Positions 1 through 64,000 of a stretch of DNA of 64,000 nt are shown one piece after another. This stretch comes from Campylobacterales bacterium. Lineage in GTDB: Bacteria > Campylobacterota > Campylobacteria > Campylobacterales > Sulfurimonadaceae. Position numbers and translations under genes: made by a program. Below the pieces are notes generated by a model that had not been told where the DNA came from, ran no database searches, and saw nothing but the letters and a program-made list of their open reading frames with translations. The stretch covers positions 62,001 to 126,000 of the forward strand of contig JAFGVE010000027.1 of the NCBI GenBank assembly GCA_016938175.1. Direction: 5' to 3'. How positions within the stretch are numbered: position 1 is the stretch's first letter; each line of letters starts with the position of its first letter.

Positions 1-610
1 TCTGCATAAAAATAAGCCCTAACCACAAACGATAATCTTTTATGAGATTTATCGGACTGTTACTGCTTTCTTGAGGCTTTTGTTTTTGTTGTGTACTACT
101 TTTTGCTTCTATAACAAAAGCAAAAAGCGCGGTGATAAACGTGAGCGAGAGTAAAAAATCAAGGGCTATGGATGCACTACTTAAAATACGAACTAAAACA
201 AGGGCGACAAGTACAAATCCAACTGAACCGTAGAGGCGTATTTTTCCATAGCGCTCTTTTCCTAAATGTTCTAAAGAGATGACTTCTACATAAGGCAGGA
301 TTACACTCATTCCAGCTCCAAGGGCTATATTGGATAGAAGTAAGGCATAGAAGTTCTCTAGGGAAATGTAAAACGCAATGGCACTCAGACTCATTAAAAG
401 CAGAGCAAAACGAAATGTTTTGGTATTTAGAGCAAATCCTCGCATAAAAAGAAAAGGAAGCAAGAAACGTACAAGTGGAGCAGCTCCTAAAATAATTCCT
501 ATTTCACTTGGAGAGTATGGAACTTGCGATAAAACTTTTGGAATAAAGATAATGTATACACCAACGATTGCAAAGTAGAAAAAGTAAAAAAAAGAGAGCA
601 ATTTTGACAT
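1..610 (-). CDS. MFS transporter, HcaT/LacY-like (partial)
   Basis: The reverse strand is open from an ATG at 610 to the left edge of the window, so only about the first 203 residues are seen and the 3' end is missing. The translation is a run of hydrophobic helices separated by short basic loops. It contains YGKIRLYGSVGFVL, which matches the loop between helices 4 and 5 in the MFS_1_like group (3-phenylpropionate / nucleoside / sugar proton symporters). The protein would sit in the inner membrane and import a small organic solute; the substrate cannot be read from sequence. It is divergent from the PAS/chemoreceptor pair, with a shared promoter region of about 70 bases. Confidence 0.7.
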   Translation of the reverse strand, partial: MSKLLSFFYFFYFAIVGVYIIFIPKVLSQVPYSPSEIGIILGAAPLVRFLLPFLFMRGFALNTKTFRFALLLMSLSAIAFYISLENFYALLLSNIALGAGMSVILPYVEVISLEHLGKERYGKIRLYGSVGFVLVALVLVRILSSASIALDFLLSLTFITALFAFVIEAKSSTQQKQKPQESSNSPINLIKDYRLWLGLIFMQ

Positions 611-638
611 GGCGTTATTATAACTAAAGTTATTCTAG

Positions 639-644
639 TATAAT
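639..644 (+). promoter_or_regulatory. -10 box of the PAS/chemoreceptor operon
   Basis: A perfect TATAAT lies 38 bases before the ATG at 682. This makes the in-frame TTG at 646 an unlikely start, because it would lie upstream of the expected transcript start. Confidence 0.5.
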
Positions 645-681
645 ATTGAGTTATACAAAAAAACTATTTAAAGGGGAGAGA

Positions 682-1167
682 ATGGTTATAGAGATGAAGC
701 CAGATGACTTTATTGTATCAAAAACAGATACAAAGGGTCGTATAACCTATACCAATAAAATTTTTATGAAAATGGCAGAGTATAGTGAGGCAGAGCTTTT
801 AGGAAAGCCACATAATATTATTCGTCATGAGGATATGCCCCGCGCGGTATTTAAACTTCTTTGGGAAAGAATTGAAAAAAAAGAGGAAATATTTGCATTT
901 GTAATCAATAAGACAAAAAATGGAAACTCTTACTGGGTATATGCTAACGTGACGGCTTCTTTGGATGTAAAGGGTAATATTATAGGTTATTACTCTGTAA
1001 GACGTTATCCAAATCCAAAAGCTCTTGAGCTGATAAAACCTCTTTACGCAAAGATGTTAGAAGCTGAAAAAAAAGGTGGTATGGAAGCAGGTACGAAAGT
1101 TTTAATGGATGTATTAAAAGAAAAAGGAGTGAGTTATGATGAGTTTGTCATCTCTATACAAAAATAG
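682..1167 (+). CDS. PAS-domain energy/redox sensor, CetB/Aer-like
   Basis: This 161-residue cytoplasmic protein is essentially one PAS domain (about residues 8-110) followed by a helical tail. The segment NIIRHEDMP is typical of the FAD-binding Aer/CetB class of PAS domain, so a flavin that reports redox or electron-transport state is likely. ATG 682 is chosen because AAGGGGAGAG precedes it at normal spacing; a TTG at 646 in the same frame lies too close to the -10 box. The last 32 bases overlap the start of the next gene, which encodes a chemoreceptor lacking its own sensor. By analogy with the Campylobacter CetA/CetB pair, this protein is probably the detached sensor of a two-protein energy-taxis receptor. 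Confidence 0.8.
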
Positions 1168-2584
1168 ACAGACATTTCTGCTGTTTTTAGCACTGTTAGG
1201 AACAGTGGCATATGCTTTTGTTTTAGCTGAGTATGTAATGGCGGGGATTTTACTATTTGTTGTTATAGCTTCTTTTTTCTTGGCGGAGACGAGTATGGAT
1301 AAACAGCCTCCCTTACGTATTAAAATTGGGGGTGTTCTTCAAGATGCTGCTCGTGGAAATTTAGAAAGTAGGGTAACTGGCATACCTGAAGATGGAAGTG
1401 ATATTTCCGAGTTTGCATGGGCACTTAATGATGTACTTGACCAGTTAGAGGCATTTATGAGAGAGACTTCCACGACAATTGCATATGCTTCAAAAGGTAT
1501 GACCTATAGGAGAGCGTATGTTCCGGGACTACATGGAATGTTTGCAAGTACGATAGCGCAATTAAACAATGCAATAGAGTCTATAGCCGTAGGACATGAA
1601 ACAAAAATTGTTGGTTATATGTCCCAAGAGTTTAATAAGCTAGGTGGAGGTATGAGTGGTGGTTTGATGATTGTTCAAAATGACTTGTCAATTGCAACTG
1701 ATTATGCTGAGGTTATATCAAACGCTGCGGAAGAAACAGCATTAGAGTCTGAAAAAAGCCTTCACAGTGTTGTGGATATTACAAGTAGACTGGAAAATCT
1801 TGTAAGTTTGATTGAGTCTTCACATGAAGGAATCGTTAATCTTGAAGGACGTTCACGAGAGATTTCTGAAGTAGCATCTCTTATTAAAGATATAGCAGAT
1901 CAAACAAATCTTCTTGCACTTAATGCCGCTATTGAAGCAGCTCGTGCAGGAGAACATGGGCGTGGATTTGCTGTTGTAGCTGATGAGGTAAGAAAGCTCG
2001 CTGAGAGAACGCAAAAAGCTACAAGCGAGATTGAGATATCACTTTCAACTCTACAACAAGAGACAAACGAGATGCTTGAAAACTCTGATGAGATTAGTGC
2101 AATTGCTAATGATTCAAATAGTGTTATACAAGCGTTTGCATCAACTTTTGAGACACTCAATATAACAGCTAAAAAATCATCTACTGCGGCAGTAGATATC
2201 CAAAATCGTCTATTTGCTACTTTAGTGAAAGTGGATCATATTATTTTTAAATCAAGAGCGTATTCAACAACTCTTGATAGAAAAAAAGCTTACGAATATA
2301 TTGATCATAAAAGCTGCAGACTTGGTAAGTGGTATACAGATGTCGGTGTTGAACGTTTTGGTCATACTCCTTCCTTTAAAAAGATTGACAAAGAGCATGC
2401 TATTGTACATGAGAGGGTACGAACAAACTTTGATTATATTGATAAAGATATTGTACTTAAAGACGAAAATCCAAAAATCATTGTGAATAACTTTGAGGTA
2501 ATGGAAAACTCTTCAAAAGTCATGTTTGAACTGCTGGATAAAATGCTTGATGAGTTTAGTGCTATTAGGGGAAAGAGCTATTAA
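1136..2584 (+). CDS. Methyl-accepting chemotaxis protein with C-terminal CZB domain, CetA-like
   Basis: 482 residues. Two closely spaced membrane helices (about 10-48) are joined by a very short loop, so there is no periplasmic sensor domain. A HAMP-like linker follows, then a full MCP signalling hairpin (about 180-370) whose tip, [20 protein letters not shown], is canonical. The C-terminus carries the chemoreceptor zinc-binding signature [10 protein letters not shown] (CZB domain). The start ATG overlaps the upstream PAS gene and is preceded by AAAAGGAG; a second ATG follows immediately. The lack of a ligand domain and the coupling to a PAS gene suggest the receptor is driven by the PAS protein. 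The CZB domain may add a zinc or oxidant (hypochlorous acid) input, as known for other CZB proteins. Confidence 0.88.
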
Positions 2585-2674
2585 CTTCTCATTTACTTAT
2601 AATAAATATAATTTTAACACTCAATTATGTTTTTCCCCTTTCATAAGCGAGTATACTCTCCAAACAATTTTATA

Positions 2675-2713
2675 AACAGCCGGGTTTTCCCCCTTTTTAT
2701 TACCCAGGCTGTT
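2675..2713 (+). promoter_or_regulatory. Inverted repeat, possible terminator or upstream control element
   Basis: AACAGCCGGG (2675-2684) pairs with CCCAGGCTGTT (2703-2713), with one bulged A and a pyrimidine-rich loop of about 18 bases. It lies between the chemoreceptor stop and the radical SAM gene. It is followed by only a short T run, so it may be a weak terminator of the chemoreceptor operon or a DNA/RNA control site for the next gene. Confidence 0.4.
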
Positions 2714-2735
2714 TTCTTATGATAAAATCCCCTTT

Positions 2736-4232
2736 ATGAAAATAGTACTCACAACACTCAACGCAAGGTTCGCACATACTGCAATAGGGCTTCGCTATCT
2801 TTACGCAAATATGCAGGAACTACAAGCAGTTACGCAAATAATGGAGTTTAGTATTAATGATGCTCTGCAAAGTGTTGCAGAGAAGTTATTAGTAGAAAAA
2901 CCAACTATTATCGGGCTTGGCGTATACATCTGGAATGTCTCAGAGATAAGTGAACTTGTCCATATCCTAAAGAAGGTTTCTCCTCAGACTACTATTATTT
3001 TAGGTGGTCCAGAAGTGAGCTATCAACCTTTTCGCGTTAATTTTGAAAGTGTTGATTATATTATTCAAGGAGAGGGAGACAGCGCATTTTATGAACTGTG
3101 TAAACGAATAGAATTAGGCGAGAAGAGTGAAAAGATAATTCCTATAACTCTGCCTAAATTAAAAGAGTTACAGCTCCCTTATAAATACTATAGTGACTCT
3201 GATATAAAGAACCGTTACATATATGTTGAGATATCACGAGGTTGCCCTTTTGAGTGTGAATTTTGCCTCTCTTCCATGGATGAAAAAGTACGTGCCTTTA
3301 ATTTAGAAGAGATTTTAGCTGAGTTTGAAACCCTCTGGCAAAGAGGAGCACGAAACTTTAAGTTCGTCGATAGAACTTTTAACCTCAATATGAAAGCCGC
3401 AAATGCTATTTTGGACTTTTTTCTCTCAAAAGAGCCACCCTATTTTGCCCACTTTGAAGTTATACCCGACCATTTTCCAAGTTCTCTTAGAAAAAAAATT
3501 AAAGCTTTTCCTGATGGTGCTTTACAACTTGAAATAGGTATACAAACACTAAATGAAGAGGTGGCAAAGCGAATTTCAAGAGTCTTAAATTTGGAAAAGA
3601 TAGAGTCAAATATCCGATTTTTGCAAGAAGAAACAACTGCACATATTCATTTGGACTTGATAGTTGGGCTTCCGGGTGAGTCGCTTGAGAGTTTTGGAAA
3701 AAATCTCGATACACTTATGGGAATAAGCTCTTGTGAAATTCAGATAGGTATACTCAAGAAACTCTCGGGAACATATATAGATAGACACGATAAAGAGTAT
3801 GAGATGGTTTATAGTGATATTCCACCTTACGATATTTTAAAAAATTCTCAACTGAGCTTTGAAACTATACAAATTATGAAACGCTTTGCCCGTTTTTGGG
3901 ACTTAGCTTATAATAGCGGTAATTTCAAAAACAGCATAAATCTTCTCTGGAGAGACGAGTCTGTATTTGAAAACTTTTATGCTTTTAGTCTTTGGGCATA
4001 TAAGCAGACAGATTCGACATGGAAAATCTCTTTAGAGCGACTTGGAGAGTTGATATTTCGTTATATAACTGAAGTAAAAAGAGCAAATGTTGAGCAGACA
4101 GCGACTCTTATGCTGAAGGATATGATGAAATTAAAAGGAAGAGCCATACCAAAATATTTAAAAGGGTTTGCCGATGATTTTTCTGTGGAGGCAAAGCTTG
4201 GAACTTCAGGCTTTAACAAACGCCAGCAATAG
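2736..4232 (+). CDS. B12-binding-domain radical SAM protein with DUF4080-type tail
   Basis: 498 residues. The N-terminal third (about 1-125) looks like a cobalamin-binding Rossmann domain (IVLTTLNARFAHTAIGL..., IILGGPEVSYQP). The radical SAM core follows with its [4Fe-4S] motif CPFECEFC (Cys170, Cys174, Cys177) and a SAM-binding region with LDLIVGLPGE. The C-terminal region resembles DUF4080. Such proteins are cytoplasmic and do methyl-transfer or other radical chemistry on unknown substrates; the reaction cannot be deduced here. There is no Shine-Dalgarno sequence. A -10-like TATGAT/TAAAAT stretch (2718-2728) lies just before the ATG, so the mRNA may be almost leaderless. Confidence 0.85.
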   Translation: MKIVLTTLNARFAHTAIGLRYLYANMQELQAVTQIMEFSINDALQSVAEKLLVEKPTIIGLGVYIWNVSEISELVHILKKVSPQTTIILGGPEVSYQPFRVNFESVDYIIQGEGDSAFYELCKRIELGEKSEKIIPITLPKLKELQLPYKYYSDSDIKNRYIYVEISRGCPFECEFCLSSMDEKVRAFNLEEILAEFETLWQRGARNFKFVDRTFNLNMKAANAILDFFLSKEPPYFAHFEVIPDHFPSSLRKKIKAFPDGALQLEIGIQTLNEEVAKRISRVLNLEKIESNIRFLQEETTAHIHLDLIVGLPGESLESFGKNLDTLMGISSCEIQIGILKKLSGTYIDRHDKEYEMVYSDIPPYDILKNSQLSFETIQIMKRFARFWDLAYNSGNFKNSINLLWRDESVFENFYAFSLWAYKQTDSTWKISLERLGELIFRYITEVKRANVEQTATLMLKDMMKLKGRAIPKYLKGFADDFSVEAKLGTSGFNKRQQ

Positions 4233-4237
4233 TAGAG

Positions 4238-4243
4238 TATAAT
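4238..4243 (+). promoter_or_regulatory. -10 box placing transcription start at the lapG-like ATG
   Basis: A perfect TATAAT ends only 6 bases before the ATG at 4250, and no ribosome-binding sequence lies between. Transcription would begin at or within a base or two of the start codon, giving a leaderless mRNA. Confidence 0.5.
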
Positions 4244-4249
4244 GTTTCC

Positions 4250-4873
4250 ATGTACTCTATAAAGTCTCTTTTCCCCTTTTTGGTGCTACTGTTTACGTTT
4301 GAACTACAAGCTGAACTTATAGATGCACAGATAGAGGTTCGGGCAGAGGCAAAGTACGGTGCTTTTGCGAAAAATAGATTTAAAGCAATAGATGAGAAGC
4401 TACTTAACTCTCTTGAAGATGCAGACGAAATTAAAAAGCTCAATACTGTAAATACTTGGGTTAACTTCATAAAGTATGGTAGTGATGAAAAAATTTATGG
4501 TGTGAGTGACTATTGGGCTACTCTCTATGAATTTGTTGGAAAAAATGCAGGTGACTGCGAAGACTATACTATTGCCAAGTACTATATTTTAAAAGAGCTC
4601 GGCGTTGATCCACAAAAGATGAAATTTGCTTATGTAGTATATAAAAATAAACAAGGCAAAAACATTTCTCATATGGTTTTGGCATATTTTACGACACCAC
4701 AGCCAAAAAGTAAAGATGAAATACTTATTTTAGACAATAATAATCGTCTAATCCTCCCCGCTTCTAAACGACCTGATCTCATTAAACTTATTAAGATGAT
4801 TAATGGAGATACAGGTCCAAAATCTAAAAAATGGAAAAAACTTGAAGAAAATATGCAAAGGAAAAAACTATGA
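4250..4873 (+). CDS. LapG-like periplasmic cysteine protease (BTLCP family)
   Basis: 207 residues with an N-terminal signal sequence (about 1-22), so the mature protein is periplasmic. It has the bacterial transglutaminase-like cysteine peptidase layout: catalytic Cys103 in GDCEDY, His141 in ISHMVLAY and Asp162 in ILDNNN. In Pseudomonas, LapG cuts a large surface adhesin near its N-terminus and so releases biofilm cells, unless LapD sequesters it. The next gene overlaps by 4 bases (ATGA) and encodes a LapD-like protein, which strongly supports this role. No giant adhesin gene or type I secretion genes are visible in the window, so the substrate must be encoded elsewhere. Confidence 0.85.
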   Translation: MYSIKSLFPFLVLLFTFELQAELIDAQIEVRAEAKYGAFAKNRFKAIDEKLLNSLEDADEIKKLNTVNTWVNFIKYGSDEKIYGVSDYWATLYEFVGKNAGDCEDYTIAKYYILKELGVDPQKMKFAYVVYKNKQGKNISHMVLAYFTTPQPKSKDEILILDNNNRLILPASKRPDLIKLIKMINGDTGPKSKKWKKLEENMQRKKL

Positions 4874-6807
4874 AACTCTATAATCAAATGGCGCTCGCAA
4901 TCTCTTTTATAATTATTACAATACTTGCTTCAGTTATGGCTGTGAGTTATCAATCTACGAAAAAAGACATGCTTCAGAGTGTTTATGAAGCGAGTGTTAA
5001 TAATATCGCGACACTTGCACATACGCTTGCAAGTGCGCAAGGAGATGAAGTCATTATGATGAGTAGTGTGGATGCTGCTTTTGATAGTGGGTACTACAAG
5101 AGTATAGAGTTTCGCTCTAGTGATGGGGAGTTTGTTTATAAACAAGAGGATTCAGAGCAGATAGAGAGTGTTCCAGCATGGTTTGTGAAGTTTGCAGATG
5201 TAGCAAATACTCCCATAAGTGAAGACGTACTTGTTGGATGGGAGAGTATCGGAAAAGTAAGTATAGTCGGCGATACGGCAATAGTTTATAAGTCTTTGTA
5301 TAAAAGTTTTGTACGACTTCTCTATCTTTTTGCAATTTTTACTGTTATCTCTTTAGCGCTTTTTGCTGTCATGCTGTTTTACATACTCAAACCTCTCAAA
5401 GAGATACAAAAACAAGCAGAAGCTATTATGAGAGATGAGTTCGTGTATCAGGAAAAAATACCTTATACAACAGAGTTTAAAGAGGTTGTAAAAGGTATGA
5501 ACCAGATGGTGAAAAAGGTAGAGTATATTTTTATTAAAGGGAGTGAGGCACTCAAACGTAATCAAGAACTACTCTATATAGACCCGATAACAGAGCTTTA
5601 TAACAGACGTTATCTACTCTTAAAACTACCAGACCTTATCGCACTTGAAAATAGAGCAAATGGAGGAACACTCGTTTTTTTAGGACTTGGTGGAGCAGAA
5701 ATACTTAACCAGTCTTTAGGGCATGCAAATGCGGATAAGGTGTTTCAACGCTTAGGAAGTGTACTGCAACGAGTAGCAGAGAGCTTTGATGATGGTGTTG
5801 CCGCACGTGTAAATGGTACAGAGTTTATTATTGTGCTACCAAATTGTGAAGCACAAAAGAGTTTAGAAGTTGCCAAAGAGATACATACAAAATATGAACT
5901 TATACTTAAAAAGTACGAGCTTTTAAGTGAAGAGATAACACTTGATATAGGTTTATACAGATACAGACCAAATATGGATGTCAGTGAGCTTTTAACAAAA
6001 GCTGATAATGCTCTTACACACGCAAAAGCAGATGAATACAGCAGTATATATGTTTATGAAGAGAGAGACGATGAAAATGCTATGGGAAAAGAGCAGTGGA
6101 GAGAGATTATTGAAGAGTCAATAGAGAAAAAACAGATAGGACTGAAGTTTTGGTCTGTTTTAGACACTCGTAGCAGAAAAATCAGTCACAATGTAATGAG
6201 TTTTACTATAGATAATGGAGCACATAAAGAGTATTTTTATGGAGACTTTATAGCTCCGGCTATTAACCTTGGACTGGTAAGTAAAATTTATAAACTTGCG
6301 CTTGATACACTTCTAACAAACAAACACTCGCAGTTAGGAGACAAACTCTGTTCTATACGTTTGTCAAATGAATTCATAAAAGATCCATACTCTTATGAGA
6401 CTTTGTCATTCCTTTTAAAAGAGAAGGCTAAGGAGTTGCCATTTAAATTATCATTTGAACTCTCAGACAATTTTGTGGTGAAAAACCCAATATTGGTAGG
6501 AAACTTTATTAAACTTTTTAAAGAGACTGGATGTGAATTTGGTATCAATGCTTTTACTGGTGATTCGGAAGATTTTAGTTATCTAAAAGTTTATAATCCA
6601 CGTTTTATAAAAGCAGATGTGAGTTTTCTACTTGACCAATCTCAGGACTCTATGGGAGCTTTACGGGTCATTACTGATTCTTTAGGTTTAGAGATTATCG
6701 CCACTTCTGTGAGAACATCAGAGGAGCTAGAGCAATTAAGAGGGATGGGTATTTACAGCGTACAAGGACCTATAACGGACGAGATAACAAAGAGTATAAC
6801 AGAGTAG
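4870..6807 (+). CDS. LapD-like c-di-GMP receptor with degenerate GGDEF and EAL domains
   Basis: 645 residues. A membrane helix (about 7-27) is followed by a LapD/MoxY-type periplasmic domain (about 28-145), a second helix (about 147-173), a HAMP linker, a GGDEF-fold domain (about 230-400) and an EAL-fold domain (about 405-645). Both enzyme signatures are lost: NGTEF (315-319) replaces GGDEF, and KFW (426-428) replaces EAL. The later EAL-domain metal motif is also unrecognisable (NAFTGDSEDFSYL). This is what is expected of a c-di-GMP receptor rather than an enzyme. In the LapD model, c-di-GMP binding inside the cell makes the periplasmic domain hold LapG and protect surface adhesins. It is translationally coupled to the lapG-like gene. 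Confidence 0.87.
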   Translation: MKLYNQMALAISFIIITILASVMAVSYQSTKKDMLQSVYEASVNNIATLAHTLASAQGDEVIMMSSVDAAFDSGYYKSIEFRSSDGEFVYKQEDSEQIESVPAWFVKFADVANTPISEDVLVGWESIGKVSIVGDTAIVYKSLYKSFVRLLYLFAIFTVISLALFAVMLFYILKPLKEIQKQAEAIMRDEFVYQEKIPYTTEFKEVVKGMNQMVKKVEYIFIKGSEALKRNQELLYIDPITELYNRRYLLLKLPDLIALENRANGGTLVFLGLGGAEILNQSLGHANADKVFQRLGSVLQRVAESFDDGVAARVNGTEFIIVLPNCEAQKSLEVAKEIHTKYELILKKYELLSEEITLDIGLYRYRPNMDVSELLTKADNALTHAKADEYSSIYVYEERDDENAMGKEQWREIIEESIEKKQIGLKFWSVLDTRSRKISHNVMSFTIDNGAHKEYFYGDFIAPAINLGLVSKIYKLALDTLLTNKHSQLGDKLCSIRLSNEFIKDPYSYETLSFLLKEKAKELPFKLSFELSDNFVVKNPILVGNFIKLFKETGCEFGINAFTGDSEDFSYLKVYNPRFIKADVSFLLDQSQDSMGALRVITDSLGLEIIATSVRTSEELEQLRGMGIYSVQGPITDEITKSITE

Positions 6808-6811
6808 TGTT

Positions 6812-7267
6812 TTAAATACCGCGTGAGTTTAGACCCTTCATAAGTGCGTCATTTATCTCTTTTTTGTACTCAGGATTACGCTCTTCTAAGCCTTTGTCAA
6901 AGAGGAGGAGTAACTCTTTATTTGTATTTTTGTGGCGTCCAAGATAAAACAAAATTTCCGCATAGTTGTCAAAATCAGGATGAGTTCTTGTCCCTAGCTT
7001 TGGATGAATGGAACCATGGTATTTGAGGAGGAGCTCTATTGTCTCTTTGAGTACTTCTGTTGATGTGTTTTCATGGCGGATAACTTTTCTTAAAGCCTCC
7101 ATAGAAGTGTCTCTTTTCTCTTTTTTTTCTTCAGCAATTACTTCTTCAGATATATCTTTTTTGACTGTTTTTTCCTTGTCTTTAAAGTTATAAAGTAAAA
7201 AGAAAAGCAATATCGCAAGTAGAGAAATAAGTCCAAGCAATGATTGTATAAAGAGTGTCGCATCCAT
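6812..7267 (-). CDS. Small membrane-anchored protein of unknown function
   Basis: 151 residues. One membrane helix (about 5-27) is followed by a highly charged Lys/Glu linker (about 28-60) and a helical soluble domain rich in short repeats of the type HENTSTEVLKETIELLLKYH and HKNTNKELLLLFDKGLEE. I recognise no family. Its ATG overlaps the stop codon of the fatty-acid isomerase gene by one base (TAATG), so the two should be translated together. It may anchor or assist the isomerase, but that is inference from position only. The stop codon lies 5 bases from the convergent lapD-like gene. Confidence 0.75.
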   Translation of the reverse strand: MDATLFIQSLLGLISLLAILLFFLLYNFKDKEKTVKKDISEEVIAEEKKEKRDTSMEALRKVIRHENTSTEVLKETIELLLKYHGSIHPKLGTRTHPDFDNYAEILFYLGRHKNTNKELLLLFDKGLEERNPEYKKEINDALMKGLNSRGI

Positions 7268-9642
7268 TATTTACTCTCCCAAGGTGTTTTAGCATATCTG
7301 TTAAGGTCGTAAAGTCCTGCGTTTACAGGATCTATTGTATAAAAATAGTTTACAAACCAGTCATATACTTCCCAAAATTTTGGATTTGAACGACTTATAA
7401 AGAAGGACTGTAACTCTTTATATTCAGCATCGCTTCCTTGCATATTTTTCATAAGTTCTAAAAAGTTTGCCAATTTATCCTGTTTTACAACTGCAAAAGC
7501 ATTTGGATAGGATCCTATACTTGCATCGAGTATATCCATAGTGTCTTTACTTGCATCAAGGACTTCATCTCCATTAAAAAGAGAGTTTACATTGTTATGC
7601 CATCGGTTTATTACGAGATTTTTGACAATATATGTACCATCATCCAAGTCAATTCGTACAAAAATATTGTTAGCTCCTTTATCGGTCATCGTTGTTATAA
7701 AGCCGCTGCCAGCAAGTGTAATAGAGCGTGCACCCTCTTCAAAGTCTGCAAGTGTGGTAAACTCTTTTGGCATTTTCGGAGGAGTTTGGTACGGACTTAA
7801 GTGATTCATTGTATCAAAAACAATACCCGTACTTTTTAAGAAACGCTTTTCTAAAAGTTGCTGTGTAAATTCATACTTTGGATAGTCACTTGTAAAGTCA
7901 ATAGCAGAAGGAAGGGTGTCTAAATCAAGGTATTTAGAGCTGTCTATATTGTTATCTCCAATATACCAAGAGTGTAGCATCTCTTGACGAATTGTTTTTG
8001 GCATATACTCTAAAAAGTTTAGTTCTCTTTCAATACGCAAGAAGTCCATATAACGACGAATATTTGTTTGGTGTGAAACATTTCCAAAAACATCATAGCC
8101 GGCAACGAGTGCGTAGTATATACGTTCAAATTGCGCATAGTCTATAACCCAGAGTGTTCTTGGCTCTTTCCCAAGTGCGCCTTTATGCACTGAAGCACTA
8201 TCAAAGTGTCTGTATACTGTGAGCATTGGAGCATCAAGGGCTTTTTCACCTGCCCATATTGTATTTAATGAGTAACCTCGAGGGTATTTTCTTGAGACTA
8301 TCTCTTTCTTTGCCTTATAGTAGCGTTCATACCGCTCTCTATACTCATCACTAAAAGTTTTAATGAGACTTGCATCCACCTTATGAATTGGCAGAGCTAG
8401 ATTAGCTGCTTGAGAGTTTATAAACTCTGGATAAAGAACACTTACATCAGCACTCGGGTCTTTAAACATTACCCAAAAGTGGTCGTGTATAACGTTTAGC
8501 GCCATCTGCCCGCGGCAAACAGGTCCACGAATGAAAGTCATAATGATATAGTGTGAATTATCCAGTAAAAATTGGTAACGTGAGCGTGGTGGAATTTGTC
8601 TAAATGCTATAAAAGGGTTTGCAGCCACTTTAATGTCATAAGAGACAAAATGAGGTTCTTCATCCCATTGCGGCTCTATGAAAAGCTGTTGAAATCGTTT
8701 AAGAACATTTTTGTCAAGGGCAAATGTCATGTGCGTTTTATGCACTATAGTGGAGTGAATTTTTCTAAATCTATAGTAAAACTCTTCTGTGTTTGGGTCA
8801 TCAAAAGGACGTAGTGTAGTTATGACTTCTATTGGCTTTCCCGTTGGTGTGTAAGAACGGACAAGTTCATAAAACTCAGGCACACCTTTTGTTGGTGAAA
8901 AATAGAGATGCGCAAGATAGAGATGTTCATAAAGATAGCGAGCAGTCATTTTGTGTTTTGCATCTTGTTTGTTTAGAAACTCTTCCCATAACGCTATATT
9001 ATGTGCATTTGCAGGTGAGGGCGTTTTGAGTTTATTCTCTTGTGTTTCATTTGGCCCTTTTGCACCATTTGCAAGCCAAGACATGATGATGCTGTGCTCC
9101 TCTTTTGTGAGTGCTGGAAATCCATATGGCATACCGTGGTATGGCTTGTCATCAAGATACTCTTCAAGTTCTTCTTTATCTTTTGGACAACTAAGTGTGT
9201 CGTGTTCTGGGTCATAGTTCCCAACTATCTCTGGATGAAGTTGTTTGTCATGGAGTAGATGAGCTATGATTGAATCATTATGCGTTAGATTACTCTCTTG
9301 TGAGTGTGTGAGTGAAAAAAATCCTTTTTCATGCCACTCTTGTGATGAATTTGCATCTATAAAAAGTCTTGTTGGGTCTATGGCGCTTAAACGTAAGGCA
9401 TTATAGACCTCTATTTTGCTAGCACCCCTATCAACTCCTTCATACGAGCTAAACTTACTTTGACAAGGAGCATTGTAGCAGGAGTGACAACTTACGCAGC
9501 GTCTGTCTAGGATAGGTTGAACATCATGTAAATAGTCTATTGAATGTGCATTTTGTTTTACGGGAACACTAGGAACAACGGGAGCACTACAGCCTAAAAA
9601 AAAGAGTAAAAAAAAGGTGAATATGTAAAAAATCTGTTTCAT
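7267..9642 (-). CDS. cti: Fatty acid cis/trans isomerase (haem-containing lipoprotein)
   Basis: 791 residues, the usual size for the CTI family. The N-terminus is a lipoprotein signal with the lipobox residue Cys18 (FFLGCSAP), followed by a c-type haem motif CVSCH (Cys49, Cys52, His53). Cti enzymes act in the periplasm or at the membrane and convert cis-unsaturated phospholipid fatty acids to trans without shifting the double bond, stiffening the membrane within minutes of heat or solvent stress. The long conserved body (TYIVKNLVINRWHNNVNSLF, IGSYPNAF) fits the family. The downstream small membrane-protein gene is coupled to it. It is divergent from the porin-mod operon. Confidence 0.85.
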   Translation of the reverse strand: MKQIFYIFTFFLLFFLGCSAPVVPSVPVKQNAHSIDYLHDVQPILDRRCVSCHSCYNAPCQSKFSSYEGVDRGASKIEVYNALRLSAIDPTRLFIDANSSQEWHEKGFFSLTHSQESNLTHNDSIIAHLLHDKQLHPEIVGNYDPEHDTLSCPKDKEELEEYLDDKPYHGMPYGFPALTKEEHSIIMSWLANGAKGPNETQENKLKTPSPANAHNIALWEEFLNKQDAKHKMTARYLYEHLYLAHLYFSPTKGVPEFYELVRSYTPTGKPIEVITTLRPFDDPNTEEFYYRFRKIHSTIVHKTHMTFALDKNVLKRFQQLFIEPQWDEEPHFVSYDIKVAANPFIAFRQIPPRSRYQFLLDNSHYIIMTFIRGPVCRGQMALNVIHDHFWVMFKDPSADVSVLYPEFINSQAANLALPIHKVDASLIKTFSDEYRERYERYYKAKKEIVSRKYPRGYSLNTIWAGEKALDAPMLTVYRHFDSASVHKGALGKEPRTLWVIDYAQFERIYYALVAGYDVFGNVSHQTNIRRYMDFLRIERELNFLEYMPKTIRQEMLHSWYIGDNNIDSSKYLDLDTLPSAIDFTSDYPKYEFTQQLLEKRFLKSTGIVFDTMNHLSPYQTPPKMPKEFTTLADFEEGARSITLAGSGFITTMTDKGANNIFVRIDLDDGTYIVKNLVINRWHNNVNSLFNGDEVLDASKDTMDILDASIGSYPNAFAVVKQDKLANFLELMKNMQGSDAEYKELQSFFISRSNPKFWEVYDWFVNYFYTIDPVNAGLYDLNRYAKTPWESK

Positions 9643-9745
9643 AGAGTTTATTATAGCGATTTTTCTTTTCGCTCACGGACTCTTCTTGGTAACTCATTAT
9701 ATAACTATCAAAATGGTATGTAGAGTTATTTATAAAACATCCTTT

Positions 9746-9771
9746 TCATTATATCTTAAGAAACATAATGA
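9746..9771 (+). promoter_or_regulatory. 26-bp imperfect palindrome upstream of the porin-mod operon
   Basis: TCATTAT (9746-9752) and ATAATGA (9765-9771) form perfect 7-base arms around a 12-base centre that keeps two further symmetric positions. It lies 40 bases before the porin start, where a repressor site would be expected. A molybdate-responsive regulator of ModE type is a natural guess, but the sequence is not the E. coli ModE consensus. Confidence 0.35.
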
Positions 9772-9810
9772 TAAAGTGTTGTATGAAATTTGAAATAACG
9801 AGGGTTAAGA

Positions 9811-11265
9811 ATGAGAAAATTTAAAAAAATAGTGCTACTTTCTTTAGGAACTGCATGTTTGGTGAGTTCACTTGAGGCAGATACTCCTAAGCAAGCCTTA
9901 AAATCAAACTATCAGGTAATATATAACCTTTCTGCAAAAAACGCAGATAGTTTTTCTAGTATGTTGAGTGAGGGAAATTTTTATGGAAGGTTACGTTCAA
10001 ATAATTTCTTTTATCAGTGGGAGAGTGAGAGTGCAACACAGGAGAATCATATAACCAATGGAGTTGGTGGTTCACTTGTTTATAAGTCAGCATCTTTTGC
10101 AGATTTTGATTTTACTGCAGGGCTATATTACTCACAAGGTTTTACATCAGTTTCTCAAGAGAATGCCGCTAATATGAAGCCGGGGCAAGATGTGCTTAGT
10201 CGTTTTTTGTATACAAATACGGGTACAACTGCTTTGGGTGTTGTAGGGCAGGCAAATGTACGTTATAGCGGTATAGAGAAGAGTAGTATTGTCCTTGGTC
10301 GTCAGATAGTAGAAACTTTTTATACGAAGTCGAATGATACAAAAATGATTCCAAACACATTTGATGGTCTAGTTTTTCAGACATCTCTTTTTTCAGACAC
10401 TTCTTTGAAGGTTGCTTATCTTGTAGAGCAAAAACTTCGTGCTCATGCTGATTCACACTCAGTACTCATGTATGGAGATGCTGCTTATTCGAGTTCATTA
10501 AAACCTGCTTGGGATGCAAATGATGATAGTGCTATGCATAAAGGACTAACATATACTAACTTGGTTGCTAACGACAAACGTACAGATGCACCGCTTATTG
10601 TCCTTGATGCACAAAATCGTTCAGTAAAGAATCTCGCACTTGATGGCTCTTTTTATGCAGTGCCTGACTTAATTAGTCAAGGAATGTTAGAAGCAAACTA
10701 TAAATTTGGAGTGACTAAAGGATTGTCTATTACTCCTGGTGTACGTTACATAAAACAGTTTGATAATGGTGCAGGTGCCCTCGGAGGAGCGGCATTGGAT
10801 GCAACAACCATTGGATATAAAAATCTTGACTCTTTAGATGCACAGATGATTGCTGCACGTATGGTGACGACATATGAAAATTTTAAACTTAACCTTGGCT
10901 ATACCAATGTTTTAGACGAGGCCGACCTAGTAACTCCATGGAGGGGTTTCCCAACAGCGGGCTATACACGTTCTATGGCACGTTATAATTGGGTGGCAAA
11001 TACACAAAGTTATCGTGCAGAACTTATGATAAATGATAATAAAAGTGGTGTGTATAAAGATGTTATGATGCAATTATCTATCTTACATACCGATGCAGAT
11101 GAAGCAAAAGGACAGTTTGATGAGAACTATTACTATGCAGGGTTTGTACAAAATATTCCAGCACTTCCAACGGCGCAATGGCGTTTTCGTATAGGGTATC
11201 AAGATACAGAGAAAACAGATGCCGATACACTTGACACTCGTTTAGAGTTGAATTATCTTTTTTAA
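9811..11265 (+). CDS. OprD-like outer membrane porin linked to mod genes
   Basis: 484 residues with a signal peptide (about 1-24, ...LVSSLEA) and a beta-barrel pattern ending in LELNYLF with a terminal aromatic residue, as required for outer membrane insertion. It resembles the OprD-type porins common in Campylobacterota and is clearly paralogous to the porin at 28196-29683: both share NDTKMIPNTF, NDDSA.HKGL and PWRGFPT.GYTR. The gap to modA is only 9 bases, so it probably belongs to the modABC transcript. That suggests it lets molybdate or a similar oxyanion through the outer membrane (inference from position). RBS-like GAGGG precedes the ATG. Confidence 0.85.
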   Translation: MRKFKKIVLLSLGTACLVSSLEADTPKQALKSNYQVIYNLSAKNADSFSSMLSEGNFYGRLRSNNFFYQWESESATQENHITNGVGGSLVYKSASFADFDFTAGLYYSQGFTSVSQENAANMKPGQDVLSRFLYTNTGTTALGVVGQANVRYSGIEKSSIVLGRQIVETFYTKSNDTKMIPNTFDGLVFQTSLFSDTSLKVAYLVEQKLRAHADSHSVLMYGDAAYSSSLKPAWDANDDSAMHKGLTYTNLVANDKRTDAPLIVLDAQNRSVKNLALDGSFYAVPDLISQGMLEANYKFGVTKGLSITPGVRYIKQFDNGAGALGGAALDATTIGYKNLDSLDAQMIAARMVTTYENFKLNLGYTNVLDEADLVTPWRGFPTAGYTRSMARYNWVANTQSYRAELMINDNKSGVYKDVMMQLSILHTDADEAKGQFDENYYYAGFVQNIPALPTAQWRFRIGYQDTEKTDADTLDTRLELNYLF

Positions 11266-11274
11266 AAGGAAACT

Positions 11275-12024
11275 ATGATGAAAAAACTATTTATAATCTT
11301 GACTCTTACACTTGCTTCTTTAAAGGCGGGAACTATAAACGTGGCTGTTGCCGCAAACGTTAGCTATGCTATAGAGGAACTAAAAAAAGAGTTTGCAAAA
11401 ACACATCCTGATACAAAGGTACAAGTAACACTCTCTAGTAGTGGAAAACTGACAGCACAGATAAAAAATGGTGCACCTTATGGAATGTTCATGTCGGCAA
11501 ATATGAAATACCCAAATGCTTTGTATAGTGAGGGTCTTGCAATCACAGAACCAAAGGTATATGCGCAGGGAGCTCTTGCAATGCTTACAACAAAGAAGCT
11601 TGATCTTACCAAGGGCTTAGAAATTCTAACAACTCAAAATGTCAAAAAAGTTGCTATTGCTAATCCACAAACTGCACCTTATGGAAAAGCAGCACTTGAT
11701 GCACTTAAAAAAGTTAGTTTACTTGATACTGTAGAGAAAAAGTTTGTATATGCGGAGAGTATCTCTCAAGCTGTTACATACTCGGTAAGTGCTGCAGATA
11801 TCGGTTTTATAGCAAAGTCTTCTCTCTACTCTCCAAAAATGAGTCAGTACAAAGAGGGAGTGAACTATACAGATGTAGATACAACTCTTTATAGTCCAAT
11901 AGAGCAAGGGATAGTTCTCTTAAGACCTGCTCAAGAGAGTGTAGAGTATAGAGCCTTTTATGAGTTTATGTTGAGTGAAAATGCGAAAAAAATATTTAGA
12001 GCGTATGGTTATATAGTAAAATAA
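11275..12024 (+). CDS. modA: Molybdate ABC transporter substrate-binding protein
   Basis: 249 residues with a signal peptide (about 1-18) followed by the ModA pattern: VAAN.SYAIEEL near the N-terminus, SSSGKLTAQIKNGAPYG (oxyanion-binding loop) and KVAIANPQTAPYGKAA. It binds molybdate or tungstate in the periplasm and delivers it to ModB. AAAAGGAAACT precedes two adjacent ATGs. The order porin-modA-TOBE-modB-modC on one strand with short gaps indicates one operon. Confidence 0.92.
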   Translation: MMKKLFIILTLTLASLKAGTINVAVAANVSYAIEELKKEFAKTHPDTKVQVTLSSSGKLTAQIKNGAPYGMFMSANMKYPNALYSEGLAITEPKVYAQGALAMLTTKKLDLTKGLEILTTQNVKKVAIANPQTAPYGKAALDALKKVSLLDTVEKKFVYAESISQAVTYSVSAADIGFIAKSSLYSPKMSQYKEGVNYTDVDTTLYSPIEQGIVLLRPAQESVEYRAFYEFMLSENAKKIFRAYGYIVK

Positions 12025-12047
12025 ACAGAGTAAAAGAGGAAGTGGGT

Positions 12048-12443
12048 ATGAATCGAGTGAGAGCAACAGTTAAGAGTATACAGAGTGTTGAGAAACTAAA
12101 TATAGTGAGTTTTGAGTATTTTACTCAAACGCTCAGCATGATGTCTTTGGAATTGGGCGAAAATATACAACCCGGTACTACAGTACAACTTGGATTTAAA
12201 TCTACAGCAGTCGGTATTGCAAAAGAGTTTGTTGGCGGACTCAGTTACTCGAATAGACTTCCTGCTACTATTGATTTAATTGAGAAAGGTGAACTCCTCT
12301 CTTCGATAAGCTTGAAACTAGACGATACATATATAGAGTCGGTCATCACAACTGCAAGTCTTCTGCGAATGCAACTTCGTGAGGGGGATAGTGTTGAGGC
12401 TCTTATAAAAGCAAGTGAAGTATTTATTGAGGAGGTAGTGTAA
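12048..12443 (+). CDS. TOBE-domain molybdate-binding-like protein
   Basis: About 131 residues from ATG 12048, chosen because AAAAGAGGA lies at proper spacing; an in-frame GTG at 12042 would sit almost on the ribosome site. The segments NRVRATVKSIQSVEKLNIVSF and LLRMQLREGDSVEALIKASEVFI are typical of TOBE/Mop folds, which bind molybdate or tungstate in the cytoplasm. It may store the oxyanion or report its level. The stop overlaps the modB start (TAATG). I do not see a DNA-binding domain, so it is not a full ModE. Confidence 0.75.
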   Translation: MNRVRATVKSIQSVEKLNIVSFEYFTQTLSMMSLELGENIQPGTTVQLGFKSTAVGIAKEFVGGLSYSNRLPATIDLIEKGELLSSISLKLDDTYIESVITTASLLRMQLREGDSVEALIKASEVFIEEVV

Positions 12444-13138
12444 TGTTTGAAATAGTAACAAATTTAGAATGGAAGCCATTTATTCTCTCTTTTGAACTCT
12501 CGCTTATCACTGCCTGTGTGCTGTTTATTTTAATGCTACCACTTGCATGGTGGCTCTCTCAAACAAAATCAAAATTCAAGCCTATTGTTGAAGCAATTAC
12601 TGCTTTACCTATCGTTTTACCACCTTCTGTTCTTGGTTTTTATATACTTATGGCACTTTCACAAAACTCCCCTTTAGGCAAGTTTTTTTATGAGGTTTTT
12701 GATGTTAGTCTTGTTTTTAGTTTTACTGGACTTATCATAGCTAGCGTTTTTTATTCTATGCCTTTTATGGTGCAGCCTTTGCAAAATGGTTTTGAGTCAC
12801 TGAATAAAAATATGTTAGAGGCCAGTTATATTAGTGGTAAAGGAAAAATAGAGACTATTTTTAGAGTGGCTTTGCCAAATATGAAACCTGCACTTATGAC
12901 AGCCCTTATAGTCACGTTTGCACATACTGTAGGTGAATTTGGAGTTGTACTTATGGTGGGTGGAAGTATTCCCGAAGAGACAAAGGTGGCTTCTGTGGCA
13001 ATCTATGAGTTTGTTGAGGTTATGGATTATACACAGGCACATATTTATAGTGCTATTATGGTGCTTATATCTTTTGCGACACTGCTTGGCGTTTATATAT
13101 TTAACAGACGCCAAAATGAAAAGCTTGGCCTTTTGTAG
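12443..13138 (+). CDS. modB: Molybdate ABC transporter permease
   Basis: 231 residues with about five to six membrane helices. The permease coupling (EAA-like) loop is ASYISGKGKIETIFRVALPNMKPAL, and the ModB-type C-terminal segment EFGVVLMVGGSIPEETKVASVAIYEFVE is present. It forms the inner membrane channel of the molybdate importer with ModC. The start codon overlaps the stop of the TOBE gene, and modC follows after 9 bases. Confidence 0.92.
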   Translation: MFEIVTNLEWKPFILSFELSLITACVLFILMLPLAWWLSQTKSKFKPIVEAITALPIVLPPSVLGFYILMALSQNSPLGKFFYEVFDVSLVFSFTGLIIASVFYSMPFMVQPLQNGFESLNKNMLEASYISGKGKIETIFRVALPNMKPALMTALIVTFAHTVGEFGVVLMVGGSIPEETKVASVAIYEFVEVMDYTQAHIYSAIMVLISFATLLGVYIFNRRQNEKLGLL

Positions 13139-13147
13139 GGAGAGATT

Positions 13148-13999
13148 GTGATAGAGATTGATATAAAGAAAAAACTCCATGGTATGAATGGAGAGATGGA
13201 ACTCAGTGTAAATCTTCATATTCAAGAGGGCGAATTTATAGCACTTGCAGGGGAGAGTGGAAGTGGAAAAACAACACTTTTACGTATTCTTGCTGGCTTG
13301 GAAAGTGCTGAAGGTTCAATCAGTGTCAATAAAGAGATTTGGCAGAGTTCCTCATTCTCTCTTCCTGTACAAAAGAGAGGTATAGGTCTTGTTTTTCAAG
13401 ACTATGCACTCTTTAACAACATGAGTGTAATAGAAAATCTACTCTATGTACAAAAAGATAAAGAGCTTGCTAACAAACTTTTAGAACTAACAGAACTCAC
13501 TGAGTTACGAGATAGAATACCAAGTAGGCTCAGTGGTGGACAAAAGCAGAGGGTTGCTCTGTGTAGAGCTTTGATGAATAGACCAAAACTACTTCTAATG
13601 GATGAGCCTCTCTCTGCACTTGATCCCCTGATGCGTACAAAATTGCAAAATGAAATTCTTACACTCCATAAGGAGTTTGGCACTACGACCATTATGGTAA
13701 GTCATGACCCTAGTGAAATTTACCGCCTTGCCTCAGGTATGGTACTTTTAAATTTAGGAAAAGTAGTTGATGAGGGTAGCCCAAAAGATCTACTTTTGAA
13801 AACCAGTGGGAGTCAAAAATTTTCTTTACAAGGAGAGCTACTTGATATAGTCAAGTACGATGTCATATATGTGGCTATAGTTTCAATAGGACAGCAACTC
13901 GTCGAAGTAGTTATAAGTAAACAAGAGGCAGATGGATTGGTAATAGGTCAGAGTGTACGTGTAAGTACAAAGGCTTTTAACCCTATATTGCGTACATAA
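13148..13999 (+). CDS. modC: Molybdate ABC transporter ATP-binding protein
   Basis: 283 residues. Walker A GESGSGKTTL, Q-loop VFQDYALF, ABC signature LSGGQKQRV, Walker B LLLMDEPLSALD and switch His in VSHD are all intact, followed by a C-terminal accessory domain of TOBE/MOP type (about 215-283). It powers molybdate import on the cytoplasmic side of ModB. It is the last gene of the porin-modA-TOBE-modBC group; a tRNA gene follows on the other strand. Confidence 0.92.
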   Translation: MIEIDIKKKLHGMNGEMELSVNLHIQEGEFIALAGESGSGKTTLLRILAGLESAEGSISVNKEIWQSSSFSLPVQKRGIGLVFQDYALFNNMSVIENLLYVQKDKELANKLLELTELTELRDRIPSRLSGGQKQRVALCRALMNRPKLLLMDEPLSALDPLMRTKLQNEILTLHKEFGTTTIMVSHDPSEIYRLASGMVLLNLGKVVDEGSPKDLLLKTSGSQKFSLQGELLDIVKYDVIYVAIVSIGQQLVEVVISKQEADGLVIGQSVRVSTKAFNPILRT

Positions 14000-14011
14000 A
14001 ATTTAGAAATG

Positions 14012-14099
14012 TGGTGGACAATGAGGGATTCGAACCCTCGATAGGTTGCCCTATACTCGCGTTCCAGGCGAGCGCCTTCGACCACTCGGCCAACTGTCC
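14012..14099 (-). tRNA. tRNA-Ser (anticodon GGA)
   Basis: An 88-base cloverleaf reads on the minus strand. The 7-bp acceptor stem pairs GGACAGT with ATTGTCC (one G-U pair). The D-arm sequence is GGCCGAGTGGTCGAAGGC. The anticodon stem CTCGC/GCGAG encloses CTGGAAC with anticodon GGA. A long class II variable arm and a T-arm with GGTTCGAATCC follow. The 3' CCA is encoded. The discriminator base is A rather than the G usual in E. coli serine tRNAs. Confidence 0.95.
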
Positions 14100-14156
14100 A
14101 TCTTAATGAAGATGGAAATTATATAGCTAAGTTCCCAAAGAGCCACTTAAAGTAGT

Positions 14157-14567
14157 TTAAATACCTTCATGTTTTGGTTCAAATTCTTTTTGCGGAAAGT
14201 TTTCGTACATATATTTTGCAACTTTATCTAACTCTTCTTCTGTAATGACTCCTTGTTGTGAAGGCATTAATCCAAATCTTTTAATTGATTTAGGCAAACA
14301 TTTCGCTTTATCTGCAGAGGGATTAAGTACATAATCTTTAATAAAAGCAATTGCCATCTCTTTATTGTCCCCAAAAGCTTCCTTGACATGAAACATAACT
14401 CCCATCGCGGGAGGTGCGACGAAGCTACTTCTAGCTTCTGGAGTCGGTTTTACTGTTGTATGACAGACACCACATTTTTCATCAAAGAGTTCTTGCGTAC
14501 TTTGGGCAAATGTTGTCGTAGACAAAACTAATATGAGTGGGAAAATGAATTTGGTTTTATATTGCAT
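14157..14567 (-). CDS. Periplasmic c-type cytochrome, single haem
   Basis: 136 residues with a signal peptide (about 1-21) and one haem motif, CGVCH (Cys32-His36). The later segment FGLMPSQQG supplies a plausible Met axial ligand, and VAKYMYENFP is the usual C-terminal helix of small class I cytochromes. It would carry electrons in the periplasm; partner enzymes are not evident nearby. It follows the Gly/Met-repeat protein gene on the same strand with only an 8-base gap, so the two are probably co-transcribed. An AGGAT motif precedes the ATG. Confidence 0.85.
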   Translation of the reverse strand: MQYKTKFIFPLILVLSTTTFAQSTQELFDEKCGVCHTTVKPTPEARSSFVAPPAMGVMFHVKEAFGDNKEMAIAFIKDYVLNPSADKAKCLPKSIKRFGLMPSQQGVITEEELDKVAKYMYENFPQKEFEPKHEGI

Positions 14568-14575
14568 AAGATATC

Positions 14576-14899
14576 CTAGAAAGCGTTCTTACCTTTACCC
14601 ATGCCTTGACCTTGTCCCATTCCTTTACCCATGCCTTGTCCTTGCCCCATGCCTTTACTCGAAGTCTGTTGTCCCATACCTTTTCCAGGTTTAGAATTAA
14701 AACGTTGTTTTTGTTCTTGAGACATTGTTTGGTAACGGTTCTGAAGCTCGTTATGAAGAGCGTTTCTCTCTTGTTGAGTTTTAGGTGTTCCTCGAAGATT
14801 GAGAAGTTCATCTGTACTCATACTTCCGTAATTAGCAGCAAATAAACTCATTGAAGTAAATAACATTGCAATCGCAATAACTTTTAAATTTTTCATCAT
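14576..14899 (-). CDS. Periplasmic DUF1104-like protein with Gly-Met-Gln-Lys repeat tail
   Basis: About 107 residues from the ATG at 14899, which has AAGGA at good spacing and opens a normal signal peptide (MKNLKVIAIAMLFTSMSLFA). The mature N-terminal part (STDELLNLRGTPKTQQERNA, ending EQKQRF) resembles the small DUF1104 family of Campylobacterota. The last 40 or so residues are a low-complexity tail built of GMGKGMGQGQ units, encoded by a 30-base tandem repeat. A flexible Met-rich tail can bind Cu(I) or other soft metals, but this is inference. It sits just upstream of the cytochrome c gene on the same strand. Confidence 0.75.
   Translation of the reverse strand: MMKNLKVIAIAMLFTSMSLFAANYGSMSTDELLNLRGTPKTQQERNALHNELQNRYQTMSQEQKQRFNSKPGKGMGQQTSSKGMGQGQGMGKGMGQGQGMGKGKNAF
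14592..14651 (-). repeat. Two-copy 30-bp tandem repeat inside the Gly/Met-rich gene
   Basis: Two 30-base units (14592-14621 and 14622-14651) differ at only three or four positions, and a partial third copy begins at 14652. Each unit encodes ten residues of the GMGKGMGQGQ type. Copy number could change by slippage without breaking the frame. Confidence 0.75.
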
Positions 14900-15001
14900 A
14901 AATCCTTTAAATTGAAGTGTATCGAGAACCATTATAACACCTTTCAAGTCTTTTTGTGTGGATGTTTGATACTATTTTAAAAATAGAGTGGGAGAGTGTC
15001 T

Positions 15002-16933
15002 TTGTTAAATTTATCCTCTTTTTTACAACTTTTAAAAGAGTCCTTTCGAGATTTATTACCTATTATTTTGGTGATTATGTTTTTTCAACTTGCGATTATT
15101 CAGAGTGTTCCAGAGAATTGGTTAAGTACGACTATTGGACTCGCTATTGTGGGGGTAGGTCTAGCTGTTTTTTTACTTGGTTTGGAAGTTGGAATTTTTC
15201 CCGTGGGAGAAGGTCTTGCGAGTGAATTTGCACGTAAAGGTTCGAAAGTCTGGATTATCATATTTGCATTTATGATAGGTTTTGGGACAACAGTAGCTGA
15301 GCCGGCACTTATAGTTATTGCGCAGAAAGCGGCAAGTATTAGTTCTGGACGAATTGATGCAACAACTTTACGTCTTGTTGTGGCTTTTTCTGTTGGTTTT
15401 GCGATTGTTCTTGGTGTTTATAGGATTATAAAAGGTACGCCAATCCACTATTACATCATTGCTGGTTATATTATGGTGGTTGCCGCAACAGCCTTTGCCC
15501 CTCAAGAGATTGTCGGTCTTGCATATGACTTGGGAGGAGTGACGACTTCGACTGTCACAGTACCTCTTGTAGCCGCTCTTGGTATAGGTCTGGCTTCCTC
15601 AATTAAAGACAGAAATCCCGTACTTGATGGTTTTGGGCTTATTGCTTTTGCTTCCTTAACGCCTATGATATTTGTGCAGTTTTACGGTATTTTTGTTTAC
15701 AGTTTTGTTGATGCTAGTTCAGTAGCTCATGTTTTACCAATTGCCGATAAAGTTGCAACGAGTGCAGCTGCTTTTGATTTTAAGATTCTTGGTGTTTTAA
15801 AAGGGCTTCTTGGAGTTGTTATTGATGTTGTACCTATTCTTGCCGTTATACTCTTTTTTCAATACATGGTTCTTAAAAAACCGATAGATAATCTCAAAAA
15901 CGTCATTATAGGATTTGGACTTGTTATAGTTGGTTTAGATGCCTTTATAGTCGGACTTGAAATGGGGCTATTTAGTGTGGGTGAGACTATGGCTCTGGAG
16001 TTAACAAGGTATGACAACAATCTTATAATCTACTCTTTTGGTTTTCTTATCGGTTTCTCTACAACTATGGCTGAGCCTTCTTTAACTGCTATAGCAAGAA
16101 AAGCAAAAGAGATAAGTGATGGAAAAATAAACGACTTTATTCTTCGTATATTTGTTGCACTTGGTGTTGCCATAGGTATCTCTTTGGGTGTGTATAGAAT
16201 TGTTGTTGGCGGGGAAATAGTCTACTACATTATGGTTGGTTATATCTTTGTTATAGTACTTACGTTTATGGCTCCAAAGTACATTATTCCTATAGCATAT
16301 GATAGTGGAGGAGTAACAACATCTACAGTAACAGTACCCCTTGTTGCAGCACTTGATCTTGGTTTAGCGACAAATATAGATGGACGTGACCCTCTTATTG
16401 ATGGTTTTGGACTTATTGCCTTTGCTTCACTTTTTCCTATGATAACAGTTATGCTTTATGGTTTAATGACTGAGAGAATGGGTATACGTGGAGAACATGA
16501 AATAGAGAAAATTCATAAACAAGAGTTAAGAAGTGCTTTAGAGGATGTACACAATATGAACCTTAATACAATTAGTGTTGAGGGAACAAAAGTACCGCAC
16601 TCTTATGAAGTTCCTTTCTCATCAGTACATATAATCGTACCTACAAGAGATGAAGAGAGAGCACTTCTTGCCGCTAAAAATGCGGGTGCAAAAGGGGTAA
16701 CTATTATGCCAGCGCATGGTTTGGGTTTAGAAGAGATGGAAAACTTTTATAATAGACTCCATTCGGAATCTACAGACTCCAACCTGATGTTTATAACACA
16801 AACAAAAAATGTAGAAAATATTATAAGTGCAGTACTCAAAGAGTTAGATATTACAGGGGAGGGAGAAGGAATTGCTTACTCTTACCCAATTACTCATCTA
16901 AAAGGTTTACGTTTACGCAGTAGTGACTTATAA
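15002..16933 (+). CDS. Duplicated DUF1538 membrane protein with C-terminal PII-like domain
   Basis: About 643 residues in three parts. Residues 1-250 and 265-500 are two copies of a hydrophobic DUF1538 unit; each contains an identical 16-residue string [16 protein letters not shown] followed by [11 protein letters not shown], plus a [18 protein letters not shown] motif. Residues about 535-640 are soluble and resemble a nitrogen-regulatory PII fold ([27 protein letters not shown]). The two-repeat layout with mirrored conserved hairpins looks like a secondary transporter with an attached ligand-sensing domain. The substrate is unknown. The TTG at 15002 is preferred because GGGAG lies 7 bases upstream; the in-frame GTG at 14996 sits too close to it. 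Confidence 0.8.
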
Positions 16934-16939
16934 TTCCTT

Positions 16940-17740
16940 TTAGAGTAAATATGTAGAGATTTCGAGTTCATTTACAAGTGTTTCTTCTTCCAGCCCACAA
17001 TTTTGCGCATAAAGGAGCATTGCAGAGGCTGCTGCACACTCTCTAAGGGGAGTTGTTTCTATATCTTGTATCTCTTGAATTTCACTAGTTTGTAAAGAGT
17101 AGTCTATATAGAGTGCTCTTGGATTATAACTTAGCTTTTGTAGCAGTGTAAGAATATGCTCTTGCTCTTTTGTAAAACGTGACATTACAAAAGTTACGTT
17201 TTGTGAGTTTAAACGCATCAGTACATCTCCTCGTAAAATATCCGCTATGAATAGAGTAAAAGCCATATCTACTTCGCCCCCAAGTATGACATTAAACCTT
17301 CGGGTTGCTTCGAGTAAAAATCCCGCGCAAAAAAGTGCTAGAGTATATGAATCATCTGAAAGTTTTTCAAAAGTCGAGATACCTTCAGCGTCTTCGAATG
17401 AACTTAAAAAATCTTGAACATGAGTACTTGAGTGATTTGTTATATAACCTATTATAAGAGCATTTCCTTGTAGCTCATAACTACTTCCAAAATTCATTCC
17501 ACGTCTAAAAATTTCTTGTGCATCAGAACTTTTTTGTACGCTTTTGAGGGTAGATTTACTGAGACCTTCAACTCTTTGGATGGTGTGCGTTATAAGAGCA
17601 CCTGAATAGAGATATTCACTTTGTTGTAATAGTGTGTCGAGTGTTTCTTTTTCGTACTCCTCATCACAAAAAAGTAAAAGGTCAAGTTTTGATTCTTCAA
17701 GACTCTCCTCTGCATTGGTAAAAAGATTGTAACTATGCAA
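16940..17740 (-). CDS. Uncharacterised protein, possibly a divergent CobT-like phosphoribosyltransferase
   Basis: 266 residues, soluble, no signal peptide. A segment AGFLLEATRRFNVILGGE and a near-terminal PLRECAAASAMLLYAQ faintly recall the core and the GVGAGAAMALA motif of the nicotinate-nucleotide:dimethylbenzimidazole phosphoribosyltransferase family, including its short archaeal-type relatives. The likeness is weak and the typical catalytic Glu region is not clear, so function stays open. It stands alone between the DUF1538 gene (convergent, 6-base gap) and the diguanylate cyclase (divergent). Confidence 0.6.
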   Translation of the reverse strand: MHSYNLFTNAEESLEESKLDLLLFCDEEYEKETLDTLLQQSEYLYSGALITHTIQRVEGLSKSTLKSVQKSSDAQEIFRRGMNFGSSYELQGNALIIGYITNHSSTHVQDFLSSFEDAEGISTFEKLSDDSYTLALFCAGFLLEATRRFNVILGGEVDMAFTLFIADILRGDVLMRLNSQNVTFVMSRFTKEQEHILTLLQKLSYNPRALYIDYSLQTSEIQEIQDIETTPLRECAAASAMLLYAQNCGLEEETLVNELEISTYLL

Positions 17741-17809
17741 ATTTTTTCCTTTTGTAATTGTTGATAAATAATAAAAATTAATATATATTAAGTTTTGTGC
17801 TAGAGAAAT

Positions 17810-17815
17810 TATACT
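17810..17815 (+). promoter_or_regulatory. -10 box close to the diguanylate cyclase start
   Basis: TATACT ends 11 bases before the ATG at 17827, with a second candidate TATTAT at 17815-17820. No ribosome-binding sequence intervenes. The upstream in-frame GTG (17797) would precede the transcription start, so the ATG is favoured. Confidence 0.4.
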
Positions 17816-17826
17816 ATTATCGTTCT

Positions 17827-19851
17827 ATGAAAAGTTTTACAAGAGGTCATCTCTATATAATCGGTATCATTGTTTTGGTATGGATACTCATGGAATCTGT
17901 TTTTTATGGCATTGCTAAGGATGGGCAGAACGAGTATGAAAAAAATCTTATAGAACAGGCGAACTATTACTACAAAGATATAGAGGGCAAATGGAAGTGG
18001 AACTTAGATGTTGATGGAATTTATGTACTCAAAGATAACATAGGCAAGACACCCTTTGCCAAAGAGAAGATTATTGAAACTGAGATTGGTGAGATGAAGC
18101 GTCTTTCACCAACAAGTATGGTACATCTCTTTAGTCAACATACACACAAACAATTTTTAAAATATGCCGTTATTAGTAACAACCCTGTAGATGAGATAAA
18201 TAAAGCTGATAAATTTTATGCAGAAGCACTAAAAAGCTTTGAAAAATCAAAAAGTAACGAAGCAATTTATGAGATAGACAGTGCTACACAAAAACTATAT
18301 TACGTCAAACCATTGTACCTGACAAAACAGTGTATGGAGTGCCATAAACGTAAAGAAGACACTTTAGGCAGTTTAAGAGGTGGTATTACTATAGACTTGG
18401 ATGCTAGGTTTATTCTTGAGAGGACAGAAAAAATTTGGAATAACTTTGTTTTTGTTAGTCTCCTTGCTACCTTTTTTGTTGTGTTTGTTATCTACTTTAT
18501 TATGAATATCAGTAAACAAAAATTGTACTATTTGTATGAAAATATAGCTTTAGCAAACTCTCTTAAAGAGAAGGTGACAAAACTCAATAAAGTACTTGTG
18601 GCATCCGGACTGGGGTATTGGGAATGGAATTTAGTTACAGGTGAGCATAGCGTAGATGAGCAGTGGTTGCATATGCTTGGTCTTAACAGAGATGATATGA
18701 AAAAAGAGTCTTGTGACTGGAGTGAGAGAATAGAACCTGAAGATGCTAAGAGAATTATGCCTATAATTGATGAGGCTATAGAGAAAAAAAATCCTTACGT
18801 AGTAGAATTTCGTATGAAGCATGCTTTGGGACATTATATTTGGATACAAGGTTCCGGTGGGGTGACAGATGTGGATGAAAATGGTAAAGCAATTAAGCTT
18901 TCAGGCACGCATCAAGACATTACAAACAGAAAACTTTTAGAACTAGAGCAGCAAAACAATACGGGTTATTTAAATACGCTTTTTGAAAAAAATCCCAATA
19001 TTATTATTGTAACAGATGGAGTGGAGATAGTTAAGGCCAATGATGCATTCTTTAGGTTTTTTGATCAGTATGACTCTTTAAACTCCTTTAAGCAGGAACA
19101 TAAATGTATTTGTGAGTTTTTTGAAGGTGGAGATGATAGCGCTTTCATAACAAGCGAGCCACATCAATGGGTTGAAGAGGTATTTAACTCTCCTGAACCA
19201 ATAGCAAAAATTGTTTATAAAAAAGAGGAGTATTATTTTGCTGTACATGCAAAAAAAGTATATGAAAATGGTCTTTTAAACATCATCGTTACGTTTAACA
19301 ATATTACAGATATTTACGGTCTGCGTAAACGTTTTGAAGAGCTCTCTATTGTTGATGAGTTGACAAAAGTTTATAACAGACGCCATTTTAATGAGATTTT
19401 TAAAGAGGAGCGCAACCGTGCTATACGCGAAGCGCATAGTTTTTGTCTGGCAATTATAGATATAGACAATTTTAAACTTTATAACGACACTTATGGGCAT
19501 GATGCAGGCGATAATGTTTTAGCTGCTTTTGCCCGTGAAGCAAATGCTATGACAAAGAGATCAAATGAATTCTTCTTTAGACTTGGAGGCGAGGAGTTTG
19601 GCGTTGTATTTTGTCTGAAAACGCAAGAGGAAGCTATTGATTATCTGGAGAGCATTATGGAAGCGACAAGAGCTCTAAATATAACGCATTCGCATAATCC
19701 GCCAACGTATAAATTTACTATCTCTATAGGTTTAGCATATGTTGAAGCTGGTAAAGAGTTGGAACTTACGAGTATCTATAAAGCAGCAGATGAAGCACTC
19801 TATCTAGCGAAGAAAAATGGACGTAACAGAATAGAGGTTAATACTCTTTAA
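17827..19851 (+). CDS. Membrane diguanylate cyclase with periplasmic haem-type sensor and PAS domains
   Basis: About 674 residues from ATG 17827. A membrane helix (about 8-30) is followed by a periplasmic DUF3365/Tll0287-like domain carrying the c-type haem motif CMECH (Cys169-His173), a second helix (about 205-228), two PAS-type domains (about 250-370 and 380-495) and a C-terminal GGDEF domain (about 505-674). The signature GGEEF is intact, so it should make c-di-GMP. A covalently bound haem in the periplasmic domain could sense redox state, NO or oxygen. Its stop codon overlaps the convergent Cys-rich gene by 4 bases. Confidence 0.87.
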   Translation: MKSFTRGHLYIIGIIVLVWILMESVFYGIAKDGQNEYEKNLIEQANYYYKDIEGKWKWNLDVDGIYVLKDNIGKTPFAKEKIIETEIGEMKRLSPTSMVHLFSQHTHKQFLKYAVISNNPVDEINKADKFYAEALKSFEKSKSNEAIYEIDSATQKLYYVKPLYLTKQCMECHKRKEDTLGSLRGGITIDLDARFILERTEKIWNNFVFVSLLATFFVVFVIYFIMNISKQKLYYLYENIALANSLKEKVTKLNKVLVASGLGYWEWNLVTGEHSVDEQWLHMLGLNRDDMKKESCDWSERIEPEDAKRIMPIIDEAIEKKNPYVVEFRMKHALGHYIWIQGSGGVTDVDENGKAIKLSGTHQDITNRKLLELEQQNNTGYLNTLFEKNPNIIIVTDGVEIVKANDAFFRFFDQYDSLNSFKQEHKCICEFFEGGDDSAFITSEPHQWVEEVFNSPEPIAKIVYKKEEYYFAVHAKKVYENGLLNIIVTFNNITDIYGLRKRFEELSIVDELTKVYNRRHFNEIFKEERNRAIREAHSFCLAIIDIDNFKLYNDTYGHDAGDNVLAAFAREANAMTKRSNEFFFRLGGEEFGVVFCLKTQEEAIDYLESIMEATRALNITHSHNPPTYKFTISIGLAYVEAGKELELTSIYKAADEALYLAKKNGRNRIEVNTL

Positions 19852-20276
19852 CCGCAGTTACAATCCTTCATGGCATCTCTCCATTCATAAGTAAAGTTTT
19901 TATCTATAAATTTTGTGTGGTGAGGGATAGTACACTTTGTACAGTCTTGATGCATCGCATCCCCATATGTTGCAACGCTTCCCTCTTTGGCATCTATAGA
20001 GCAGTAGCTGTAGAGTGTCTTTCCTTTATTTTGAGTAATTCCTTTGTCATTAAAACGGAAGTGAGGACAGGCACAAAGATAGCAATTAAGCTTTTTTATA
20101 TCGTGACATTTTTTTTTCTCTTGGTATAAAAGGCAGAAGTTCGGCTCTTTTTCTACCATATTATCAAAATCAAAATACTCAATTATCTCTTCTTGCGTGT
20201 AGCCTTTTACCAAAAGCTTTTCGACTATTGCTTTATGTTTTGTAGCAAATACTTCGTACCACTCTTCATAGGTCAT
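19848..20276 (-). CDS. Cysteine-rich protein of unknown function
   Basis: 142 residues with no signal peptide. Eleven cysteines occur mostly in clusters: CYLCACPHF, CTKCTIPHH and a terminal CNCG. Such spacing suggests a metal or Fe-S site. The N-terminal third is helical (YEEWYEVFATKHKAIVEKLL). I do not know the family's function. Its ATG overlaps the stop of the upstream membrane-protein gene (ATGA), and that gene follows a TonB receptor, so it may belong to a metal-uptake or metal-handling group (inference). Confidence 0.75.
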   Translation of the reverse strand: MTYEEWYEVFATKHKAIVEKLLVKGYTQEEIIEYFDFDNMVEKEPNFCLLYQEKKKCHDIKKLNCYLCACPHFRFNDKGITQNKGKTLYSYCSIDAKEGSVATYGDAMHQDCTKCTIPHHTKFIDKNFTYEWRDAMKDCNCG

Positions 20277-20848
20277 GTTTTGTCCTCAAAAGATTTTAAA
20301 AGTGCTCTAATGATGACTAGCTCTACTAAAAAAAGCAAAAAATGTAAGAGATAGACTTGCTCTTGTTTGTCATAAATAGAGAAAAAATATTCTAAAGATT
20401 CATAAAATATATAAGCGATAAACATTCCTAGCAGATACCCTTTTTGTTTAGCCACATCTACGAACTCTAAAGCCTTCGCCTTACGCAAAAAGAGTGTCTC
20501 TGCACGGATGAGGTAGGAGCCAAAACTAAAGGTTAGTTGGTACCCTATATAAAATATAAGTGCTGTTATGTAAGAGTAGGAGAAGAGTAGAAAGTAACTG
20601 AGTAAAAACAGTAGTATCACTTCTACGAAAAGCGATATTTTAAAAAAGTAATTAATGGTCAAAATCTTAGAGTAGAATTTTGCTAAAAGTAGCATTGCAA
20701 CTGCTAAAGCTATACCACCAATACTGTATATTGATGGCATTAGAGGGGTGTAGAGAATAAAGATACTCCCAACACTTGCTCCAAGAAAAGTAGAGTTTAA
20801 AAACTTATAGTTAATAAACTCACGTATGTTTAGCTCTTTTTTTTGCAT
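20273..20848 (-). CDS. Integral membrane protein of unknown function
   Basis: 191 residues with about five or six hydrophobic helices. The start (NYKFLNSTFLGASVGSIFILY) looks like the first helix of an MFS transporter, but the protein is only half that length. It lies 7 bases after the TonB receptor gene and overlaps the Cys-rich gene by 4 bases, which marks an operon. It could be the inner membrane step for the substrate brought in by the receptor; no family motif proves this. Confidence 0.7.
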   Translation of the reverse strand: MQKKELNIREFINYKFLNSTFLGASVGSIFILYTPLMPSIYSIGGIALAVAMLLLAKFYSKILTINYFFKISLFVEVILLFLLSYFLLFSYSYITALIFYIGYQLTFSFGSYLIRAETLFLRKAKALEFVDVAKQKGYLLGMFIAYIFYESLEYFFSIYDKQEQVYLLHFLLFLVELVIIRALLKSFEDKT

Positions 20849-20855
20849 TGTCTAC

Positions 20856-22808
20856 TTAGTATTTTAGTTTTATCCCTGCATATCCAGTTGTAACATAGTT
20901 AATCGGATAGATTGCATCGTCCCTTACCCAAATACCGTTACTTTGGTTAAAGATGTTATTAATTCTAGCAAAAACTTCCCAACCAGCTTGTGCATAGGTA
21001 AATGCTAAGTCAGTTGAGTAGAAGGGATCTTGTTTTTGAGAAAAACTGTTATGAAAATCCTCTGAAGCATAAGCCTCTGAACGATAAACTTGAATGAGTG
21101 ATAGAGTTGTGGCTTCATTTGGAAGGTAGTTGACTCTTGCTTTAATTGTGTGGTCGGATACTCCAGGAAGTTTGTTCCCTGAGAAATCTTCACCATTTTC
21201 AATCTCTTCATCAATGATTGCTTGTACATAGTTATAGTTTAGAGCTATGTTGAGGTTTTGGTTAATGAGATATTTGTCATACAAATCTAGGCCATATTTA
21301 TGAGATTTGTCTATGTTAGTATTTTTAGAGTTTACATAAGTAGGGTCAGCATAGTAATAAATCTCATCATTAAGAGATACATAATAGAGAGAGAGTTTTA
21401 ACTTGTTAGATGCTTGAATATTTGAGTAGCCTAGTGTAAAGTTGTCACTTTGTGATGGCTTTACATATCCAAGGTAGGCGTTACTACCAAAATAACTAAA
21501 CATTCTATCAAGTGATGCTGTCTGATACCCATGTGAATAGTTTGCAAAGAGTGAGCTACTTTGACTCAGAAGATAGTTAGCTCCCAGTTCAATACCGTGT
21601 AAATCTTCACTTTCATTCTCTCCAGCAGATTCATCAAACTTCATTTTTTCAAATCTATACCCTGCTTTGAGTGTCAGTTCATCAAGATAAAACTCAGACA
21701 TAAAATAGAGCGCTGTGTTCTCTTTTTTGAGTAAAAGGTCTGCTCCGTAGTTGTTCTTATAGTCTAAGTCTGCATAAAACCCATCAACTCCGGCTTTGAG
21801 AGCAAAGATATTATCTGTATAATTGAGATAAGTATTAAACTCTTTATAGTTATAGAGTGTTTTTGCATCTGAGAAGTAAGCTGGAATAGAGTAGAGTGAT
21901 TTTTTAGACTCCTCAGAGACTTCTACGTGAAAAGAGAGTTCAGTGTTCACTTTATAATTAAGCCCAGCATTAAGAACATTTGAGTCAAATTTTTGTTTTG
22001 CATAATTACTTGGTCCATAAAGACCTGAGCCAATCTGTGTGGGATCTTCTTTGTACTCACTCTCTGTCATTGTTCCTGCATAAATAACATCAGTTTTTGT
22101 AAACATAGCTCCAGCTAGAAGCTCTAAATCACTGTTAATGTTGTATGCAAGGTTTATGGCAGCTGTTCCTAAAGAGTTTGTATCTTTATTCCCCTCACTG
22201 TCTATATTTCTAATGCCATCACTGCTTTGCACCTCTCCACTTGCATTGAGACTAAATTTAGAGTCACTGTGACCAAGATAAAAAGAGGCGTCATTTAGGT
22301 TGTAGTTACCCTTATAAAAAGCAAGCTCTTTAGTGTTACTCTCTTTTGTTGTTATGTTAATAACACCTGCGTTAGCACCATCTCCACTTGTTACGATACC
22401 GCTTGATTTAACAATCTCTATCTTTTCAATTGTAGATGGAGCAATGGAGGCAAGTAGTTGCGAAACCATATCGACATTGTTCATACGTCTCCCATTGAGA
22501 GTTACAACAATATTTTGATACCCATCACCAATACCATAACCATGTAGGTCTAGTTTTTGTGAGTATGGGTTTCCATAAGCACTTGTTGCAAAGAGTGAAG
22601 TCTCTGTCGCTAAGAACTCATATATGGTCTGCACATGCGCTTTTTGGATATCTTCTGCAGTGTATATCTCAACGGCATCAGTAGCACGAAGCTCATCTGT
22701 TTTAATTGCTGTTGAAGTTATCTCTATTGGTTTAAGTGTATGCTCTGCTGCATTAGCTTGGCTCAAAAGAGCAACTGTAAGTAGTGATAATTGTAGTGTT
22801 TTTTTCAT
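20856..22808 (-). CDS. TonB-dependent outer membrane receptor
   Basis: 650 residues. A signal peptide (1-20) is followed by a plug domain (VEIYTAEDIQKAHVQTIYEF, NGRRMNNVDMVSQLLASI, VKSSGIVTSGDGANAGVINI) and a 22-strand-type beta-barrel that ends in GYAGIKLKY with a terminal aromatic residue. Such receptors import iron chelates, cobalamin or metal complexes, powered by TonB-ExbBD. The substrate is not evident. The leader region contains a perfect 11-bp inverted repeat that overlaps the ribosome site and a short ORF ending inside it. The genes after it encode a membrane protein and a Cys-rich protein. Confidence 0.88.
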   Translation of the reverse strand: MKKTLQLSLLTVALLSQANAAEHTLKPIEITSTAIKTDELRATDAVEIYTAEDIQKAHVQTIYEFLATETSLFATSAYGNPYSQKLDLHGYGIGDGYQNIVVTLNGRRMNNVDMVSQLLASIAPSTIEKIEIVKSSGIVTSGDGANAGVINITTKESNTKELAFYKGNYNLNDASFYLGHSDSKFSLNASGEVQSSDGIRNIDSEGNKDTNSLGTAAINLAYNINSDLELLAGAMFTKTDVIYAGTMTESEYKEDPTQIGSGLYGPSNYAKQKFDSNVLNAGLNYKVNTELSFHVEVSEESKKSLYSIPAYFSDAKTLYNYKEFNTYLNYTDNIFALKAGVDGFYADLDYKNNYGADLLLKKENTALYFMSEFYLDELTLKAGYRFEKMKFDESAGENESEDLHGIELGANYLLSQSSSLFANYSHGYQTASLDRMFSYFGSNAYLGYVKPSQSDNFTLGYSNIQASNKLKLSLYYVSLNDEIYYYADPTYVNSKNTNIDKSHKYGLDLYDKYLINQNLNIALNYNYVQAIIDEEIENGEDFSGNKLPGVSDHTIKARVNYLPNEATTLSLIQVYRSEAYASEDFHNSFSQKQDPFYSTDLAFTYAQAGWEVFARINNIFNQSNGIWVRDDAIYPINYVTTGYAGIKLKY

Positions 22809-22815
22809 GTTTTTC

Positions 22816-22868
22816 CTTAATAAAACGTTTGTGTGTGTAGTGATTTTTATTGTGAGTGTTTTATTAAG
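22816..22868 (-). promoter_or_regulatory. Perfect 11-bp inverted repeat overlapping the TonB receptor ribosome site
   Basis: On the minus strand CTTAATAAAAC (22868-22858) and GTTTTATTAAG (22826-22816) are perfect complements with a 31-base loop. The downstream arm runs into the AAGGA that should bind the ribosome 6 bases before the receptor ATG. The upstream arm contains the TAA stop of the small ORF at 22864-23019. It could be an RNA switch or a repressor operator. Confidence 0.5.
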
Positions 22869-23019
22869 ATTGTGGAGGTGAAGCTATTTTGATTGTGAGG
22901 GGTTTTCCGTTGAGTGTGCGAAGAGAAGCACCAAGCGCTACAATTTTTAGTTGCGATATGTAGGCTTGGATTGCTGCTAGTGTAAAGTAGTTTCTACCGA
23001 AACCCTTAGGTGTGTGCAT
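22864..23019 (-). CDS. Candidate 51-residue leader ORF before the TonB receptor
   Basis: An ATG at 23019 with GAGAAG four bases upstream opens 51 codons ending in TAA at 22864-22866. The peptide starts MHTPKGFGRNYF and ends IKIASPPQS; it has no signal peptide or recognised domain. It lies between carbonic anhydrase (47 bases after its stop) and the TonB receptor (55 bases before its ATG), all on the minus strand. Its stop codon sits inside the first arm of an inverted repeat that can hide the receptor's ribosome site, so it may act as a translated leader. Whether it is really expressed is uncertain. Confidence 0.35.
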   Translation of the reverse strand: MHTPKGFGRNYFTLAAIQAYISQLKIVALGASLRTLNGKPLTIKIASPPQS

Positions 23020-23066
23020 AGCTTCTCTTTAAATTTTCTGCAATTGTAGCAAAAAAATCTTAGAGA

Positions 23067-23783
23067 CTATTTTGCTTCTATTTTTCTACCGTTTATCGCC
23101 TGAACAGGTCTTTCATTGTTTTTGTAGTATTTTCTAAGCTCTTGAAGTTGCTCTTGAGAGATACTCGCTGTATCTTTTAAGATGTACCATTGAACCTGCT
23201 CCGTACATGGTGGTGTTGTAAATGAGCCTTTGTAGTGATAGTAGTGGTTTACATCTTCTGGCATTAAGTCTTTAGGATTAATGTGAATACTTTTACCTGC
23301 ATTGTCTAAAATATTTTGGAGTGCTTCATTTTTTTCACCTACTTCAAACATAACAGCAACAACTGCAACCATTCCGTCTTTTGCTAGGTGTACAAAGTGT
23401 GCTACAGCGTTATAACGTCTACCATCAACTGTGTGTTCACTCATACCGTGGAAGTGAAACTGGTTGAGTTTATACTCTTTTCCATGCAGTTTTATATAAC
23501 CGCCATCAACCGGTGTTATTTTAATTGCGTGCCCATTATCAACAATATTACAAATGCTGTCATGATCGTCATGAATCTCTACAGAGTAGCCTTGGTCTAG
23601 TTGAATAGTGTTCTCTGTTTCGATATTGATAGGTGACTGTTCTTTTCCTTCTTTACAGATTTTATTGAACTCTCCCCAGTGCTCTGGACCATGTTTTTCA
23701 TAATCCCAGTGTGCATCTACACCTGCAAAAGCGAGTGTAGAACTGAGAATAAGTGCCGTCGTTACTTCCTTGATGTTTTTCAT
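23067..23783 (-). CDS. Alpha-type carbonic anhydrase, periplasmic
   Basis: 238 residues with a signal peptide (about 1-20). The alpha-CA hallmarks are present: EQSPINIET, the zinc ligands His110 and His112 in QFHFHGMSEH, His129 in AHFVHL, and the substrate-pocket segment SFTTPPCTEQVQW. It interconverts CO2 and bicarbonate in the periplasm, useful to an autotroph that fixes CO2 and for pH control. The length is normal for the bacterial family. It may be co-transcribed with the small ORF and TonB receptor downstream. It is divergent from the RqcH gene. Confidence 0.93.
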   Translation of the reverse strand: MKNIKEVTTALILSSTLAFAGVDAHWDYEKHGPEHWGEFNKICKEGKEQSPINIETENTIQLDQGYSVEIHDDHDSICNIVDNGHAIKITPVDGGYIKLHGKEYKLNQFHFHGMSEHTVDGRRYNAVAHFVHLAKDGMVAVVAVMFEVGEKNEALQNILDNAGKSIHINPKDLMPEDVNHYYHYKGSFTTPPCTEQVQWYILKDTASISQEQLQELRKYYKNNERPVQAINGRKIEAK

Positions 23784-23891
23784 TAATCTCCCCTTACATT
23801 TTTTATGTGGACGAAGATTATAAGAAAAGTTTACTTAAGCTACATAGAGTTGTTACTTATTGCGAAGCTATTCTCTGCTACACTTGTGTTT

Positions 23892-25220
23892 ATGAAACTT
23901 TCACATCTCAAACAGATTGTCACTTACCTGCAAAACTTTAAAAAAATATCGGCTATACATCGAGTTGGGGATACACTTATAAAAGTTGTATTCGATAAAG
24001 ATGATACACTCTACTTTAACATGCAGCGCTCAAATTCAAGTATATATAAATGTGCAGAGTTTCCACGTTCAAAGGTCTATAATGCACCCTTTGATGTTAT
24101 TTTGGCAAAACGTTTCAATCGTGCAAATATTTTAGATGTGAATCTGCTCAATGCAGATAAAATAGTCCGTTTTAAAACGAGTATAGCCTCAGCATATAAA
24201 GAAGAAGTGACTTACTTACAGTTTGAGTTTACAGGTAAGTATACAAACGTAATCATTTTAGATGAGAACAATATTGTCCTAGAAGCATTGAGACATGTGG
24301 ACCTTTTCTCCTCTTTTAGAGAGGTAAAGGTGGGACAGAAACTTTTAGATGTCCCAGCAGCTCCTTTTGAGGCAAAAGAGTATCCTTTAGAGAGTGTAGA
24401 GGAGTTTTTATATAGTGTATATGAGAATGAACAGTCCGCAAAACTTGAGAGCCTTAAAAAGCAAAAAGTAGCACTGCTCACGAAAAAACTCAAAAAACTC
24501 AAAAAGCTTTATACAAACCTTGAGAGTGAGGACTCTTTACAAAATGAGCTTACACAATTTGAACATTATGGCAATTTGGTACTTTTAAATGCACGCACTA
24601 TAAAGCCGTATACGCAAGAACTTCTTCTTCAAGATTATGATGGTTCATCAGTTAGTTTACAACTAGAAAAGGCTTATGCCAACGCTTTTTTGATTAGTGA
24701 AAGCTTTTTTAAAAGGGCAAAGAAGGCAAAACAAAGAGCGAAGCACTTACATATAGAAGAGGAATCATTACGCTCAAAAATAGAACATACAGAGCGTTTT
24801 ATTCATACAGTACAAGAGGCTAAAGAGGTTGCAAAAATTGAGATGCTTTTTCCTAAGCAGATACAAAATAAAAAACTTAAAGTGGATGACTCTATAGAAG
24901 TTTTTTGGATAGAGGGCTATAAAGTACAACTAGGAAAAAATGAACGTGGAAACATTAACCTCTTACAAAGTGCTAGAGCCAAAGATGTCTGGTTGCATTT
25001 AAAAGATATACCTTCAACACATGTTTTAATTACAACTGACAAGCAAAATCTTCCACAAAACGTGATAGAGAGTGCAGCTCGTTTATGTGTGGAGTTTAGC
25101 ACCACTTCAAAAGATAGATTTTTGGTCGATTATACACAAAGACGCGAAGTAAGTATCCAAAATGGAGCAAATGTACTTTACAATAAGTATAAGACCATAG
25201 AGGTCGATACGAGGAGCTAA
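23892..25220 (+). CDS. rqcH: NFACT-family ribosome quality-control protein (RqcH-like)
   Basis: About 442 residues from ATG 23892, where the usual family N-terminus begins (MKLSHLKQIVTYLQNF). The NFACT-N domain (about 1-190) is followed by helix-hairpin and coiled-coil parts (KKLKKLKKLYTNLESED) and an NFACT-R RNA-binding domain (about 330-430, VEVFWI..GYKVQLGKN, KDVWLHLKDIPSTHVLI). RqcH recruits tRNA-Ala to stalled 50S subunits and adds C-terminal alanine tails for degradation; older annotations call it fibronectin-binding protein. The hydrophobic stretch encoded upstream of 23892 is not part of the family and is left out. Confidence 0.83.
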   Translation: MKLSHLKQIVTYLQNFKKISAIHRVGDTLIKVVFDKDDTLYFNMQRSNSSIYKCAEFPRSKVYNAPFDVILAKRFNRANILDVNLLNADKIVRFKTSIASAYKEEVTYLQFEFTGKYTNVIILDENNIVLEALRHVDLFSSFREVKVGQKLLDVPAAPFEAKEYPLESVEEFLYSVYENEQSAKLESLKKQKVALLTKKLKKLKKLYTNLESEDSLQNELTQFEHYGNLVLLNARTIKPYTQELLLQDYDGSSVSLQLEKAYANAFLISESFFKRAKKAKQRAKHLHIEEESLRSKIEHTERFIHTVQEAKEVAKIEMLFPKQIQNKKLKVDDSIEVFWIEGYKVQLGKNERGNINLLQSARAKDVWLHLKDIPSTHVLITTDKQNLPQNVIESAARLCVEFSTTSKDRFLVDYTQRREVSIQNGANVLYNKYKTIEVDTRS

Positions 25221-25224
25221 TCTT

Positions 25225-25536
25225 ATGGCTATTGGACCTATAGGCAACGCTATATTTGTCAATCAGATGACTCCTGCAGCAACAGCTGTGCAAAATGCTC
25301 ATAATAATCGAGTGGATTTTCAAAACATGGTAGCTCAAGCGGCTGTCAATGAAAAAGAGGAAAAAGTACTTGAAGTACGTCCAACCGAAGAAAATCAAGA
25401 GGTTGACCCAGACAGAGAGCATCAACGTGATGAAGCTGATAGAGAGATGCAGCGTAGTAAAAAAAATGAAGAGAAAGATGAATTAGAAGAGGAATCGGCA
25501 GCGGAGCCGATTCATAAATTAGATATTACGGTATAA
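25225..25536 (+). CDS. Small charged protein of unknown function
   Basis: 103 residues, 4 bases after rqcH and so co-transcribed. The first 50 residues are moderately hydrophobic (MAIGPIGNAIFVNQMTPAATA), and the rest is dominated by Glu, Asp, Arg and Lys (DREHQRDEADREMQRSKKNE) and likely a long helix or disordered. There is no signal peptide or domain I recognise. Its last codons form half of a terminator hairpin shared with the convergent DUF302 gene. Confidence 0.7.
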   Translation: MAIGPIGNAIFVNQMTPAATAVQNAHNNRVDFQNMVAQAAVNEKEEKVLEVRPTEENQEVDPDREHQRDEADREMQRSKKNEEKDELEEESAAEPIHKLDITV

Positions 25537-25554
25537 GCTTACTCAGTAATATCT
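25521..25554. terminator. Bidirectional terminator between rqcH group and sox operon
   Basis: AGATATTAC (25521-25529) and GTAATATCT (25546-25554) form a perfect 9-bp stem whose 16-base loop contains the near-palindrome GTATAAGCTTAC. A T run follows on the plus strand. Each arm also encodes the last residues (D-I-T) of one of the two convergent genes, whose stop codons lie in the loop. Confidence 0.6.
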
Positions 25555-26453
25555 TTTAAAATAGACTCAAAGTCATTTTGTGCTTTCATAAGCACTTCAT
25601 GAGCATCTTTGTCTTCAACTTTTGCAGAACTCATCCAGTTATAAACTGCTGGAAATCCTACGACAATCTTATCTTCATCTTTTTTCTTGTAAACCATAGT
25701 TGTACACGGTGCAAATGCAGATGCTTCAGGACGACTAAGTGCAACAGTATAAATTACTGGAAGTTTACAGATAGAGTAAGTAATATAAAAGTCATACTGA
25801 GATTCACCAGACTCTTGTAACTCTTCATTAAAATCCATAAATGAAGGCATAACAAAGCCGTATGGCTCAAAACCAGCTTCAAGGTTCATCTCAAAAGCAC
25901 TTTTTGCATCTTCCCAGTCTTCACCATCAAGATCAAGTTCGTACTGTGTTACAAGAGAGCGAGACTCTTTTAGTGAATCTTCACTAAGGTTCATTTTAGC
26001 GCCCGGAAGTGCTATTTTAAGTGCTTTAATTAGATCAGATTCTATTTGTGAAAGTATTTTTGTATCTGTTCCTAAAATTTTCGCCTGTGCCTCTGATGTT
26101 AAAATAGAAACATGAAGAGTAGTTTCGTCTTTTGCCTGATAAATTCCAACACCCATTGGTGTGAAAACACCTGCTTGCGGATATGTATTTACAAGTTCTG
26201 GTGTGAGAGCAGTATGATGTACAGTCATAAGTGTAAAGATACTAAACGTAGTCTTTTGAAACTGTTTCATAAAAGGAGTATTCATCTCTGAATTTAAATC
26301 AACAGAGAAACCGTTTTTTCCGAGAGTCTCTTCTATAGTAGCTGGAGTGATAGCTCCAGATTTGTTTTCTACACTAAAGAGGTGTAAATCGCCTTTTGCT
26401 TGTAAGTTTACTGCACAGATAAGTGCGATAGCAAGTAGTACTATTTTTTTCAT
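25539..26453 (-). CDS. Periplasmic DUF302 protein (two copies of the fold)
   Basis: 304 residues with a signal peptide (about 1-19). The sequence shows DUF302-type segments twice (FSIFTLMTVHHTALTPELV... and a second copy around YDFYITYSICKLPVIYTVAL, FAPCTTMVYKK). DUF302 proteins are small alpha/beta proteins often found near sulfur-oxidation or respiratory genes; their activity is not established. It is the last gene of the sox operon, 9 bases after the DsrE gene, and ends in the bidirectional hairpin. Confidence 0.8.
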   Translation of the reverse strand: MKKIVLLAIALICAVNLQAKGDLHLFSVENKSGAITPATIEETLGKNGFSVDLNSEMNTPFMKQFQKTTFSIFTLMTVHHTALTPELVNTYPQAGVFTPMGVGIYQAKDETTLHVSILTSEAQAKILGTDTKILSQIESDLIKALKIALPGAKMNLSEDSLKESRSLVTQYELDLDGEDWEDAKSAFEMNLEAGFEPYGFVMPSFMDFNEELQESGESQYDFYITYSICKLPVIYTVALSRPEASAFAPCTTMVYKKKDEDKIVVGFPAVYNWMSSAKVEDKDAHEVLMKAQNDFESILKDITE

Positions 26454-26462
26454 TGCTTCTTC

Positions 26463-26903
26463 CTAAGGTTTAATGTAAATCCAACCCTTTTGAACACTCT
26501 CAAGTAGTTCAACAACTCCTGCTGTAACTATCTCTGAGCCTTCTACTAGGTCTTCTTCTTTTATCTTAAGTGTTCGCATAGTATTTCCGCAAGCGATAAA
26601 CTCTACTTCATACTGCATCAGAGCATCAACTCTTACGGCAGTTGTAGGATTATGCTTGTTTAACAGTGCTATACCTTGTGAATATGCAACGATTTTCATC
26701 TGCACATTTTCAGGACCATAGAACTTCAACACGTTATTTGCAACACTAAGTATATGATCAAGAGCATGCTCGCTTCCCTCTGTAACTGAGAAGACAATTT
26801 TTCGAGGATTGTCAAAAGAGGGTTTAGGCTCTGCGTACTCTGTATCTGCAAATGAGAGAGTACAAAAGAAGAGTAAAATTAGTGTAAAATATTTCATTAT
26901 CAC
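26463..26903 (-). CDS. Periplasmic DsrE-family protein in the sox operon
   Basis: 146 residues with a signal peptide (about 1-19). The DsrE/DsrF-like fold is visible in KIVFSVTEGSEHALDHILSVANNVLKFYG, MKIVAYSQGIALLNKH and VEFIACGNTMRTLKI. In that last motif Cys sits where DsrE-type sulfur carriers have their reactive cysteine. DsrE proteins pass persulfide sulfur between partners, so in this setting it may trade sulfur with SoxYZ or the thioredoxin-like protein (inference). The upstream gap is 3 bases. Confidence 0.82.
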   Translation of the reverse strand: MIMKYFTLILLFFCTLSFADTEYAEPKPSFDNPRKIVFSVTEGSEHALDHILSVANNVLKFYGPENVQMKIVAYSQGIALLNKHNPTTAVRVDALMQYEVEFIACGNTMRTLKIKEEDLVEGSEIVTAGVVELLESVQKGWIYIKP

Positions 26904-26906
26904 TCC

Positions 26907-27281
26907 TTATTTGATAGTATCTGTGAGCTCTTTAAAGTCTTTTGCATTCCAAGAGCCAGGAATTTTTTTGATAATTTTTTGCTCAGCGTCTATAAAGAAA
27001 AAGGTAGGGGTAAAGTGTACTTTAATACCTAATGGAAGTTTTTCAGTATCTAAATTGATTTTAACAGGTATAAAACGTTCTTGTAAATAGTTTGACATTT
27101 CGGATTGGTTGAGAACGTCTCTTTCCATGTCGCTACAGTAGTGACAATCTGTGCGTACAACGTCAAGCATAATGATTTTTGCATTTTGTTTTTGTAGTTT
27201 GAGTGCATCTTCGTAGCTGTGGTATTGTAAGGCTAGGAGCGGAGAGAGCGTAAGAACTAGGAGAAACAGTAGCTTATTCAT
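26907..27281 (-). CDS. Thioredoxin-like periplasmic protein, SoxW-type
   Basis: 124 residues with a signal peptide (about 1-17). The thioredoxin fold carries a redox pair Cys46-His-Tyr-Cys49 (TDCHYCSDME), and the cis-Pro region is VHFTPTFFF. Proteins of this kind in sox clusters (SoxW) keep SoxY or other thiol carriers reduced or exchange disulfides in the periplasm. Its start overlaps the end of the MBL-fold gene by 8 bases, showing tight coupling. Confidence 0.82.
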   Translation of the reverse strand: MNKLLFLLVLTLSPLLALQYHSYEDALKLQKQNAKIIMLDVVRTDCHYCSDMERDVLNQSEMSNYLQERFIPVKINLDTEKLPLGIKVHFTPTFFFIDAEQKIIKKIPGSWNAKDFKELTDTIK

Positions 27282-28185
27282 CTCCCCACTCCAGCATTCT
27301 GTATGCGATTTCTACATTTTGTCTGTGCATGACGTCGTAGAGGTTTATATTTTTATATTTTGGCATCTCCACAATGTTCACAATGTCAGCAATCTCAACA
27401 CCCTCATCAAGTAAACGTGAAACTTCCGATTGGAGTTCTACAAGATAGTTATATGTCATAGTAAGAGCATCTTTTGTAACAAGGTTTCCGTGACCTCCGA
27501 CAATATGCTCTACATCTAAAGAACGAATTTCATCAAGTGTATCAATCCAGCCTTGTAGACTTCCATCACGAATAGATGGAATACGATCATTAAAGACAAG
27601 ATCTCCCGCAAAAACTATTTTTTGGCTCGGTATGTAAATGTAAAGATCACTATCTGTATGAGCTTTATGATTTACATGTTTTATATAGACTTTTTTCCCA
27701 TTTATCTCTAAAATTTTTTCATCTTCCACATAAAGAGATGGGTGTATTTGTTCTGTACCTTTATACGCTTCTTTACTAATACGACTTTGCATACGTGTTG
27801 TAACTTCTATAGGAAGCTGTCTAAAGTTGTCTGCACCTATAATTTTTGTGCCTTGCTCTTTATAGTAGCTATTTCCTAGCCAGTGATCATCATGAATATG
27901 TGTATTGATAAGATAAGAGAGAGGTAGGTCGTTAATCTCTTTCATTTTTGCGTGTGCTTGTGCTGCATAAGAGTATGTGGAGCCACTATCTATTAAAAGA
28001 TAAGTGTCTCCCATATTAACAAAACAAGAGTTTGAGATGTCTCCGTTGTTATGCTCGTCCATCACTTCTGAGTGCCCAAAAAAGCAGTGAGTTCCACCAC
28101 TCACTACCTCCTCAGGCTGTAACTTGTAATCAAATGCGAGGAGGAGAGAATTGATAAATAATAAACTCAGAATCTGTGATTTCAA
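27274..28185 (-). CDS. Periplasmic MBL-fold metallo-hydrolase, SoxH-like
   Basis: 303 residues with a signal peptide (about 1-18). The zinc site of metallo-beta-lactamase-fold enzymes is present: THIHDDHWLGN, HKAHTDSDLYIYIP, an aspartate in VFAGDLVFND and a late GGHG. This fold covers SoxH-type proteins and other hydrolases found in sox clusters; their substrate is not settled, and thiol esters, glutathione persulfide or sulfane sulfur derivatives are possible. It lies between the porin and the thioredoxin-like gene. Confidence 0.82.
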   Translation of the reverse strand: MKSQILSLLFINSLLLAFDYKLQPEEVVSGGTHCFFGHSEVMDEHNNGDISNSCFVNMGDTYLLIDSGSTYSYAAQAHAKMKEINDLPLSYLINTHIHDDHWLGNSYYKEQGTKIIGADNFRQLPIEVTTRMQSRISKEAYKGTEQIHPSLYVEDEKILEINGKKVYIKHVNHKAHTDSDLYIYIPSQKIVFAGDLVFNDRIPSIRDGSLQGWIDTLDEIRSLDVEHIVGGHGNLVTKDALTMTYNYLVELQSEVSRLLDEGVEIADIVNIVEMPKYKNINLYDVMHRQNVEIAYRMLEWGDE

Positions 28186-28195
28186 AGCATAACTC

Positions 28196-29683
28196 CTAGA
28201 ATAAATAGTTTAGCTCGAAACGGTACTCGTTGTAAGAGTCTTTATTACCGCCAGCCTCTCTATCTTTAGCATCTACTAAACCTACACGAATTTTTGCGTC
28301 AAGTCCCGAAGTGATTTGTTGTTTAAGGTCAACATGTAAAATGTTGCTATCAGCTTGAACACCTGCTGCTTGCTTTGCTTCATCGAAGTCTTGCATTGCA
28401 TAGCGAGCCATTGCACTAAATCCAGTTACTAGGTTTGCTTTGCCAAAGTCATAAAAAACTTCTGCAGCACTTGTTTTAGTATTTGCATACCAGTTATATT
28501 GTGCCATTGCACGAGTATATCCACCAGTTGGGAATCCACGCCATGGTGCTACGATATCCGCATTATCTCCAACTTGAGAGTAAGCGATTTGTGCTTTCAT
28601 TGGACCTTTTTTAAGTACTAAACGAGCCATAGCAAGTTTTGAATCAAGTGTATATCTATTGCTATATCCTAAGTTGTTTGCTGGTGTTTTATCAATCCCA
28701 AGTGTACCTTTTAAAGTAGCACCACCGATTTCACCACCACCATTATCCATTTGGTGCATGTAACGAACACCTGGAGTAAGAGAGTAACCGCTACCTAAGT
28801 CAATTGCATAGTTAAGCTCACCAGTAATTGAAGAAACAACATCTGGAACAAGACCATATGTTACATCAACTTGAAGTCCTTTTATAGATGTATTTCTTGC
28901 ATCAACTACAATTAACTCATGTGATGTTGACTTTCCTGCAGTTGTAAAGTTTTTGTGTGATAAACCTTTGTGTACTGCTGAGTCATCATTGTTATTCCAG
29001 TTTGAAGCACCGTCACTAAACGTAATTACATCGTGAAACGTAGTGTGGTCACGTAGTTTTTGTGCTGTGAAATAAGCTCCACGAATTGTTGTATCTGGAA
29101 GCTCTTTTGTCTCAAGTACAAAACCTTCAAAAGTATTTGGAATCATTTTTGTGTCATTTGATTTTGTTAAGAATGATTCAAATATTTGACGACCCGCAAT
29201 AAGTTTTGTTTTTGAAATTTGGTATTGAAGATTTGCTTCTGCAAGTACAGCCATTGAGTAGTTACCAGTTGTTGCAACTTCGTAACGGCTAAATGTATCT
29301 TTACCAGCTTTTACAGTTCCAATGTCATCTGCACTCATACGTAGTGCTTCAAATGGAGAGTCAGAGTAGTATAGACCAACATGACCGCTAACACCCATAT
29401 AAGATGCACTTGTATATGAAAGGCTACCACCTACACCGAATGCGTAGTTGTCTCCATTAGAATCTTCTTGCCAATCCCACTTGAAAGAGTTCATTCTAAG
29501 TCTTCCATAAAATACACCCTCACTGAACATTTCAGAAAGAGAGTCTACTTTACCTGGAACTGTATTTGTTACAACCATCATGTTGTTTTTTAATTGACGC
29601 TTTGGTTTTGCATCCTCTGCGTATGCCGTTGAACTTAATGCTAATGCAGCTACCGCTACTGCGCTCATTTTAACTAATTTCAT
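28196..29683 (-). CDS. OprD-like outer membrane porin of the sox operon
   Basis: 495 residues with a signal peptide (about 1-22) and a beta-barrel ending in YRFELNYLF. It is a clear paralogue of the porin at 9811-11265, sharing TKMIPNTF, NDDSAVHKGL and PWRGFPTGGYTRAMAQYNW. Lying 24 bases after soxB and before the MBL-fold gene, it is inside the sox operon. It may be the entry route for thiosulfate or another sulfur oxyanion (inference from position). Oxyanion-selective porins of this kind would explain why its relative is tied to molybdate uptake. Confidence 0.85.
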   Translation of the reverse strand: MKLVKMSAVAVAALALSSTAYAEDAKPKRQLKNNMMVVTNTVPGKVDSLSEMFSEGVFYGRLRMNSFKWDWQEDSNGDNYAFGVGGSLSYTSASYMGVSGHVGLYYSDSPFEALRMSADDIGTVKAGKDTFSRYEVATTGNYSMAVLAEANLQYQISKTKLIAGRQIFESFLTKSNDTKMIPNTFEGFVLETKELPDTTIRGAYFTAQKLRDHTTFHDVITFSDGASNWNNNDDSAVHKGLSHKNFTTAGKSTSHELIVVDARNTSIKGLQVDVTYGLVPDVVSSITGELNYAIDLGSGYSLTPGVRYMHQMDNGGGEIGGATLKGTLGIDKTPANNLGYSNRYTLDSKLAMARLVLKKGPMKAQIAYSQVGDNADIVAPWRGFPTGGYTRAMAQYNWYANTKTSAAEVFYDFGKANLVTGFSAMARYAMQDFDEAKQAAGVQADSNILHVDLKQQITSGLDAKIRVGLVDAKDREAGGNKDSYNEYRFELNYLF

Positions 29684-29707
29684 ATATTCCCCTTTATGTA
29701 AACTGTC

Positions 29708-31474
29708 TTAACAGCTAGTTGACCCTTTAGTAGGGCACCCACATTCATAATCAACAAGAGTAACATTACCCTCATTGCTTACATCTACAACCTTCTCTCG
29801 TTTGATGTAGTCTCTTACAACATCGTATACAGGACGAATTTTATCTTTTTGTAAATTCATACCTGCATTTTGCAAGTTACCACCCCAAGATGAGACAACA
29901 TAAGTCTTCTCTAAATCAATCGGCTGACCACCAATCATAAGTTTCGAGATTCTTTTTCCGGCTTCACCAGCAACTGCTATAGAGTAAGTGACTCCACCAA
30001 GACGACTCATATCACCACCTTGCTGATAGAGTGGATTTGCATTAAATACGTTATCCGCTATATCCTCAAGAAGGTTTGCAATCTGTTTTCCTTTTAGCTC
30101 AAAGGTATAAACATTAGGGTAGGTAATTCCACACATCTCATAAACGTTGTCCATAAGAATGTCATCACCCGCTAGAACCGTAGTTCCCCATCTATACCCA
30201 GGAGTAAAAGATATGTCACATTTCATCTCATCGATTATAGCATCATTAATGAGCTGGTCGAATGTTGAGAAGAAAGTGTCACGTTTATAAAGCGTGTTTT
30301 TTGTTTTTCCTAAAACTTCATTAAACTCATCTGCAAATGGAGCATAAAGCTCTTCAATGAGTTTATCACCTGCTGGATCCGCTGGAATCATATTTGATGC
30401 GATTGGAACAAGTTTATACTCGTATCCGTGTACTTTTCCGTCTCTTGCATCTACATCAAGACGTCCAACATATTTCCCGTGGCTTCCAGCGATTACGATA
30501 ACAGTACCGTTAATTACTATAGGCGCTGGTGAAGGGTCATGTGTGTGACCACTTAAGATAAAGTCAATTCCGTTAACCATACGAGCTACCTCTTGGTCAA
30601 CACTAAATCCATCGTGAGATATAACAACCACACAATCAACTTTGTGTTCATTACGTAACTCATCAACATAGTCCTGAAGTGTTTCAGGTCTAATTCCAAA
30701 GCTCCACCCTTCAGTAAACTCTTTTGGATTTGCAGTAGATGTGAATGGGAATGCCTGACCGATTACACCGATTTTAGCACCACCTCTCTCTTCGATTGTA
30801 TATGGAGAGAAAATAAGCTCTTCATAATCATCGGCAAAAGGGTCGTTTCCAATTACGTTTTGTGCAATGAATTTTGCATCAAGCATTTCGATGAGTTCGA
30901 GAACTCTCTCTTTCCCGTAAGTAAACTCCCAGTGTCCAGTCATAATGTCAACACCAAGGTAGTTTTGCGCTTTTACAATCGCTTCACCATCTGTTTTAAG
31001 TGCAACACCTGTACCTTGCCAAGTATCCCCTGAGTCTAGGAAAAGTACGTTCTCTTTTCCACGTTCGCTTCTTACATGATCAAGGTATGTTTTCATGTGT
31101 GAGATACCACCCATTTTCCCAAACTTTTTCGCAAGTGTGTCAAAGTCCATGTGCGTATCGAAATAAGCATCAAGGCTAGATGGCTCTAAACCATAGTGTT
31201 TTGCAAATGCCTCACCACATAAAAAACCTGGAGTCCCTACAAGGTTTGGAGCCGAAATAAGAGTTGACGGCTCTCTCCAGTAGAGAGGTTTAAGGTGTGC
31301 ATGAATATCACACATATGTAAAAGTGTAAAGTTACCCATTGATTTAAATGCATAGATATCTTTTAAAGATACCTGAGCAGGAGTTTTTACACCTTTAGAA
31401 GCACATCCGCTTGCAACTGCACCAATTCCGAGAATTGCAGCGATGTGCATAAAGTCACGTCTTGAAATATCCAT
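29708..31474 (-). CDS. soxB: Thiosulfohydrolase SoxB
   Basis: 588 residues. The N-terminus has a Tat-type signal (SRRDFMHIA) followed by ASGCASKG. The 5'-nucleotidase-like metallophosphatase core carries the dimanganese site residues in LLHMCDIHAHLKP, LFLDSGDTWQG, VISHDG and LSGHTHDPS; a C-terminal nucleotidase domain follows. SoxB hydrolyses the sulfonate from SoxY-bound thiosulfonate in the periplasm, releasing sulfate. It lies 9 bases after soxA. Confidence 0.95.
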   Translation of the reverse strand: MDISRRDFMHIAAILGIGAVASGCASKGVKTPAQVSLKDIYAFKSMGNFTLLHMCDIHAHLKPLYWREPSTLISAPNLVGTPGFLCGEAFAKHYGLEPSSLDAYFDTHMDFDTLAKKFGKMGGISHMKTYLDHVRSERGKENVLFLDSGDTWQGTGVALKTDGEAIVKAQNYLGVDIMTGHWEFTYGKERVLELIEMLDAKFIAQNVIGNDPFADDYEELIFSPYTIEERGGAKIGVIGQAFPFTSTANPKEFTEGWSFGIRPETLQDYVDELRNEHKVDCVVVISHDGFSVDQEVARMVNGIDFILSGHTHDPSPAPIVINGTVIVIAGSHGKYVGRLDVDARDGKVHGYEYKLVPIASNMIPADPAGDKLIEELYAPFADEFNEVLGKTKNTLYKRDTFFSTFDQLINDAIIDEMKCDISFTPGYRWGTTVLAGDDILMDNVYEMCGITYPNVYTFELKGKQIANLLEDIADNVFNANPLYQQGGDMSRLGGVTYSIAVAGEAGKRISKLMIGGQPIDLEKTYVVSSWGGNLQNAGMNLQKDKIRPVYDVVRDYIKREKVVDVSNEGNVTLVDYECGCPTKGSTSC

Positions 31475-31483
31475 TACGCAGTC

Positions 31484-32257
31484 CTATCTTTTGAGACCAG
31501 GAATAGCGATTTCGCTTCCCTTAGCCTGTTCAGTAAGATACACTTCAAGTGCTACCATCTCAGGTGAACCAAGTGGAATTACTTTTAAAAGTGCATTGTT
31601 CATACAACCTTGAAAACGACGTTGTAGTGTTCTTAATGAAGACTTCGTCATTCTATATGCAGGCCATGTTGCAGCAGGAGCATTTCCTTTTGCACTTAGG
31701 TCTGGAAGTGGTTGTGTTCTTAAAATTGTTCCAATAACTTCTGGAGAGTGACAGCTCATACAAGCAAGACCACGTCCACCACGTTGTTGGATAAATGTTT
31801 TTTCACCTAAAGCGTACGCATCTTTCATATGCTGATTTGCATTAATGTCGATGTTACTTTTTTCACCGTTTGCAATTGATTTTGCATACGCACTCATGTC
31901 AAACATATCTGAGCTTTTAAGTGCAAATGGTTTGTGACCATTTTTACTCATTAGACCTTGAAGAGCTTGGTCAAGTCCTACAACTTGTTTAAACTCTGGA
32001 AGGTAACGTGGGAAACCAGCGATGTATGCCGGTAATTTTTCTTCACTCACACCAAAAAATGCAGCTAAACCTGCATCACCACCACAGTACTCTTCTAAAA
32101 GCTCACTTCCGTTTGCAATCATCATATCTGCAGGGTTATTTTCTAGCATCTCTTCGTACATAGCACGGTCAGCATCACTCATAGCAAACTGATCACCTGC
32201 AAAAGAGAGTGATGAGAGAAGAGCAATAGATAATGCTATTTTGATTCCTCTTTTCAT
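31484..32257 (-). CDS. soxA: SoxA, single-haem subunit of the SoxAX L-cysteine S-thiosulfotransferase
   Basis: 257 residues with a signal peptide (1-20). Only one haem motif is present, CMSCH (Cys166-His170), as in the single-haem SoxA class. The active-site cysteine is expected at Cys218 in RRFQGCMNN. With SoxX it attaches thiosulfate oxidatively to the SoxY cysteine. The gene is 3 bases from soxZ upstream. Confidence 0.94.
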   Translation of the reverse strand: MKRGIKIALSIALLSSLSFAGDQFAMSDADRAMYEEMLENNPADMMIANGSELLEEYCGGDAGLAAFFGVSEEKLPAYIAGFPRYLPEFKQVVGLDQALQGLMSKNGHKPFALKSSDMFDMSAYAKSIANGEKSNIDINANQHMKDAYALGEKTFIQQRGGRGLACMSCHSPEVIGTILRTQPLPDLSAKGNAPAATWPAYRMTKSSLRTLQRRFQGCMNNALLKVIPLGSPEMVALEVYLTEQAKGSEIAIPGLKR

Positions 32258-32260
32258 CTT

Positions 32261-32599
32261 TTATCCTTTTGGTTTTATCTTTGTACTCGTTTCGTGTACT
32301 TCACCAGTATTGTCTGTAAATGTTACAGTCAGCTTTCCTGCACCGTTGATTTTCATATTTGTAGTAAACACTGGATTTACTGAAAGAGATTCCCATACAG
32401 TCATGTTTGTAATCTCTTTTCCGTTGTAGTTAAACTTAACACTATTAATGTATTTTGCAGGGATGATTTCTTTAGTTTTTTTATCTTTCCCCATACCCGT
32501 ATCCATTGGGTGCATTACCATGAAGTCAACTTTTACAACTTCACCATCTTTATATTTTTTTGGTTTGATTTTAATCAGTGATTTTCTTTTCTCAGCCAT
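32261..32599 (-). CDS. soxZ: SoxZ, partner of the sulfur carrier SoxY
   Basis: 112 residues starting MAEKRKSLIKIKPK, preceded by GAGGAAA at suitable spacing; longer in-frame starts would overlap soxY and lack support. The immunoglobulin-like SoxZ fold is visible in VDFMVMHPMDTGMGKD and KINGAGKLTVTFTDN. There is no signal peptide: SoxZ is exported bound to SoxY through the Tat pathway. Together SoxYZ carries the sulfur intermediates of the Sox cycle. Confidence 0.94.
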   Translation of the reverse strand: MAEKRKSLIKIKPKKYKDGEVVKVDFMVMHPMDTGMGKDKKTKEIIPAKYINSVKFNYNGKEITNMTVWESLSVNPVFTTNMKINGAGKLTVTFTDNTGEVHETSTKIKPKG

Positions 32600-32654
32600 T
32601 GTTTTTTCCTCTTTATTTATATATTTTTCTTTTTCTTGTTTATATGAGGTTAAA

Positions 32655-33125
32655 TCAACCACATCCACCGATAGTAACTTTTACGCTTTGAGAAGCAATA
32701 AGTACTTCACCATTGCTTAAAACTGCAACTGCACTTACTTCTTGCGTACCACCAAGTTTAATACGTGTAGAGAACATTGCTTTACCATTTGCAGGTGTAA
32801 GGTTTACGTCAATACAACGAGCATTTGAGTTACCACCAGCTAAGATATGAATAGACTTTACATAGTCACTGTCAGTCATTGGTGAGTCAACTGTAGCTGT
32901 TACTGGAACTACTGCACCGTTTTCAGCGATTTCTGGTACTTTGATTTTAATTTTGTCAGATTTAACAGGTGTTTTTCCACCAGTAATAGCGTTAAGTGCT
33001 GTCTCAAAACTCATTTTGTTTGGACCAGATGGTTTTGCATCAGCCGCAAAACTCATTGTAGGAAGTGCTACAGCCGCAACAGCAGTAGCCGCACCAAGTT
33101 GTTTAAAAAATTCTCTTCTTTGCAT
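32655..33125 (-). CDS. soxY: SoxY, thiosulfate-carrier protein
   Basis: 156 residues. Tat-type signal MQRREFFKQLGAATAVAAVA, then the SoxY beta-sandwich (HILAGGNSNARCIDVNLTPANGKAMFSTRIKL). The carrier arm ends in GGCG, one Gly shorter than the GGCGG of Paracoccus SoxY, and keeps the essential cysteine that bears the sulfur cargo. It is 18 bases after soxX. Confidence 0.94.
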   Translation of the reverse strand: MQRREFFKQLGAATAVAAVALPTMSFAADAKPSGPNKMSFETALNAITGGKTPVKSDKIKIKVPEIAENGAVVPVTATVDSPMTDSDYVKSIHILAGGNSNARCIDVNLTPANGKAMFSTRIKLGGTQEVSAVAVLSNGEVLIASQSVKVTIGGCG

Positions 33126-33143
33126 TTCGTTTTTCCTTTAAAT

Positions 33144-33668
33144 CTATTTTTTTGAAACTATGTATGAAGTTATTTCACAGATCTCTTTAACACTAAAGAG
33201 TTTTGTTGTGAGGTTTACTGTCATGTGTGTTGTTGGATTGTCGATTCTTGGATCGGCAATTTTTTGAAACACAAATGCGTTGTCTCTTACACCTGTCTGC
33301 ATAAAGTTTTCATTGTACGATGTTAAATCAGGACCAATATTTCCTGCACCTTTCGCACCTTCAATGTTGTGGCACGCTACACAGTTACCGTACTGTTTAG
33401 GTTCACCGTTTGCAAGTGTTTTTGCTAAACCTTTTGGCGTTTTGCCTTTTACTTTTTCTCCATTTAAGTTATGGAAAATAAAAGCACCCCTAGCAATCGC
33501 ATCGGCATCTGTTGTTATACAGTCAGCTGGCATTTTGTATTTTGTAGCTGGTGCCAATAAGTCTGCTTTAATCATCTCGCTTGCATTTGGTTTCTCTATT
33601 ACATTGCTATAATCAGCAGCAAAAAGAGATGCACTTACAAGTAGTGAGAGCATGAAAGTCTTTTTCAT
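33144..33668 (-). CDS. soxX: SoxX, c-type cytochrome subunit of SoxAX
   Basis: 174 residues with a signal peptide (1-18) and one haem motif CVACH (Cys96-His100), then GAGNIGPDLTSYNENFMQTG and a likely distal Met in the segment HMTVNL. With SoxA it starts the Sox cycle and passes electrons onward. It is the first gene of the operon soxXYZAB-porin-MBL-thioredoxin-DsrE-DUF302. AGGAGG lies just before the ATG. The promoter carries a tandem TTTTACAC site. Confidence 0.95.
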   Translation of the reverse strand: MKKTFMLSLLVSASLFAADYSNVIEKPNASEMIKADLLAPATKYKMPADCITTDADAIARGAFIFHNLNGEKVKGKTPKGLAKTLANGEPKQYGNCVACHNIEGAKGAGNIGPDLTSYNENFMQTGVRDNAFVFQKIADPRIDNPTTHMTVNLTTKLFSVKEICEITSYIVSKK

Positions 33669-33698
33669 GTTTGTTCCTCCTGTTTTATTTCGGCGACA

Positions 33699-33704
33699 AG
33701 TATA
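33699..33704 (-). promoter_or_regulatory. -10 box of the soxX promoter
   Basis: TATACT on the minus strand, exactly 8 bases after the tandem TTTTACAC site and 30 bases before the soxX ATG. No good -35 hexamer is seen at standard spacing; the repeat occupies that place, as in activator-dependent promoters. Confidence 0.55.
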
Positions 33705-33712
33705 ACTGTGAA

Positions 33713-33731
33713 GTGTAAAATTTGTGTAAAA
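33713..33731 (-). promoter_or_regulatory. Tandem TTTTACAC operator upstream of soxX
   Basis: On the minus strand TTTTACAC-AAA-TTTTACAC forms a perfect direct repeat with an 11-base period. A looser third half-site (TTTTTTACA-like, plus-strand TGTAAAAAATT at 33742) lies further upstream. Head-to-tail 11-base repeats just before the -10 box are typical of PhoB/OmpR-family activators. The same repeat occurs at 36691-36709. Confidence 0.6.
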
Positions 33732-33768
33732 TTTTATGTATTGTAAAAAATTATATTAGTAGATGGGA

Positions 33769-34923
33769 TTATTGGGAGAATTCTGAGAAAATATAGATGA
33801 ATTCACTCCCTATTTTAGGGGTTGAGTTGATTTTTAGTTCGATTCCAGATTCATCGATAATTGACTTCACAATATTAAGACCGATACCAAATCCACCTTT
33901 ATTTGTATCTTCTCTATAGTATCTGCTAAAGATTTTATTTACATTTGCGATACCAACTCCATAGTCTTGAAAACTTAAAAAACATTCATTGTTCTTAATA
34001 AAGAGATAGATGTCAATTTTAGAACCATCATGAGAGTACTTGATTGCATTAGAGATTGTATTGTCGATAACACGCTGGAGTTTTTTTGAATTTATAGTGA
34101 TAATAGGTTGTGCATCAATATGCTGATAGATAATAATATTCTTCATATTTGCTACTTCACTAAAGTACTCCACACGCTCGTTAAGAAATTCTGCAAGTTC
34201 TATGGACTCTTGTTGGTAGTCTATTTTGTCATGCTTTATAAGGTAGTCCATATCATTATATATATTTGAGAGTACCTTTGAAGCGGCTTTCATCCTGTTT
34301 AAATATTTGTTTGGAGGATTTTTTCTATTGTAGAGATCTATATTTACGTTTATAATAGAAAGTGGGGTGTTTATCTCATGCACAGAGTCTTTAATGAAGT
34401 TATCAAGCGTTTGGTTTATACGTTTAAAAGGTTCGGCGAAGGTCTGTAAAAAGATGAGTGAGAGAATAAAAACAAGTAAAACAACACTAAAGAGAATAAG
34501 AAAGATTTTTTCATAGAGTTCAGCAAGAGAGAGACTATTTTGCATAATAAGGTAGCGTGCACCAAAGTAACGTTCTCCTGGTAATTTGACTATAAGATAG
34601 GCTTTGTCATCGTCAAGATGGTAGCCATCTTTAAAGTAGTTAATATCATCCTCGATAAGTGTAAAAATTGGTGCGAACTTTTCGTTGTAAAGACCTGAGC
34701 GAAATGTTTTAAAACGTGGGTATTCAAAATACTCCTCATTTTGATTAAACTCCTCCATCGCTTTAATGATAAGTTGTGATTTTTCTTTTAAGAAGAGCTC
34801 GTTTTGTATAGAATAAATGCTTTTCATATATATAAAATAGAAAAAGAGCGGTGTCAGTAAGATAATTGATACTAAGGATGTATAAATGAGGGCGTATTTC
34901 GCCGAGTAGTTACTGTCTTTCAA
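33769..34923 (-). CDS. Sensor histidine kinase of the sox-adjacent two-component system
   Basis: About 384 residues if translation starts at the TTG at 34923, which overlaps the regulator gene by 14 bases; the exact start is uncertain. Two membrane helices (about 10-32 and 155-180) flank a periplasmic domain of about 120 residues. There is little or no HAMP, then the phosphoacceptor helix with HEINTPLSI and an ATPase domain with N-box SNAIKYS, DYGVGI and GGFGIGLNIV. It phosphorylates the adjacent regulator. Its stop lies about 100 bases upstream of soxX on the same strand. Confidence 0.88.
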   Translation of the reverse strand: MKDSNYSAKYALIYTSLVSIILLTPLFFYFIYMKSIYSIQNELFLKEKSQLIIKAMEEFNQNEEYFEYPRFKTFRSGLYNEKFAPIFTLIEDDINYFKDGYHLDDDKAYLIVKLPGERYFGARYLIMQNSLSLAELYEKIFLILFSVVLLVFILSLIFLQTFAEPFKRINQTLDNFIKDSVHEINTPLSIINVNIDLYNRKNPPNKYLNRMKAASKVLSNIYNDMDYLIKHDKIDYQQESIELAEFLNERVEYFSEVANMKNIIIYQHIDAQPIITINSKKLQRVIDNTISNAIKYSHDGSKIDIYLFIKNNECFLSFQDYGVGIANVNKIFSRYYREDTNKGGFGIGLNIVKSIIDESGIELKINSTPKIGSEFIYIFSEFSQ

Positions 34924-35566
34924 TAATGTATCCAAGCCCTCTTCTGTTTTGTATAACAGAGTCTGGGAGTTTTTTTCGTAAATTATTGAGTTGTACACGA
35001 ATGGTTGCAGGTTCTACATACTCTCCCCAAACAGCATCTTGAAACATCTGTGTTGAAACAACTGCATTTTTATTTTTAATGAGTACTTCAAGCATATCTT
35101 TTTCTGTTTTACGCAGTACTATCTCTTTGTCATTTTGCATAAGTTTACTCTTCTTCATATCGTACACAATATCACATCCAATAGATACGAGTGAGCCTTC
35201 ATCATCCGAGAACTTAGAGAGTGCGTGATCTATACGCAGTTCTAACTCCTCTAGGTCAAAAGGTTTTCTCATATAATCACAACAGCCACGTTTATAACCC
35301 TCTTTGAGTGCTGCTATATCTGTCATAGATGTAAGAAATATAGCCGGTACTGTTTGTCCATCTTGACGTAGTTTCTGAAGCATTTCAAGCCCATTTATAG
35401 TGGGGACATTTATATCAAGGAGAAGAAGGTCATAGGCTTTGTCATAAACAGCGTGAAATGCATCCTCTCCATCAGTAAAACCATCTACTTCGTAGCCTAT
35501 GTCTGTTAAAAACTCCTCTATGCTTATACGCAGTGAGTATTCATCTTCAAGTAATAGTATTTTCAT
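34910..35566 (-). CDS. OmpR/PhoB-type response regulator next to sox
   Basis: 218 residues. The receiver domain (1-120) has the acidic pocket EDE (7-9), phospho-acceptor Asp51 in LLLDINVPTINGLEM and the conserved Lys in MRKPF. The C-terminal winged helix (about 125-218) is of the OmpR class (EKDMLEVLIKNKNAVVSTQMF, VQLNNLRKKLPD, RRGLGYIIE). Its ATG overlaps the upstream Cache-sensor stop (ATGA). OmpR-class regulators bind head-to-tail repeats of about 11 bases, and just such repeats flank this operon, so it is the best candidate regulator of sox (inference). Confidence 0.9.
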   Translation of the reverse strand: MKILLLEDEYSLRISIEEFLTDIGYEVDGFTDGEDAFHAVYDKAYDLLLLDINVPTINGLEMLQKLRQDGQTVPAIFLTSMTDIAALKEGYKRGCCDYMRKPFDLEELELRIDHALSKFSDDEGSLVSIGCDIVYDMKKSKLMQNDKEIVLRKTEKDMLEVLIKNKNAVVSTQMFQDAVWGEYVEPATIRVQLNNLRKKLPDSVIQNRRGLGYIIERQ

Positions 35567-36660
35567 TTAATCTTCCCGTCTATTTTTTTCACAATATTTT
35601 TGTTGAGCATCATCTGAATGAGTTCATCTTTTGAATAGCTGTCCAGCTTATCATATGCTTCATCTAAAAAGAGTTCTCTATCTTCACGTTCAATTATCTC
35701 CTGAAGCGACATCATAGAGTCGGCTGAGAGATTTGTATACATTTCACCACTATATGATTCGGCTTTTGTAATGTCATAAAGACTACTGCGTGTGACGTTT
35801 ACCAAAAATGAGATGTCATCTTCTGGATCTCTAAAGTAGTCAAAATATCTCTGTGGCAGGACAAAAACAAACCCCCCTATGATTTTTCCATCACCATCTT
35901 TCATATTTTCATAAAAGATATATTTATCGTCTCTGTGTGTAACACCGCTTAAACGTAACTCTTTAAAGTCCACTTTTTTCAGTGTCTGAATGTGGGAATA
36001 GTTATAGTTTCTGTTTGCAACTATATAGTTTTGCATTGCAAGATTATCTGTCATTAGAACTGCTGTATCCATGTACTTAGTATCTAACAGAACATATAAA
36101 TCAACTCCCATTGTGCTAAAGAAGTTTGTAAGTCCCTTAAAAAAAGAGATAACCTCCATAAAACCTAAACGTGTACCATCTTTTAAGTATACAGGAACAG
36201 TGGCTTTTACTCCTAAACGTCTTCCTATCTCCATAGATGTTCTTGGTGTTGTATGTGTTTGAAAATATTTTAAATCTGTTCTGTAGTCGCCTATAGGCAT
36301 TCCAGCATAAACATCATCCCAGCTACGTGCAAATATATTGAGTTCATCTGTTATGATTTGAGCACGTATGTGGTAGTGCGTATTTTTTTCTATCTCTTTT
36401 ATAGTGTTAGAGAGTAAAATATATCCTAGGTCCTCATCTTCATTTTCCAATGCGTCAATAAGAGCTTGATTTTTTGAGAGTAAAATGGCCGTTTTTAAGT
36501 CATTCATTTTATGCTCTTTGAGTTGTGCATCGAGTGTGAGGCGAAGTTGGTCCATGATGTTATAAATTTTCTGCTCTTTTACTTGCATACCAAAATAGAA
36601 AAAAATACCGATGATTAAGGCAATAAGAGGAATAAAAATAAGTGCAAGTTTTTGTAACAT
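35563..36660 (-). CDS. Membrane-anchored Cache-type sensor protein without kinase domain
   Basis: About 365 residues from ATG 36660. A single N-terminal membrane helix (about 3-23) is followed by a large periplasmic double-Cache-like region (about 30-280): MDQLRLTLDAQLKEHKMNDL, TPRTSMEIGRRLGVKATVPVY, LGFMEVISFFKGL. There is no second obvious helix and no kinase, GGDEF or MCP output; the C-terminal tail is helical and charged. It is the first gene of an operon with the response regulator and kinase. It may bind a sulfur compound or other ligand and hand the signal to the kinase (inference). No strong ribosome site is seen before the ATG. Confidence 0.82.
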   Translation of the reverse strand: MLQKLALIFIPLIALIIGIFFYFGMQVKEQKIYNIMDQLRLTLDAQLKEHKMNDLKTAILLSKNQALIDALENEDEDLGYILLSNTIKEIEKNTHYHIRAQIITDELNIFARSWDDVYAGMPIGDYRTDLKYFQTHTTPRTSMEIGRRLGVKATVPVYLKDGTRLGFMEVISFFKGLTNFFSTMGVDLYVLLDTKYMDTAVLMTDNLAMQNYIVANRNYNYSHIQTLKKVDFKELRLSGVTHRDDKYIFYENMKDGDGKIIGGFVFVLPQRYFDYFRDPEDDISFLVNVTRSSLYDITKAESYSGEMYTNLSADSMMSLQEIIEREDRELFLDEAYDKLDSYSKDELIQMMLNKNIVKKIDGKIK

Positions 36661-36690
36661 AGCGTACCATTTGATGAAATAATGGCTACA

Positions 36691-36709
36691 TTTTACACTA
36701 TTTTTACAC
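36691..36709 (+). promoter_or_regulatory. Tandem TTTTACAC operator between Cache sensor and DsrE-like gene
   Basis: TTTTACAC-TAT-TTTTACAC is a perfect direct repeat with an 11-base period. It ends 45 bases before the DsrE-like ATG and 8 bases before TAAAAT (36718-36723), the same geometry as at soxX. Because it lies in a divergent intergenic region it could also control the Cache-sensor/two-component operon, giving autoregulation. Confidence 0.6.
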
Positions 36710-36717
36710 AAATCAAA

Positions 36718-36723
36718 TAAAAT
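36718..36723 (+). promoter_or_regulatory. -10-like box of the DsrE-like gene
   Basis: TAAAAT begins 8 bases after the tandem repeat, matching the spacing of the soxX -10 box. TATATA near 36740 is an alternative. Confidence 0.4.
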
Positions 36724-36739
36724 GTCTTTTTAAGACATT
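36721..36739. promoter_or_regulatory. Perfect inverted repeat in the divergent promoter region
   Basis: AATGTCTT (36721-36728), TTT, AAGACATT (36732-36739). The perfect 8-bp arms could be a second operator, or a 5' hairpin just before the ribosome site of the DsrE-like gene. Confidence 0.45.
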
Positions 36740-36754
36740 ATATAGAAGAAGGAA

Positions 36755-37225
36755 ATGATGATGAAAATTTTAGTAAGCCTTTTGGCATTCTTTGGATTAC
36801 TTTTTGCAGAAGGCGACGTAAAAAAAGTTGTTATTGATTTGACGACAGGTGATACTTCTGTGTTTGAAAAGAAAATTTTAAGTGGAGTTGTAGCACATAA
36901 AACACACTATGAAAACTCCTTTGAAGAGCTTGAAGTTGCGGTTGTTATTCACGGTGGGGCTTATAGATTTTTTCTAAAAGATCCAAGCAATACTGTATAT
37001 AGAGATGATGCTGTCTTAAGAGAGAAATTTGCCGAGTTGAAAAAACGTACAGAAACACTCTCTAGCACCTATAATGTAGAGTTTTTAATGTGTGATGTTG
37101 GACGTAAAAAAAACAAGTTAGAACTTAGTAATATTGCAGAGTATGTAAAAATAGTTCCAAACTCAACTATTGGACTTATAGACAAGCAGAGTGAAGGGTA
37201 CGCTTATATTCCTGTGAGTAAGTAG
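36755..37225 (+). CDS. Second periplasmic DsrE-like protein
   Basis: 156 residues. Three consecutive ATGs follow AGAAGAAGGA; the second or third has the best spacing. A signal peptide (about 1-19) leads into a DsrE-like fold: KVVIDLTTGD, VAVVIHGGAYRFFL and YNVEFLMCDVGRKKN. The cysteine in FLMCDVG is at the position of the reactive thiol in this family. It stands outside the sox operon but has the same tandem operator and spacing as soxX, so it is probably co-expressed and may take part in periplasmic sulfur transfer. Confidence 0.8.
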   Translation: MMMKILVSLLAFFGLLFAEGDVKKVVIDLTTGDTSVFEKKILSGVVAHKTHYENSFEELEVAVVIHGGAYRFFLKDPSNTVYRDDAVLREKFAELKKRTETLSSTYNVEFLMCDVGRKKNKLELSNIAEYVKIVPNSTIGLIDKQSEGYAYIPVSK

Positions 37226-37255
37226 TATTAAACTCTCTCTTAAACTCCATTAGGC

Positions 37256-37261
37256 TATAAT
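37256..37261 (+). promoter_or_regulatory. -10 box of the cdsA-dxr-tsaD operon
   Basis: A perfect TATAAT lies 29 bases before the cdsA ATG, which has GAGGA at good spacing. Confidence 0.5.
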
Positions 37262-37290
37262 CGTCTAAAATTTACCACGAGGATTTAGCC

Positions 37291-38046
37291 ATGAGTATTT
37301 TTGCTCAGCATAGTGAGAGAATTACAACAGGATTGGCGCTTGTTGCTGCCGTACTTGTTATAGGCTTTATAGACAACTTTTTCTTAATGTGGCTCTTTTT
37401 TGGGGCTGTTTACCTACTTGCCTTTAAAGAGGCGATTATGCTCTTTGGTGTTGAAAAAGACAATCTTCTTCCTTTTGCAGCTGGTTTATGGCTTATAGCA
37501 GGAGTTTATCCTTATGGTGATGATCTTTTTGTATTAGCAGGTGTTGCATATGCAAGTGCCGTTGCTTTTAATAAAGAACTTCCTTGGCGAGACTTTTTTC
37601 CTTTTATCTATCCTACGGCGGGAATGCTCTTTATTTTTACTATGTATCAAGAGTACGGAGTCCTATCACTTTTATGGCTTTTAGTCGTTGTCGCTCTCAC
37701 TGATGTTGGTGCTTATGCGGTTGGAAAAAGTATAGGTAAAACACCCTTTTGCGAAACAAGCCCAAATAAAACCATGGAAGGTGTTGTTGGTGGTGTGGTA
37801 GTTGCAACTTTTGGCGGCATGTTTGCAGGACTGGGAATTGTTGATTTTGGTGTTGCTCTGCTTATTTCCTTTGCCGTTTCGATAACTTCTATATTTGGGG
37901 ATCTTTTTGAATCCTCTTTAAAACGTGCTGCAGGTGTCAAAGACAGTGGTGATATTTTACCAGGACACGGAGGCGTTTTAGACAGAATAGATGGCTACCT
38001 ATTTGCAGGTGTTACTATGCTTGTGCTTTTACGAGGACTTGTCTAA
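37291..38046 (+). CDS. cdsA: Phosphatidate cytidylyltransferase
   Basis: 251 residues with about seven membrane helices and the CdsA signature near the C-terminus (SITSIFGDLFESSLKRAAGVKDSGDILPGHGGVLDRID). It makes CDP-diacylglycerol from CTP and phosphatidic acid in the inner membrane, the branch point for all phospholipids. It ends directly against the TTG start of dxr with no gap. Confidence 0.94.
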   Translation: MSIFAQHSERITTGLALVAAVLVIGFIDNFFLMWLFFGAVYLLAFKEAIMLFGVEKDNLLPFAAGLWLIAGVYPYGDDLFVLAGVAYASAVAFNKELPWRDFFPFIYPTAGMLFIFTMYQEYGVLSLLWLLVVVALTDVGAYAVGKSIGKTPFCETSPNKTMEGVVGGVVVATFGGMFAGLGIVDFGVALLISFAVSITSIFGDLFESSLKRAAGVKDSGDILPGHGGVLDRIDGYLFAGVTMLVLLRGLV

Positions 38047-39141
38047 TTGGTTCTACTTGGTTCAACAGGCTCAATAGGAGTAAATGCTCTTCTTGTCGCA
38101 CAAAAATTTGGCATAGATGTTGAGGTTTTAGTTGCTGGAAAGAATATAGCACTTTTAAATGAGCAGATAGCAAAGCATAGACCAAAACTTGTCGTAATTG
38201 CAGATGAGAGAGATAAAACTTTAGTCAATCATCCAGATGTGTTGTGTGGTGAAGATGCTATTGTAAAAGCTATTGAAGCATCTAGAAGTGAGTTGGTTGT
38301 CAATGCACTTGTAGGATTTTTAGGTCTACGCCCTACACTCAAAGCCATAGAGTGTGGAAAACGTGTTGCTCTTGCAAATAAAGAGTCTTTAGTTGCCTGT
38401 GGAGCTTTTATAGATACAAGTAAAATTCAGCCTATAGACAGTGAACATTTTGGTCTTTGGTACTTACTGCAAGGACAAAAAAACAGAAGTGTTGAGAAGA
38501 TGATTATTACTGCAAGTGGTGGAGCATTCCGAGACTGGGATATAACACGTTTACAGAGTGCTACTTTAGCCGACACACAGAAGCATCCTAACTGGTCCAT
38601 GGGGCAGAAAATTACTATAGATTCAGCAACAATGGTCAATAAAATGTTTGAGCTTTTAGAAGCACGTTGGCTTTTTGGTGTGGGAGAGGAGACTCCTATA
38701 GAATATAATGCGATCATAGAGACAAAGTCACTTATTCACGCACTTATAGATTTTAAAGATGGCTCGACCACTGCTCATTTTGCAGATGCAAATATGCAAC
38801 TTCCAATTGCGTATGCACTCAATAGAAGTATGAATGAGCAAATTTTGTCTCATGTTGATTTACTTAAAGTCGGAAGTTTAGAGTTTAGAGAGATAACGAG
38901 TGAGCGTTATCCTGTTTGGGAGATTAAAAAAGAGCTTCTTAGCCATCCTGAGTTAGGTGTTATTGTAAATGCTGCAAATGAAGCAGCCATTGAGCGATTT
39001 ATAGCTAAAGAGATAGGATTTATGGATATTTCCAAAGCTATCATAGATGCATTTTCTCACTTCCATAATGCACCAAAAAATGTTGATGATGTGTTTAGTA
39101 TAGACAAAGAAGTCAGAAGATATGTTGGAGGTTTAGCATGA
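38047..39141 (+). CDS. dxr: 1-deoxy-D-xylulose-5-phosphate reductoisomerase
   Basis: 364 residues. The N-terminal NADPH-binding motif LLGSTGSIG and the metal/substrate segments [22 protein letters not shown] and [13 protein letters not shown] identify Dxr, the second step of the MEP isoprenoid pathway. The start is TTG, immediately after the cdsA stop; an upstream start would overlap cdsA, and the family N-terminus fits this position. It overlaps tsaD by 4 bases (ATGA). cdsA-dxr adjacency is widespread in bacteria. Confidence 0.95.
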
Positions 39142-40121
39142 TACTAAGTATTGAGAGTTCATGTGACGACAGTGCAATCGCTATAACTGACATAGAGACA
39201 AAACAACTTCTTTTTCATAAAAAGATATCTCAAGAGATAGAACATAGCGTTTATGGAGGAGTAGTACCTGAACTCGCTGCTCGTCTACACGCAGAAGCAC
39301 TCCCAAAGATACTTGAACAGGTAAAAGAGTATTTTCCAAAGTTAAAAGCTGTTGCAGTCACTGCATCACCGGGGCTCGCTGTAACCCTTATAGAGGGTGT
39401 GACAATGGCTAAGGCTATTGCAGTTGCACTGAACATTCCTCTTATTGAGGTCAACCATTTGGTTGGACATATATATTCACTCTTTATAGAAAAAGAGACA
39501 AACTTTCCTATGAGTGTTTTACTCGTTTCAGGCGGACATACACAATTAATGGAAGTCAAAAGCCTTACACAGATAGAGACTGTTGCAAAGAGTATGGATG
39601 ATAGTTTTGGAGAGAGTTTTGACAAAGTGGCAAAGATGATGGGGCTTGGATATCCAGGAGGGCCTCTGATTGAAAAGCTTGCAAAGGACGGAGATAGACT
39701 TAAGTATAACTTTACAGTACCTCTGCACCAATCTCCTTTAATCGCATTTTCCTATTCTGGACTTAAAAACGCTGTACGCTTAGCAGTGAGTGAAGCAGGG
39801 GAAGATACAGTTTTATATAAAGATATTGCTGCTTCGTTTGAACATATTGCGACGAAGCATCTTATTATGAAACTCAAAAAATATTTTAAAACAAATAGAC
39901 CAAAAAATTTTGCAATTGTAGGTGGAGCAAGTGCAAATATTTATCTTAGAGGTGAAATTAAAAAACTTTTAGCCCCTTTTGGTGCAACCTTATACTTGAG
40001 TGAATTGAAATATTGTGCTGATAATGCAGCAATGATAGGACGTGTTGCAATAGAGATGTATGAGAAGCAAATGTTTACTTCAATTGTGCAACTTGATATT
40101 ACTCCAAAAAGTGCTATATAG
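39138..40121 (+). CDS. tsaD: tRNA N6-adenosine threonylcarbamoyltransferase
   Basis: 327 residues. The N-terminal [13 protein letters not shown], the metal-binding pair in [18 protein letters not shown] and the C-terminal [10 protein letters not shown] and CADNAAMIG are the TsaD (Gcp/Kae1) hallmarks. With TsaB, TsaE and TsaC it makes t6A37 in ANN-decoding tRNAs. It is translationally coupled to dxr. Confidence 0.95.
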
Positions 40122-40166
40122 GCTTAAAACGAGCTTATTGTAATCGTTTTGTTTTACAAATAAGAG

Positions 40167-40172
40167 TATAAT
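40167..40172 (+). promoter_or_regulatory. -10 box of tpx
   Basis: A perfect TATAAT lies 72 bases before the tpx ATG. It follows an imperfect inverted repeat (CTTATTGTAA near 40134, TTTTACAAATAAG near 40152) that could bind a peroxide regulator; this is a guess. Confidence 0.45.
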
Positions 40173-40244
40173 TATCCGATTTAAAATATACTTTTCGCAA
40201 CAATGCAAAAAGCATTTAAACAACAATAAAAACAAGGGGTCAAA

Positions 40245-40748
40245 ATGGCAACAACAAAGTTTAAAGGTACAGACGTAGAGTTATTAGGAAATGAAGTAAA
40301 TGTAGGTGATAAAGCACCAGAAGTTACAGTTGTAAACTGTGATGGTTTAGGTGATGTAGTAGTTGGTGGTGCGCAAGGTACAAAACAACTTATCATCGTA
40401 GTTCCATCTTTAGATACAGGTGTATGTGCTACTGAAACTCGTAACTTCAATGCAAGAGCTGCAGAATTAGAAGGTGTTAAAACTACTATTGTTTCTCTTG
40501 ACCTTCCGTTTGCTGCTGGACGTTTCTGTTCTGCTGAGGGAATTGACAAATTAACAGTTGCTTCTGATTTTAGAAATAAAGACTTCGCTAATGCTTACGG
40601 TGTACTTTTAGGTGGTTCTGTTCTTGCTGGTGTTACTTGCCGTGCAATCTTCGCTGTAGATGCTGATGGTGTGGTAACATACAAAGAGATCGTTCCAGAA
40701 ATTACTGAAGAGCCAAACTACGACGCTGCAATTGCTGCTGTAAAATAA
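40245..40748 (+). CDS. tpx: Thiol peroxidase (Tpx, atypical 2-Cys peroxiredoxin)
   Basis: 167 residues with the peroxidatic cysteine in PSLDTGVCATETRNFN and the resolving cysteine in LPFAAGRFCSAEG, as in the Tpx family. It reduces peroxides using thioredoxin. AAGGGG precedes the ATG. Codon choice (many GCT, GGT and GTA codons and even runs) suggests high expression. A strong hairpin terminator follows. Confidence 0.95.
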   Translation: MATTKFKGTDVELLGNEVNVGDKAPEVTVVNCDGLGDVVVGGAQGTKQLIIVVPSLDTGVCATETRNFNARAAELEGVKTTIVSLDLPFAAGRFCSAEGIDKLTVASDFRNKDFANAYGVLLGGSVLAGVTCRAIFAVDADGVVTYKEIVPEITEEPNYDAAIAAVK

Positions 40749-40756
40749 GCCCTTTT

Positions 40757-40782
40757 TTCTCGTGCATATCTTCGCACGAGAA
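40757..40782 (+). terminator. Rho-independent terminator of tpx
   Basis: TTCTCGTGC (40757-40765) pairs perfectly with GCACGAGAA (40774-40782) around an 8-base loop. T runs lie on both sides (CCTTTTTT before, ACTTTTT after), so it can stop transcription from tpx and possibly from the opposite direction. Confidence 0.75.
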
Positions 40783-40835
40783 GTCCACTTTTTCTCTCAT
40801 TTATATATTTAATCTCTACAATATTTTTACTTCGT

Positions 40836-40841
40836 TATAAT
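40836..40841 (+). promoter_or_regulatory. -10 box of the outer membrane beta-barrel gene
   Basis: A perfect TATAAT lies 31 bases before the ATG at 40873, with GGAG close to the start. Confidence 0.5.
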
Positions 40842-40872
40842 CCATGAACTTTATAAATCTAATGGAGAAAAT

Positions 40873-41640
40873 ATGAAAAAACTAACAAGCCTTTTGGCAT
40901 CTACTGTTTTGTTTGCAACTATAGCTTCTGCTGATATAGCAAGAGTTGAAATGGGTGGCGGTATTTGGGATAATAAACCGAGTGGCGCTCTTACATATAA
41001 TGATGGCTTAGGAGCACAAGGTAGTTATACATCAAGTGAAAAAAGTAACTCAAATGCTTATGCATGGTTACTTGTAAAACATCCTATACCTGTTTTACCT
41101 AATCTACGTTTAGAGTATACGACACTGAAAGATGAGGGTGTTGCAGATGGTTCTTTTGAAGATTTTACTATTGGTGGAATTGCAAACGGAACAATTGAAA
41201 TGAGTCAATATGATGCTGTGTTGTATTATAATATTTTAGATAATACTGCATGGATTACACTTGATTTAGGTCTTGATGTGAAGTTTATAGATCTCGATTT
41301 TACTGCAACTGGAAATTTGACAGTCAATGGTAATTCTGTTGGCAGTTATACAGTGAGTGAAACAATGCCTCTTCCTATGGGTTATGTAAGAGCAAGGGTT
41401 GAGATTCCAGGAACAGATATCGGTCTTGAAGCTGATGGAAAATATGTTACCTATGATGGCTCAACAGTGAGTGACTATAGAGTAAAAGCTGACTATACTC
41501 TTGGTTTTATCCCTGTAGTGCAACCTGCAATTGAAGTAGGTTATAGAGCGCAAAAGTTTGACTTGAAATATAATGAAGAGCAAACAAAATTTGAGCTTGA
41601 TTTTTCAGGTTTTTATGCGGGTGTAATGTTACGTTTCTAA
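40873..41640 (+). CDS. Outer membrane beta-barrel protein, TIGR04219-like
   Basis: 255 residues with a signal peptide (1-20, ATIASADIARVE) and alternating beta strands ending in FSGFYAGVMLRF with terminal Phe, the outer membrane insertion signal. ARVEMGGGIWDNKPSG and LLVKHPIPVLPNLRLEYT match the small Campylobacterota barrel family TIGR04219, function unknown. It is monocistronic; the stop overlaps murB (opposite strand) by 4 bases. Confidence 0.82.
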   Translation: MKKLTSLLASTVLFATIASADIARVEMGGGIWDNKPSGALTYNDGLGAQGSYTSSEKSNSNAYAWLLVKHPIPVLPNLRLEYTTLKDEGVADGSFEDFTIGGIANGTIEMSQYDAVLYYNILDNTAWITLDLGLDVKFIDLDFTATGNLTVNGNSVGSYTVSETMPLPMGYVRARVEIPGTDIGLEADGKYVTYDGSTVSDYRVKADYTLGFIPVVQPAIEVGYRAQKFDLKYNEEQTKFELDFSGFYAGVMLRF

Positions 41641-42461
41641 CTCTTCGGGCTTAGTAGTGGGGAATTACTCCCCATGTAACGTTCATCTAAAATAATTATT
41701 TCACACTCTAACCAAATACCAAATTCGTCAAAAACTCTTTTTTGTGCCTCTTGTATAAGCCAGATAGCATCTTCAAATACTCCTCCACCGTTATTGACCA
41801 AAAAATTTGCATGCTCTTGACTGAAGCACATTGCTCCACGTATAAGACCTTTTAGACCTACAGCCTCTATGAGCCTTCCAGCATAATCACCTTGTGGATT
41901 TTTAAAACAGCTTCCTGCACTTGGTGTACTTGGTTGATTTGCACGCATTTTTTTAAACATTTCGGTCATTTCTACCCGGTACCCTTTATTGAGTGTAAAT
42001 GTTGCTTCGAGTATGGGTTCAGATATATCTGTTTGTCTATACCCATATGAGATTTCATCTTTTGTCTTTGTACCTGATGGAGTCGTGATATCAAGTAAAA
42101 TATTAAAAATTTCATACTCTTTGAGACCTGCATTCATATAGACAAGTCCTCCAAGTTTTCCCGGAAGATGAGAGAGAAATTCAAAACCACCTATATCGTT
42201 TTTTTTACAAAAAGAAGCAACTTTACCAGAAGGAGTAGCGCCACCTATTTTTAGAGTATTGCCTTCTATTTTAATATAGTCAAACTGTTTGGAGAGAGTT
42301 ATGAGTTTTGGTGCTTTTGGTCCAACTAAAGTATTGTTGCAAGAACCTATCAGATAATACTCTTCGTAATTTTCATGAGGGTTTTCTAAAAGTGCAACTT
42401 CTATACAAGGACCCATTTTAAAAGAGGAGTAACTTGAGAAATCTATAGTTTTATAGTGCAT
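41637..42461 (-). CDS. murB: UDP-N-acetylenolpyruvoylglucosamine reductase
   Basis: 274 residues. The FAD-binding half has SYSSFKMGPCIEVALLE and the loop YLIGSCNNTLVGPKAP, the MurB segment EFLSHLPGKLGGLVYMNAGL lies mid-protein, and the catalytic serine region is STPSAGSCFKNPQGDYAGRLIEA. It reduces UDP-GlcNAc-enolpyruvate to UDP-MurNAc in peptidoglycan synthesis. It abuts fliQ by one base in a minus-strand group with an MqnD-like gene and the polysaccharide genes. Confidence 0.93.
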   Translation of the reverse strand: MHYKTIDFSSYSSFKMGPCIEVALLENPHENYEEYYLIGSCNNTLVGPKAPKLITLSKQFDYIKIEGNTLKIGGATPSGKVASFCKKNDIGGFEFLSHLPGKLGGLVYMNAGLKEYEIFNILLDITTPSGTKTKDEISYGYRQTDISEPILEATFTLNKGYRVEMTEMFKKMRANQPSTPSAGSCFKNPQGDYAGRLIEAVGLKGLIRGAMCFSQEHANFLVNNGGGVFEDAIWLIQEAQKRVFDEFGIWLECEIIILDERYMGSNSPLLSPKS

Positions 42462-42727
42462 TACTCAACAAATGTAGGAATAAGATTCATAGTGTAAGTT
42501 GAGAAGTCTATCATCTCATTTAACATCCATGGCATCGTCAAAATAATTATAATAACAACACCTACAATTTTGGGGATAAATGAGAGTGTCATCTCATTGA
42601 TTTGTGTGGTAGCTTGGAAAATAGAGACCGCAAGACCTAAAAGCATACCTGTAAGTAGACCAGGAAGGGCAAGCATGAGTGCAATTTTAAATGTTTCTAC
42701 ACCAAGAGCAATGAGTTTTGCTTCCAT
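42461..42727 (-). CDS. fliQ: Flagellar export apparatus protein FliQ
   Basis: 88 residues with two membrane helices and the FliQ pattern (TFKIALMLALPGLLTGMLLG, TQINEMTLSFIPKIV). It is part of the membrane export gate of the flagellar type III system. The gene shares single bases with murB on one side and the MqnD-like gene on the other. No other flagellar genes are in the window, as is common for the scattered flagellar genes of Campylobacterota. Confidence 0.93.
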   Translation of the reverse strand: MEAKLIALGVETFKIALMLALPGLLTGMLLGLAVSIFQATTQINEMTLSFIPKIVGVVIIIILTMPWMLNEMIDFSTYTMNLIPTFVE

Positions 42728-43590
42728 TATGAGTTCCTTAGTTCTATGTACTCTGTAGGGATAAGATAATCTTTGACATTTACAGGCGTATCATAAAAGC
42801 CATGTTTGTAACCGAGTTCAAAGAGTTTATCTATTGCTTTGTATTGTAACTCACTTAAACTGATAGAATCATCATTGGCATAAAGTTCGAGGTATTTGTC
42901 TAAAGTTGGGGCATCGATGCGTACAAGTTCACGTTCAAGTAGCATCTTTGAAAGAGACTCTTTGTGTTTTCTTGCAATATCGACAGCTTTTGTGAGTGTA
43001 GATTCATAAGCAATTGCCTTAGTTAATGGTAGTGAACGACGGATAGCCATACCACCAAGAGGAAGTGGCAGCTCATCTCCTGCTAACTCCTGCCAAATAT
43101 CCCACATTTCCCTCTCTACTTCAAGAGAAGTAGCATAAGTGAGAATTGATTCATGAATCAGTACACCCGCATCGACAACACCGTTTATTACAGCTTGTTC
43201 TATCTCTAAAAAGTTCATGTATGTAATGCGTGCATCAGGATAGGCTATACGGAAGAGCATTGCGTTTGTAGTATGCTTTCCACTGAGCGCGACTTTAAAG
43301 TTGCGCCCCAGTTTTTCACCCTTACGTTTGATAAGTTTTGGTCCGTATCCCTCACCAAAACTTACCGCTGTACGAAGTGGAGCATACTCCTCCTTTATAT
43401 GAGGATAGAGCGCAAAACTAATAGCTACGATATCGTATTCGCCATTTAGAGCATCTTCATTCAGAGTTTGAATATCTTTTGCAATATTATCAAACTGAAC
43501 TCCCGGCATATTAACCCAGCCGAATTTAATGGCGTAGTACATAAAGATATCGTCTGCATCTGGAGAGTGTGCTATGAGCATATGTTTCAT
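42727..43590 (-). CDS. mqnD: Menaquinone biosynthesis protein of the MqnA/MqnD family, MqnD-like
   Basis: 287 residues. LIAHSPDADDIFMYYAIKFGWV at the N-terminus, DIVAISFALYPHI and SFGEGYGPKLI identify the periplasmic-binding-protein-like fold used by MqnA and MqnD of the futalosine pathway. MqnD forms 1,4-dihydroxy-6-naphthoate from cyclic dehypoxanthine futalosine. Campylobacterota make menaquinone by this route. MqnA and MqnD are homologous, so the D assignment rests on the HSPDADD motif and is probable rather than sure. Confidence 0.78.
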   Translation of the reverse strand: MKHMLIAHSPDADDIFMYYAIKFGWVNMPGVQFDNIAKDIQTLNEDALNGEYDIVAISFALYPHIKEEYAPLRTAVSFGEGYGPKLIKRKGEKLGRNFKVALSGKHTTNAMLFRIAYPDARITYMNFLEIEQAVINGVVDAGVLIHESILTYATSLEVEREMWDIWQELAGDELPLPLGGMAIRRSLPLTKAIAYESTLTKAVDIARKHKESLSKMLLERELVRIDAPTLDKYLELYANDDSISLSELQYKAIDKLFELGYKHGFYDTPVNVKDYLIPTEYIELRNS

Positions 43591-44522
43591 GCTTGCTCCT
43601 TTTGCGTGCGGAGAAAGTTAAGAGCAAAGACAATGAAAACACCTAAGATAAGACTTGTAATAAAAGAGACAACTAAAATGAGTCCGCGCTTTGGTTTTGT
43701 TTTATCTAAAATATAAGGTTCTTGTGGAGCTGTTAGAAGATCACACTGATAGTACTGTTTTGACTGCATCATTACTTTTTCTTGAACTATTTTAGAGATA
43801 ATACTTGAAAGGCTTTGGCGGAGTTCAAAACCCTGCGTTTTAGCCATCTCTTTTTCAAAATAGTGAAGCTTTTTATTGACATTTTCTAGATTATTATTCA
43901 CTAGATATTCGCTTGCATCTTTTAAAAACATGGAAACCATTTTTGGAGCATAGTTCCTATCAAAATCGTTGTATGAGACGCTAATTAAACCTGTTTTTTT
44001 ATCAGCACTTATAGAAAAGTTTTGCCTTATTTCATTGATAAGTTTATATATCTCTTCATTTTTATTCAAATTGTTTTTATCTGGAGTAAAAATTTCATAA
44101 ATTGTACGAAATCCAAATACAAAAATATAATTTTTGTCGGCATCGTCCGCAGTGTAGTATTCATAAATTGCATTTTTTTCTATAAATGTCTGCATAAATT
44201 CATAGTTATTTAAAAGAGAGTTAAAGGCGACATCAGGTGTCATAGAGTTACCGCCCCCAAGAGAAACACCAGCCATTGCTGCAAGTCCGCCAAGTCCTCC
44301 TAAAGAGTTTGAGTTTTCTGACTCTGCCGGGATGAGTACAGCAGTAGATTGGTAACTATTGGGTAGTTTTAAAATATATACAAATGTAAAAGATACAATC
44401 AAAAATATAGTCAGAAAAATAATTTTTTTACCGGCTAGAATTGTAGTGAATAACTCACGTAAATCTATCTCATCTTCTTGATAATTGTTTTGAGGATTTG
44501 TTTGAAGAAGTTGTTCTTGCAT
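43587..44522 (-). CDS. Wzz-type polysaccharide chain-length / co-polymerase protein
   Basis: 311 residues. An N-terminal acidic segment (DEIDLRELF) precedes membrane helix 1 (about 32-52), a periplasmic domain with a Gly-rich insert (NSNSLGGLGGLAAMAGVSLG) follows, and a second helix lies near the C-terminus (about 283-303, preceded by PKRG). This is the Wzz/PCP layout without a tyrosine kinase. It would set polysaccharide length or couple polymerisation to export. It overlaps the Wza-like gene by one base and the MqnD-like gene by 4. Confidence 0.83.
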   Translation of the reverse strand: MQEQLLQTNPQNNYQEDEIDLRELFTTILAGKKIIFLTIFLIVSFTFVYILKLPNSYQSTAVLIPAESENSNSLGGLGGLAAMAGVSLGGGNSMTPDVAFNSLLNNYEFMQTFIEKNAIYEYYTADDADKNYIFVFGFRTIYEIFTPDKNNLNKNEEIYKLINEIRQNFSISADKKTGLISVSYNDFDRNYAPKMVSMFLKDASEYLVNNNLENVNKKLHYFEKEMAKTQGFELRQSLSSIISKIVQEKVMMQSKQYYQCDLLTAPQEPYILDKTKPKRGLILVVSFITSLILGVFIVFALNFLRTQKEQA

Positions 44523-47293
44523 TATTGAATAACTCCTAGGGTATTGAGTGTCGCAGCAGTAATTGCAAAACTCGACATGATACGTGCAAGACTATCCCAT
44601 AGTTCTAGTTGATTGTACTCTTGAATATAGATAGGGACAACAATGGTATCACCACTTTTTACTTCAAGATTTGATGTAAATATCCACCAACCACTATATG
44701 CAGGTTCACTTGTTCCATCTGCATGGATGATATAAGCACGAGATTCATCTGCTGCACGTGTATAACCGCTTGCTAGCTCTATATAGTCTGATGAGTTAAG
44801 ATTGTTTCTATAAACAAAAGAGGTTGGGTTAAAGACTTCTCCAAATATGCTTACAGTATCTATGTGTGATGGAACGGTAATTACATCTTTATCCTGTAGT
44901 GCAAGGTTGTATTCACTCTTTTCAAGACTATCTAAATCTTCGTCAATTTTCACACTGATGCGTCCAATCGGCTGATATTTTTTTGCTTCTTCCATAACTT
45001 CATTGAGCTTATCAGCAGCACCTGATGTTGCAGCACTTTTTTTAGAGTTTGCAGGCATCGCATTGTAGATGGCAAGCTGTCTTTTAATTTTAGAAAGGGA
45101 TCTATTGTATTGTTCAATTTGCTTGAGTCTAATACTCTCCCTTGTGAAGACCGTTCCTTCAATAAATGCTTCATTTGTAAAGCCACCAGCACGTCTGAGA
45201 ACACTTGAGAGTCTCTCACCTGCTTCTATAGTATATTTACCTGGAAATTTTACTTCACCTTTTAATTCAACTGTCTGGTTCTCATTCCATTGCGGTATTT
45301 TAAAAATCATTACTTCATCATAAGGCTCAAGAAGAAGCTGTGAATATGCAACTTCTTTAGTGTCAATTTTTAAAATTTTTCGTTGTCGCACCTCATTTTC
45401 ATCTATGTAGTAACGTACTATCTCTATATTACTTTTATATGCTTTTGGAGTAAGTCCTCCAGCCATTTCTATAAGAGTCTCTACACTCATTCCTTTTTCA
45501 TAGTAAACGATACTTGGATTTACAACCTCACCATTAATACTGATAGGCTTTAAAAAGTGTGTATCATAGTAGTCAAGTACTTCTATCTCATCATAAGGAC
45601 TCAATTTTATATCGGACTGTGTTTTTAATGAATAAAAACTTGTCTTTGGCATAAGGTCGTTTGTATTAAAAGTCGTTACTTTCACTTTATCTTCAGCGAA
45701 AGAGTCCACGCCAGAAGCGTGTATCGCATCCGCAAGAGTCATACCTTGAAAGTATTGCAGTTTTCCAGGTTTTAAGAGTATCTTCCCTTTTGTAGTTACA
45801 TATTCGGAAGAGAAAATGTCATTTTGGCTAAAAATATATACTTCATCTTGTGGAAGGATAGCAACTGTCTTTTTATTTTCTAAAAGTTCATTAATATTAA
45901 AAGAAATCGTCTCGTAACGGAGATTTTTTGAATAGCGTTTAATGACACCGTAGTCAAGATATGTTTCAGGAAGAAAGAACTTTTTTCGCCCCTCTTTAAC
46001 TGCTTGAAGGAGGAGTTCATTTAGAGTTGCAGCTTTGGTTATAGGGTAACTTCCAGGACGTATTACATTTCCATAAATATTTACGTTGGCTCTGTTAGAT
46101 TCATCAAGAGGATAGATAGTAACACTATCGCCGTTTTTCATAGTGAAATTTTTCGCATCTTTTTGTGAAACTTCAAAACTTTCAATCGAGCTGTTATTTG
46201 TAAAACGTGTTATTTTAATGTTAAGTTTTGAGGCATCTGCTTTGATTCCTCCCGCATAGCGAAGTAAATCATTGAGTGTCTCTTTATCTTTTAACTCAAA
46301 AATTGCGCTATTGTTGACATATCCATCGATACTTACAAGTGTTTTTGCTTGTTTGACAAATACAAGATCTCCATGTTTTAACAATTTACTACCAAACTGT
46401 TTTCCTTCAAAAAGTAAATCATAAAAGTCAACTCTCTCAATAATTTTACCATCACGTTTTATGATAATATCACGTACAGATGTGCTTTCACCGATTCCCT
46501 TTGAAGCGATTAGCAAATCTTTAACTGTTGAAAAAGATGAAAGATTATAAAGACCTGGATGTAAGATATCTCCTATAAGAGTTACCTGAATTGTGCTGTA
46601 TTTATTGATATTGATACTAAAATCACTGAGCGTAAAATGGTTTTTCAGCATCTCTTCTAAATGTTTTTTCGCTTCTGCATATTCCATACCTCCAATTTTT
46701 ACAGGTCCAATATAGGGCAGTTCAATAGTACCATTACTATTGACTACTGGATTGTAGAGTGTATCACGATCGCCATAAACATAAATGTTAAGTTCATCAC
46801 CCGAGGAGATTATATAGTCAGCGGGCGTAGGAATTGAAGAACTGTCAATGGAGTTTTTGTTTGTATAGAATCGTTTTGAAAAACGGGAAAGTTTTTTTTC
46901 TGTGAGACGTGTTTTTTTCTTTTGCAGTGCAAGACGGAGTTGTTCGCTAGTATTAAAAGTGAAAGGATTGAGTCTTTTTGAGAGTTCTGTTTCGTTTATA
47001 TCCATAGTGAGTGTTGTATTTGTTTCATTACTTTCATTGTTGTCTCTAAACTCTTCTATATCATTTTCTAAAAATTTTGTGGCAACAGTTGTATTCTCCC
47101 CAAGGGATTCACTTTCGAGAAGTTTTTGTTTCACATCTTCATCTGTTATACCACGTTTTTGCATCTCAGCTTGTGCTTCTGGAGTATTTAAAAGTTCAGG
47201 ATTTTGTTTTATGGCAGATTTTAATTCTGTAACACTTGGAATAGCGTATAATGAGAGTGTGAGCAAGATAAAAAGAGAGATAAAACGAGACAA
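44522..47293 (-). CDS. Wza-like polysaccharide export protein with multiple SLBB domains
   Basis: 923 residues, much longer than E. coli Wza (about 380). A signal peptide (1-16) is followed by a helical region (about 20-115) and the polysaccharide-export core (about 150-235, PADYIISSGDELNIYVYGD..., VNSNGTIELPYIGPVKI). Then come about six SLBB beta-grasp repeats up to residue 870, e.g. VTLIGDILHPGLY, VNIYGNVIRPGSYPI, VELKGEVKFPGKYTIEAGE and VSIFGEVFNPTSF. It likely forms the periplasmic/outer membrane conduit for a capsule or exopolysaccharide together with the adjacent Wzz-like protein. No glycosyltransferases are nearby. Confidence 0.86.
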   Translation of the reverse strand: MSRFISLFILLTLSLYAIPSVTELKSAIKQNPELLNTPEAQAEMQKRGITDEDVKQKLLESESLGENTTVATKFLENDIEEFRDNNESNETNTTLTMDINETELSKRLNPFTFNTSEQLRLALQKKKTRLTEKKLSRFSKRFYTNKNSIDSSSIPTPADYIISSGDELNIYVYGDRDTLYNPVVNSNGTIELPYIGPVKIGGMEYAEAKKHLEEMLKNHFTLSDFSININKYSTIQVTLIGDILHPGLYNLSSFSTVKDLLIASKGIGESTSVRDIIIKRDGKIIERVDFYDLLFEGKQFGSKLLKHGDLVFVKQAKTLVSIDGYVNNSAIFELKDKETLNDLLRYAGGIKADASKLNIKITRFTNNSSIESFEVSQKDAKNFTMKNGDSVTIYPLDESNRANVNIYGNVIRPGSYPITKAATLNELLLQAVKEGRKKFFLPETYLDYGVIKRYSKNLRYETISFNINELLENKKTVAILPQDEVYIFSQNDIFSSEYVTTKGKILLKPGKLQYFQGMTLADAIHASGVDSFAEDKVKVTTFNTNDLMPKTSFYSLKTQSDIKLSPYDEIEVLDYYDTHFLKPISINGEVVNPSIVYYEKGMSVETLIEMAGGLTPKAYKSNIEIVRYYIDENEVRQRKILKIDTKEVAYSQLLLEPYDEVMIFKIPQWNENQTVELKGEVKFPGKYTIEAGERLSSVLRRAGGFTNEAFIEGTVFTRESIRLKQIEQYNRSLSKIKRQLAIYNAMPANSKKSAATSGAADKLNEVMEEAKKYQPIGRISVKIDEDLDSLEKSEYNLALQDKDVITVPSHIDTVSIFGEVFNPTSFVYRNNLNSSDYIELASGYTRAADESRAYIIHADGTSEPAYSGWWIFTSNLEVKSGDTIVVPIYIQEYNQLELWDSLARIMSSFAITAATLNTLGVIQ

Positions 47294-47443
47294 ATGATAA
47301 TCCTTATATATGTGGTAAATTCTAATTCTGCTTATTATACATAAATGAGTATTGTTTTAACTTTATTTTGATAGAATCCAAAACAATAAAAGTATAAAAT
47401 ATGACATATTGCAATATTTTTATATAAATAAAAATATGTTTCA

Positions 47444-47449
47444 TATAAT
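47444..47449 (+). promoter_or_regulatory. -10 box of recA
   Basis: A perfect TATAAT lies 32 bases before ATG 47482, in a very AT-rich spacer. I see no obvious LexA-type operator, consistent with many Campylobacterota lacking LexA. Confidence 0.5.
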
Positions 47450-47481
47450 TACTCAAATTTCAAATAAAAGTGAGCTTCAAG

Positions 47482-48522
47482 ATGGATGCAAACAAACAAA
47501 AATCATTAGACTTGGCTATTAAACAGATAGATAAGGCATTTGGAAAAGGTGCTCTTATGCGCTTGGGCGATAAAACAATAGAACCTATCAAAGCTATTAG
47601 TACAGGCTCTATAGGACTTGATTTGGCACTTGGAATTGGTGGTATACCAGAGGGACGTATAATTGAAGTATATGGTCCAGAAAGCTCAGGGAAAACTACA
47701 CTTGCTTTACAGGTAACAGCGGAGTGTCAGAAAAAAGGCGGTGTATGTGCTTTTATTGATGCTGAGCACGCTTTAGATGTTGGATATGCTAAAAATCTTG
47801 GTGTAGATGTTGAAAATCTACTTGTATCACAACCAGATTATGGAGAGCAGGCATTAGATATCGTTGAAACAATTGCAAGAAGTGGTGCTGTTGATTTAAT
47901 TGTTGTTGACTCGGTTGCAGCATTGACTCCAAAGTCAGAAATTGAAGGAGAGATGTCCGATCAAAATGTTGGAGTTCAGGCACGTTTAATGTCTAAGGCA
48001 CTGCGCAAGCTAACAGGAGTACTTTCAAAAATGAACTGTACTGTTATTTTCATCAATCAGATTCGTATGAAAATCGGCATGATGGGATATGGTTCACCGG
48101 AAACAACGACGGGAGGGAATGCACTGAAATTTTATGCATCAGTACGTATTGATGTTCGCCGTATTGCTTCACTGAAACAGGGTGAAGCACAGATTGGAAA
48201 TCGTGTAAAAGCAAAAGTAATCAAGAATAAAGTTGCACCACCATTCCGTCAGGCAGAGTTTGATATTATGTTTGGAGAAGGGATCTCTAAAGAGGGAGAA
48301 CTTGTAGATTATGGTGTGAAATTAGACATCATTGATAAAGCAGGAGCCTGGTTTGCTTATGAGGATACAAAACTGGGACAAGGACGTGAAAACGTTAAAC
48401 AAAAATTTAAAGATGAACCTGAACTTGCACGTATAATAGAAGATAAAATTAAAGTTGCCATGGGCATGAATGATGTCATGATTATGGATAGTGTCGAGAT
48501 AGAAGAGGCTGAAACAGAGTAG
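47482..48522 (+). CDS. recA: Recombinase RecA
   Basis: 346 residues from the ATG at 47482 ([30 protein letters not shown]); an in-frame GTG 12 bases earlier is less likely. Walker [12 protein letters not shown], Walker [11 protein letters not shown], loop L1 [14 protein letters not shown] and loop L2 [31 protein letters not shown] are intact. It mediates strand exchange and recombinational repair. It is followed by eno in the order recA-eno-ftsB-like-AMIN. Confidence 0.97.
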
Positions 48523-48624
48523 TTTTTCGCTATAACCTAATATTTAACTAATATTGGGTAAAATTATTGCCACAATTTACGGTGTCCAAGAATTTAGAGG
48601 CATACAAAAATAAAAGGTAAATGA

Positions 48625-49890
48625 ATGTTTATAGATAGCGTTAGTGCAATTGAAGTGATGGATTCTCGTGGAAATCCAACGGTAAAAGCAACAGTGGAAC
48701 TAAGTGATGGAACAGTTGCAAGTGCTGTAGTACCTTCAGGTGCTAGTACAGGAAAACGTGAGGCCCTTGAATTACGTGATGGCGATGAGCGTTATATGGG
48801 GAAAGGTGTTTTAAAAGCTGTAGGGCATGTTAATCATGAAATTTCAGATGCTTTAGTAGGACTTTCACCATTCAATCAGGCAATTATTGATGCCACTATG
48901 AAAGAGATAGACGGAACTAACAACTATGGGAATTTGGGGGCAAATGCAGTTTTAGGTGTTTCTATGGCTGTTGCTCGTGCTGCTGCTATATCTCTAGGTA
49001 TGCCACTTTATCGCTATTTAGGTGGTGCTAATGCAATGGTAATGCCAACACCTATGTTGAACATCATTAATGGTGGTTCACATGCCGATAACTCTGTAGA
49101 TTTTCAGGAGTATATGATTATGCCTGTTGGCTTTGAAGATTTTGCAGAGGGGCTTCGTGCTTCAGCAGAGGTATACCATAATTTAAAAGCTATTTTAAAA
49201 GCTAAAAAACATAATACAGCTCTTGGTGATGAAGGTGGTTTCGCACCAGATTTATCTTCGAATGAAGAGCCGATTCAAGTTATTATGGAAGCAATTGAAA
49301 AAGCAGGTTATAAGGCTGGTGAGCAGATTGCAATCGCTTTAGATGTTGCTGCTTCTGAACTTGTCTGTGATGGTGGCTATAGATTGGAGTCTGAGAATAG
49401 AACAGTAACAAGTGAAGAGTTGGCAAATTACTATGTTGATTTATGCGCTAAATACCCTATCGTTTCTATAGAAGACGGACTTAGTGAAGATGACTGGGAT
49501 GGTTGGAAAATTTTAACTGATAAGTTAGGTGGAAAAGCACAATTAGTTGGTGATGATCTTTTTGTTACAAATGTAAATATCTTAAATGAAGGTATTCAAA
49601 AAGGGATAGCAAACTCGATTTTAATTAAGCCAAATCAAATTGGTACAGTTTCTGAGACTATGTTAACTGTACGTTTAGCTCAACGCAATGGTTATACAAC
49701 TGTTATGAGTCACCGTTCAGGAGAAAGCGAAGATGCTTTTATCGCGGATTTTGCAGTAGCACTTAATTGTGGTCAAATCAAAACAGGCTCAACAGCTCGT
49801 GGTGAAAGAACAGCGAAGTACAATCGTCTGTTAGAGATTGAGAATGAAGTTGCTTATGGTGAATACCTAGGGTCTAAACTTTTCAACTAA
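48625..49890 (+). CDS. eno: Enolase
   Basis: 421 residues. The N-terminal [15 protein letters not shown], catalytic segments [35 protein letters not shown] and KPNQIGT and the signature SHRSGE are complete. It interconverts 2-phosphoglycerate and phosphoenolpyruvate; in an autotroph mainly gluconeogenic. The gap to recA is about 100 bases and holds a weak AT-rich hairpin. Confidence 0.97.
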
Positions 49891-49898
49891 TATCTATT

Positions 49899-50177
49899 AT
49901 GAATCAAGAGGAGTTATACGAGGAAATTGATACCTCGCAAAGCTTGACACAAAAGTATTTGGGGCTCTCTCTTGGTAAATTTTCTCTCCTATTTTCCATA
50001 GTTATTCTTCTGGGAATTTATCTAGGAGTCCTTCTGTATGGTACATCATCTCTCGAAGTCCTTTTTGGTCTTCAAGAGTATGAAACATATCTTTCAAATG
50101 AAATTGTGCGATTAAAAAGTGAAAATGCACAACTTCAACGTGAGTATTTTGAGTTAAAAGAGATTTCCGCACAATAA
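49899..50177 (+). CDS. FtsB-like septum formation initiator protein
   Basis: 92 residues. A cytoplasmic N-terminus, one membrane helix (about 28-48) and a periplasmic coiled coil (SNEIVRLKSENAQLQREYFELKEI) match the FtsB/DivIC layout. It would join the divisome between FtsQ and FtsL. It lies 8 bases after eno, as in other Campylobacterota. Sequence is poorly conserved in this family, so the call rests on architecture and position. Confidence 0.75.
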   Translation: MNQEELYEEIDTSQSLTQKYLGLSLGKFSLLFSIVILLGIYLGVLLYGTSSLEVLFGLQEYETYLSNEIVRLKSENAQLQREYFELKEISAQ

Positions 50178-50191
50178 ATTTTTAAATCTGA

Positions 50192-50197
50192 TATAAT
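50192..50197 (+). promoter_or_regulatory. -10 box of the AMIN-domain gene
   Basis: A perfect TATAAT lies 26 bases before the ATG at 50224. Confidence 0.45.
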
Positions 50198-50223
50198 ATC
50201 TGTAAAATAGGTAGGTTAGTTAG

Positions 50224-50862
50224 ATGATAAAACTTTTATTTATACTGTTTCTATATTCTGGAGCATTAATCGCTAGAGAAAATCCTTTTTTTCCAGCAGA
50301 GGGTGAAACAGATTTACCTATAACTTCTAATCTTACAGAGCAGAGAAAACTTTTAAAACAAGCAAGTTTAACACTGCCTTCTACAGCAAGAATCATTGAA
50401 TCTTTTAGTGTCACGTATAAAAATTTAGACGGATCAATAGCAACAAAAACAGTCGAGTTAAATAATAATATAGACTGGCATCTTCCACTTTTTTTAACAC
50501 AAAGTTATCAGGATACTAAGTCAAAAATATCTCTGCTTGAGAAGAGCGTACAAAGTAATTATACAAAATTGGGTGGTTTATCTTTTTTTACTTTATATAC
50601 AAAAGAGAAAGATATCAAGCTTTTAAGTAGTGATAAGTTAATTAGAAATTTTATGTTAACTGATCCGCACAGAATTGTATGTGATTTAAAACGCGACATT
50701 GATATTCGTTCATTTACTAAAAATATAGATACTACATCTGTAGTTAAAAGTTTTCGTGTAGGAAATCATAAAGGTTATTATAGGATTGTAATTGAACTAG
50801 ATGGTTATTATAAATATGAATTACAAAGAATAGAAAAAGGGTATCTATTCAAGCTCATTTAG
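50224..50862 (+). CDS. AMIN-domain periplasmic protein
   Basis: 212 residues with a signal peptide (about 1-16). The C-terminal half has the AMIN pattern (KLLSSDKLIRNFMLTDPHRI, FRVGNHKGYYRIVIELDGYYKYEL). AMIN domains bind peptidoglycan and localise amidases, secretins or division proteins. There is no amidase domain, so it is probably a localising or structural factor. It sits in the conserved recA-eno-ftsB-AMIN neighbourhood. It ends 11 bases before the start of the damaged GGDEF-EAL gene. Confidence 0.8.
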   Translation: MIKLLFILFLYSGALIARENPFFPAEGETDLPITSNLTEQRKLLKQASLTLPSTARIIESFSVTYKNLDGSIATKTVELNNNIDWHLPLFLTQSYQDTKSKISLLEKSVQSNYTKLGGLSFFTLYTKEKDIKLLSSDKLIRNFMLTDPHRIVCDLKRDIDIRSFTKNIDTTSVVKSFRVGNHKGYYRIVIELDGYYKYELQRIEKGYLFKLI

Positions 50863-50873
50863 GAATGATATAG

Positions 50874-50945
50874 ATGAACTTTATGCGTATTAATCCCAAG
50901 GTGATTTACATAGGGGCTTTTTTTTATAGTTCTTTATGTAAGTAG
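50874..50945 (+). pseudogene. Detached 5' end of the GGDEF-EAL gene (frameshift at T8)
   Basis: An ATG at 50874 with AGGAA upstream encodes MNFMRINPKVIYIGAFF, then shifts out of frame at the T8 tract (50918-50925) and stops at 50943-50945. Dropping one T joins it perfectly to the downstream frame, which continues IVLYVSSGYIYLKNSL, completing a membrane helix. It is therefore the true start of the gene at 51016-53205, separated by a one-base insertion. Confidence 0.8.
50918..50925 (+). repeat. T8 homopolymer tract at the frameshift point
   Basis: Eight T residues follow GGGGC. With seven Ts the upstream ATG at 50874 is in frame with the GGDEF-EAL coding region; with eight it is not. Such a tract can slip during replication, transcription or sequencing. 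Confidence 0.8.
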
Positions 50946-51015
50946 TGGATACATATATTTAAAAAATAGTCTAGAAACTCTCTATGGATTAAAATATAGT
51001 GAAGTATCTCAAGGA

Positions 51016-53205
51016 ATGAAAAGAGAACTTGAGGTACTAATAAAAGAGAAGAGAGAAGCTGTCTTACTTTTGGATATCTCTTTATCTCAAAATCAAAAAG
51101 TAAAAGATTTATTGCTTGACAAGCCAGTTGGAAATTTAGAATTAGACAAATACTCTAAACTATTACGTGAAAACACGCCTTTAAAAAATATTTGGTTTCA
51201 TGTAGTAGACAATAAAGGAATAAGTCGCTATAGAAGTTGGACAAAAGAGCATGGAGACTCTTTAAGAGGTGTTAGGCTAGATATTGACAGTATGATTGAG
51301 AATCCAAGAGTTATCTCTTCTATAAGTACAGGAAAGTTTGACATGACGTTTAAAAGTATGTTTCCTGTGTATGATGAGGATAAATTTTTAGGTTTTGTTG
51401 AGACTCTTGCAAAGTTTAATTCGATTGTAATTAAGTTACAGGAGTATAGTTTTGAGACAATAGTTTTAGTTGACAAAAACTATAAACAACAACTCACTAA
51501 TACACCAAGTGAAAAGTTTATTGATGACTATTACATGAGTTCATTTAGTGGATCAAAAAAATTACTAGAACTTGTACTTGAAAAGGGAGTAGATTATTAT
51601 ATTAATATAGAAAATTATGTTGTTGATTCTGACAATAGTCAACTTTTATGTGTGTATAAACTCCCTGACATAAATGGTGAGCGTATGGGCTACTTCATCA
51701 TGGGAATAGATATAGAAAAAATAGACACTTCAACTATACAAGACTCTAGAGAAAGAATTATCCTCGGACTGATTATAGGTTTTTTTATGATTGGAGGATT
51801 TTTGCTCTATCTTTATGTGGTAAATTATAAAAATTATATACAGAAACAAAGAGAGGAACTTGAGCGAAGTGTAGCACAAAAGACTGAGGAACTACGTGAA
51901 AAGAGTGAGGCAATGACCCACTTAGCACATCATGATTCATTAACAAATTTACCAAATAGGCTCTATTTTCATCAAAAGCTTCAAGAGTCTATTGAAACTG
52001 CCTTAGAGAGTGACCATAATGTAGGTGTTCTTTTTTTAGATCTTGATGGGTTTAAAGAGATTAATGATACTTACGGACACAGAGTGGGAGATATTTTACT
52101 ACAAAAGATAACACAAAAATTACGTGATGGAGTAAGTAGAGAAGATATAGTAGCGAGATTAGGTGGAGATGAATTTACAATAATTGCAAATAAAGTGACT
52201 CAAAATTCTTTAGAAGGAATAGCAAAAAGAATAATTACAGAAATTCAAAAGCCTATCAAGGTTGAAGATATTGAACTTTTTGTTACTTTTAGTATAGGAC
52301 TCAGTCTTTATCCAAATGATGGAGATAATCCAGACTTACTTCTTAAATATGCTGATACAGCTATGTATAGAGCTAAAGAGAATGGGAAAAATGGGTATAA
52401 GTTTTATAATAGTATTATGACTGAAATAGCAATGAATAAAGTAGAACTCCAAAATAGTATAAGAGAGGCTATACAGCTCGAGCAATTTGAACCTTACTAT
52501 CAACCAAAAGTAGATGCGCGAACAAATAAAGTTATTGGCTTAGAGGCCTTGGTCAGATGGAATCATCCTCAAAAAGGTCTTATAATGCCAGGAGAATTTA
52601 TTCCTTTTGCGGAAGAGAGTGGAGCTATTGTTGAGATTGATAGGCTCGTAGTCCACAAAGCTTTAAGAGACATGAAGTTATGGTACTTAGAAGGATTAAT
52701 TACTGGAAGGCTATCTTTAAATATATCGGGTAAACAGCTTGAAAGTATTTCCTGTGTTGAGAAGATGGAGAGTGTAATTGAGAAGCTTGGATTTGATACT
52801 AAATATTTAGAGTTAGAGGTAACAGAGAGTCAAATTATTAAAAATCAAACGAAAGCTATAGCAATTTTACAAAAGTTTAAAGAACTTGGGGTAAGAATAG
52901 CTTTAGATGATTTTGGAACAGGGTACTCTTCTTTATCTTATTTAAAAAACTTACCAGTTGAGAGTTTAAAAATTGACAGAAGTTTTATTATGGATATTCC
53001 ACAAGATAAAGATGATGTAGCAATTGTTAAGACAATTATTTCTCTTGCGAAAAACCTTGAACTTGATATTATTGCAGAAGGTGTTGAGACAGAAGAGCAG
53101 GTAGAGCTATTAATGCGAGAGGGGTGTTATATAATTCAAGGGTATTACTACTCAAAACCACTTAACGCAAAAGATTGTAGAATATTTCTACGTGCTAATT
53201 TATAA
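51016..53205 (+). CDS. GGDEF-EAL c-di-GMP enzyme, N-terminus out of frame
   Basis: 729 residues from the first in-frame ATG; the natural start is probably 50874 (see the frameshift). The full protein would have membrane helix 1, a periplasmic sensor region (about 1-245 here; WFHVVDNKGISRYRSW resembles dCache sensors), helix 2 (about 247-267), a GGDEF domain (about 300-460) with intact GGDEF, and an EAL domain (about 475-727) with EALVRW and DDFGTGYSSL intact. It could both make and break c-di-GMP. Without helix 1 the sensor cannot be exported correctly, so this allele is probably off or altered. The GGAATG start context is poor. Confidence 0.85.
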   Translation: MKRELEVLIKEKREAVLLLDISLSQNQKVKDLLLDKPVGNLELDKYSKLLRENTPLKNIWFHVVDNKGISRYRSWTKEHGDSLRGVRLDIDSMIENPRVISSISTGKFDMTFKSMFPVYDEDKFLGFVETLAKFNSIVIKLQEYSFETIVLVDKNYKQQLTNTPSEKFIDDYYMSSFSGSKKLLELVLEKGVDYYINIENYVVDSDNSQLLCVYKLPDINGERMGYFIMGIDIEKIDTSTIQDSRERIILGLIIGFFMIGGFLLYLYVVNYKNYIQKQREELERSVAQKTEELREKSEAMTHLAHHDSLTNLPNRLYFHQKLQESIETALESDHNVGVLFLDLDGFKEINDTYGHRVGDILLQKITQKLRDGVSREDIVARLGGDEFTIIANKVTQNSLEGIAKRIITEIQKPIKVEDIELFVTFSIGLSLYPNDGDNPDLLLKYADTAMYRAKENGKNGYKFYNSIMTEIAMNKVELQNSIREAIQLEQFEPYYQPKVDARTNKVIGLEALVRWNHPQKGLIMPGEFIPFAEESGAIVEIDRLVVHKALRDMKLWYLEGLITGRLSLNISGKQLESISCVEKMESVIEKLGFDTKYLELEVTESQIIKNQTKAIAILQKFKELGVRIALDDFGTGYSSLSYLKNLPVESLKIDRSFIMDIPQDKDDVAIVKTIISLAKNLELDIIAEGVETEEQVELLMREGCYIIQGYYYSKPLNAKDCRIFLRANL

Positions 53206-53243
53206 TATATCTTGACATGTATAGCTTCTGATATAGCAAAAAA

Positions 53244-53259
53244 TATAATCTGATATAAT
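53244..53259 (+). promoter_or_regulatory. Two overlapping TATAAT boxes next to the mgtE start
   Basis: TATAAT occurs at 53244-53249 and 53254-53259. The first would start transcription about 10 bases before ATG 53267, the second almost on it. No ribosome site is present, so the mRNA is leaderless or nearly so. Confidence 0.4.
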
Positions 53260-53266
53260 GACGTTT

Positions 53267-54595
53267 ATGAAACAGCTGCAAGACTATTTAAGTGCACATG
53301 ATATTAGTGAGATGCACCCTAGCGATATTGCCAAGATATTAAAAGGGTGTAGTGATGAAGAGTTTAGTGTTGCGATTAAACTGGTACCCAAAAAATTTAT
53401 CGGTGATATAGCTCTCGCTCTTCCAGATAGATATTTTGATGACGTTGTCGGTAGTTTTAGTGTTGAAGATCTCTCTGAAGCTGTAGCAGAACTGGAATCA
53501 GATGACCAGGTGGAGTTTCTACAAGAGCTTGAAGAGCTTAATGAGACTATAGCAACTGAGGTTTTTGCAAATCTTCATGAGGATGATAAACAAGAGATTA
53601 CCAAACTGCAAACTTATGAGGACGAAGAAGCCGGTGCATATATGCAACTTGAGCTTTTTACTGCCTATAAAGATGAAATAGTTCAGGATGTAATTAAGCG
53701 TTTTGCACACTTGAGAAAAGAGAATGAGATTGAAAATGTTCAAAATCTCTTTATAACCGATGAAGATAAAAAACTTCAATACGCTGTTGGACTTGATGAC
53801 CTTCTTATTTTTGATTTTTCAAAGTCGGTAATTGAAAATATAGAGCTAAGCGAAGAGAGCTTTGAACCTATAAAAGCTGTTGATACTGATGATATTAGAG
53901 ACGTTGTTCACATTTTTGAAGCATATGATATTAGTGTTTTGGCAATAGTTAATGCTTATGGAGTACTTCTGGGGCGTATTACTTCTGATGATATTTATGA
54001 CATTATTAACGAACATGCAACTGAACAGATGTATAATCTTGCCGGTGTTGATGATGAAGCAGAAGAGGATGAAGAGATATTGCCTGCAGGAAAAAAACGT
54101 GCTGTTTGGCTCTCTTTTAATCTTTTAACGGCAATAGCGGCTTCGCTTGTTATCGGTATATTTTCAAATACTTTAGAGAGTATGGTTGCTCTGGCTGTTT
54201 TAATGCCAATTGTAGCTTCAATGGGAGGCAATGCAGGGACGCAGTCTTTGACCGTTGTTGTACGGCAGTTGGCTCTTGGAGATATCTCTCAGGGAGATGC
54301 GATGCGTATTATAAAAAAAGAGGTAATAATTGCACTCATCAATGGGTTCTTCTTTGCTATAATCATAGGGCTTATAGCCTCTTTTTGGTTTGAAAAAGGA
54401 ATGCTTGGAGTGGTAATTGCTTTAAGTATGATAATTAATCTTTTTGCCGCAGGCTTTTTTGGTGCGACAATACCGCTACTTTTAAAACGCATGGATATTG
54501 ATCCTGCGATTGGGAGTACGGTTATTTTGACAACTGTAACTGATGTTGTTGGATTTTTTAGCTTTTTAGGTTTAGCGACCTATATTTTACTATAA
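53267..54595 (+). CDS. mgtE: Magnesium transporter MgtE
   Basis: About 442 residues. The order is MgtE-N helical domain (about 1-125), a CBS pair (about 130-250) and a C-terminal membrane domain of five helices (about 275-442) with the conserved pore segment PIVASMGGNAGTQSLTVVVRQLALG. It is a Mg2+ channel gated by cytoplasmic Mg2+. ATG 53267 is chosen over ATG 53258, which overlaps a -10 box. The next gene, another divalent-cation-type protein with CBS domains, starts 14 bases downstream. Confidence 0.93.
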   Translation: MKQLQDYLSAHDISEMHPSDIAKILKGCSDEEFSVAIKLVPKKFIGDIALALPDRYFDDVVGSFSVEDLSEAVAELESDDQVEFLQELEELNETIATEVFANLHEDDKQEITKLQTYEDEEAGAYMQLELFTAYKDEIVQDVIKRFAHLRKENEIENVQNLFITDEDKKLQYAVGLDDLLIFDFSKSVIENIELSEESFEPIKAVDTDDIRDVVHIFEAYDISVLAIVNAYGVLLGRITSDDIYDIINEHATEQMYNLAGVDDEAEEDEEILPAGKKRAVWLSFNLLTAIAASLVIGIFSNTLESMVALAVLMPIVASMGGNAGTQSLTVVVRQLALGDISQGDAMRIIKKEVIIALINGFFFAIIIGLIASFWFEKGMLGVVIALSMIINLFAAGFFGATIPLLLKRMDIDPAIGSTVILTTVTDVVGFFSFLGLATYILL

Positions 54596-54609
54596 GGATA
54601 GTGTAAAAC

Positions 54610-55650
54610 TTGGATTTACTTATAATCTTTTTTCTCCTCTCAGTAGGAGTTTCATTTCTCTGCTCAGTTCTTGAGTCAGTACTACTCTCAATAAATATGT
54701 CGTATGTTGCAGTTTTAGAAAAAGAGCGTCCTAATGTTGGAAAGTTATTACGTTTACAAAAAGAAAATATCAACAAATCACTTGCAGGTATTTTGATTTT
54801 AAATACGATTGCAAACACACTCGGAGCTGCAGCTGTAGGTGCTCAGGCAGCTCATGTGTTTGGAAATGATGCTGTGGTAATTGTCTCTATGGTACTCACG
54901 TTTGCAATCTTATTTTTAAGTGAAATTATTCCAAAAACTATCGGTGCACTTTATTGGAAGTCTTTAGCTCCGATAGCTGCACAGTTTATCCGTATTTTTG
55001 TTTGGATGACGTATCCGATAATTTTGACAACACTTGCTGTCACAAATAAAATACGTAATGGAAAGGCAGATTCTCACTCACTCACTAAAGAAGAGCTTCT
55101 AGAGAGTATGCTTCAGAGTGAAGATGAGGGTGTAATAGATGAAAAAGAGTCTGATTTCATAGAGAATATTTTAAACCTTAACAATATTAAAGTTGGTGAA
55201 ATTCTCACCCCTAGAAGTGTTGTATTTGCTATAGATGAAAATATGACTATTAAAGAAGTAATAGAGACACAAACGGCAATTTTTAAGTTCTCACGTATTC
55301 CTATTTATAAAAATAGCATTGAAGAAGTTACGGGTATCGTACTTACGAAAAAAATTTTTAAACAGGCACTTATTGATGATAGCGTGCCTCTATCAGAGAT
55401 TAAAAAAGATATTTTTTCAATAAATGAAAACATTCCAGTTAGTAAAACACTGGATTTACTTATTGCAAAAAAAGACCATATGTTTTTAGTTGTTGACAAC
55501 TATGGTCAAACGGAAGGTATCATTACTCTAGAAGATTGTGTTGAGACTATTTTAGGTGTTGAAATTATGGATGAGAGTGATACAACCGAGGATATGCGTG
55601 AACTTGCGAAGCGTCAAATGAAACTCAAACGCCGTGCAAAAGGTGACTAG
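54610..55650 (+). CDS. CNNM/HlyC-type membrane protein (DUF21 + CBS pair)
   Basis: 346 residues starting at TTG 54610 with AAGGATAG upstream. The DUF21/CNNM membrane domain (about 1-175) has LFLSEIIPKTIGALYWKSLAP. Two CBS domains (about 195-320) begin ILTPRSVVFAIDENMTIKEV and include FKFSRIPIYKNSIEEVTGIV and GIITLEDCVETILG. The usual C-terminal CorC/HlyC domain is missing. CNNM proteins are linked to Mg2+ or Na+ export, and the position behind mgtE suggests a paired role in Mg2+ balance. The stop overlaps the convergent EamA gene by 4 bases. Confidence 0.87.
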   Translation: MDLLIIFFLLSVGVSFLCSVLESVLLSINMSYVAVLEKERPNVGKLLRLQKENINKSLAGILILNTIANTLGAAAVGAQAAHVFGNDAVVIVSMVLTFAILFLSEIIPKTIGALYWKSLAPIAAQFIRIFVWMTYPIILTTLAVTNKIRNGKADSHSLTKEELLESMLQSEDEGVIDEKESDFIENILNLNNIKVGEILTPRSVVFAIDENMTIKEVIETQTAIFKFSRIPIYKNSIEEVTGIVLTKKIFKQALIDDSVPLSEIKKDIFSINENIPVSKTLDLLIAKKDHMFLVVDNYGQTEGIITLEDCVETILGVEIMDESDTTEDMRELAKRQMKLKRRAKGD

Positions 55651-56525
55651 GTTTTTCGTCTTGTATTAATAAAATAGACAGCAAGCATACTTACGGCTCC
55701 ACCGATTAGTATGTGTGTCTGTATCTCTTCATCTAAAAATAACCATGCAAAAAAGAGCGCAAACACAGGCACTAAAAACATAAAAGAGCTTGTTTTCTCA
55801 CTGCCTAGTTTTCCACTTGCCAAAAAGAAGATGGTTGTGGCAACAGTCTGTCCAAAAACTCCCAAGTAAATCATAGCAATCCAGAACTCTGTATTTTGCT
55901 CAAAAACTGCAAGCAGTTCTGCATCAAAAGCGTATATAAAGGTAGATATTGTCGCTATTAAGGAGATGATGAAACTGTAGTAGAGGGGATGAATATACTT
56001 TTGTGAATGTTGTGAGAGTAGAGTTACTCCAGCCCAGATAGTTGCACAGATAATGTAGTAGATATTTGCTCCGTTAAAAAAAAGTGCTAAATCACTCAGT
56101 TGAAGAAGTATGTATCCACCAAGTAATCCTAAAAAAAGGCCAAAGTAGTGTATTAGAGCTATCTTTTTACGAAACAGCAGTGCTGCAAGTAAAAATGTCA
56201 TAACAGGTGATACACTTGTAATAATGACACTTCCTGCACCTGCGAGTCCATATTTGATGCCGTAAAATGAAGATACCATAAATCCCATGTTTAAAACTGA
56301 GCTTGCAGCAATGAATTTTAAGGCACCAGCATTAAACGTAAAAGGAATTTTGAAGTAATAAATAAAAGGTATAAAGGCAATACTCATTATCAAAAAGCGC
56401 CAAAATATAATCACTTCCATTGGAAGGTTGTACGTTAAAATTTTTAGTGCTGTCCAGCCTCCACCCCAAAAAAGCATAGCAAAAACCATGAGGTAGGTAT
56501 AGTGATTTTCTTGAAGTCTGTGCAT
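55647..56525 (-). CDS. EamA/DMT-family transporter
   Basis: About 292 residues from ATG 56525, which overlaps the asnB stop by one base (TAATG); longer in-frame extensions would run into asnB. Ten predicted membrane helices are arranged as two EamA repeats (FWGGGWTALKILTY..., IWAGVTLLSQHSQKY...). Members export or import amino acids and other metabolites. Being coupled to asparagine synthetase, it may handle an amino acid, but this is inference only. Confidence 0.85.
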   Translation of the reverse strand: MHRLQENHYTYLMVFAMLFWGGGWTALKILTYNLPMEVIIFWRFLIMSIAFIPFIYYFKIPFTFNAGALKFIAASSVLNMGFMVSSFYGIKYGLAGAGSVIITSVSPVMTFLLAALLFRKKIALIHYFGLFLGLLGGYILLQLSDLALFFNGANIYYIICATIWAGVTLLSQHSQKYIHPLYYSFIISLIATISTFIYAFDAELLAVFEQNTEFWIAMIYLGVFGQTVATTIFFLASGKLGSEKTSSFMFLVPVFALFFAWLFLDEEIQTHILIGGAVSMLAVYFINTRRKT

Positions 56526-58324
56526 TAAAGTAACTCTCTTTGGATCCAGTGAGAGAGAACATAAAGCCCCCATATATGCTGTTTAAAACTCCCTTTTACA
56601 GCTGTTTGGATGTACTCTTCAAGGGCACTTTCTTTAAACATTCCTGTCTGTTTATTCACCTCTTGAATAAGGGCTATTTTTTTTGAGTTAATGAGGTACT
56701 CCATATATGGGTTGGCAAAGCCTTTTTTCTTGCGGGAAAGTATACTTGAATTTAACTTGTTATGCATGATTTTTTTCAGTAGGCTTTTTGTAACGCCATC
56801 TTTGTAACGCAGCTCTGGTGATATGGAGAAGAGAGTTTCTACAAGTTTATGGTCTAAAAAAGGTGTACGAGATTCTATAGAGTGAGCCATAGATACTCTG
56901 TCTAGTTTCGTTAAGAAATGCTCTGCTTGAAAGAGATTCAGGTCTATATAACTATACCAGCTACTAGGATTACTATGTGATGAGTTTTCAAAACGATTAC
57001 GATAGGGTTCAAGATAACGTAGTGATTCGTTATCTCTTACGTTTTTACGCAAGAGTGCGTTTTTTTGTAAATCTGTAAACTTTTCTCCAGAACTTCTAAA
57101 TAAAAGCGTTTCGTCAAAAACACGTTTGTACCACTCCCACTCTCTATTCATGGAGAAGTTTGAACGGAAATACTTTTTGAGCCAGTTTTTATGTGCAAGA
57201 GTAGCAGCTGATTCTATATCAAGGTACTCAAAGTACTGTCTATAACCTAAAAATATCTCATCACTTCCTTCGCCACTCATAACGACCTTATGTCCATCTT
57301 TTTGAATCGCTTCAAAGAGAAGGTAGAGAGGAATGGCAGCAGGATCATTGAGCGGTTCATCAAGAGTAAAAAGTACTTTTTCACTTGAATCGATAAAACT
57401 TTTTTCATCAATTTCTATGGCATTGTTACTTATTCCCAAAAACTTTGCACTCTCTGCAGCGTTTTTTCTCTCATCATATTTTGCATATTCTTTATAGCCG
57501 AGCGTGTATGTTGGTAGGGAGTAGCCCATCGTTTTTGCATAGTAGTTAATTGTTGCGCTATCTATACCACCAGATAAAAGAGCCGCAGAAGAGACCTCAT
57601 TTGTAAAACGTAATGCTAAAGACTCTTCTAAAGTTTGCTCAATTAAATTTACAGCCTCTTCCTCTTTTGTTATTAGATTTGCTTGTGTGTCAACTACATC
57701 CCAGTAACGCTTATGCTTGAGCTTTCCGTTATTAAACTCTATATATTCTCCTGCAGCAAGTTTATATATATCTTTATAAAAAGTGTGTGGAGGTGTTGGA
57801 GCCAAAAATGAGAGGTAACTCATAAGAGCATCTTGATTCATCTCTTTGTGTGTTAAAAAAGGTGTGAGCGCTTTGATCTCAGAAGCGAAGTAAAAAGATT
57901 TTTTTTGCATGTAAAAGAGAGGTTTTTTACCGAGTCTATCACGAAAAAGGTAAAGTTTTTCCCCATCTAAAAGAGCAATGGCAAACATCCCACGGAGTTC
58001 TTTTATGAAGTTTACTCCCCATTTAAGATATGCAGCAATAATCACTTCACTGTCGGAGTCAGTTTCAAAATGAAAATTGAGTTGAGACTTTAACTCTTTA
58101 AAGTTATATATCTCCCCGTTAAAAGAGAGAAGAATATTTTGGTGGCGTAAAGGCTGATTACTTCTATGATGGGCATCTTGTATACTTAAACGCTGATGGG
58201 CAAAAAAAAGATTAGTTTCTTGAATGATACCACAGTGGTCAGGTCCACGGTGCGAAAGTTTTGCAAGGGCACTACGTGCAACACTTTCGTTATACTCGCC
58301 AATAATGCCAAAAATACCGCACAT
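56525..58324 (-). CDS. asnB: Asparagine synthetase (glutamine-hydrolysing)
   Basis: 599 residues. The N-terminal Cys2 starts the glutaminase domain (MCGIFGIIGEYN, LSHRGPD, FNGEIYNF). The synthetase domain has the PP-loop SSAALLSGGIDSATI and VMSGEGSDEIFLGYRQY. It makes asparagine from aspartate, glutamine and ATP, though related amidotransferases with this layout also act in surface-polysaccharide synthesis. It forms a two-gene unit with the EamA transporter. Confidence 0.92.
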   Translation of the reverse strand: MCGIFGIIGEYNESVARSALAKLSHRGPDHCGIIQETNLFFAHQRLSIQDAHHRSNQPLRHQNILLSFNGEIYNFKELKSQLNFHFETDSDSEVIIAAYLKWGVNFIKELRGMFAIALLDGEKLYLFRDRLGKKPLFYMQKKSFYFASEIKALTPFLTHKEMNQDALMSYLSFLAPTPPHTFYKDIYKLAAGEYIEFNNGKLKHKRYWDVVDTQANLITKEEEAVNLIEQTLEESLALRFTNEVSSAALLSGGIDSATINYYAKTMGYSLPTYTLGYKEYAKYDERKNAAESAKFLGISNNAIEIDEKSFIDSSEKVLFTLDEPLNDPAAIPLYLLFEAIQKDGHKVVMSGEGSDEIFLGYRQYFEYLDIESAATLAHKNWLKKYFRSNFSMNREWEWYKRVFDETLLFRSSGEKFTDLQKNALLRKNVRDNESLRYLEPYRNRFENSSHSNPSSWYSYIDLNLFQAEHFLTKLDRVSMAHSIESRTPFLDHKLVETLFSISPELRYKDGVTKSLLKKIMHNKLNSSILSRKKKGFANPYMEYLINSKKIALIQEVNKQTGMFKESALEEYIQTAVKGSFKQHIWGLYVLSHWIQRELL

Positions 58325-58416
58325 TAGCGGGTTGCTATTAAAATGTTTAACATAGTTGAATTTTACAAGATACTACCCTACAATGTCAATTACAGTTTTG
58401 AAAAGGTGGTAAAGTG

Positions 58417-59283
58417 ATGAGAGTAGCAATAGTTGGACTTGGAGGTGTTGGTGGATACATAGCAGCAAACTTTGTACGTGCGGGTATTGATGTAGTTGGT
58501 TTTGCCAGAGGCACACACCTTGAGGCTATACGGACTCATGGTTTGGAAATTGTTGAAGATGAATTTTGTTGGAGTGCAAAAATAGATGCCAGAGAAGAGG
58601 GTGAGCTTGATGGCTATTTTGAAGGCGCCTTTGATGTAGTAATCTTTTGTGTAAAAAGTTATGATTTGGCAGATGCATATAAAAATATAGCTTCTCATGT
58701 AGACGATAAAACAGTACTGCTCTCTTTTTCTAATGGAGTTGATAATGGGGATACACTGAGAAGGCTCAGTAAATGTAGAGTTTTAGATGGTTGTGTGTAT
58801 ATACTTTCGCACATTGAAGAAGCAGGAAAGATTCGTAAAAAAGGAAAAGTTTTTGCCGCAATTTTTGGTGGCGAAAATGAGGCTAAAGATATATTTGTAG
58901 CTCTTTTTGAAAAGGCTCAGCTTCGCTATAAAACACCTGAAGACATACAGACTGCTCTGTGGAAAAAGTATCTCTTTATTTCGGCTTTTGCAACGCTTAC
59001 TTCTTATTATGATAAAAGTATTGCCTGGGTATATGAAAATCATTTCAATGAGGCCCAAGAGCTTTTAAATGAGATACAAGTGTATGCATCAAAGAGAGGA
59101 ATAGATATAGCAGATGAGGTTGAGAAAGCTCTGCAAACAGCTTCTAAATTGCCAGCTGATGCTTCGACCTCGATGCATCTTGATTTTAAAAAGAACAAAC
59201 CTGTAGAGCTGGACTCTTTAACTGGATATGTACAGATGCCTTTTATGCAAAAACTCTATGGTGAGCTGAAAAATAGATTATAA
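58417..59283 (+). CDS. panE: 2-dehydropantoate 2-reductase (PanE/ApbA family)
   Basis: 288 residues from ATG 58417 (AAAAGGTGG at 7-8 bases; a GTG three bases earlier is possible). The NADP-binding GLGGVGGYIAANFVRAG and the C-terminal STSMHLDFKKNKPVELDSLTG are the ketopantoate reductase signatures. It makes pantoate for coenzyme A. Paralogues with other keto acid substrates exist, so the substrate is probable. Confidence 0.88.
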   Translation: MRVAIVGLGGVGGYIAANFVRAGIDVVGFARGTHLEAIRTHGLEIVEDEFCWSAKIDAREEGELDGYFEGAFDVVIFCVKSYDLADAYKNIASHVDDKTVLLSFSNGVDNGDTLRRLSKCRVLDGCVYILSHIEEAGKIRKKGKVFAAIFGGENEAKDIFVALFEKAQLRYKTPEDIQTALWKKYLFISAFATLTSYYDKSIAWVYENHFNEAQELLNEIQVYASKRGIDIADEVEKALQTASKLPADASTSMHLDFKKNKPVELDSLTGYVQMPFMQKLYGELKNRL

Positions 59284-59370
59284 CTCTTATATAATTTATA
59301 GAGGCTATGATAGCTCTTACCTCGAAGATGTAATAATCCAAGAATAAAATAGTGAATAAGAGGATTCAAT

Positions 59371-59901
59371 ATGAGTGAGAAGAGAATAGTTTTAGGTGGT
59401 GGCTGTTTTTGGTGTACTGAAGCAGTTTTTTTAAACGTAAAGGGTGTCGTAAAAGTAGTGAGTGGTTATGCAGGGGGTGCTAGACCAAATCCAAATTATG
59501 AGATGATATGTACCGGTGTGAGTGGATATGCCGAAATTGTAGATATTACTTATGATAGTGAGATTATTCAACTCTCTGAACTCTTAGATATATTTTTTGT
59601 AATTCATAACCCAACAACACTCAATCAACAGGGTGCAGATAGAGGGACACAGTACCGTTCAGTAATTTATTATGCCGATGAGATGGAACATGAAATTATT
59701 AATGAGTCTATATATAAAAATCAGAAAAATTATGAAGATCCGATAGTGACAGAGGTGTCACCTCTACCAGATACTGTCTATCCAGCGGAGGAGTATCATC
59801 AAAATTATTATGCCTTACATCCAATGCAAGGGTATTGTCAAGTGGTTATTGAACCAAAACTACAAAAGTTTATGACACATTTTCCTGAAAAATTAGTCTA
59901 A
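59371..59901 (+). CDS. msrA: Peptide methionine sulfoxide reductase A
   Basis: 176 residues. The active-site motif GGGCFWCTEAVF near the N-terminus, SGYAGG and HNPTTLNQQGADRGTQYRS identify MsrA, which repairs methionine-S-sulfoxide. AAGAGGA precedes the ATG. No MsrB is fused or adjacent. The stop is one base from the convergent hypothetical gene. Confidence 0.95.
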   Translation: MSEKRIVLGGGCFWCTEAVFLNVKGVVKVVSGYAGGARPNPNYEMICTGVSGYAEIVDITYDSEIIQLSELLDIFFVIHNPTTLNQQGADRGTQYRSVIYYADEMEHEIINESIYKNQKNYEDPIVTEVSPLPDTVYPAEEYHQNYYALHPMQGYCQVVIEPKLQKFMTHFPEKLV

Positions 59902-59902
59902 G

Positions 59903-60271
59903 TTATAGACACCTGAGTTTATCAGGTACGTCTGTAGAATCGCGAATCTCTTCAAACTCACTTATTTCAGCCTGCATTGTCTCTACAAAGTTTGTCATAG
60001 TCTGCTCAAGATTTTTTTGTGCTTCATCAACGAGAGCTTGTTGCTCTTCTTGCGTCCTTTTAAACTGACGCATAATCTTTAAAAAATACTCTTTATCATC
60101 CGTTAATAGAACAATATCTGTAAGCTTGACCCACTTACGTACAACTTTTCCATCATGAGTAAAGAAGAAAATAACATTATCATTGCTTTTTGAAGCAATA
60201 TACTTCTCTACGGCAAAGCCAATAAATGTGTTAGGATAGCGGTCAAGTTGTTTTTTGATTACGTAATACAT
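59903..60271 (-). CDS. Conserved protein of unknown function with C-terminal coiled coil
   Basis: 122 residues, cytoplasmic. The N-terminal half is a small alpha/beta part (YVIKKQLDRYPNTFIGFAVE, VIFFFTHDGKVVRKWVKLTDI), and the C-terminal half is a long acidic helix (QFKRTQEEQQALVDEAQKNL) likely to form a coiled coil. No family recognised. It follows the AMMECR1-like gene by about 40 bases on the same strand. Confidence 0.7.
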   Translation of the reverse strand: MYYVIKKQLDRYPNTFIGFAVEKYIASKSNDNVIFFFTHDGKVVRKWVKLTDIVLLTDDKEYFLKIMRQFKRTQEEQQALVDEAQKNLEQTMTNFVETMQAEISEFEEIRDSTDVPDKLRCL

Positions 60272-60309
60272 TCACCAATTATATACAAATAGGACTTAAA
60301 TAGTCTTAT

Positions 60310-60672
60310 TTATGAGGATCTATTTTCTAAGAAGGCACGTTCTTTGTGTGAAATAACTCCACTCTCTGTTTCTAAAGATATTTCAATGTAGCATAAAAAA
60401 TACTCACTAAGAGTCAGAGCTTTATGTGCTTTGTCTTCAAAAGCAGCTTTTTTAGCACCAATAGCGATACTCTCAACGAGACTTAGTTCAGCCCCTTTGG
60501 TTGTATAAAAGCCTCGCAGTTCATCTTGAAGAAAAATTTTTATGCTAACAGGTACTTTTTCATTTAGAAGAGGATATTGTTCTAAAAGTTTTGTTTTGTC
60601 AATTTTATAGTGAGCTTGAAGTACCTCTTCTATAGATTCGCGTGCAAGTTGTAGAAGAGGAGAGTGACTCAT
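60310..60672 (-). CDS. AMMECR1-like small protein
   Basis: 120 residues. The segment DELRGFYTTKGAELSLVESIAIGAKKAAFEDKAH and the EISLETES that follows match the middle of the AMMECR1 fold (usual size about 180), so this is a short version lacking the usual C-terminal part. AMMECR1 proteins have an unsettled role; some archaeal and bacterial forms are linked to radical SAM or MEMO partners. The start overlaps the antiporter stop by 4 bases. Confidence 0.65.
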   Translation of the reverse strand: MSHSPLLQLARESIEEVLQAHYKIDKTKLLEQYPLLNEKVPVSIKIFLQDELRGFYTTKGAELSLVESIAIGAKKAAFEDKAHKALTLSEYFLCYIEISLETESGVISHKERAFLENRSS

Positions 60673-61826
60673 ATGGTATTCTTTTTAAGTTTGAGAAGAT
60701 TAATGAGTTTAATTACGGTCATTACACTAATGACTTGAAAGAGAGCCGCTAAAATGAAAGCGTAATAGTGAAGTTTGTCTATAGAATTGGCACTAAACGC
60801 TAGTGTTGCCATTGCTATGAGAAGTGTGAGTGGCATAGAGTGGGAGAGTCCCATTAAGATAGCATCTATAAAGCCAAGTTCTCGTGTAAACACTAAAGAA
60901 GCAATAATACGCATAATAACCATGACAAGAGCTATAATGAGTGCTTTTGTGATGAGGCCATCCATTGCAAGAGCTTCAAGATTAAACGAACTTCCAATAT
61001 GGATAAAAAATATAGGAATCAAAAATCCAAAGCCGTAAGATGCCAGTTTTTCTGGAAGTTCATTTTTATGTTCAAAAAACGTAGGGATAAAAATACCCGC
61101 TAAAAAGGCTCCAAAGGCAAGCTCTAGATGCAGATAGAGCATAGCCCCTACGAGAAGGAAGAAAATTCCCATACTTAGACGAATGTCTTGCTCTTTGTTG
61201 TCTTTATGTGGCATGAGTAAAAGAGAGACTTTTGGATACCACCAAAAAAGAATTTGCATGGCACGAAAGAGTAAAAACATAAAGAGTAAAAATGCTACTA
61301 AAGAGGTGAGAATTTTTAATAGCTCAAAACCTACTCCTGATTGTAGAGCGGCGGAGGTGATAGTTAGAATAACGATACTTGCAACCTCTCCAATCCCTCC
61401 AACTGTCATAGAAAGACCAAGCCAAGGTGTTTTTCCATACTCTTTTGAAAGAGAGGCGACAAGTCCTACCGAGATAAGAGGGAGTAGCACCATCATAATC
61501 TTTCCAAGTTCAAATTGTATAGAAAAAGCAATAGAGAATGCGTAAAGCAAGATGAGATAGATAAGAGCTTTTTTCATAATAATAGAGGGTGTTTTGAGAA
61601 CATTTTTGAGATTAATCTCTGTTCCTGCAATAAACATAAGGTATAAAAAACCAAACTCTGCTACAAGGTCAAAAAGATGCTCATCATGTAAAAAACCTAC
61701 ATAGCCTAAGAGTGAACCTAAGATAATTTCAATGGGTGTTGTAGGGAGTTTAACTATTTTCGCAAAGAATGGAGAGAACATAATAATGAGTGAAATAGTC
61801 GTTATAAGTGTAATGTTATCACTCAT
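60669..61826 (-). CDS. CPA2-type cation/proton antiporter
   Basis: 385 residues with about 12 membrane helices and the Na+/H+-exchanger core (LGSLLGYVGFLHD, EFGFLYLMFIAGTEI, GGIGEVASIVIL, LAFGAFLAGIFIP, IPIFFIHIGSSF). There is no C-terminal TrkA-N or TrkA-C domain, so nucleotide-gated K+ efflux of the full Kef type is not indicated. It would exchange Na+ or K+ for protons. It is coupled to the AMMECR1-like gene. Confidence 0.88.
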   Translation of the reverse strand: MSDNITLITTISLIIMFSPFFAKIVKLPTTPIEIILGSLLGYVGFLHDEHLFDLVAEFGFLYLMFIAGTEINLKNVLKTPSIIMKKALIYLILLYAFSIAFSIQFELGKIMMVLLPLISVGLVASLSKEYGKTPWLGLSMTVGGIGEVASIVILTITSAALQSGVGFELLKILTSLVAFLLFMFLLFRAMQILFWWYPKVSLLLMPHKDNKEQDIRLSMGIFFLLVGAMLYLHLELAFGAFLAGIFIPTFFEHKNELPEKLASYGFGFLIPIFFIHIGSSFNLEALAMDGLITKALIIALVMVIMRIIASLVFTRELGFIDAILMGLSHSMPLTLLIAMATLAFSANSIDKLHYYAFILAALFQVISVMTVIKLINLLKLKKNTI

Positions 61827-61855
61827 TTTCTCTCCTTATTTCCTTTTAGAAATTT

Positions 61856-62701
61856 TTAGTGTACCTTTGTAGCAACTTCTAGATTTAAAGATTTTATCAT
61901 ATCAAGGTCTTTATTCATAGCTCTTCCACTTGTTGTTAAGTAGTTTCCTATGACGATTGAGTTCGCTCCATGCTCAAAAATTTCATTTTGACGTTCGCCA
62001 AACATTAATTCACGTCCACCAGCAACCATAATGCGCTGTGCATTTGGAAGTCTCTTACGAGTAAGTTCTATTAAGGAAAAAGCTTCATCGACAGTGAGAG
62101 AATTAGGTTCTAGCTCAAGCGCTTCATTATGGTGATAAAAGTTAATAGGTACTGATGTAGGATTGAGTGAAGCTAAAGAGGCAAGCATGCTCTCTCTGTC
62201 CTCTTGAGACTCACCGAGTCCAAAGATGCCACCGCTTATTAGAACGAGTCCAGCCTTATTTACATTTTGACACGTCTCATAACGCTCTGACCAAGGGTGT
62301 GTAGTACAAATTTTAGGGTAGAAAGCTTCACTTGTTTCAAGATTATGGTTATAGGCTTTAATACCTGCCTCTTTTAGGACTAGAAGTTGTTCCACACTGG
62401 CTGTACCATTACAGGCAATAAGACGAAGTTCAGGTGCAACACTCTGTACTTCTTTTGCAACTCTACACACAAAATCAAGCGTTTTGTCATTAAGACCTTT
62501 ATCTGCTGTTACTAAACAAAACCCTAAAGCTCCATTATCTCTTGCGTTAATTGCTTCTTTTTTAATGAGTTCCATATCTTTTTGTTTATAGCGTTCAATG
62601 TCTGCTTTATAGCGTACGCTTTGCGAACAGAATTTACAATCTTCTAAACATGTTCCACTATTAATGTTACAGATGGAACACAGAAATATTTTTTCACTCA
62701 T
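61856..62701 (-). CDS. bioB: Biotin synthase
   Basis: 281 residues, short for BioB but typical of the group. CSICNINSGTCLEDCKFCSQS contains the radical SAM cluster cysteines (C-x3-C-x2-C in CLEDCKFC), followed by YNHNLETSEAFYPKIC, SGGIFGLGES and VAGGRELMFGE. It inserts sulfur into dethiobiotin, using an auxiliary [2Fe-2S] cluster as donor. The start overlaps the phosphodiesterase stop by 4 bases. Confidence 0.93.
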   Translation of the reverse strand: MSEKIFLCSICNINSGTCLEDCKFCSQSVRYKADIERYKQKDMELIKKEAINARDNGALGFCLVTADKGLNDKTLDFVCRVAKEVQSVAPELRLIACNGTASVEQLLVLKEAGIKAYNHNLETSEAFYPKICTTHPWSERYETCQNVNKAGLVLISGGIFGLGESQEDRESMLASLASLNPTSVPINFYHHNEALELEPNSLTVDEAFSLIELTRKRLPNAQRIMVAGGRELMFGERQNEIFEHGANSIVIGNYLTTSGRAMNKDLDMIKSLNLEVATKVH

Positions 62702-63219
62702 GATACCTTCCTATCGTATGTGAACTCTTGGGCATAGAACTCTTCTTCATCTCTGCCTTTTGAGTAGTATGTTACATTAAATTTTTTTTCTTCTATTTCA
62801 AGAAGTGCACACTCTGAGAGTGCTTTATTCCTTGCACAGGATTCCCCTGGATTTAAAAAAAGGGTCCCATTTATAAATTCACTTTTAAATTGATGTGTAT
62901 GCCCATATAACACTACTTCTGCATCTGCACTCATATAATAAGGAAGGTGCATAAGTTTAAACTTTGTATTTGCAAGTTTAAAATAGTGAGGTTCTTGTAC
63001 AAGATTATACTTGTTGTGTAGAGCCACTAGATGAGCATCATTATTTCCATAAACACAGACGTAATGCTTACCTGAATTTTTGAGTAACTCAAGCGTCTCC
63101 TCTTCACACACATCACCTGCATGAACTAAAAACTCTGCTCCTTCATTAAGGAGCTTATCAATAGAGTCTTTGGCTCGTTTAATCTTGGTATGTGTATCGG
63201 AGAGAATACCAATTTTCAC
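62698..63219 (-). CDS. YfcE/MJ0936-type metallophosphodiesterase
   Basis: 173 residues. Metal-ligand motifs of the calcineurin-like fold: GILSDTHTK, VHAGDVCEE, YGNNDAH and YGHTHQFKSE. The small size and motif order fit the YfcE/MJ0936 group, which hydrolyses phosphodiesters in vitro; the physiological substrate is unknown. It starts next to the topA stop with no gap and overlaps bioB, so topA-phosphodiesterase-bioB likely share a transcript. Confidence 0.88.
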   Translation of the reverse strand: MKIGILSDTHTKIKRAKDSIDKLLNEGAEFLVHAGDVCEEETLELLKNSGKHYVCVYGNNDAHLVALHNKYNLVQEPHYFKLANTKFKLMHLPYYMSADAEVVLYGHTHQFKSEFINGTLFLNPGESCARNKALSECALLEIEEKKFNVTYYSKGRDEEEFYAQEFTYDRKVS

Positions 63220-64000
63220 TTATTTATCCACGTCTTCTTTGGGTGTACGTGTCTTACACTTGACACACTCATACACTTCTTTGTTTCTGTAGGTTCTTGG
63301 GGCTAAAACACCACTACACCCTTTCTCTTTACACTTAATCGTAGTTGGTTCAAATTTAGATATAAATTTACACTCTGGATAGTTGTTACATCCCCAAAAT
63401 GGTCCACGACGAGAATTTTTCAGACTAATGACACCGCCACACTCTGGACATGGAGTTTCACTTGTCTTCTCTTCTACATTAATGCTTTTTGTATTTTTAC
63501 ACTCTGGATAGTTAGAACATGCCAAAAATTGTCCATTACGACCATTTTTAACAATCATATCACTTCCACATTTTTCACACTTCTCTTCTGAGCTCTCTTC
63601 TTGTTTTTTCTCTACAGCTTCACCGTTTTCATCACACTGTTCAGTGTACTTACATTTTGGAAAGCCACTACACGCAATAAAGTTTCCAAAACGACCAGAA
63701 CGAAGGAGAAGCTCATGCTCTCCACATTTTGGACAAGTGCGTCCAAGTGGTTTTGCAAGTTTAAGAGAGATAATGTTTTTTTGCCCCGCCTCGATTTGCT
63801 CCATAAATGGATAGTAAAAGTCATAAAGTAGTTTTTGCCAATCAACATCACCCTCGCTTACTTCATCGAGCCTCTCTTCCATATTTGCAGTAAAAGATAT
63901 ATCTACAATATTGGCAAAGTTTTTTTCTAAAATTTCTGTAACAGTAAAAGCCATCTCAGTCGGAATAATCTGCTTCTTCTCAATAGTCACATAGGTACGG
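63220..64000 (-). CDS. topA: DNA topoisomerase I, C-terminal part (partial)
   Basis: Only about the last 260 residues are in the window; the gene runs off the right edge. It begins inside the toprim/gate core (YVTIEKKQIIPTEMAFTVTEIL), followed by four C-terminal zinc-ribbon repeats: CPKCGEHELLLRSGRFGNF, CEKCGSDMIVKNGRNGQF, CPECGGVISLKNSRRGPF and a last CKEKGCSGVLAPR with C-x2-C. Topoisomerase I relaxes negative supercoils. The GTG-like codon at 63990 is internal, not a start. Confidence 0.95.
   Translation of the reverse strand, partial: RTYVTIEKKQIIPTEMAFTVTEILEKNFANIVDISFTANMEERLDEVSEGDVDWQKLLYDFYYPFMEQIEAGQKNIISLKLAKPLGRTCPKCGEHELLLRSGRFGNFIACSGFPKCKYTEQCDENGEAVEKKQEESSEEKCEKCGSDMIVKNGRNGQFLACSNYPECKNTKSINVEEKTSETPCPECGGVISLKNSRRGPFWGCNNYPECKFISKFEPTTIKCKEKGCSGVLAPRTYRNKEVYECVKCKTRTPKEDVDK

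Follow-up and report, generated by a model that had tools for sequence, protein, structure and literature searches.

How might a small open reading frame whose stop codon lies inside an inverted repeat control the gene that follows it? The window analyzed here is a single stretch of 64,000 nucleotides from a Campylobacterales bacterium, in which a carbonic anhydrase gene and a TonB receptor gene flank a 51-codon ORF (hereafter uORF). An initial annotation, made from sequence alone, had placed the TAA of this ORF in the first arm of a perfect 11-bp inverted repeat and had noted that the second arm merges with the AAGGA ribosome site of the receptor gene. Both claims hold at the coordinates in Table 1, with the two perfect arms 31 nt apart. 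The same annotation proposed translational coupling by a leader peptide, in which ribosomes finishing the ORF would melt the hairpin and stalled ribosomes would leave the ribosome site hidden. We asked whether comparison with relatives supports such a switch, how it might work, and what it might respond to.

Table 1. Features of the leader-receptor locus, in window coordinates
Feature	Position	Strand	Remarks
Promoter-like -10 box TACAAT	23048-23043	minus	putative, from sequence; 23 nt upstream of leader ATG
Leader ORF (uORF), 51 codons	23019-22864	minus	ATG 23019, TAA 22866-22864; encodes MHTPKGFGRNYFTLAAIQAYISQLKIVALGASLRTLNGKPLTIKIASPPQS
N-terminal module PKGFGRNYFTLAAIQ of leader ORF	22966..23010	minus	basis: alignments and neighbours
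Pro-Pro codons of invariant Ser-Pro-Pro	22873..22878	minus	presumed stalling site; two codons before stop
Hairpin 5' arm CTTAATAAAAC	22868-22858	minus	contains stop codon; Pro-Pro+10 to +20
Hairpin loop, 31 nt	22827..22857	minus	C-rich, nearly G-free; candidate Rho-loading stretch (Rho action inferred)
Hairpin 3' arm GTTTTATTAAG	22826-22816	minus	overlaps receptor's ribosome site
Ribosome-binding site AAGGA of receptor gene	22818-22814	minus	5 nt before receptor ATG (22808)
TonB-dependent receptor, 650 aa	22808-20856	minus	proposed regulated gene; PF00593 and PF07715
Membrane protein, 191 aa	20273..20848	minus	ORF; same operon as receptor
Cysteine-rich protein, 142 aa	19848..20276	minus	ORF; same operon as receptor; sub-threshold PF04071

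A six-frame search with the peptide as query returned matches in 61 of 119 relatives, and a profile (E ≤ 1e-8) placed the ~50-aa form in 63 of the 135 genomes of the genus; three more genus genomes in that profile listing match through a longer form and are not among the 63. Across 34 short forms, the residues P-K-G-F-G-K-x-Y-F-x-L-A-A-I-Q-A, S, K-I, T-L-x-G-K-P-L, and S-P-P are invariant or nearly so, SPP being present in all 34. Third codon positions are free at the invariant residues: Ala16 is encoded by four different codons, Ser48 by three, and both prolines by four. The short form ends in Ser-Pro-Pro-x-x-stop, always with two residues between Pro-Pro and the stop, except in the truncated locus L059. 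By sequence comparison, then, the 51-codon ORF is a conserved small protein, as the initial proposal required. Since invariant residues overlie free third positions, selection acts on the peptide and not on an RNA aptamer; an aptamer hidden in the ORF was accordingly rejected, for the short forms and for the metE-associated forms described below. The window uORF had no match in Pfam (hmmscan, E ≤ 1). It contains no cysteine and no Met codon other than its start, short forms have no invariant cysteine, and no run of codons for one amino acid, Met or other, was found in the uORF peptide sequences.

The uORF appears to open its transcript. A TA[TCA]AAT box lies upstream of it in 50 of 58 loci, compared with ~19 (18.9) in shuffles, with a median distance of 29 nt to the start codon, and this conservation makes the uORF most likely the first element on the transcript. 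A match to the same box also occurs in 19 of the 58 spacers (3827 nt in total), for which no shuffle comparison was made. A transcription start downstream of the first arm would have refuted the initial proposal; the only recurrent promoter-like box is the one upstream of the ORF, and no start site was measured. Because the gene upstream of the uORF varies among species, we regard the uORF and receptor as a self-standing unit.

The hairpin, too, is conserved, in its pairing and not in its letters. In the window it folds at -7.8 kcal/mol, whereas shuffled sequences average -1.6 (z -4.4) and none of 200 is as stable; it is both the minimum-energy and the centroid fold. Within the full leader RNA, the model predicts arm pairing probabilities of 0.96 to 1.0 and leaves the AAG of AAGGA unpaired only ~1% of the time. 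Raw spacers had given the impression that the hairpin is not conserved, a view overturned by tests of own against swapped arms. With arms cut from fixed places around the uORF stop and upstream of the receptor start, 56 distinct loci averaged -6.63 kcal/mol with their own arms and -4.28 ± 0.25 with swapped ones (0 of 20,000 permutations as good). When the 5' window was slid along the short forms, the pairing signal was confined to stop-18..+24 and peaked at stop-12..+12 (z -10.7), with values of about zero for windows at stop-24 and from stop+6 onward. A fixed register that sets TAA against TTAAGG without any fitting paired 116 of 168 variable cells in 24 loci, compared with 82.7 ± 5.5 for reshuffled partners (0 of 10,000 as good) and 71 to 89 for slid registers. 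The arm pair of the window, CTTAATAAAAC/GTTTTATTAAG, is replaced elsewhere by pairs such as CTTAATCTTT/AAAGATTAAG, CTTAAATATTTT/AAAATATTTAAG, and CTTAATATTAC/GTAATATTAAG; arm spacing differs among loci, and arm sequence differs among species with complementarity kept. These comparisons show that the hairpin over the ribosome site is conserved and covarying, so that the stem varies with the compensation that the initial proposal called for. The arm permutations leave shared ancestry uncorrected. In single-locus shuffles (p ≤ 0.05), a stem was detected in 24 of 55 short forms. About half of the short forms have no long stem and some have spacers of more than 100 nt, and sequestration may therefore be only one of two outputs.

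The N-terminal half of the peptide led to longer relatives of ~107 to 120 aa. A profile of this long form matched 184 of 397 Campylobacterota genomes and 41 of 68 genera; 80 loci were taken from named genomes, including Sulfurimonas, Sulfurovum, Sulfurospirillum, Arcobacter, Aliarcobacter, Poseidonibacter, and Halarcobacter. BLAST places 79 of these fetched loci (L101 to L180) directly before metE; the exception, L142, shows a metE-like start. Other long forms precede TonB receptors. Long forms carry the block KPCHCN, in which C-x-C is invariant (70/70), along with further cysteines, and then, near the C terminus, ..IPRCPYYTTYFAFRRTGVHPP (metE forms) or ..NNAISPP (receptor forms). The metE forms have HPP in 71 of 73 cases and APP in the other 2, and both their C-terminal block and KPCHCN are conserved over free third positions. 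The N-terminal module PKGFGRNYFTLAAIQ is common to metE-type uORFs and some BtuB-like signal peptides. Both types occur in the source genome of the window, where the receptor is preceded by a short form and metE by a long one (L069, L074). KPCHCN is missing from the short form, which may therefore sense another signal.

These longer relatives allowed us to ask what positions the 5' arm. The stop of metE uORFs falls anywhere from 9 to 48 nt after Pro-Pro, a variation that makes Pro-Pro and the stop separable as anchors. Across 73 metE loci, pairing peaked at Pro-Pro+0..+24 (z -7.5) with flanking windows near zero, the signal being confined to windows starting at Pro-Pro-6 to +12. Per-locus shuffles of metE forms are weak alone (a stem at p ≤ 0.05 in only 16 of 73), and the cross-species test of own against swapped arms carries the weight. 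Among significant stems, the 5' arm is centered at Pro-Pro+14 in short forms and at +14.2 in metE forms; the spread of this center in metE forms is 2.2 nt about Pro-Pro versus 9.2 nt about the stop (n = 16). By sequence comparison, the 5' arm in longer relatives is thus tied to Pro-Pro and not to the stop. Toeprint geometry places the leading edge of a ribosome with the second Pro in its P site ~15 nt further on. Given an arm center ~14 nt past Pro-Pro, a ribosome at Pro-Pro would therefore cover the 5' arm. Modeling such a ribosome on the window leader, with its footprint forced single-stranded, raised the predicted accessibility of the AAG from ~0.01 to 0.64 to 0.94. It is chiefly for these two reasons, the tracking of Pro-Pro by the arm and the footprint fold, that we prefer stalling at Pro-Pro to coupling by termination. 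The initial idea of coupling by a leader peptide is supported in this refined form, in which the key event is probably stalling at the Pro-Pro codons and not completion of the ORF. The suggestion that stalling hides the ribosome site is reversed: because the arm tracks Pro-Pro and not the stop in longer relatives, we infer that stalling most likely turns the gene on.

Gene neighborhoods associate the uORF family with B12 uptake and with metE, an association that sequence comparison establishes and that extends well beyond the one receptor considered initially, to B12-uptake receptors and metE across the phylum. Among 60 short-form loci, a TonB receptor is the first downstream gene in 55, and a B12 transport or biosynthesis gene lies within 5.5 kb in 43, most of the others being cut by contig ends. 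The genes behind short-form receptors encode BtuF, BtuD, BtuC, CobT, and a CobU-type enzyme; best or leading NCBIfam matches were to BtuF, BtuC, CobT, adenosylcobinamide kinase, CbiB, and CobD, some of them below curated cut-offs. In L052, L059, L210, L226, and the near-identical L211, a porin-like outer-membrane protein comes first instead of a TonB receptor, and in L059 its gene sits within a cobalamin operon. The 191-aa membrane protein is kept after the receptor in L037, L049, and L063 and occurs with CobT in L235, while relatives of the 142-aa cysteine-rich protein adjoin cobalamin genes in L049 and L059.

For the long form, in a common set of 200 genomes, strong matches (E ≤ 1e-9) were found in 39 of 48 metE+ metH+ genomes versus 0 of 75 metE+ metH- genomes. 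This fits the prediction of a B12-dependent metE switch, with relatedness uncorrected: the contrast follows families (Campylobacter-like and Helicobacter-like groups) and does not represent 123 independent events. Weak, C-terminal-only matches persist in 21 metE+ metH- genomes. The cobalamin riboswitch RF00174 was found in 0 of 200 Campylobacterota genomes, with 8 of 14 control genomes positive. Searching Rfam with the region (E ≤ 10), with 13 relatives, and with the entire window gave no credible match; a riboswitch at this locus was rejected on these grounds, and the earlier statement that the element is not a known riboswitch holds.

That B12 is the ligand of the window receptor is inferred from the gene neighbors of its relatives, no family model assigning a ligand. 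The receptor matched neither the BtuB model in NCBIfam nor a solved BtuB in the PDB, and its best matches in both are partial ones to PqqU/YncD. It is BtuB-like only through the neighborhoods of relatives, where BtuF, BtuD, BtuC, and CobT follow. No BtuFCD genes lie next to the window receptor, and a BtuF query from a relative had no match in the source genome, whose assembly is 93.6% complete.

We consider it likely that the locus is a cis-acting arrest-peptide uORF switch, with cobalamin sufficiency as the most probable signal. In this model, a single transcript would begin upstream of the uORF and continue into the receptor gene, and a ribosome translating the uORF would stall at Ser-Pro-Pro near its end. 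The footprint of the stalled ribosome would extend over the stop codon and a few nucleotides beyond it. With the 5' arm, which these positions make up, masked in this way, the 3' arm with AAGGA would be free and the receptor would be translated. Once stalling is relieved, the ribosome would terminate and depart, and the hairpin would close over AAGGA and shut the receptor off. The same design would operate before metE. The signal acting on the nascent peptide would most likely be cobalamin sufficiency or a product of it. Stalling, the ON direction, the ligand, and any role of Rho are all inferred, and we have no stalling, expression, or ligand data.

The bare spacer, poor in G and containing C, may also allow Rho to end transcription. 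Without the ribosome site, uORF-receptor spacers are 19.2% C and 1.6% G, compared with 14.5% C and 16.5% G in matched stretches before other genes, and stretches with more C than G are typical of Rho-dependent terminators. This bias could reflect a Rho output, whose action remains an inference, or merely an unstructured loop, and the two outputs may coexist. A bolder reading is that nascent peptides across the phylum sense cobalamin, or something that reports on it directly, either within the ribosome or at its mouth. On this view they have replaced the cobalamin riboswitch, and their stalling at Pro-Pro, by exposing the ribosome site, switches metE in concert with B12 uptake and salvage. We lean slightly against this full version on present evidence.

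Alternative explanations differ in how much of this model they would change. It is possible that the same arrest-peptide switch reports methionine or S-adenosylmethionine status and not cobalamin. The commonest downstream gene is metE, B12 uptake also feeds methionine synthesis via MetH, the uORF tracks MetH genomes, and the C-terminal-only relatives remain before metE in genomes without MetH. However, short-form operons hold B12 transport and cobinamide salvage functions beyond what methionine supply needs, and simple Met-tRNA attenuation is excluded by a uORF without a Met codon after its start. Metal sensing by the nascent chain, with copper, cobalt, or zinc as the signal, would follow the example of CruR and CutF, but we think it unlikely. 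The invariant C-x-C of KPCHCN and the further cysteines of long forms would suit such a role, and copper is indeed the signal for CruR, located before a TonB receptor, and for CutF, located before a multicopper oxidase (PMC9426467, PMC9973294). Yet the short form of the window has neither the KPCHCN block nor an invariant cysteine, and the genes that follow relate to B12 and MetE and not to copper.

Other alternatives concern the mechanism more than the signal. Rho-dependent attenuation could be the main output, as in CruR, with the hairpin secondary; the C-over-G bias of the spacers and the retention of the uORF in loci without a long stem leave this possible. Against it, many loci show clear selection on the stem, and G-poor loops could also be favored merely because they do not disturb the hairpin. 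Translational coupling alone, without stalling, would let every ribosome that completes the uORF open the hairpin, making receptor output proportional to uORF translation; the position of the stop within the 5' arm, in the window as in short forms, agrees with this. Such coupling leaves unexplained the invariant GFGKNYF..SPP over free codons, as well as the finding in metE forms that the arm keeps to Pro-Pro instead of the stop, and we judge it improbable. The least credible alternative, initially left possible, is that the inverted repeat is a DNA operator bound by a repressor. A perfect 11-bp palindrome near a TonB receptor gene would invite that reading, but arm sequence varies by species with complementarity kept, no arm sequence is shared, and the arms hold a fixed distance from Pro-Pro and the ribosome site while the spacing between them varies. 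We consider this very unlikely.

We thus favor phylum-wide leader peptides that appear to switch B12-uptake and methionine-synthesis genes, a conclusion we hold as likely, with stalling and ligand inferred. Given that Campylobacterota apparently lack the cobalamin riboswitch (0 of 200 genomes), how B12 uptake and metE are matched to B12 supply had been open, and the uORF family offers a concrete, testable candidate answer for B12-linked control in this phylum. If the model is true, a vitamin-linked signal joins the short list of inputs read by nascent chains, and SPP/HPP becomes an arrest motif outside the RAPP class. The more than 200 aligned natural sequences may serve the study of ligand sensing by an exit-tunnel peptide, and the family flags small ORFs that annotation would miss or label hypothetical.

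Several known systems resemble parts of this locus. In SecM-secA and in macrolide leaders such as ErmCL, ribosome stalling covers the 5' arm of a hairpin, so that the ribosome site downstream becomes free. The masking proposed here is alike, although the signals in those systems are export force and macrolides and there is no sequence relation to the uORF family. In other bacteria, btuB and metE-type genes are classically controlled by RF00174, but that element is an RNA aptamer, whereas the uORF family is a peptide. Leader ORFs are known within the same phylum: LeuL, TrpL, and MetL of Campylobacter jejuni, of 20 to 28 aa, carry runs of the regulated amino acid before the leu, trp, and metBA operons (PMC3847290, PMC11955535). 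The window uORF differs in having no codon run of a regulated amino acid. No earlier report of a metE or btuB leader peptide in Campylobacterota was found in the open-access literature searched; reports elsewhere are not excluded. The RAPP/RGPP arrest peptides (ApdA, ApdP, and others) share a C-terminal Pro-Pro near the end of a small protein and have TonB receptors among their downstream genes (PMC10951233, PMC12992588). The RAPP/RGPP motif itself is absent from the uORF family, in which the residue before PP is S in short forms and H in long forms (APP in 2 of 73 metE forms).

The closest parallels are copper-responsive. In CutF-cutO of Rhodobacter capsulatus, a uORF protein has a proline-rich, stalling-like C terminus, and an intergenic stem-loop covers the ribosome site until, according to the proposal, stalling opens it (PMC9973294). 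Our locus shares the Pro-rich C-terminal uORF and the stem-loop hiding the downstream ribosome site. CutF, however, is an exported, DUF2946-like sensor of copper that has a CxxxC motif and a Sec signal (PMC9973294), whereas the 51-aa window uORF matches nothing in Pfam, lacks an invariant cysteine, and is only weakly hydrophobic at its N terminus. Its maximum 12-residue Kyte-Doolittle mean is 1.25, versus 1.9 for the signal peptide of the window receptor (hydropathy only, no signal-peptide predictor). In Bordetella pertussis, CruR (bp2923)-bfrG comprises a uORF before a TonB receptor, with Pro-Pro arrest and demonstrated Rho termination (PMC9426467). It resembles our locus in that the uORF lies directly before the TonB-dependent receptor, has a conserved C-terminal Pro-Pro, and is followed by a stretch with more C than G. 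CruR differs in its RAPP motif, CxxC copper sensor, DUF2946 domain, and 162-nt spacer, and no ribosome-site hairpin is described as its output (PMC9426467). DUF2946 had no match in the window uORF (hmmscan, E ≤ 1) or in one short and four long relatives (E ≤ 10), and membership in the DUF2946/CruR group was rejected for lack of such a match. Neither CxxC nor CxxxC is present, the window uORF having no cysteine and the long relatives having C-x-C instead. Set against CruR, the uORF family is marked by SPP or HPP, a covarying hairpin, and B12/MetE genes. It fulfills one general criterion for arrest uORFs, a peptide conserved at the amino acid level directly upstream of the gene that it presumably regulates.

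In a genus without metH, a reduced relative of the uORF (the leader ORF) was found upstream of metE (L253 and L254). This relative keeps HCNCIFRRKTRLAL and the C-terminal (K/R)PP, while the N-terminal module is missing. This arrangement, in genomes lacking metH, suggests that there are two modules with separate inputs. Separately, several Sulfurimonas metE uORFs (L153 and L155 to L158) have only the C-terminal KPCHCN..HPP half left.

The short uORF is not always followed by a TonB receptor. At L052, L210, L226, and L059, a porin-like outer-membrane protein of ~418 amino acids takes the receptor's place, and at L059 the pair lies within a cobalamin operon. This protein is possibly a B12-related porin. 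Repeats resembling GTCATTC..GAATCTAG and the complementary sequence recur as insertions in the spacers that separate uORF from receptor at L045, L047, L053, L054, and L227, extending spacer length up to 520 nt. At L238 (1098-3207, minus strand), a uORF-like N terminus shares its frame with the receptor without an intervening stop, giving an open frame of 702 amino acids within which the receptor signal peptide starts.

Across the window, the sole Rfam match at gathering threshold was a tRNA.

Rfam match at gathering threshold in the window
Feature	Position	Strand
tRNA-Ser (GGA)	14012-14099	-

In the order's other families, the TonB receptors at L236, L244, L251, L252, L255, and L256 open with MKSPKGFKGKYFSLAAITATVATVTLQA-like signal peptides, which bear a striking resemblance to the uORF N-terminal module, MKLPKGFGKNYFTLRAITATVNQVTLNA. 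Such strong conservation is unusual for signal peptides. The uORF may have originated as a duplicated 5' end of a receptor gene; alternatively, the motif common to the uORF and the receptor signal peptides could itself be a sensor.

Follow-up and report, generated by a model that had tools for sequence, protein, structure and literature searches.

A conserved tandem repeat and a three-gene sensing system as the likely switch of sulfur oxidation genes in Campylobacterales

Introduction

In the PhoB/PhoR and PmrA-type two-component systems, a winged-helix response regulator acts on two direct half-sites just upstream of the -10 hexamer. PhoB-type operators consist of head-to-tail half-sites 11 bases apart that end about 8-10 bases before the -10. 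The locus described here has the same kind of regulator and arrangement, but differs in its half-site (TTTTACA), in a separate sensing protein beside the kinase and in its Sox targets. Within the Campylobacterota, PceS/PceP of Sulfurospirillum is likewise an OmpR-type system for respiratory genes with direct repeats that mostly overlap the -35 region, but its operator is CTATW-N17-CTATW, a pattern the operator studied here does not have, and its trigger is tetrachloroethene (PMC7755780); a separate Cache protein is not mentioned in the sections of that paper bearing on the system. CemR of Campylobacter jejuni and Arcobacter butzleri also belongs to this class of response regulators and influences energy metabolism, with SOX appearing in a figure legend, but it is described as atypical, and neither an operator sequence nor a link to a sox promoter was found in the section bearing on SOX (PMC11334517).

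Systems for thiosulfate and sox genes are described elsewhere. RsrS/RsrR of Acidithiobacillus caldus is, as here, EnvZ/OmpR-like, and it exerts positive control over a gene of the thiosulfate pathway via a 19-bp repeat, but it belongs to another phylum, controls the tetrathionate pathway (tetH) and uses a repeat described as inverted, AACACCTGTTACACCTGTT, upstream of the promoter (PMC5093147). TspS/TspR of Acidithiobacillus sox-II is also encoded upstream of a sox cluster (soxXYZA-hyp-soxB), and thiosulfate has been proposed as its signal, but it is of a different regulator class, sigma-54-dependent with the upstream activator sequence TGTCCCAAATGGGACA (PMC6335251). SoxR of Proteobacteria is a dedicated sox regulator too; it differs in being a sulfane-sulfur-responsive repressor reported to be strictly confined to Proteobacteria (PMC10451225). 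ThsS/ThsR of Shewanella, also a two-component system, responds to thiosulfate.

Sulfur oxidation is well established in many Campylobacterota, and Sox is reported in 30.7% of Campylobacterota species (PMC10451225). Respiratory regulation in the phylum has been reviewed; sox appears there once, and no sox regulator is named in the sections that bear on sox (PMC6682613). No description of a sox regulator in Campylobacterota was found in the open-licence literature searched, the CemR and lucinid symbiont work included; an earlier annotation of the locus by a model that saw only the letters and their open reading frames (here called the sequence-only reading) had likewise known of no described activator of this OmpR type for sox genes in the phylum.

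Results

Two promoters share one tandem repeat

We analysed a stretch of 64,000 nucleotides (the window) from a Campylobacterales bacterium of the Sulfurimonadaceae (GCA_016938175.1, contig JAFGVE010000027.1, positions 62,001 to 126,000). The soxX promoter contains TTTTACACAAATTTTACAC and the dsrE2 promoter TTTTACACTATTTTTACAC, both without mismatch to TTTTACAC-N3-TTTTACAC (Table 1). The sequence-only reading had claimed an identical perfect direct repeat at both promoters, ending 8 bases before TATACT or TAAAAT and 44-45 bases before the start codon, with an OmpR-type regulator gene between the two sites. All of this held: the 8-base spacing is exact at both, and the start codon follows after 44 bases in soxX (ATG 33668) and after 45 in dsrE2 (ATG 36755). 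Two half-sites 11 bases apart followed by a -10 at 8 bases satisfy the PhoB-type tandem arrangement. Reading the second repeat as a -35 box was dropped because it stands only about 9 bases from the -10. A further in-frame ATG lies downstream of ATG 36755 in dsrE2.

Table 1. Features of the sox and dsrE2 region, in window coordinates
Feature	Coordinates	Strand	Basis
OprD-type porin, SoxH-like metallo-hydrolase, SoxW-like thioredoxin, dsrE1 and DUF302 gene	25539..29683	minus	closely spaced, continuing the sox operon
ORFs that we take to be soxY, soxZ, soxA and soxB	29708..33125	minus	ORFs; conserved order
soxX, first gene of the proposed regulated operon	33144..33668	minus	
-10-like hexamer TATACT of the soxX promoter, 8 bases past the operator	33699..33704	minus	
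Proposed operator before soxX, TTTTACAC-N3-TTTTACAC, 11-base head-to-tail repeat	33713..33731	minus	sequence; conservation in relatives
Sensor histidine kinase	33769..34920	minus	Pfam HisKA, HATPase_c
OmpR/PhoB-family response regulator, proposed operator-binding protein	34910..35566	minus	Pfam; conserved recognition helix
Double-Cache-type sensor, probably membrane-anchored and periplasmic, without kinase domain, 365 aa	35563..36660	minus	AlphaFold model, Foldseek, orthologs
Proposed operator of dsrE2, in the gap to the divergent sensor gene	36691..36709	plus	sequence; dsrE2 sites in relatives
-10-like hexamer TAAAAT of the dsrE2 promoter, 8 bases past the operator	36718..36723	plus	
dsrE2, DsrE/DsrF-like, second regulon promoter	36755..37225	plus	Pfam DsrE 8.1e-08

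The repeat with its -10 is rare

The home genome (2.26 Mb) holds only two perfect copies of the tandem, those before soxX and dsrE2. With up to three mismatches, the window gave 7 matches against 2.06 ± 1.34 expected, a number that none of 100 shuffles reached. Genome-wide, 4 matches were found with at most one mismatch (reversed control pattern, 0) and 16 with at most two (control, 9), so that the weak matches are mostly noise. Across 121 family genomes the bare pattern with at most one mismatch occurred 102 times against 55 for the control; it is thus only moderately enriched, and the argument rests on where it stands and on the -10.

Model R1, trained on soxX promoters only, ranked the soxX site of the window first in its own genome (4.1e-8, a training site) and the dsrE2 site, absent from the training rows, second (1.9e-3). 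One training row (L131) was misregistered and was excluded from the later weight matrix. In three passes, a first-order Markov control never scored above 12 bits, whereas 1.02 Mb of real sequence gave 98 matches, 72 of which are the soxX sites from which the matrix was built. On the shuffles, the R1 ranking and the Markov control, a chance origin of the repeat was rejected. In the 73 family loci, the sites other than soxX lie chiefly before dsrE2 and DUF302 genes. Of the R1 matches away from soxX, 40 stretches were inspected, along with seven more (L202-L208), six of which match the bare pattern.

A third own-genome site, at window positions 26871-26889, has one mismatch (R1 E 0.028) and falls within the first codons of dsrE1. 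It was found again in several relatives, with the frame unchanged in both of those inspected by eye, and coding constraint therefore explains it as well as regulation does. No ORF was found behind the site at C3:13833. Sites 16 bases before a gene that we take to be purB, in three genomes without SoxX (L266, L269, L272), were judged unrelated.

The soxX operator is conserved across families

In the home family, the tandem is present at all 73 soxX promoters that have upstream DNA, within 200 nt in 72 of them and 334 nt upstream, behind an insert, in the remaining one. TA...T stands at +8 in 71/72 family sites, the sole miss being a register slip in a triple repeat. The flank upstream of the tandem showed no conservation among family soxX loci. 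All 19 soxX loci from other families carry the tandem as well (11 to 14 of 14 letters matching), and 75 of 78 named genomes have it with the -10 exactly 8 bases downstream; the consensus across relatives is TTTTACA-N4-TTTTACA, and the 8-base geometry is kept across several families of the order. In a separate set of 12 loci (L428 and L431 included), only four score above 12 bits; at several of these 12, the tandem is plain by eye and the -10 stands at 9 bases or is unclear. The genomes in these counts, and in the co-occurrence counts below, are related, so the counts are not independent.

A sensor, a regulator and a kinase lie between the sites

The sensor most probably starts at ATG 36660, rather than at the listed TTG 36711, since its orthologs are about 362-378 aa long; this start places the dsrE2 operator 30 bases upstream of the sensor gene. 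No Pfam family, dCache_3 (PF14827) included, matched the sensor at E 0.1. Its AlphaFold model (pLDDT 85.5) matched DctB best in Foldseek (E 2.8e-7, probability 1.00) along with other double-Cache sensor domains, and BLASTP found chemoreceptors (9e-12 and 1e-17); together these support a double-Cache fold. The TM score on the query is only 0.36-0.40 for the better DctB matches. The regulator has a receiver and a C-terminal winged helix (Response_reg 1.4e-24, Trans_reg_C 6.9e-14) and no sigma-54 interaction domain by Pfam; it matches solved family members over nearly its full length (best 1kgs, E 2e-32), and D51, which we take to be the phospho-acceptor aspartate, is invariant in 23 aligned sequences. 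The kinase ORF is listed from GTG 34998, and the start used in Table 1 (TTG 34920) is a guess.

The order sensor-regulator-kinase stands directly ahead of soxX in 66/73 family loci and 54/80 named loci. Autoregulation of the divergent sensor operon, which the sequence-only reading had suggested, was rejected as a general feature, as an operator lies within 300 nt upstream of the sensor gene in only 3/65 and 7/53 loci (on the divergent strand in nine of these ten). At three loci (L138, L153, L159), a site precedes dsrE2 and the sensor operon follows dsrE2 in the same direction.

Regulator and operator go together

At E <= 1e-60 the regulator was found in 36 of 39 genomes with soxX and 16 of 160 without (Fisher 1.3e-23, uncorrected for phylogeny). 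The 16 genomes with a regulator-like gene and no soxX count against the link. Where the regulator is unlinked from soxX (L347/G306 and L431), the operator is retained. The genomes of the named loci without operator, L316 and L349, have no regulator ortholog, and neither operator nor ortholog is present in L428/G127. These co-losses are weak evidence because L316 and L349 were checked for lacking the operator; the upstream DNA of L349 is only 122 nt. At L316, a single deletion has removed the soxX operator along with the kinase and most of the regulator, and the dsrE2 operator stays. Three SoxX genomes of the order sample lack a regulator at 1e-60: G127; G136, with the tandem and a best regulator match 39% identical on another contig; and G227, which has both operator and regulator, the latter below the cut-off.

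One concerted change links the two. Among 89 distinct regulator/operator pairs, V191A occurs only in L345, and only there do both half-sites read TTTCACA. V191 aligns with the BasR/PmrA valine corresponding to Val197 of PhoB, the recognition-helix residue for which contacts with thymines of both half-sites have been reported (PMC3973317). A single genome underlies this covariation, and the same helix of L345 carries further changes, of which K199A is also unique to L345.

The regulon extends beyond sox

In relatives, dsrE2 mostly has its own site or lies behind a DUF302 gene, and the earlier claim that the second DsrE gene belongs to the regulon held. In some relatives the operator also precedes genes for chemoreceptors and for a sulfur transporter; among the target proteins, L259 and L281 match dCache_3 (PF14827), and L203 is a winged-helix protein. 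Inspection by eye, without a dedicated gene search, identified no sulfide:quinone reductase among the first genes behind these sites. In Sulfurovum indicum, the soxABXY1Z1 cluster is expressed more on thiosulfate than on S0, and the neighbouring dsrE, soxW and soxH1 are up 2.17-3.83-fold (PMC10045233), which is consistent with the inferred activation from the site.

Discussion

The sites, their conservation and spacing, the gene order, the co-occurrence, the single covariation and the regulon are shown. We consider it likely (about 0.82) that the regulator binds the tandem and activates a small Sox regulon, with binding and activation inferred from geometry and covariation. The sequence-only reading, in which the regulator activates soxXYZAB, the downstream genes and dsrE2, is supported to this extent, and of the three refuting conditions it had set, the two within reach of computation were not fulfilled: the repeat precedes soxX in the family, in other families and in named genomes; and, by the R1 ranking and the Markov control, the repeat with its -10 is not equally common elsewhere. 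The co-occurrence with this regulator that it had called for is present too, in gene order and together with SoxX.

In the proposed mechanism, the periplasm-facing double-Cache-type protein, having no kinase domain, would detect a reduced-sulfur signal and act via the adjacent membrane histidine kinase, which would phosphorylate the OmpR/PhoB-type regulator. A regulator dimer would then occupy both 11-base repeats in head-to-tail orientation, in place of a -35 box and with 8 bases left to the -10, and recruit RNA polymerase, activating soxXYZAB, the accessory genes behind it and the separate dsrE2. Relatives would place a DUF302 gene, chemoreceptors with a related sensor domain and a sulfur transporter under the same operator. 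The order from sensor to kinase to regulator, and thiosulfate or a close relative as the signal, are inferred.

One alternative is that another winged-helix regulator in the cell binds the repeat and the three-gene system controls something else. Several OmpR-type regulators occur in each of seven genomes examined, L431 and L347 keep the operator with the regulator away from soxX, G136 has the tandem without a clear ortholog, target L203 is itself a winged-helix protein, and CemR shows that another OmpR-class protein of the phylum affects energy genes (PMC11334517). Against this stand the gene order across families, the co-occurrence with SoxX, the retention of the regulator when unlinked, its absence from the genomes of site-less named loci and the V191A/TTTCACA covariation, and we regard this alternative as unlikely. 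It is also improbable, though not excluded, that the regulator binds the repeat but mainly represses until a sulfur signal arrives, as SoxR does in Proteobacteria, or works both ways. Binding over the -35 region can block polymerase, and for PceP, most of whose sites overlap the -35, the authors weigh repression; they nevertheless favour activation (PMC7755780). Here the space for a -35 box at 17-base spacing is taken up by the second repeat, and the fixed 8-base spacing to the -10 suits activation, as at PhoB promoters, where two direct half-sites spaced by roughly one helical turn lie immediately ahead of the -10.

That the repeat is merely a general promoter element of AT-rich genomes could draw on the roughly twofold excess of the bare pattern over control and on the T-rich tracts usual upstream of the -10 in Campylobacterota promoters. 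This reading is very unlikely and largely refuted, as the full model finds just two strong sites in the home genome, the Markov control is empty and the non-soxX family sites lie mainly ahead of dsrE2 and DUF302 genes. The presence of just two perfect copies would also be compatible with a local duplication or a chance match without regulatory role, but both copies are retained, each at its own gene, in other genera and families with differing upstream flanks, which all but excludes it.

Under the preferred reading of a sox activator, the repeat and the three-gene sensing system are probably the missing sulfur-oxidation switch of this group. The result supplies a candidate regulator, its exact proposed binding site and a gene list, and sox control in the group is thereby open to direct test; the motif also hints at which sulfur genes (DsrE, DUF302, chemoreceptors) act jointly. 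A bolder version, towards which we remain slightly more sceptical than not, makes the system an order-wide Sox master switch in Campylobacterales: a three-protein relay in which the detached double-Cache protein, not the kinase, would read the signal and in which chemoreceptors would be co-driven. Since the same operator stands before chemoreceptors in several species, induction and swimming to the electron donor would, in that version, share one signal and one switch.

We looked for another instance of the TTTCACA covariation among 60 genomes around G304; the pattern gave mostly background matches, those inspected yielded no further example, and no second good TTTCACA site was present among the G304 loci read. 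One weak TTTCACA site in G304 lies before a gene that, named by eye, encodes an iron-sulfur subunit.

The sox region and its two proposed operators

In the window, the genes for a double-Cache-type protein (the sensor), an OmpR/PhoB-type response regulator and a histidine kinase are mutually adjacent on the minus strand. The soxX, Y, Z, A and B genes follow the kinase gene in the same direction, and after soxB come genes for a porin, a metallo-hydrolase, a thioredoxin, DsrE (dsrE1) and a DUF302 protein. The tandem operator TTTTACAC-N3-TTTTACAC is present before both soxX and a second dsrE gene, dsrE2. In both promoters it ends 8 bases ahead of a -10-like hexamer and 44 or 45 bases from the start codon; the coordinates and distances that the sequence-only reading had assigned to the two repeats were correct.

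Regulatory genes and dsrE2 in the window
Feature	Position	Strand or orientation
Cache-type sensor gene	35563-36660	minus
OmpR/PhoB-type response regulator gene	34910-35566	minus
Histidine kinase gene	33769-34920	minus
dsrE2	36755-37225	divergent from sensor gene

Conservation of the operator before soxX

SoxX was found in 74 of the 121 genomes of the home family, Sulfurimonadaceae, and surrounding DNA was fetched for the 73 besides the window's own. With the window included and L163 dropped, since it starts inside soxX, 73 loci had upstream sequence. In 72 of them, no more than 200 nt separate soxX from a TTTTACA-N4-TTTTACA tandem that matches at 12 or more of its 14 letters; in the one remaining locus, L144, the tandem stands 334 nt upstream, beyond an insert. 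A -10-like TA...T was observed at exactly 8 bases past the tandem in 71 of the 72 family sites; in the one exception, L131, the repeat is triple and was read out of register. In the family alignment, both half-sites and the -10 have the highest information content, the upstream flank has little, and the leader downstream is also partly conserved. The L144 insert, nearly 300 bp between operator/-10 and soxX, has palindromic parts by eye and is absent in L145 and L148. In the L131 soxX promoter TTTTACA stands three times instead of twice, still at intervals of 11 bases.

Across the order sample, SoxX was found in 39 of 199 genomes, and 22 soxX loci were inspected. All 19 outside the home family had the tandem (11-14 of 14 letters), with the -10 at +8 in 17 and, by eye, at +9 in L312 and L314. 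Twelve further stretches were inspected, three from genomes already among the 22 loci: the tandem was seen by eye in 10, L422 had no upstream DNA, and L428 (genome G127) had no tandem. Just 4 of these 12 exceeded 12 bits by the family matrix, because several have the -10 at 9 or no clear one. From named genomes, including Sulfurimonas, Sulfuricurvum, Sulfurovum, Nitratiruptor and Hydrogenimonas, the best 80 of 143 soxX loci were used. Seventy-eight of these extended far enough upstream to be scored, and 75 of them matched 11 or 12 of 12 letters with the -10 at +8; the three exceptions are taken up further on. These sets overlap in species, so their counts are not additive.

Specificity of the operator

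The perfect tandem occurs twice in the 2.26-Mb genome, at the soxX and dsrE2 sites only. Allowing one mismatch gave 4 copies versus 0 for a reversed control pattern; allowing two gave 16 versus 9, so weak matches carry little meaning. With up to one mismatch, the 121 family genomes held 102 matches (in 68 genomes) versus 55 control matches. The bare pattern is thus enriched only about twofold, and the rest of the case rests on position and -10 spacing.

A motif model trained on 61 soxX sites and no other genes (R1; window's soxX site included) ranked soxX first in the window's own genome (4.1e-8; a training site), dsrE2 second (1.9e-3; not in training) and a dsrE1-internal site third (0.028), with background from 0.26 onward. 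A weight matrix applied to the 73 family loci (1.02 Mb) found 98 sites above 12 bits, versus none in three passes of a first-order Markov control. Seventy-two were the soxX training sites; the others were assigned to dsrE2 (7), DUF302 genes (4), dsrE1 (1), a gene labelled sensor that encodes a chemoreceptor-like protein (1) and other genes (6), or had no recognised ORF (7). Of 1402 ORF upstream regions in these loci, 86 exceeded 12 bits, soxX ones counted. The third-best genome site (window 26871-26889, minus strand, one mismatch) lies within the first codons of dsrE1, and similar sites recur in L130, L132, L134, L139 and L155, some in or near the same gene; it may reflect either coding constraint or an internal promoter.

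Linkage of the regulator to the operator

The order sensor-regulator-kinase-soxX on one strand was kept in 66/73 family loci and 54/80 named loci; six of the seven family misses are cut by a contig edge, and L165 has other genes upstream. The regulator (E <= 1e-60) was present in 36/39 SoxX genomes of the order sample versus 16/160 others (Fisher 1.3e-23), and the sensor (E <= 1e-86) in 70/74 SoxX genomes of the home family versus 2/47 others. Both cut-offs were chosen by us, and genome relatedness was uncorrected. The operator is kept in L347 (G306) though the regulator (62% identical) is on another contig, and in L431, where the sensor, regulator and kinase genes lie past the sox operon on the opposite strand.

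Among the 78 named loci with enough upstream DNA, the operator was absent in two, L316 (G305) and L349 (G307; 122 nt of upstream DNA), and no regulator ortholog was found in either genome (best matches 38% identical). In L316 (5941-6525) a single deletion has left only codons 1-20 of the regulator gene, now fused to soxX, and has taken out the kinase gene and the soxX operator as well. Since the dsrE2 operator is still present there, the loss is either recent or an assembly fault, and both a natural deletion and a faulty assembly remain possible. Three SoxX genomes of the order sample lacked the regulator at 1e-60. G127 has no operator (best regulator match 33%); G136 carries the tandem, beside a kinase gene where the contig ends, and its best match (39% identical) is on another contig; G227 has the operator, and its regulator narrowly misses the cut-off (6.8e-60). 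The soxX promoter of G136 (L426) reads TTTACGC in both half-sites, and the sister locus L427 has the change in one copy only.

L345 is the only one of 89 distinct regulator/operator pairs in which V191 of the recognition helix is replaced (by alanine), and the only one with half-site base 4 changed from T to C in both copies at once (TTTCACA). A BasR/PmrA valine occupies the position aligned with V191, and from published residue correspondences and the PhoB sequence we take V191 to be the equivalent of PhoB Val197, a residue reported to touch thymines of both half-sites (PMC3973317). The L345 pair could represent a natural specificity switch; it stands alone, and further recognition-helix changes are present in L345, of which K199A is likewise unique.

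The sensor protein and a proposed mechanism

The sensor had no Pfam family match and lacks a kinase domain; by eye, a single hydrophobic helix stands at its N-terminus. Among solved structures, its model (mean pLDDT 85.5, weaker toward the C-terminal part) matched double-Cache domains, the best match being DctB (E 2.8e-7); TM-scores were modest.

The data show the sites and their spacing, the conservation, the gene order and the list of targets. From the constant gene order we infer that the sensor feeds the adjacent kinase. In the whole inferred chain, a signal would pass through the Cache protein to the kinase, which would yield a phosphorylated regulator dimer on the tandem repeat, and this dimer may recruit polymerase. 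The operator's fixed place across the -35 region speaks for activation rather than repression, and so do published expression data. In Sulfurovum indicum, transcripts of soxABXY1Z1 reached higher levels on thiosulfate than on S0, and dsrE, soxW and soxH1 beside the cluster were up 2.17-3.83-fold (PMC10045233). Autoregulation of the sensor operon, also suggested by the sequence-only reading, failed as a general rule; in L138, L153 and L159 the operator before dsrE2 stands ahead of that operon.

Relation to known systems

Regulators of the OmpR/PhoB family are already known. Nearest in function are PceS/PceP, RsrS/RsrR, TspS/TspR and ThsS/ThsR; the operators of the first three are unlike the tandem found here. 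The phylum has a further regulator, CemR, that affects energy genes, and SoxR is reported in Proteobacteria only (PMC10451225). No sox regulator for Campylobacterota was found described in the open-licence literature searched. What is new within that literature is the half-site sequence, the pathway targeted in this phylum, the use of a detached Cache protein as a third component, and a promoter geometry that stays constant across the order.

The regulon beyond soxX

Thirty dsrE2 loci were inspected, the window's own included. A site above 12 bits precedes dsrE2 in 16, the window's among them, and a weaker site lies at the same place in 3; one of the 30, L114, had no site, and its genome (G119) lacks both SoxX and the sensor. 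Ten of the 30 dsrE2 genes lie 2-81 bases downstream of a DUF302 gene, which in several of these loci comes after dsrE1 within the sox cluster; in L135, L136 and L142 the DUF302 gene has its own operator. Five Sulfurovum records have a divergent DsrE gene beside the sensor gene, and in four of them (L370, L381, L387 and L392; not L379) the intergenic region contains the operator, the arrangement found in the window.

Chemoreceptor genes also follow the operator. L259 matches dCache_3 (5.1e-30), L261 has a sub-threshold Cache match only, and L264, L265, L268 and L291 resemble L259 by eye; chemotaxis may therefore belong to the sulfur regulon. The sensor is related to L259 (9e-12) and L261 (1e-17). 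Other genes behind the operator encode a Sulf_transp (YeeE/YedE-type) protein (L206, 8.9e-50) and a 468-aa protein (L144, L145 and L148) for which Pfam gave no match (tested in L145). In L203 and L204 a perfect tandem and -10 precede a 142-147 aa protein whose sole Pfam match is a winged-helix domain (L203; L204 alike by eye), conceivably a second-tier regulator. Mutually similar proteins of 132-145 aa begin 159-177 bases behind the tandem and -10 in L254 (no Pfam match), L256, L274, L275, L276 and L283, and this long leader might point to further control. In G050, a genome in which SoxX was not found, locus L253 carries two sites about 1 kb apart, at 2945 and 3953 (minus strand), each before a CxxCH-motif gene that is cytochrome-like by eye.
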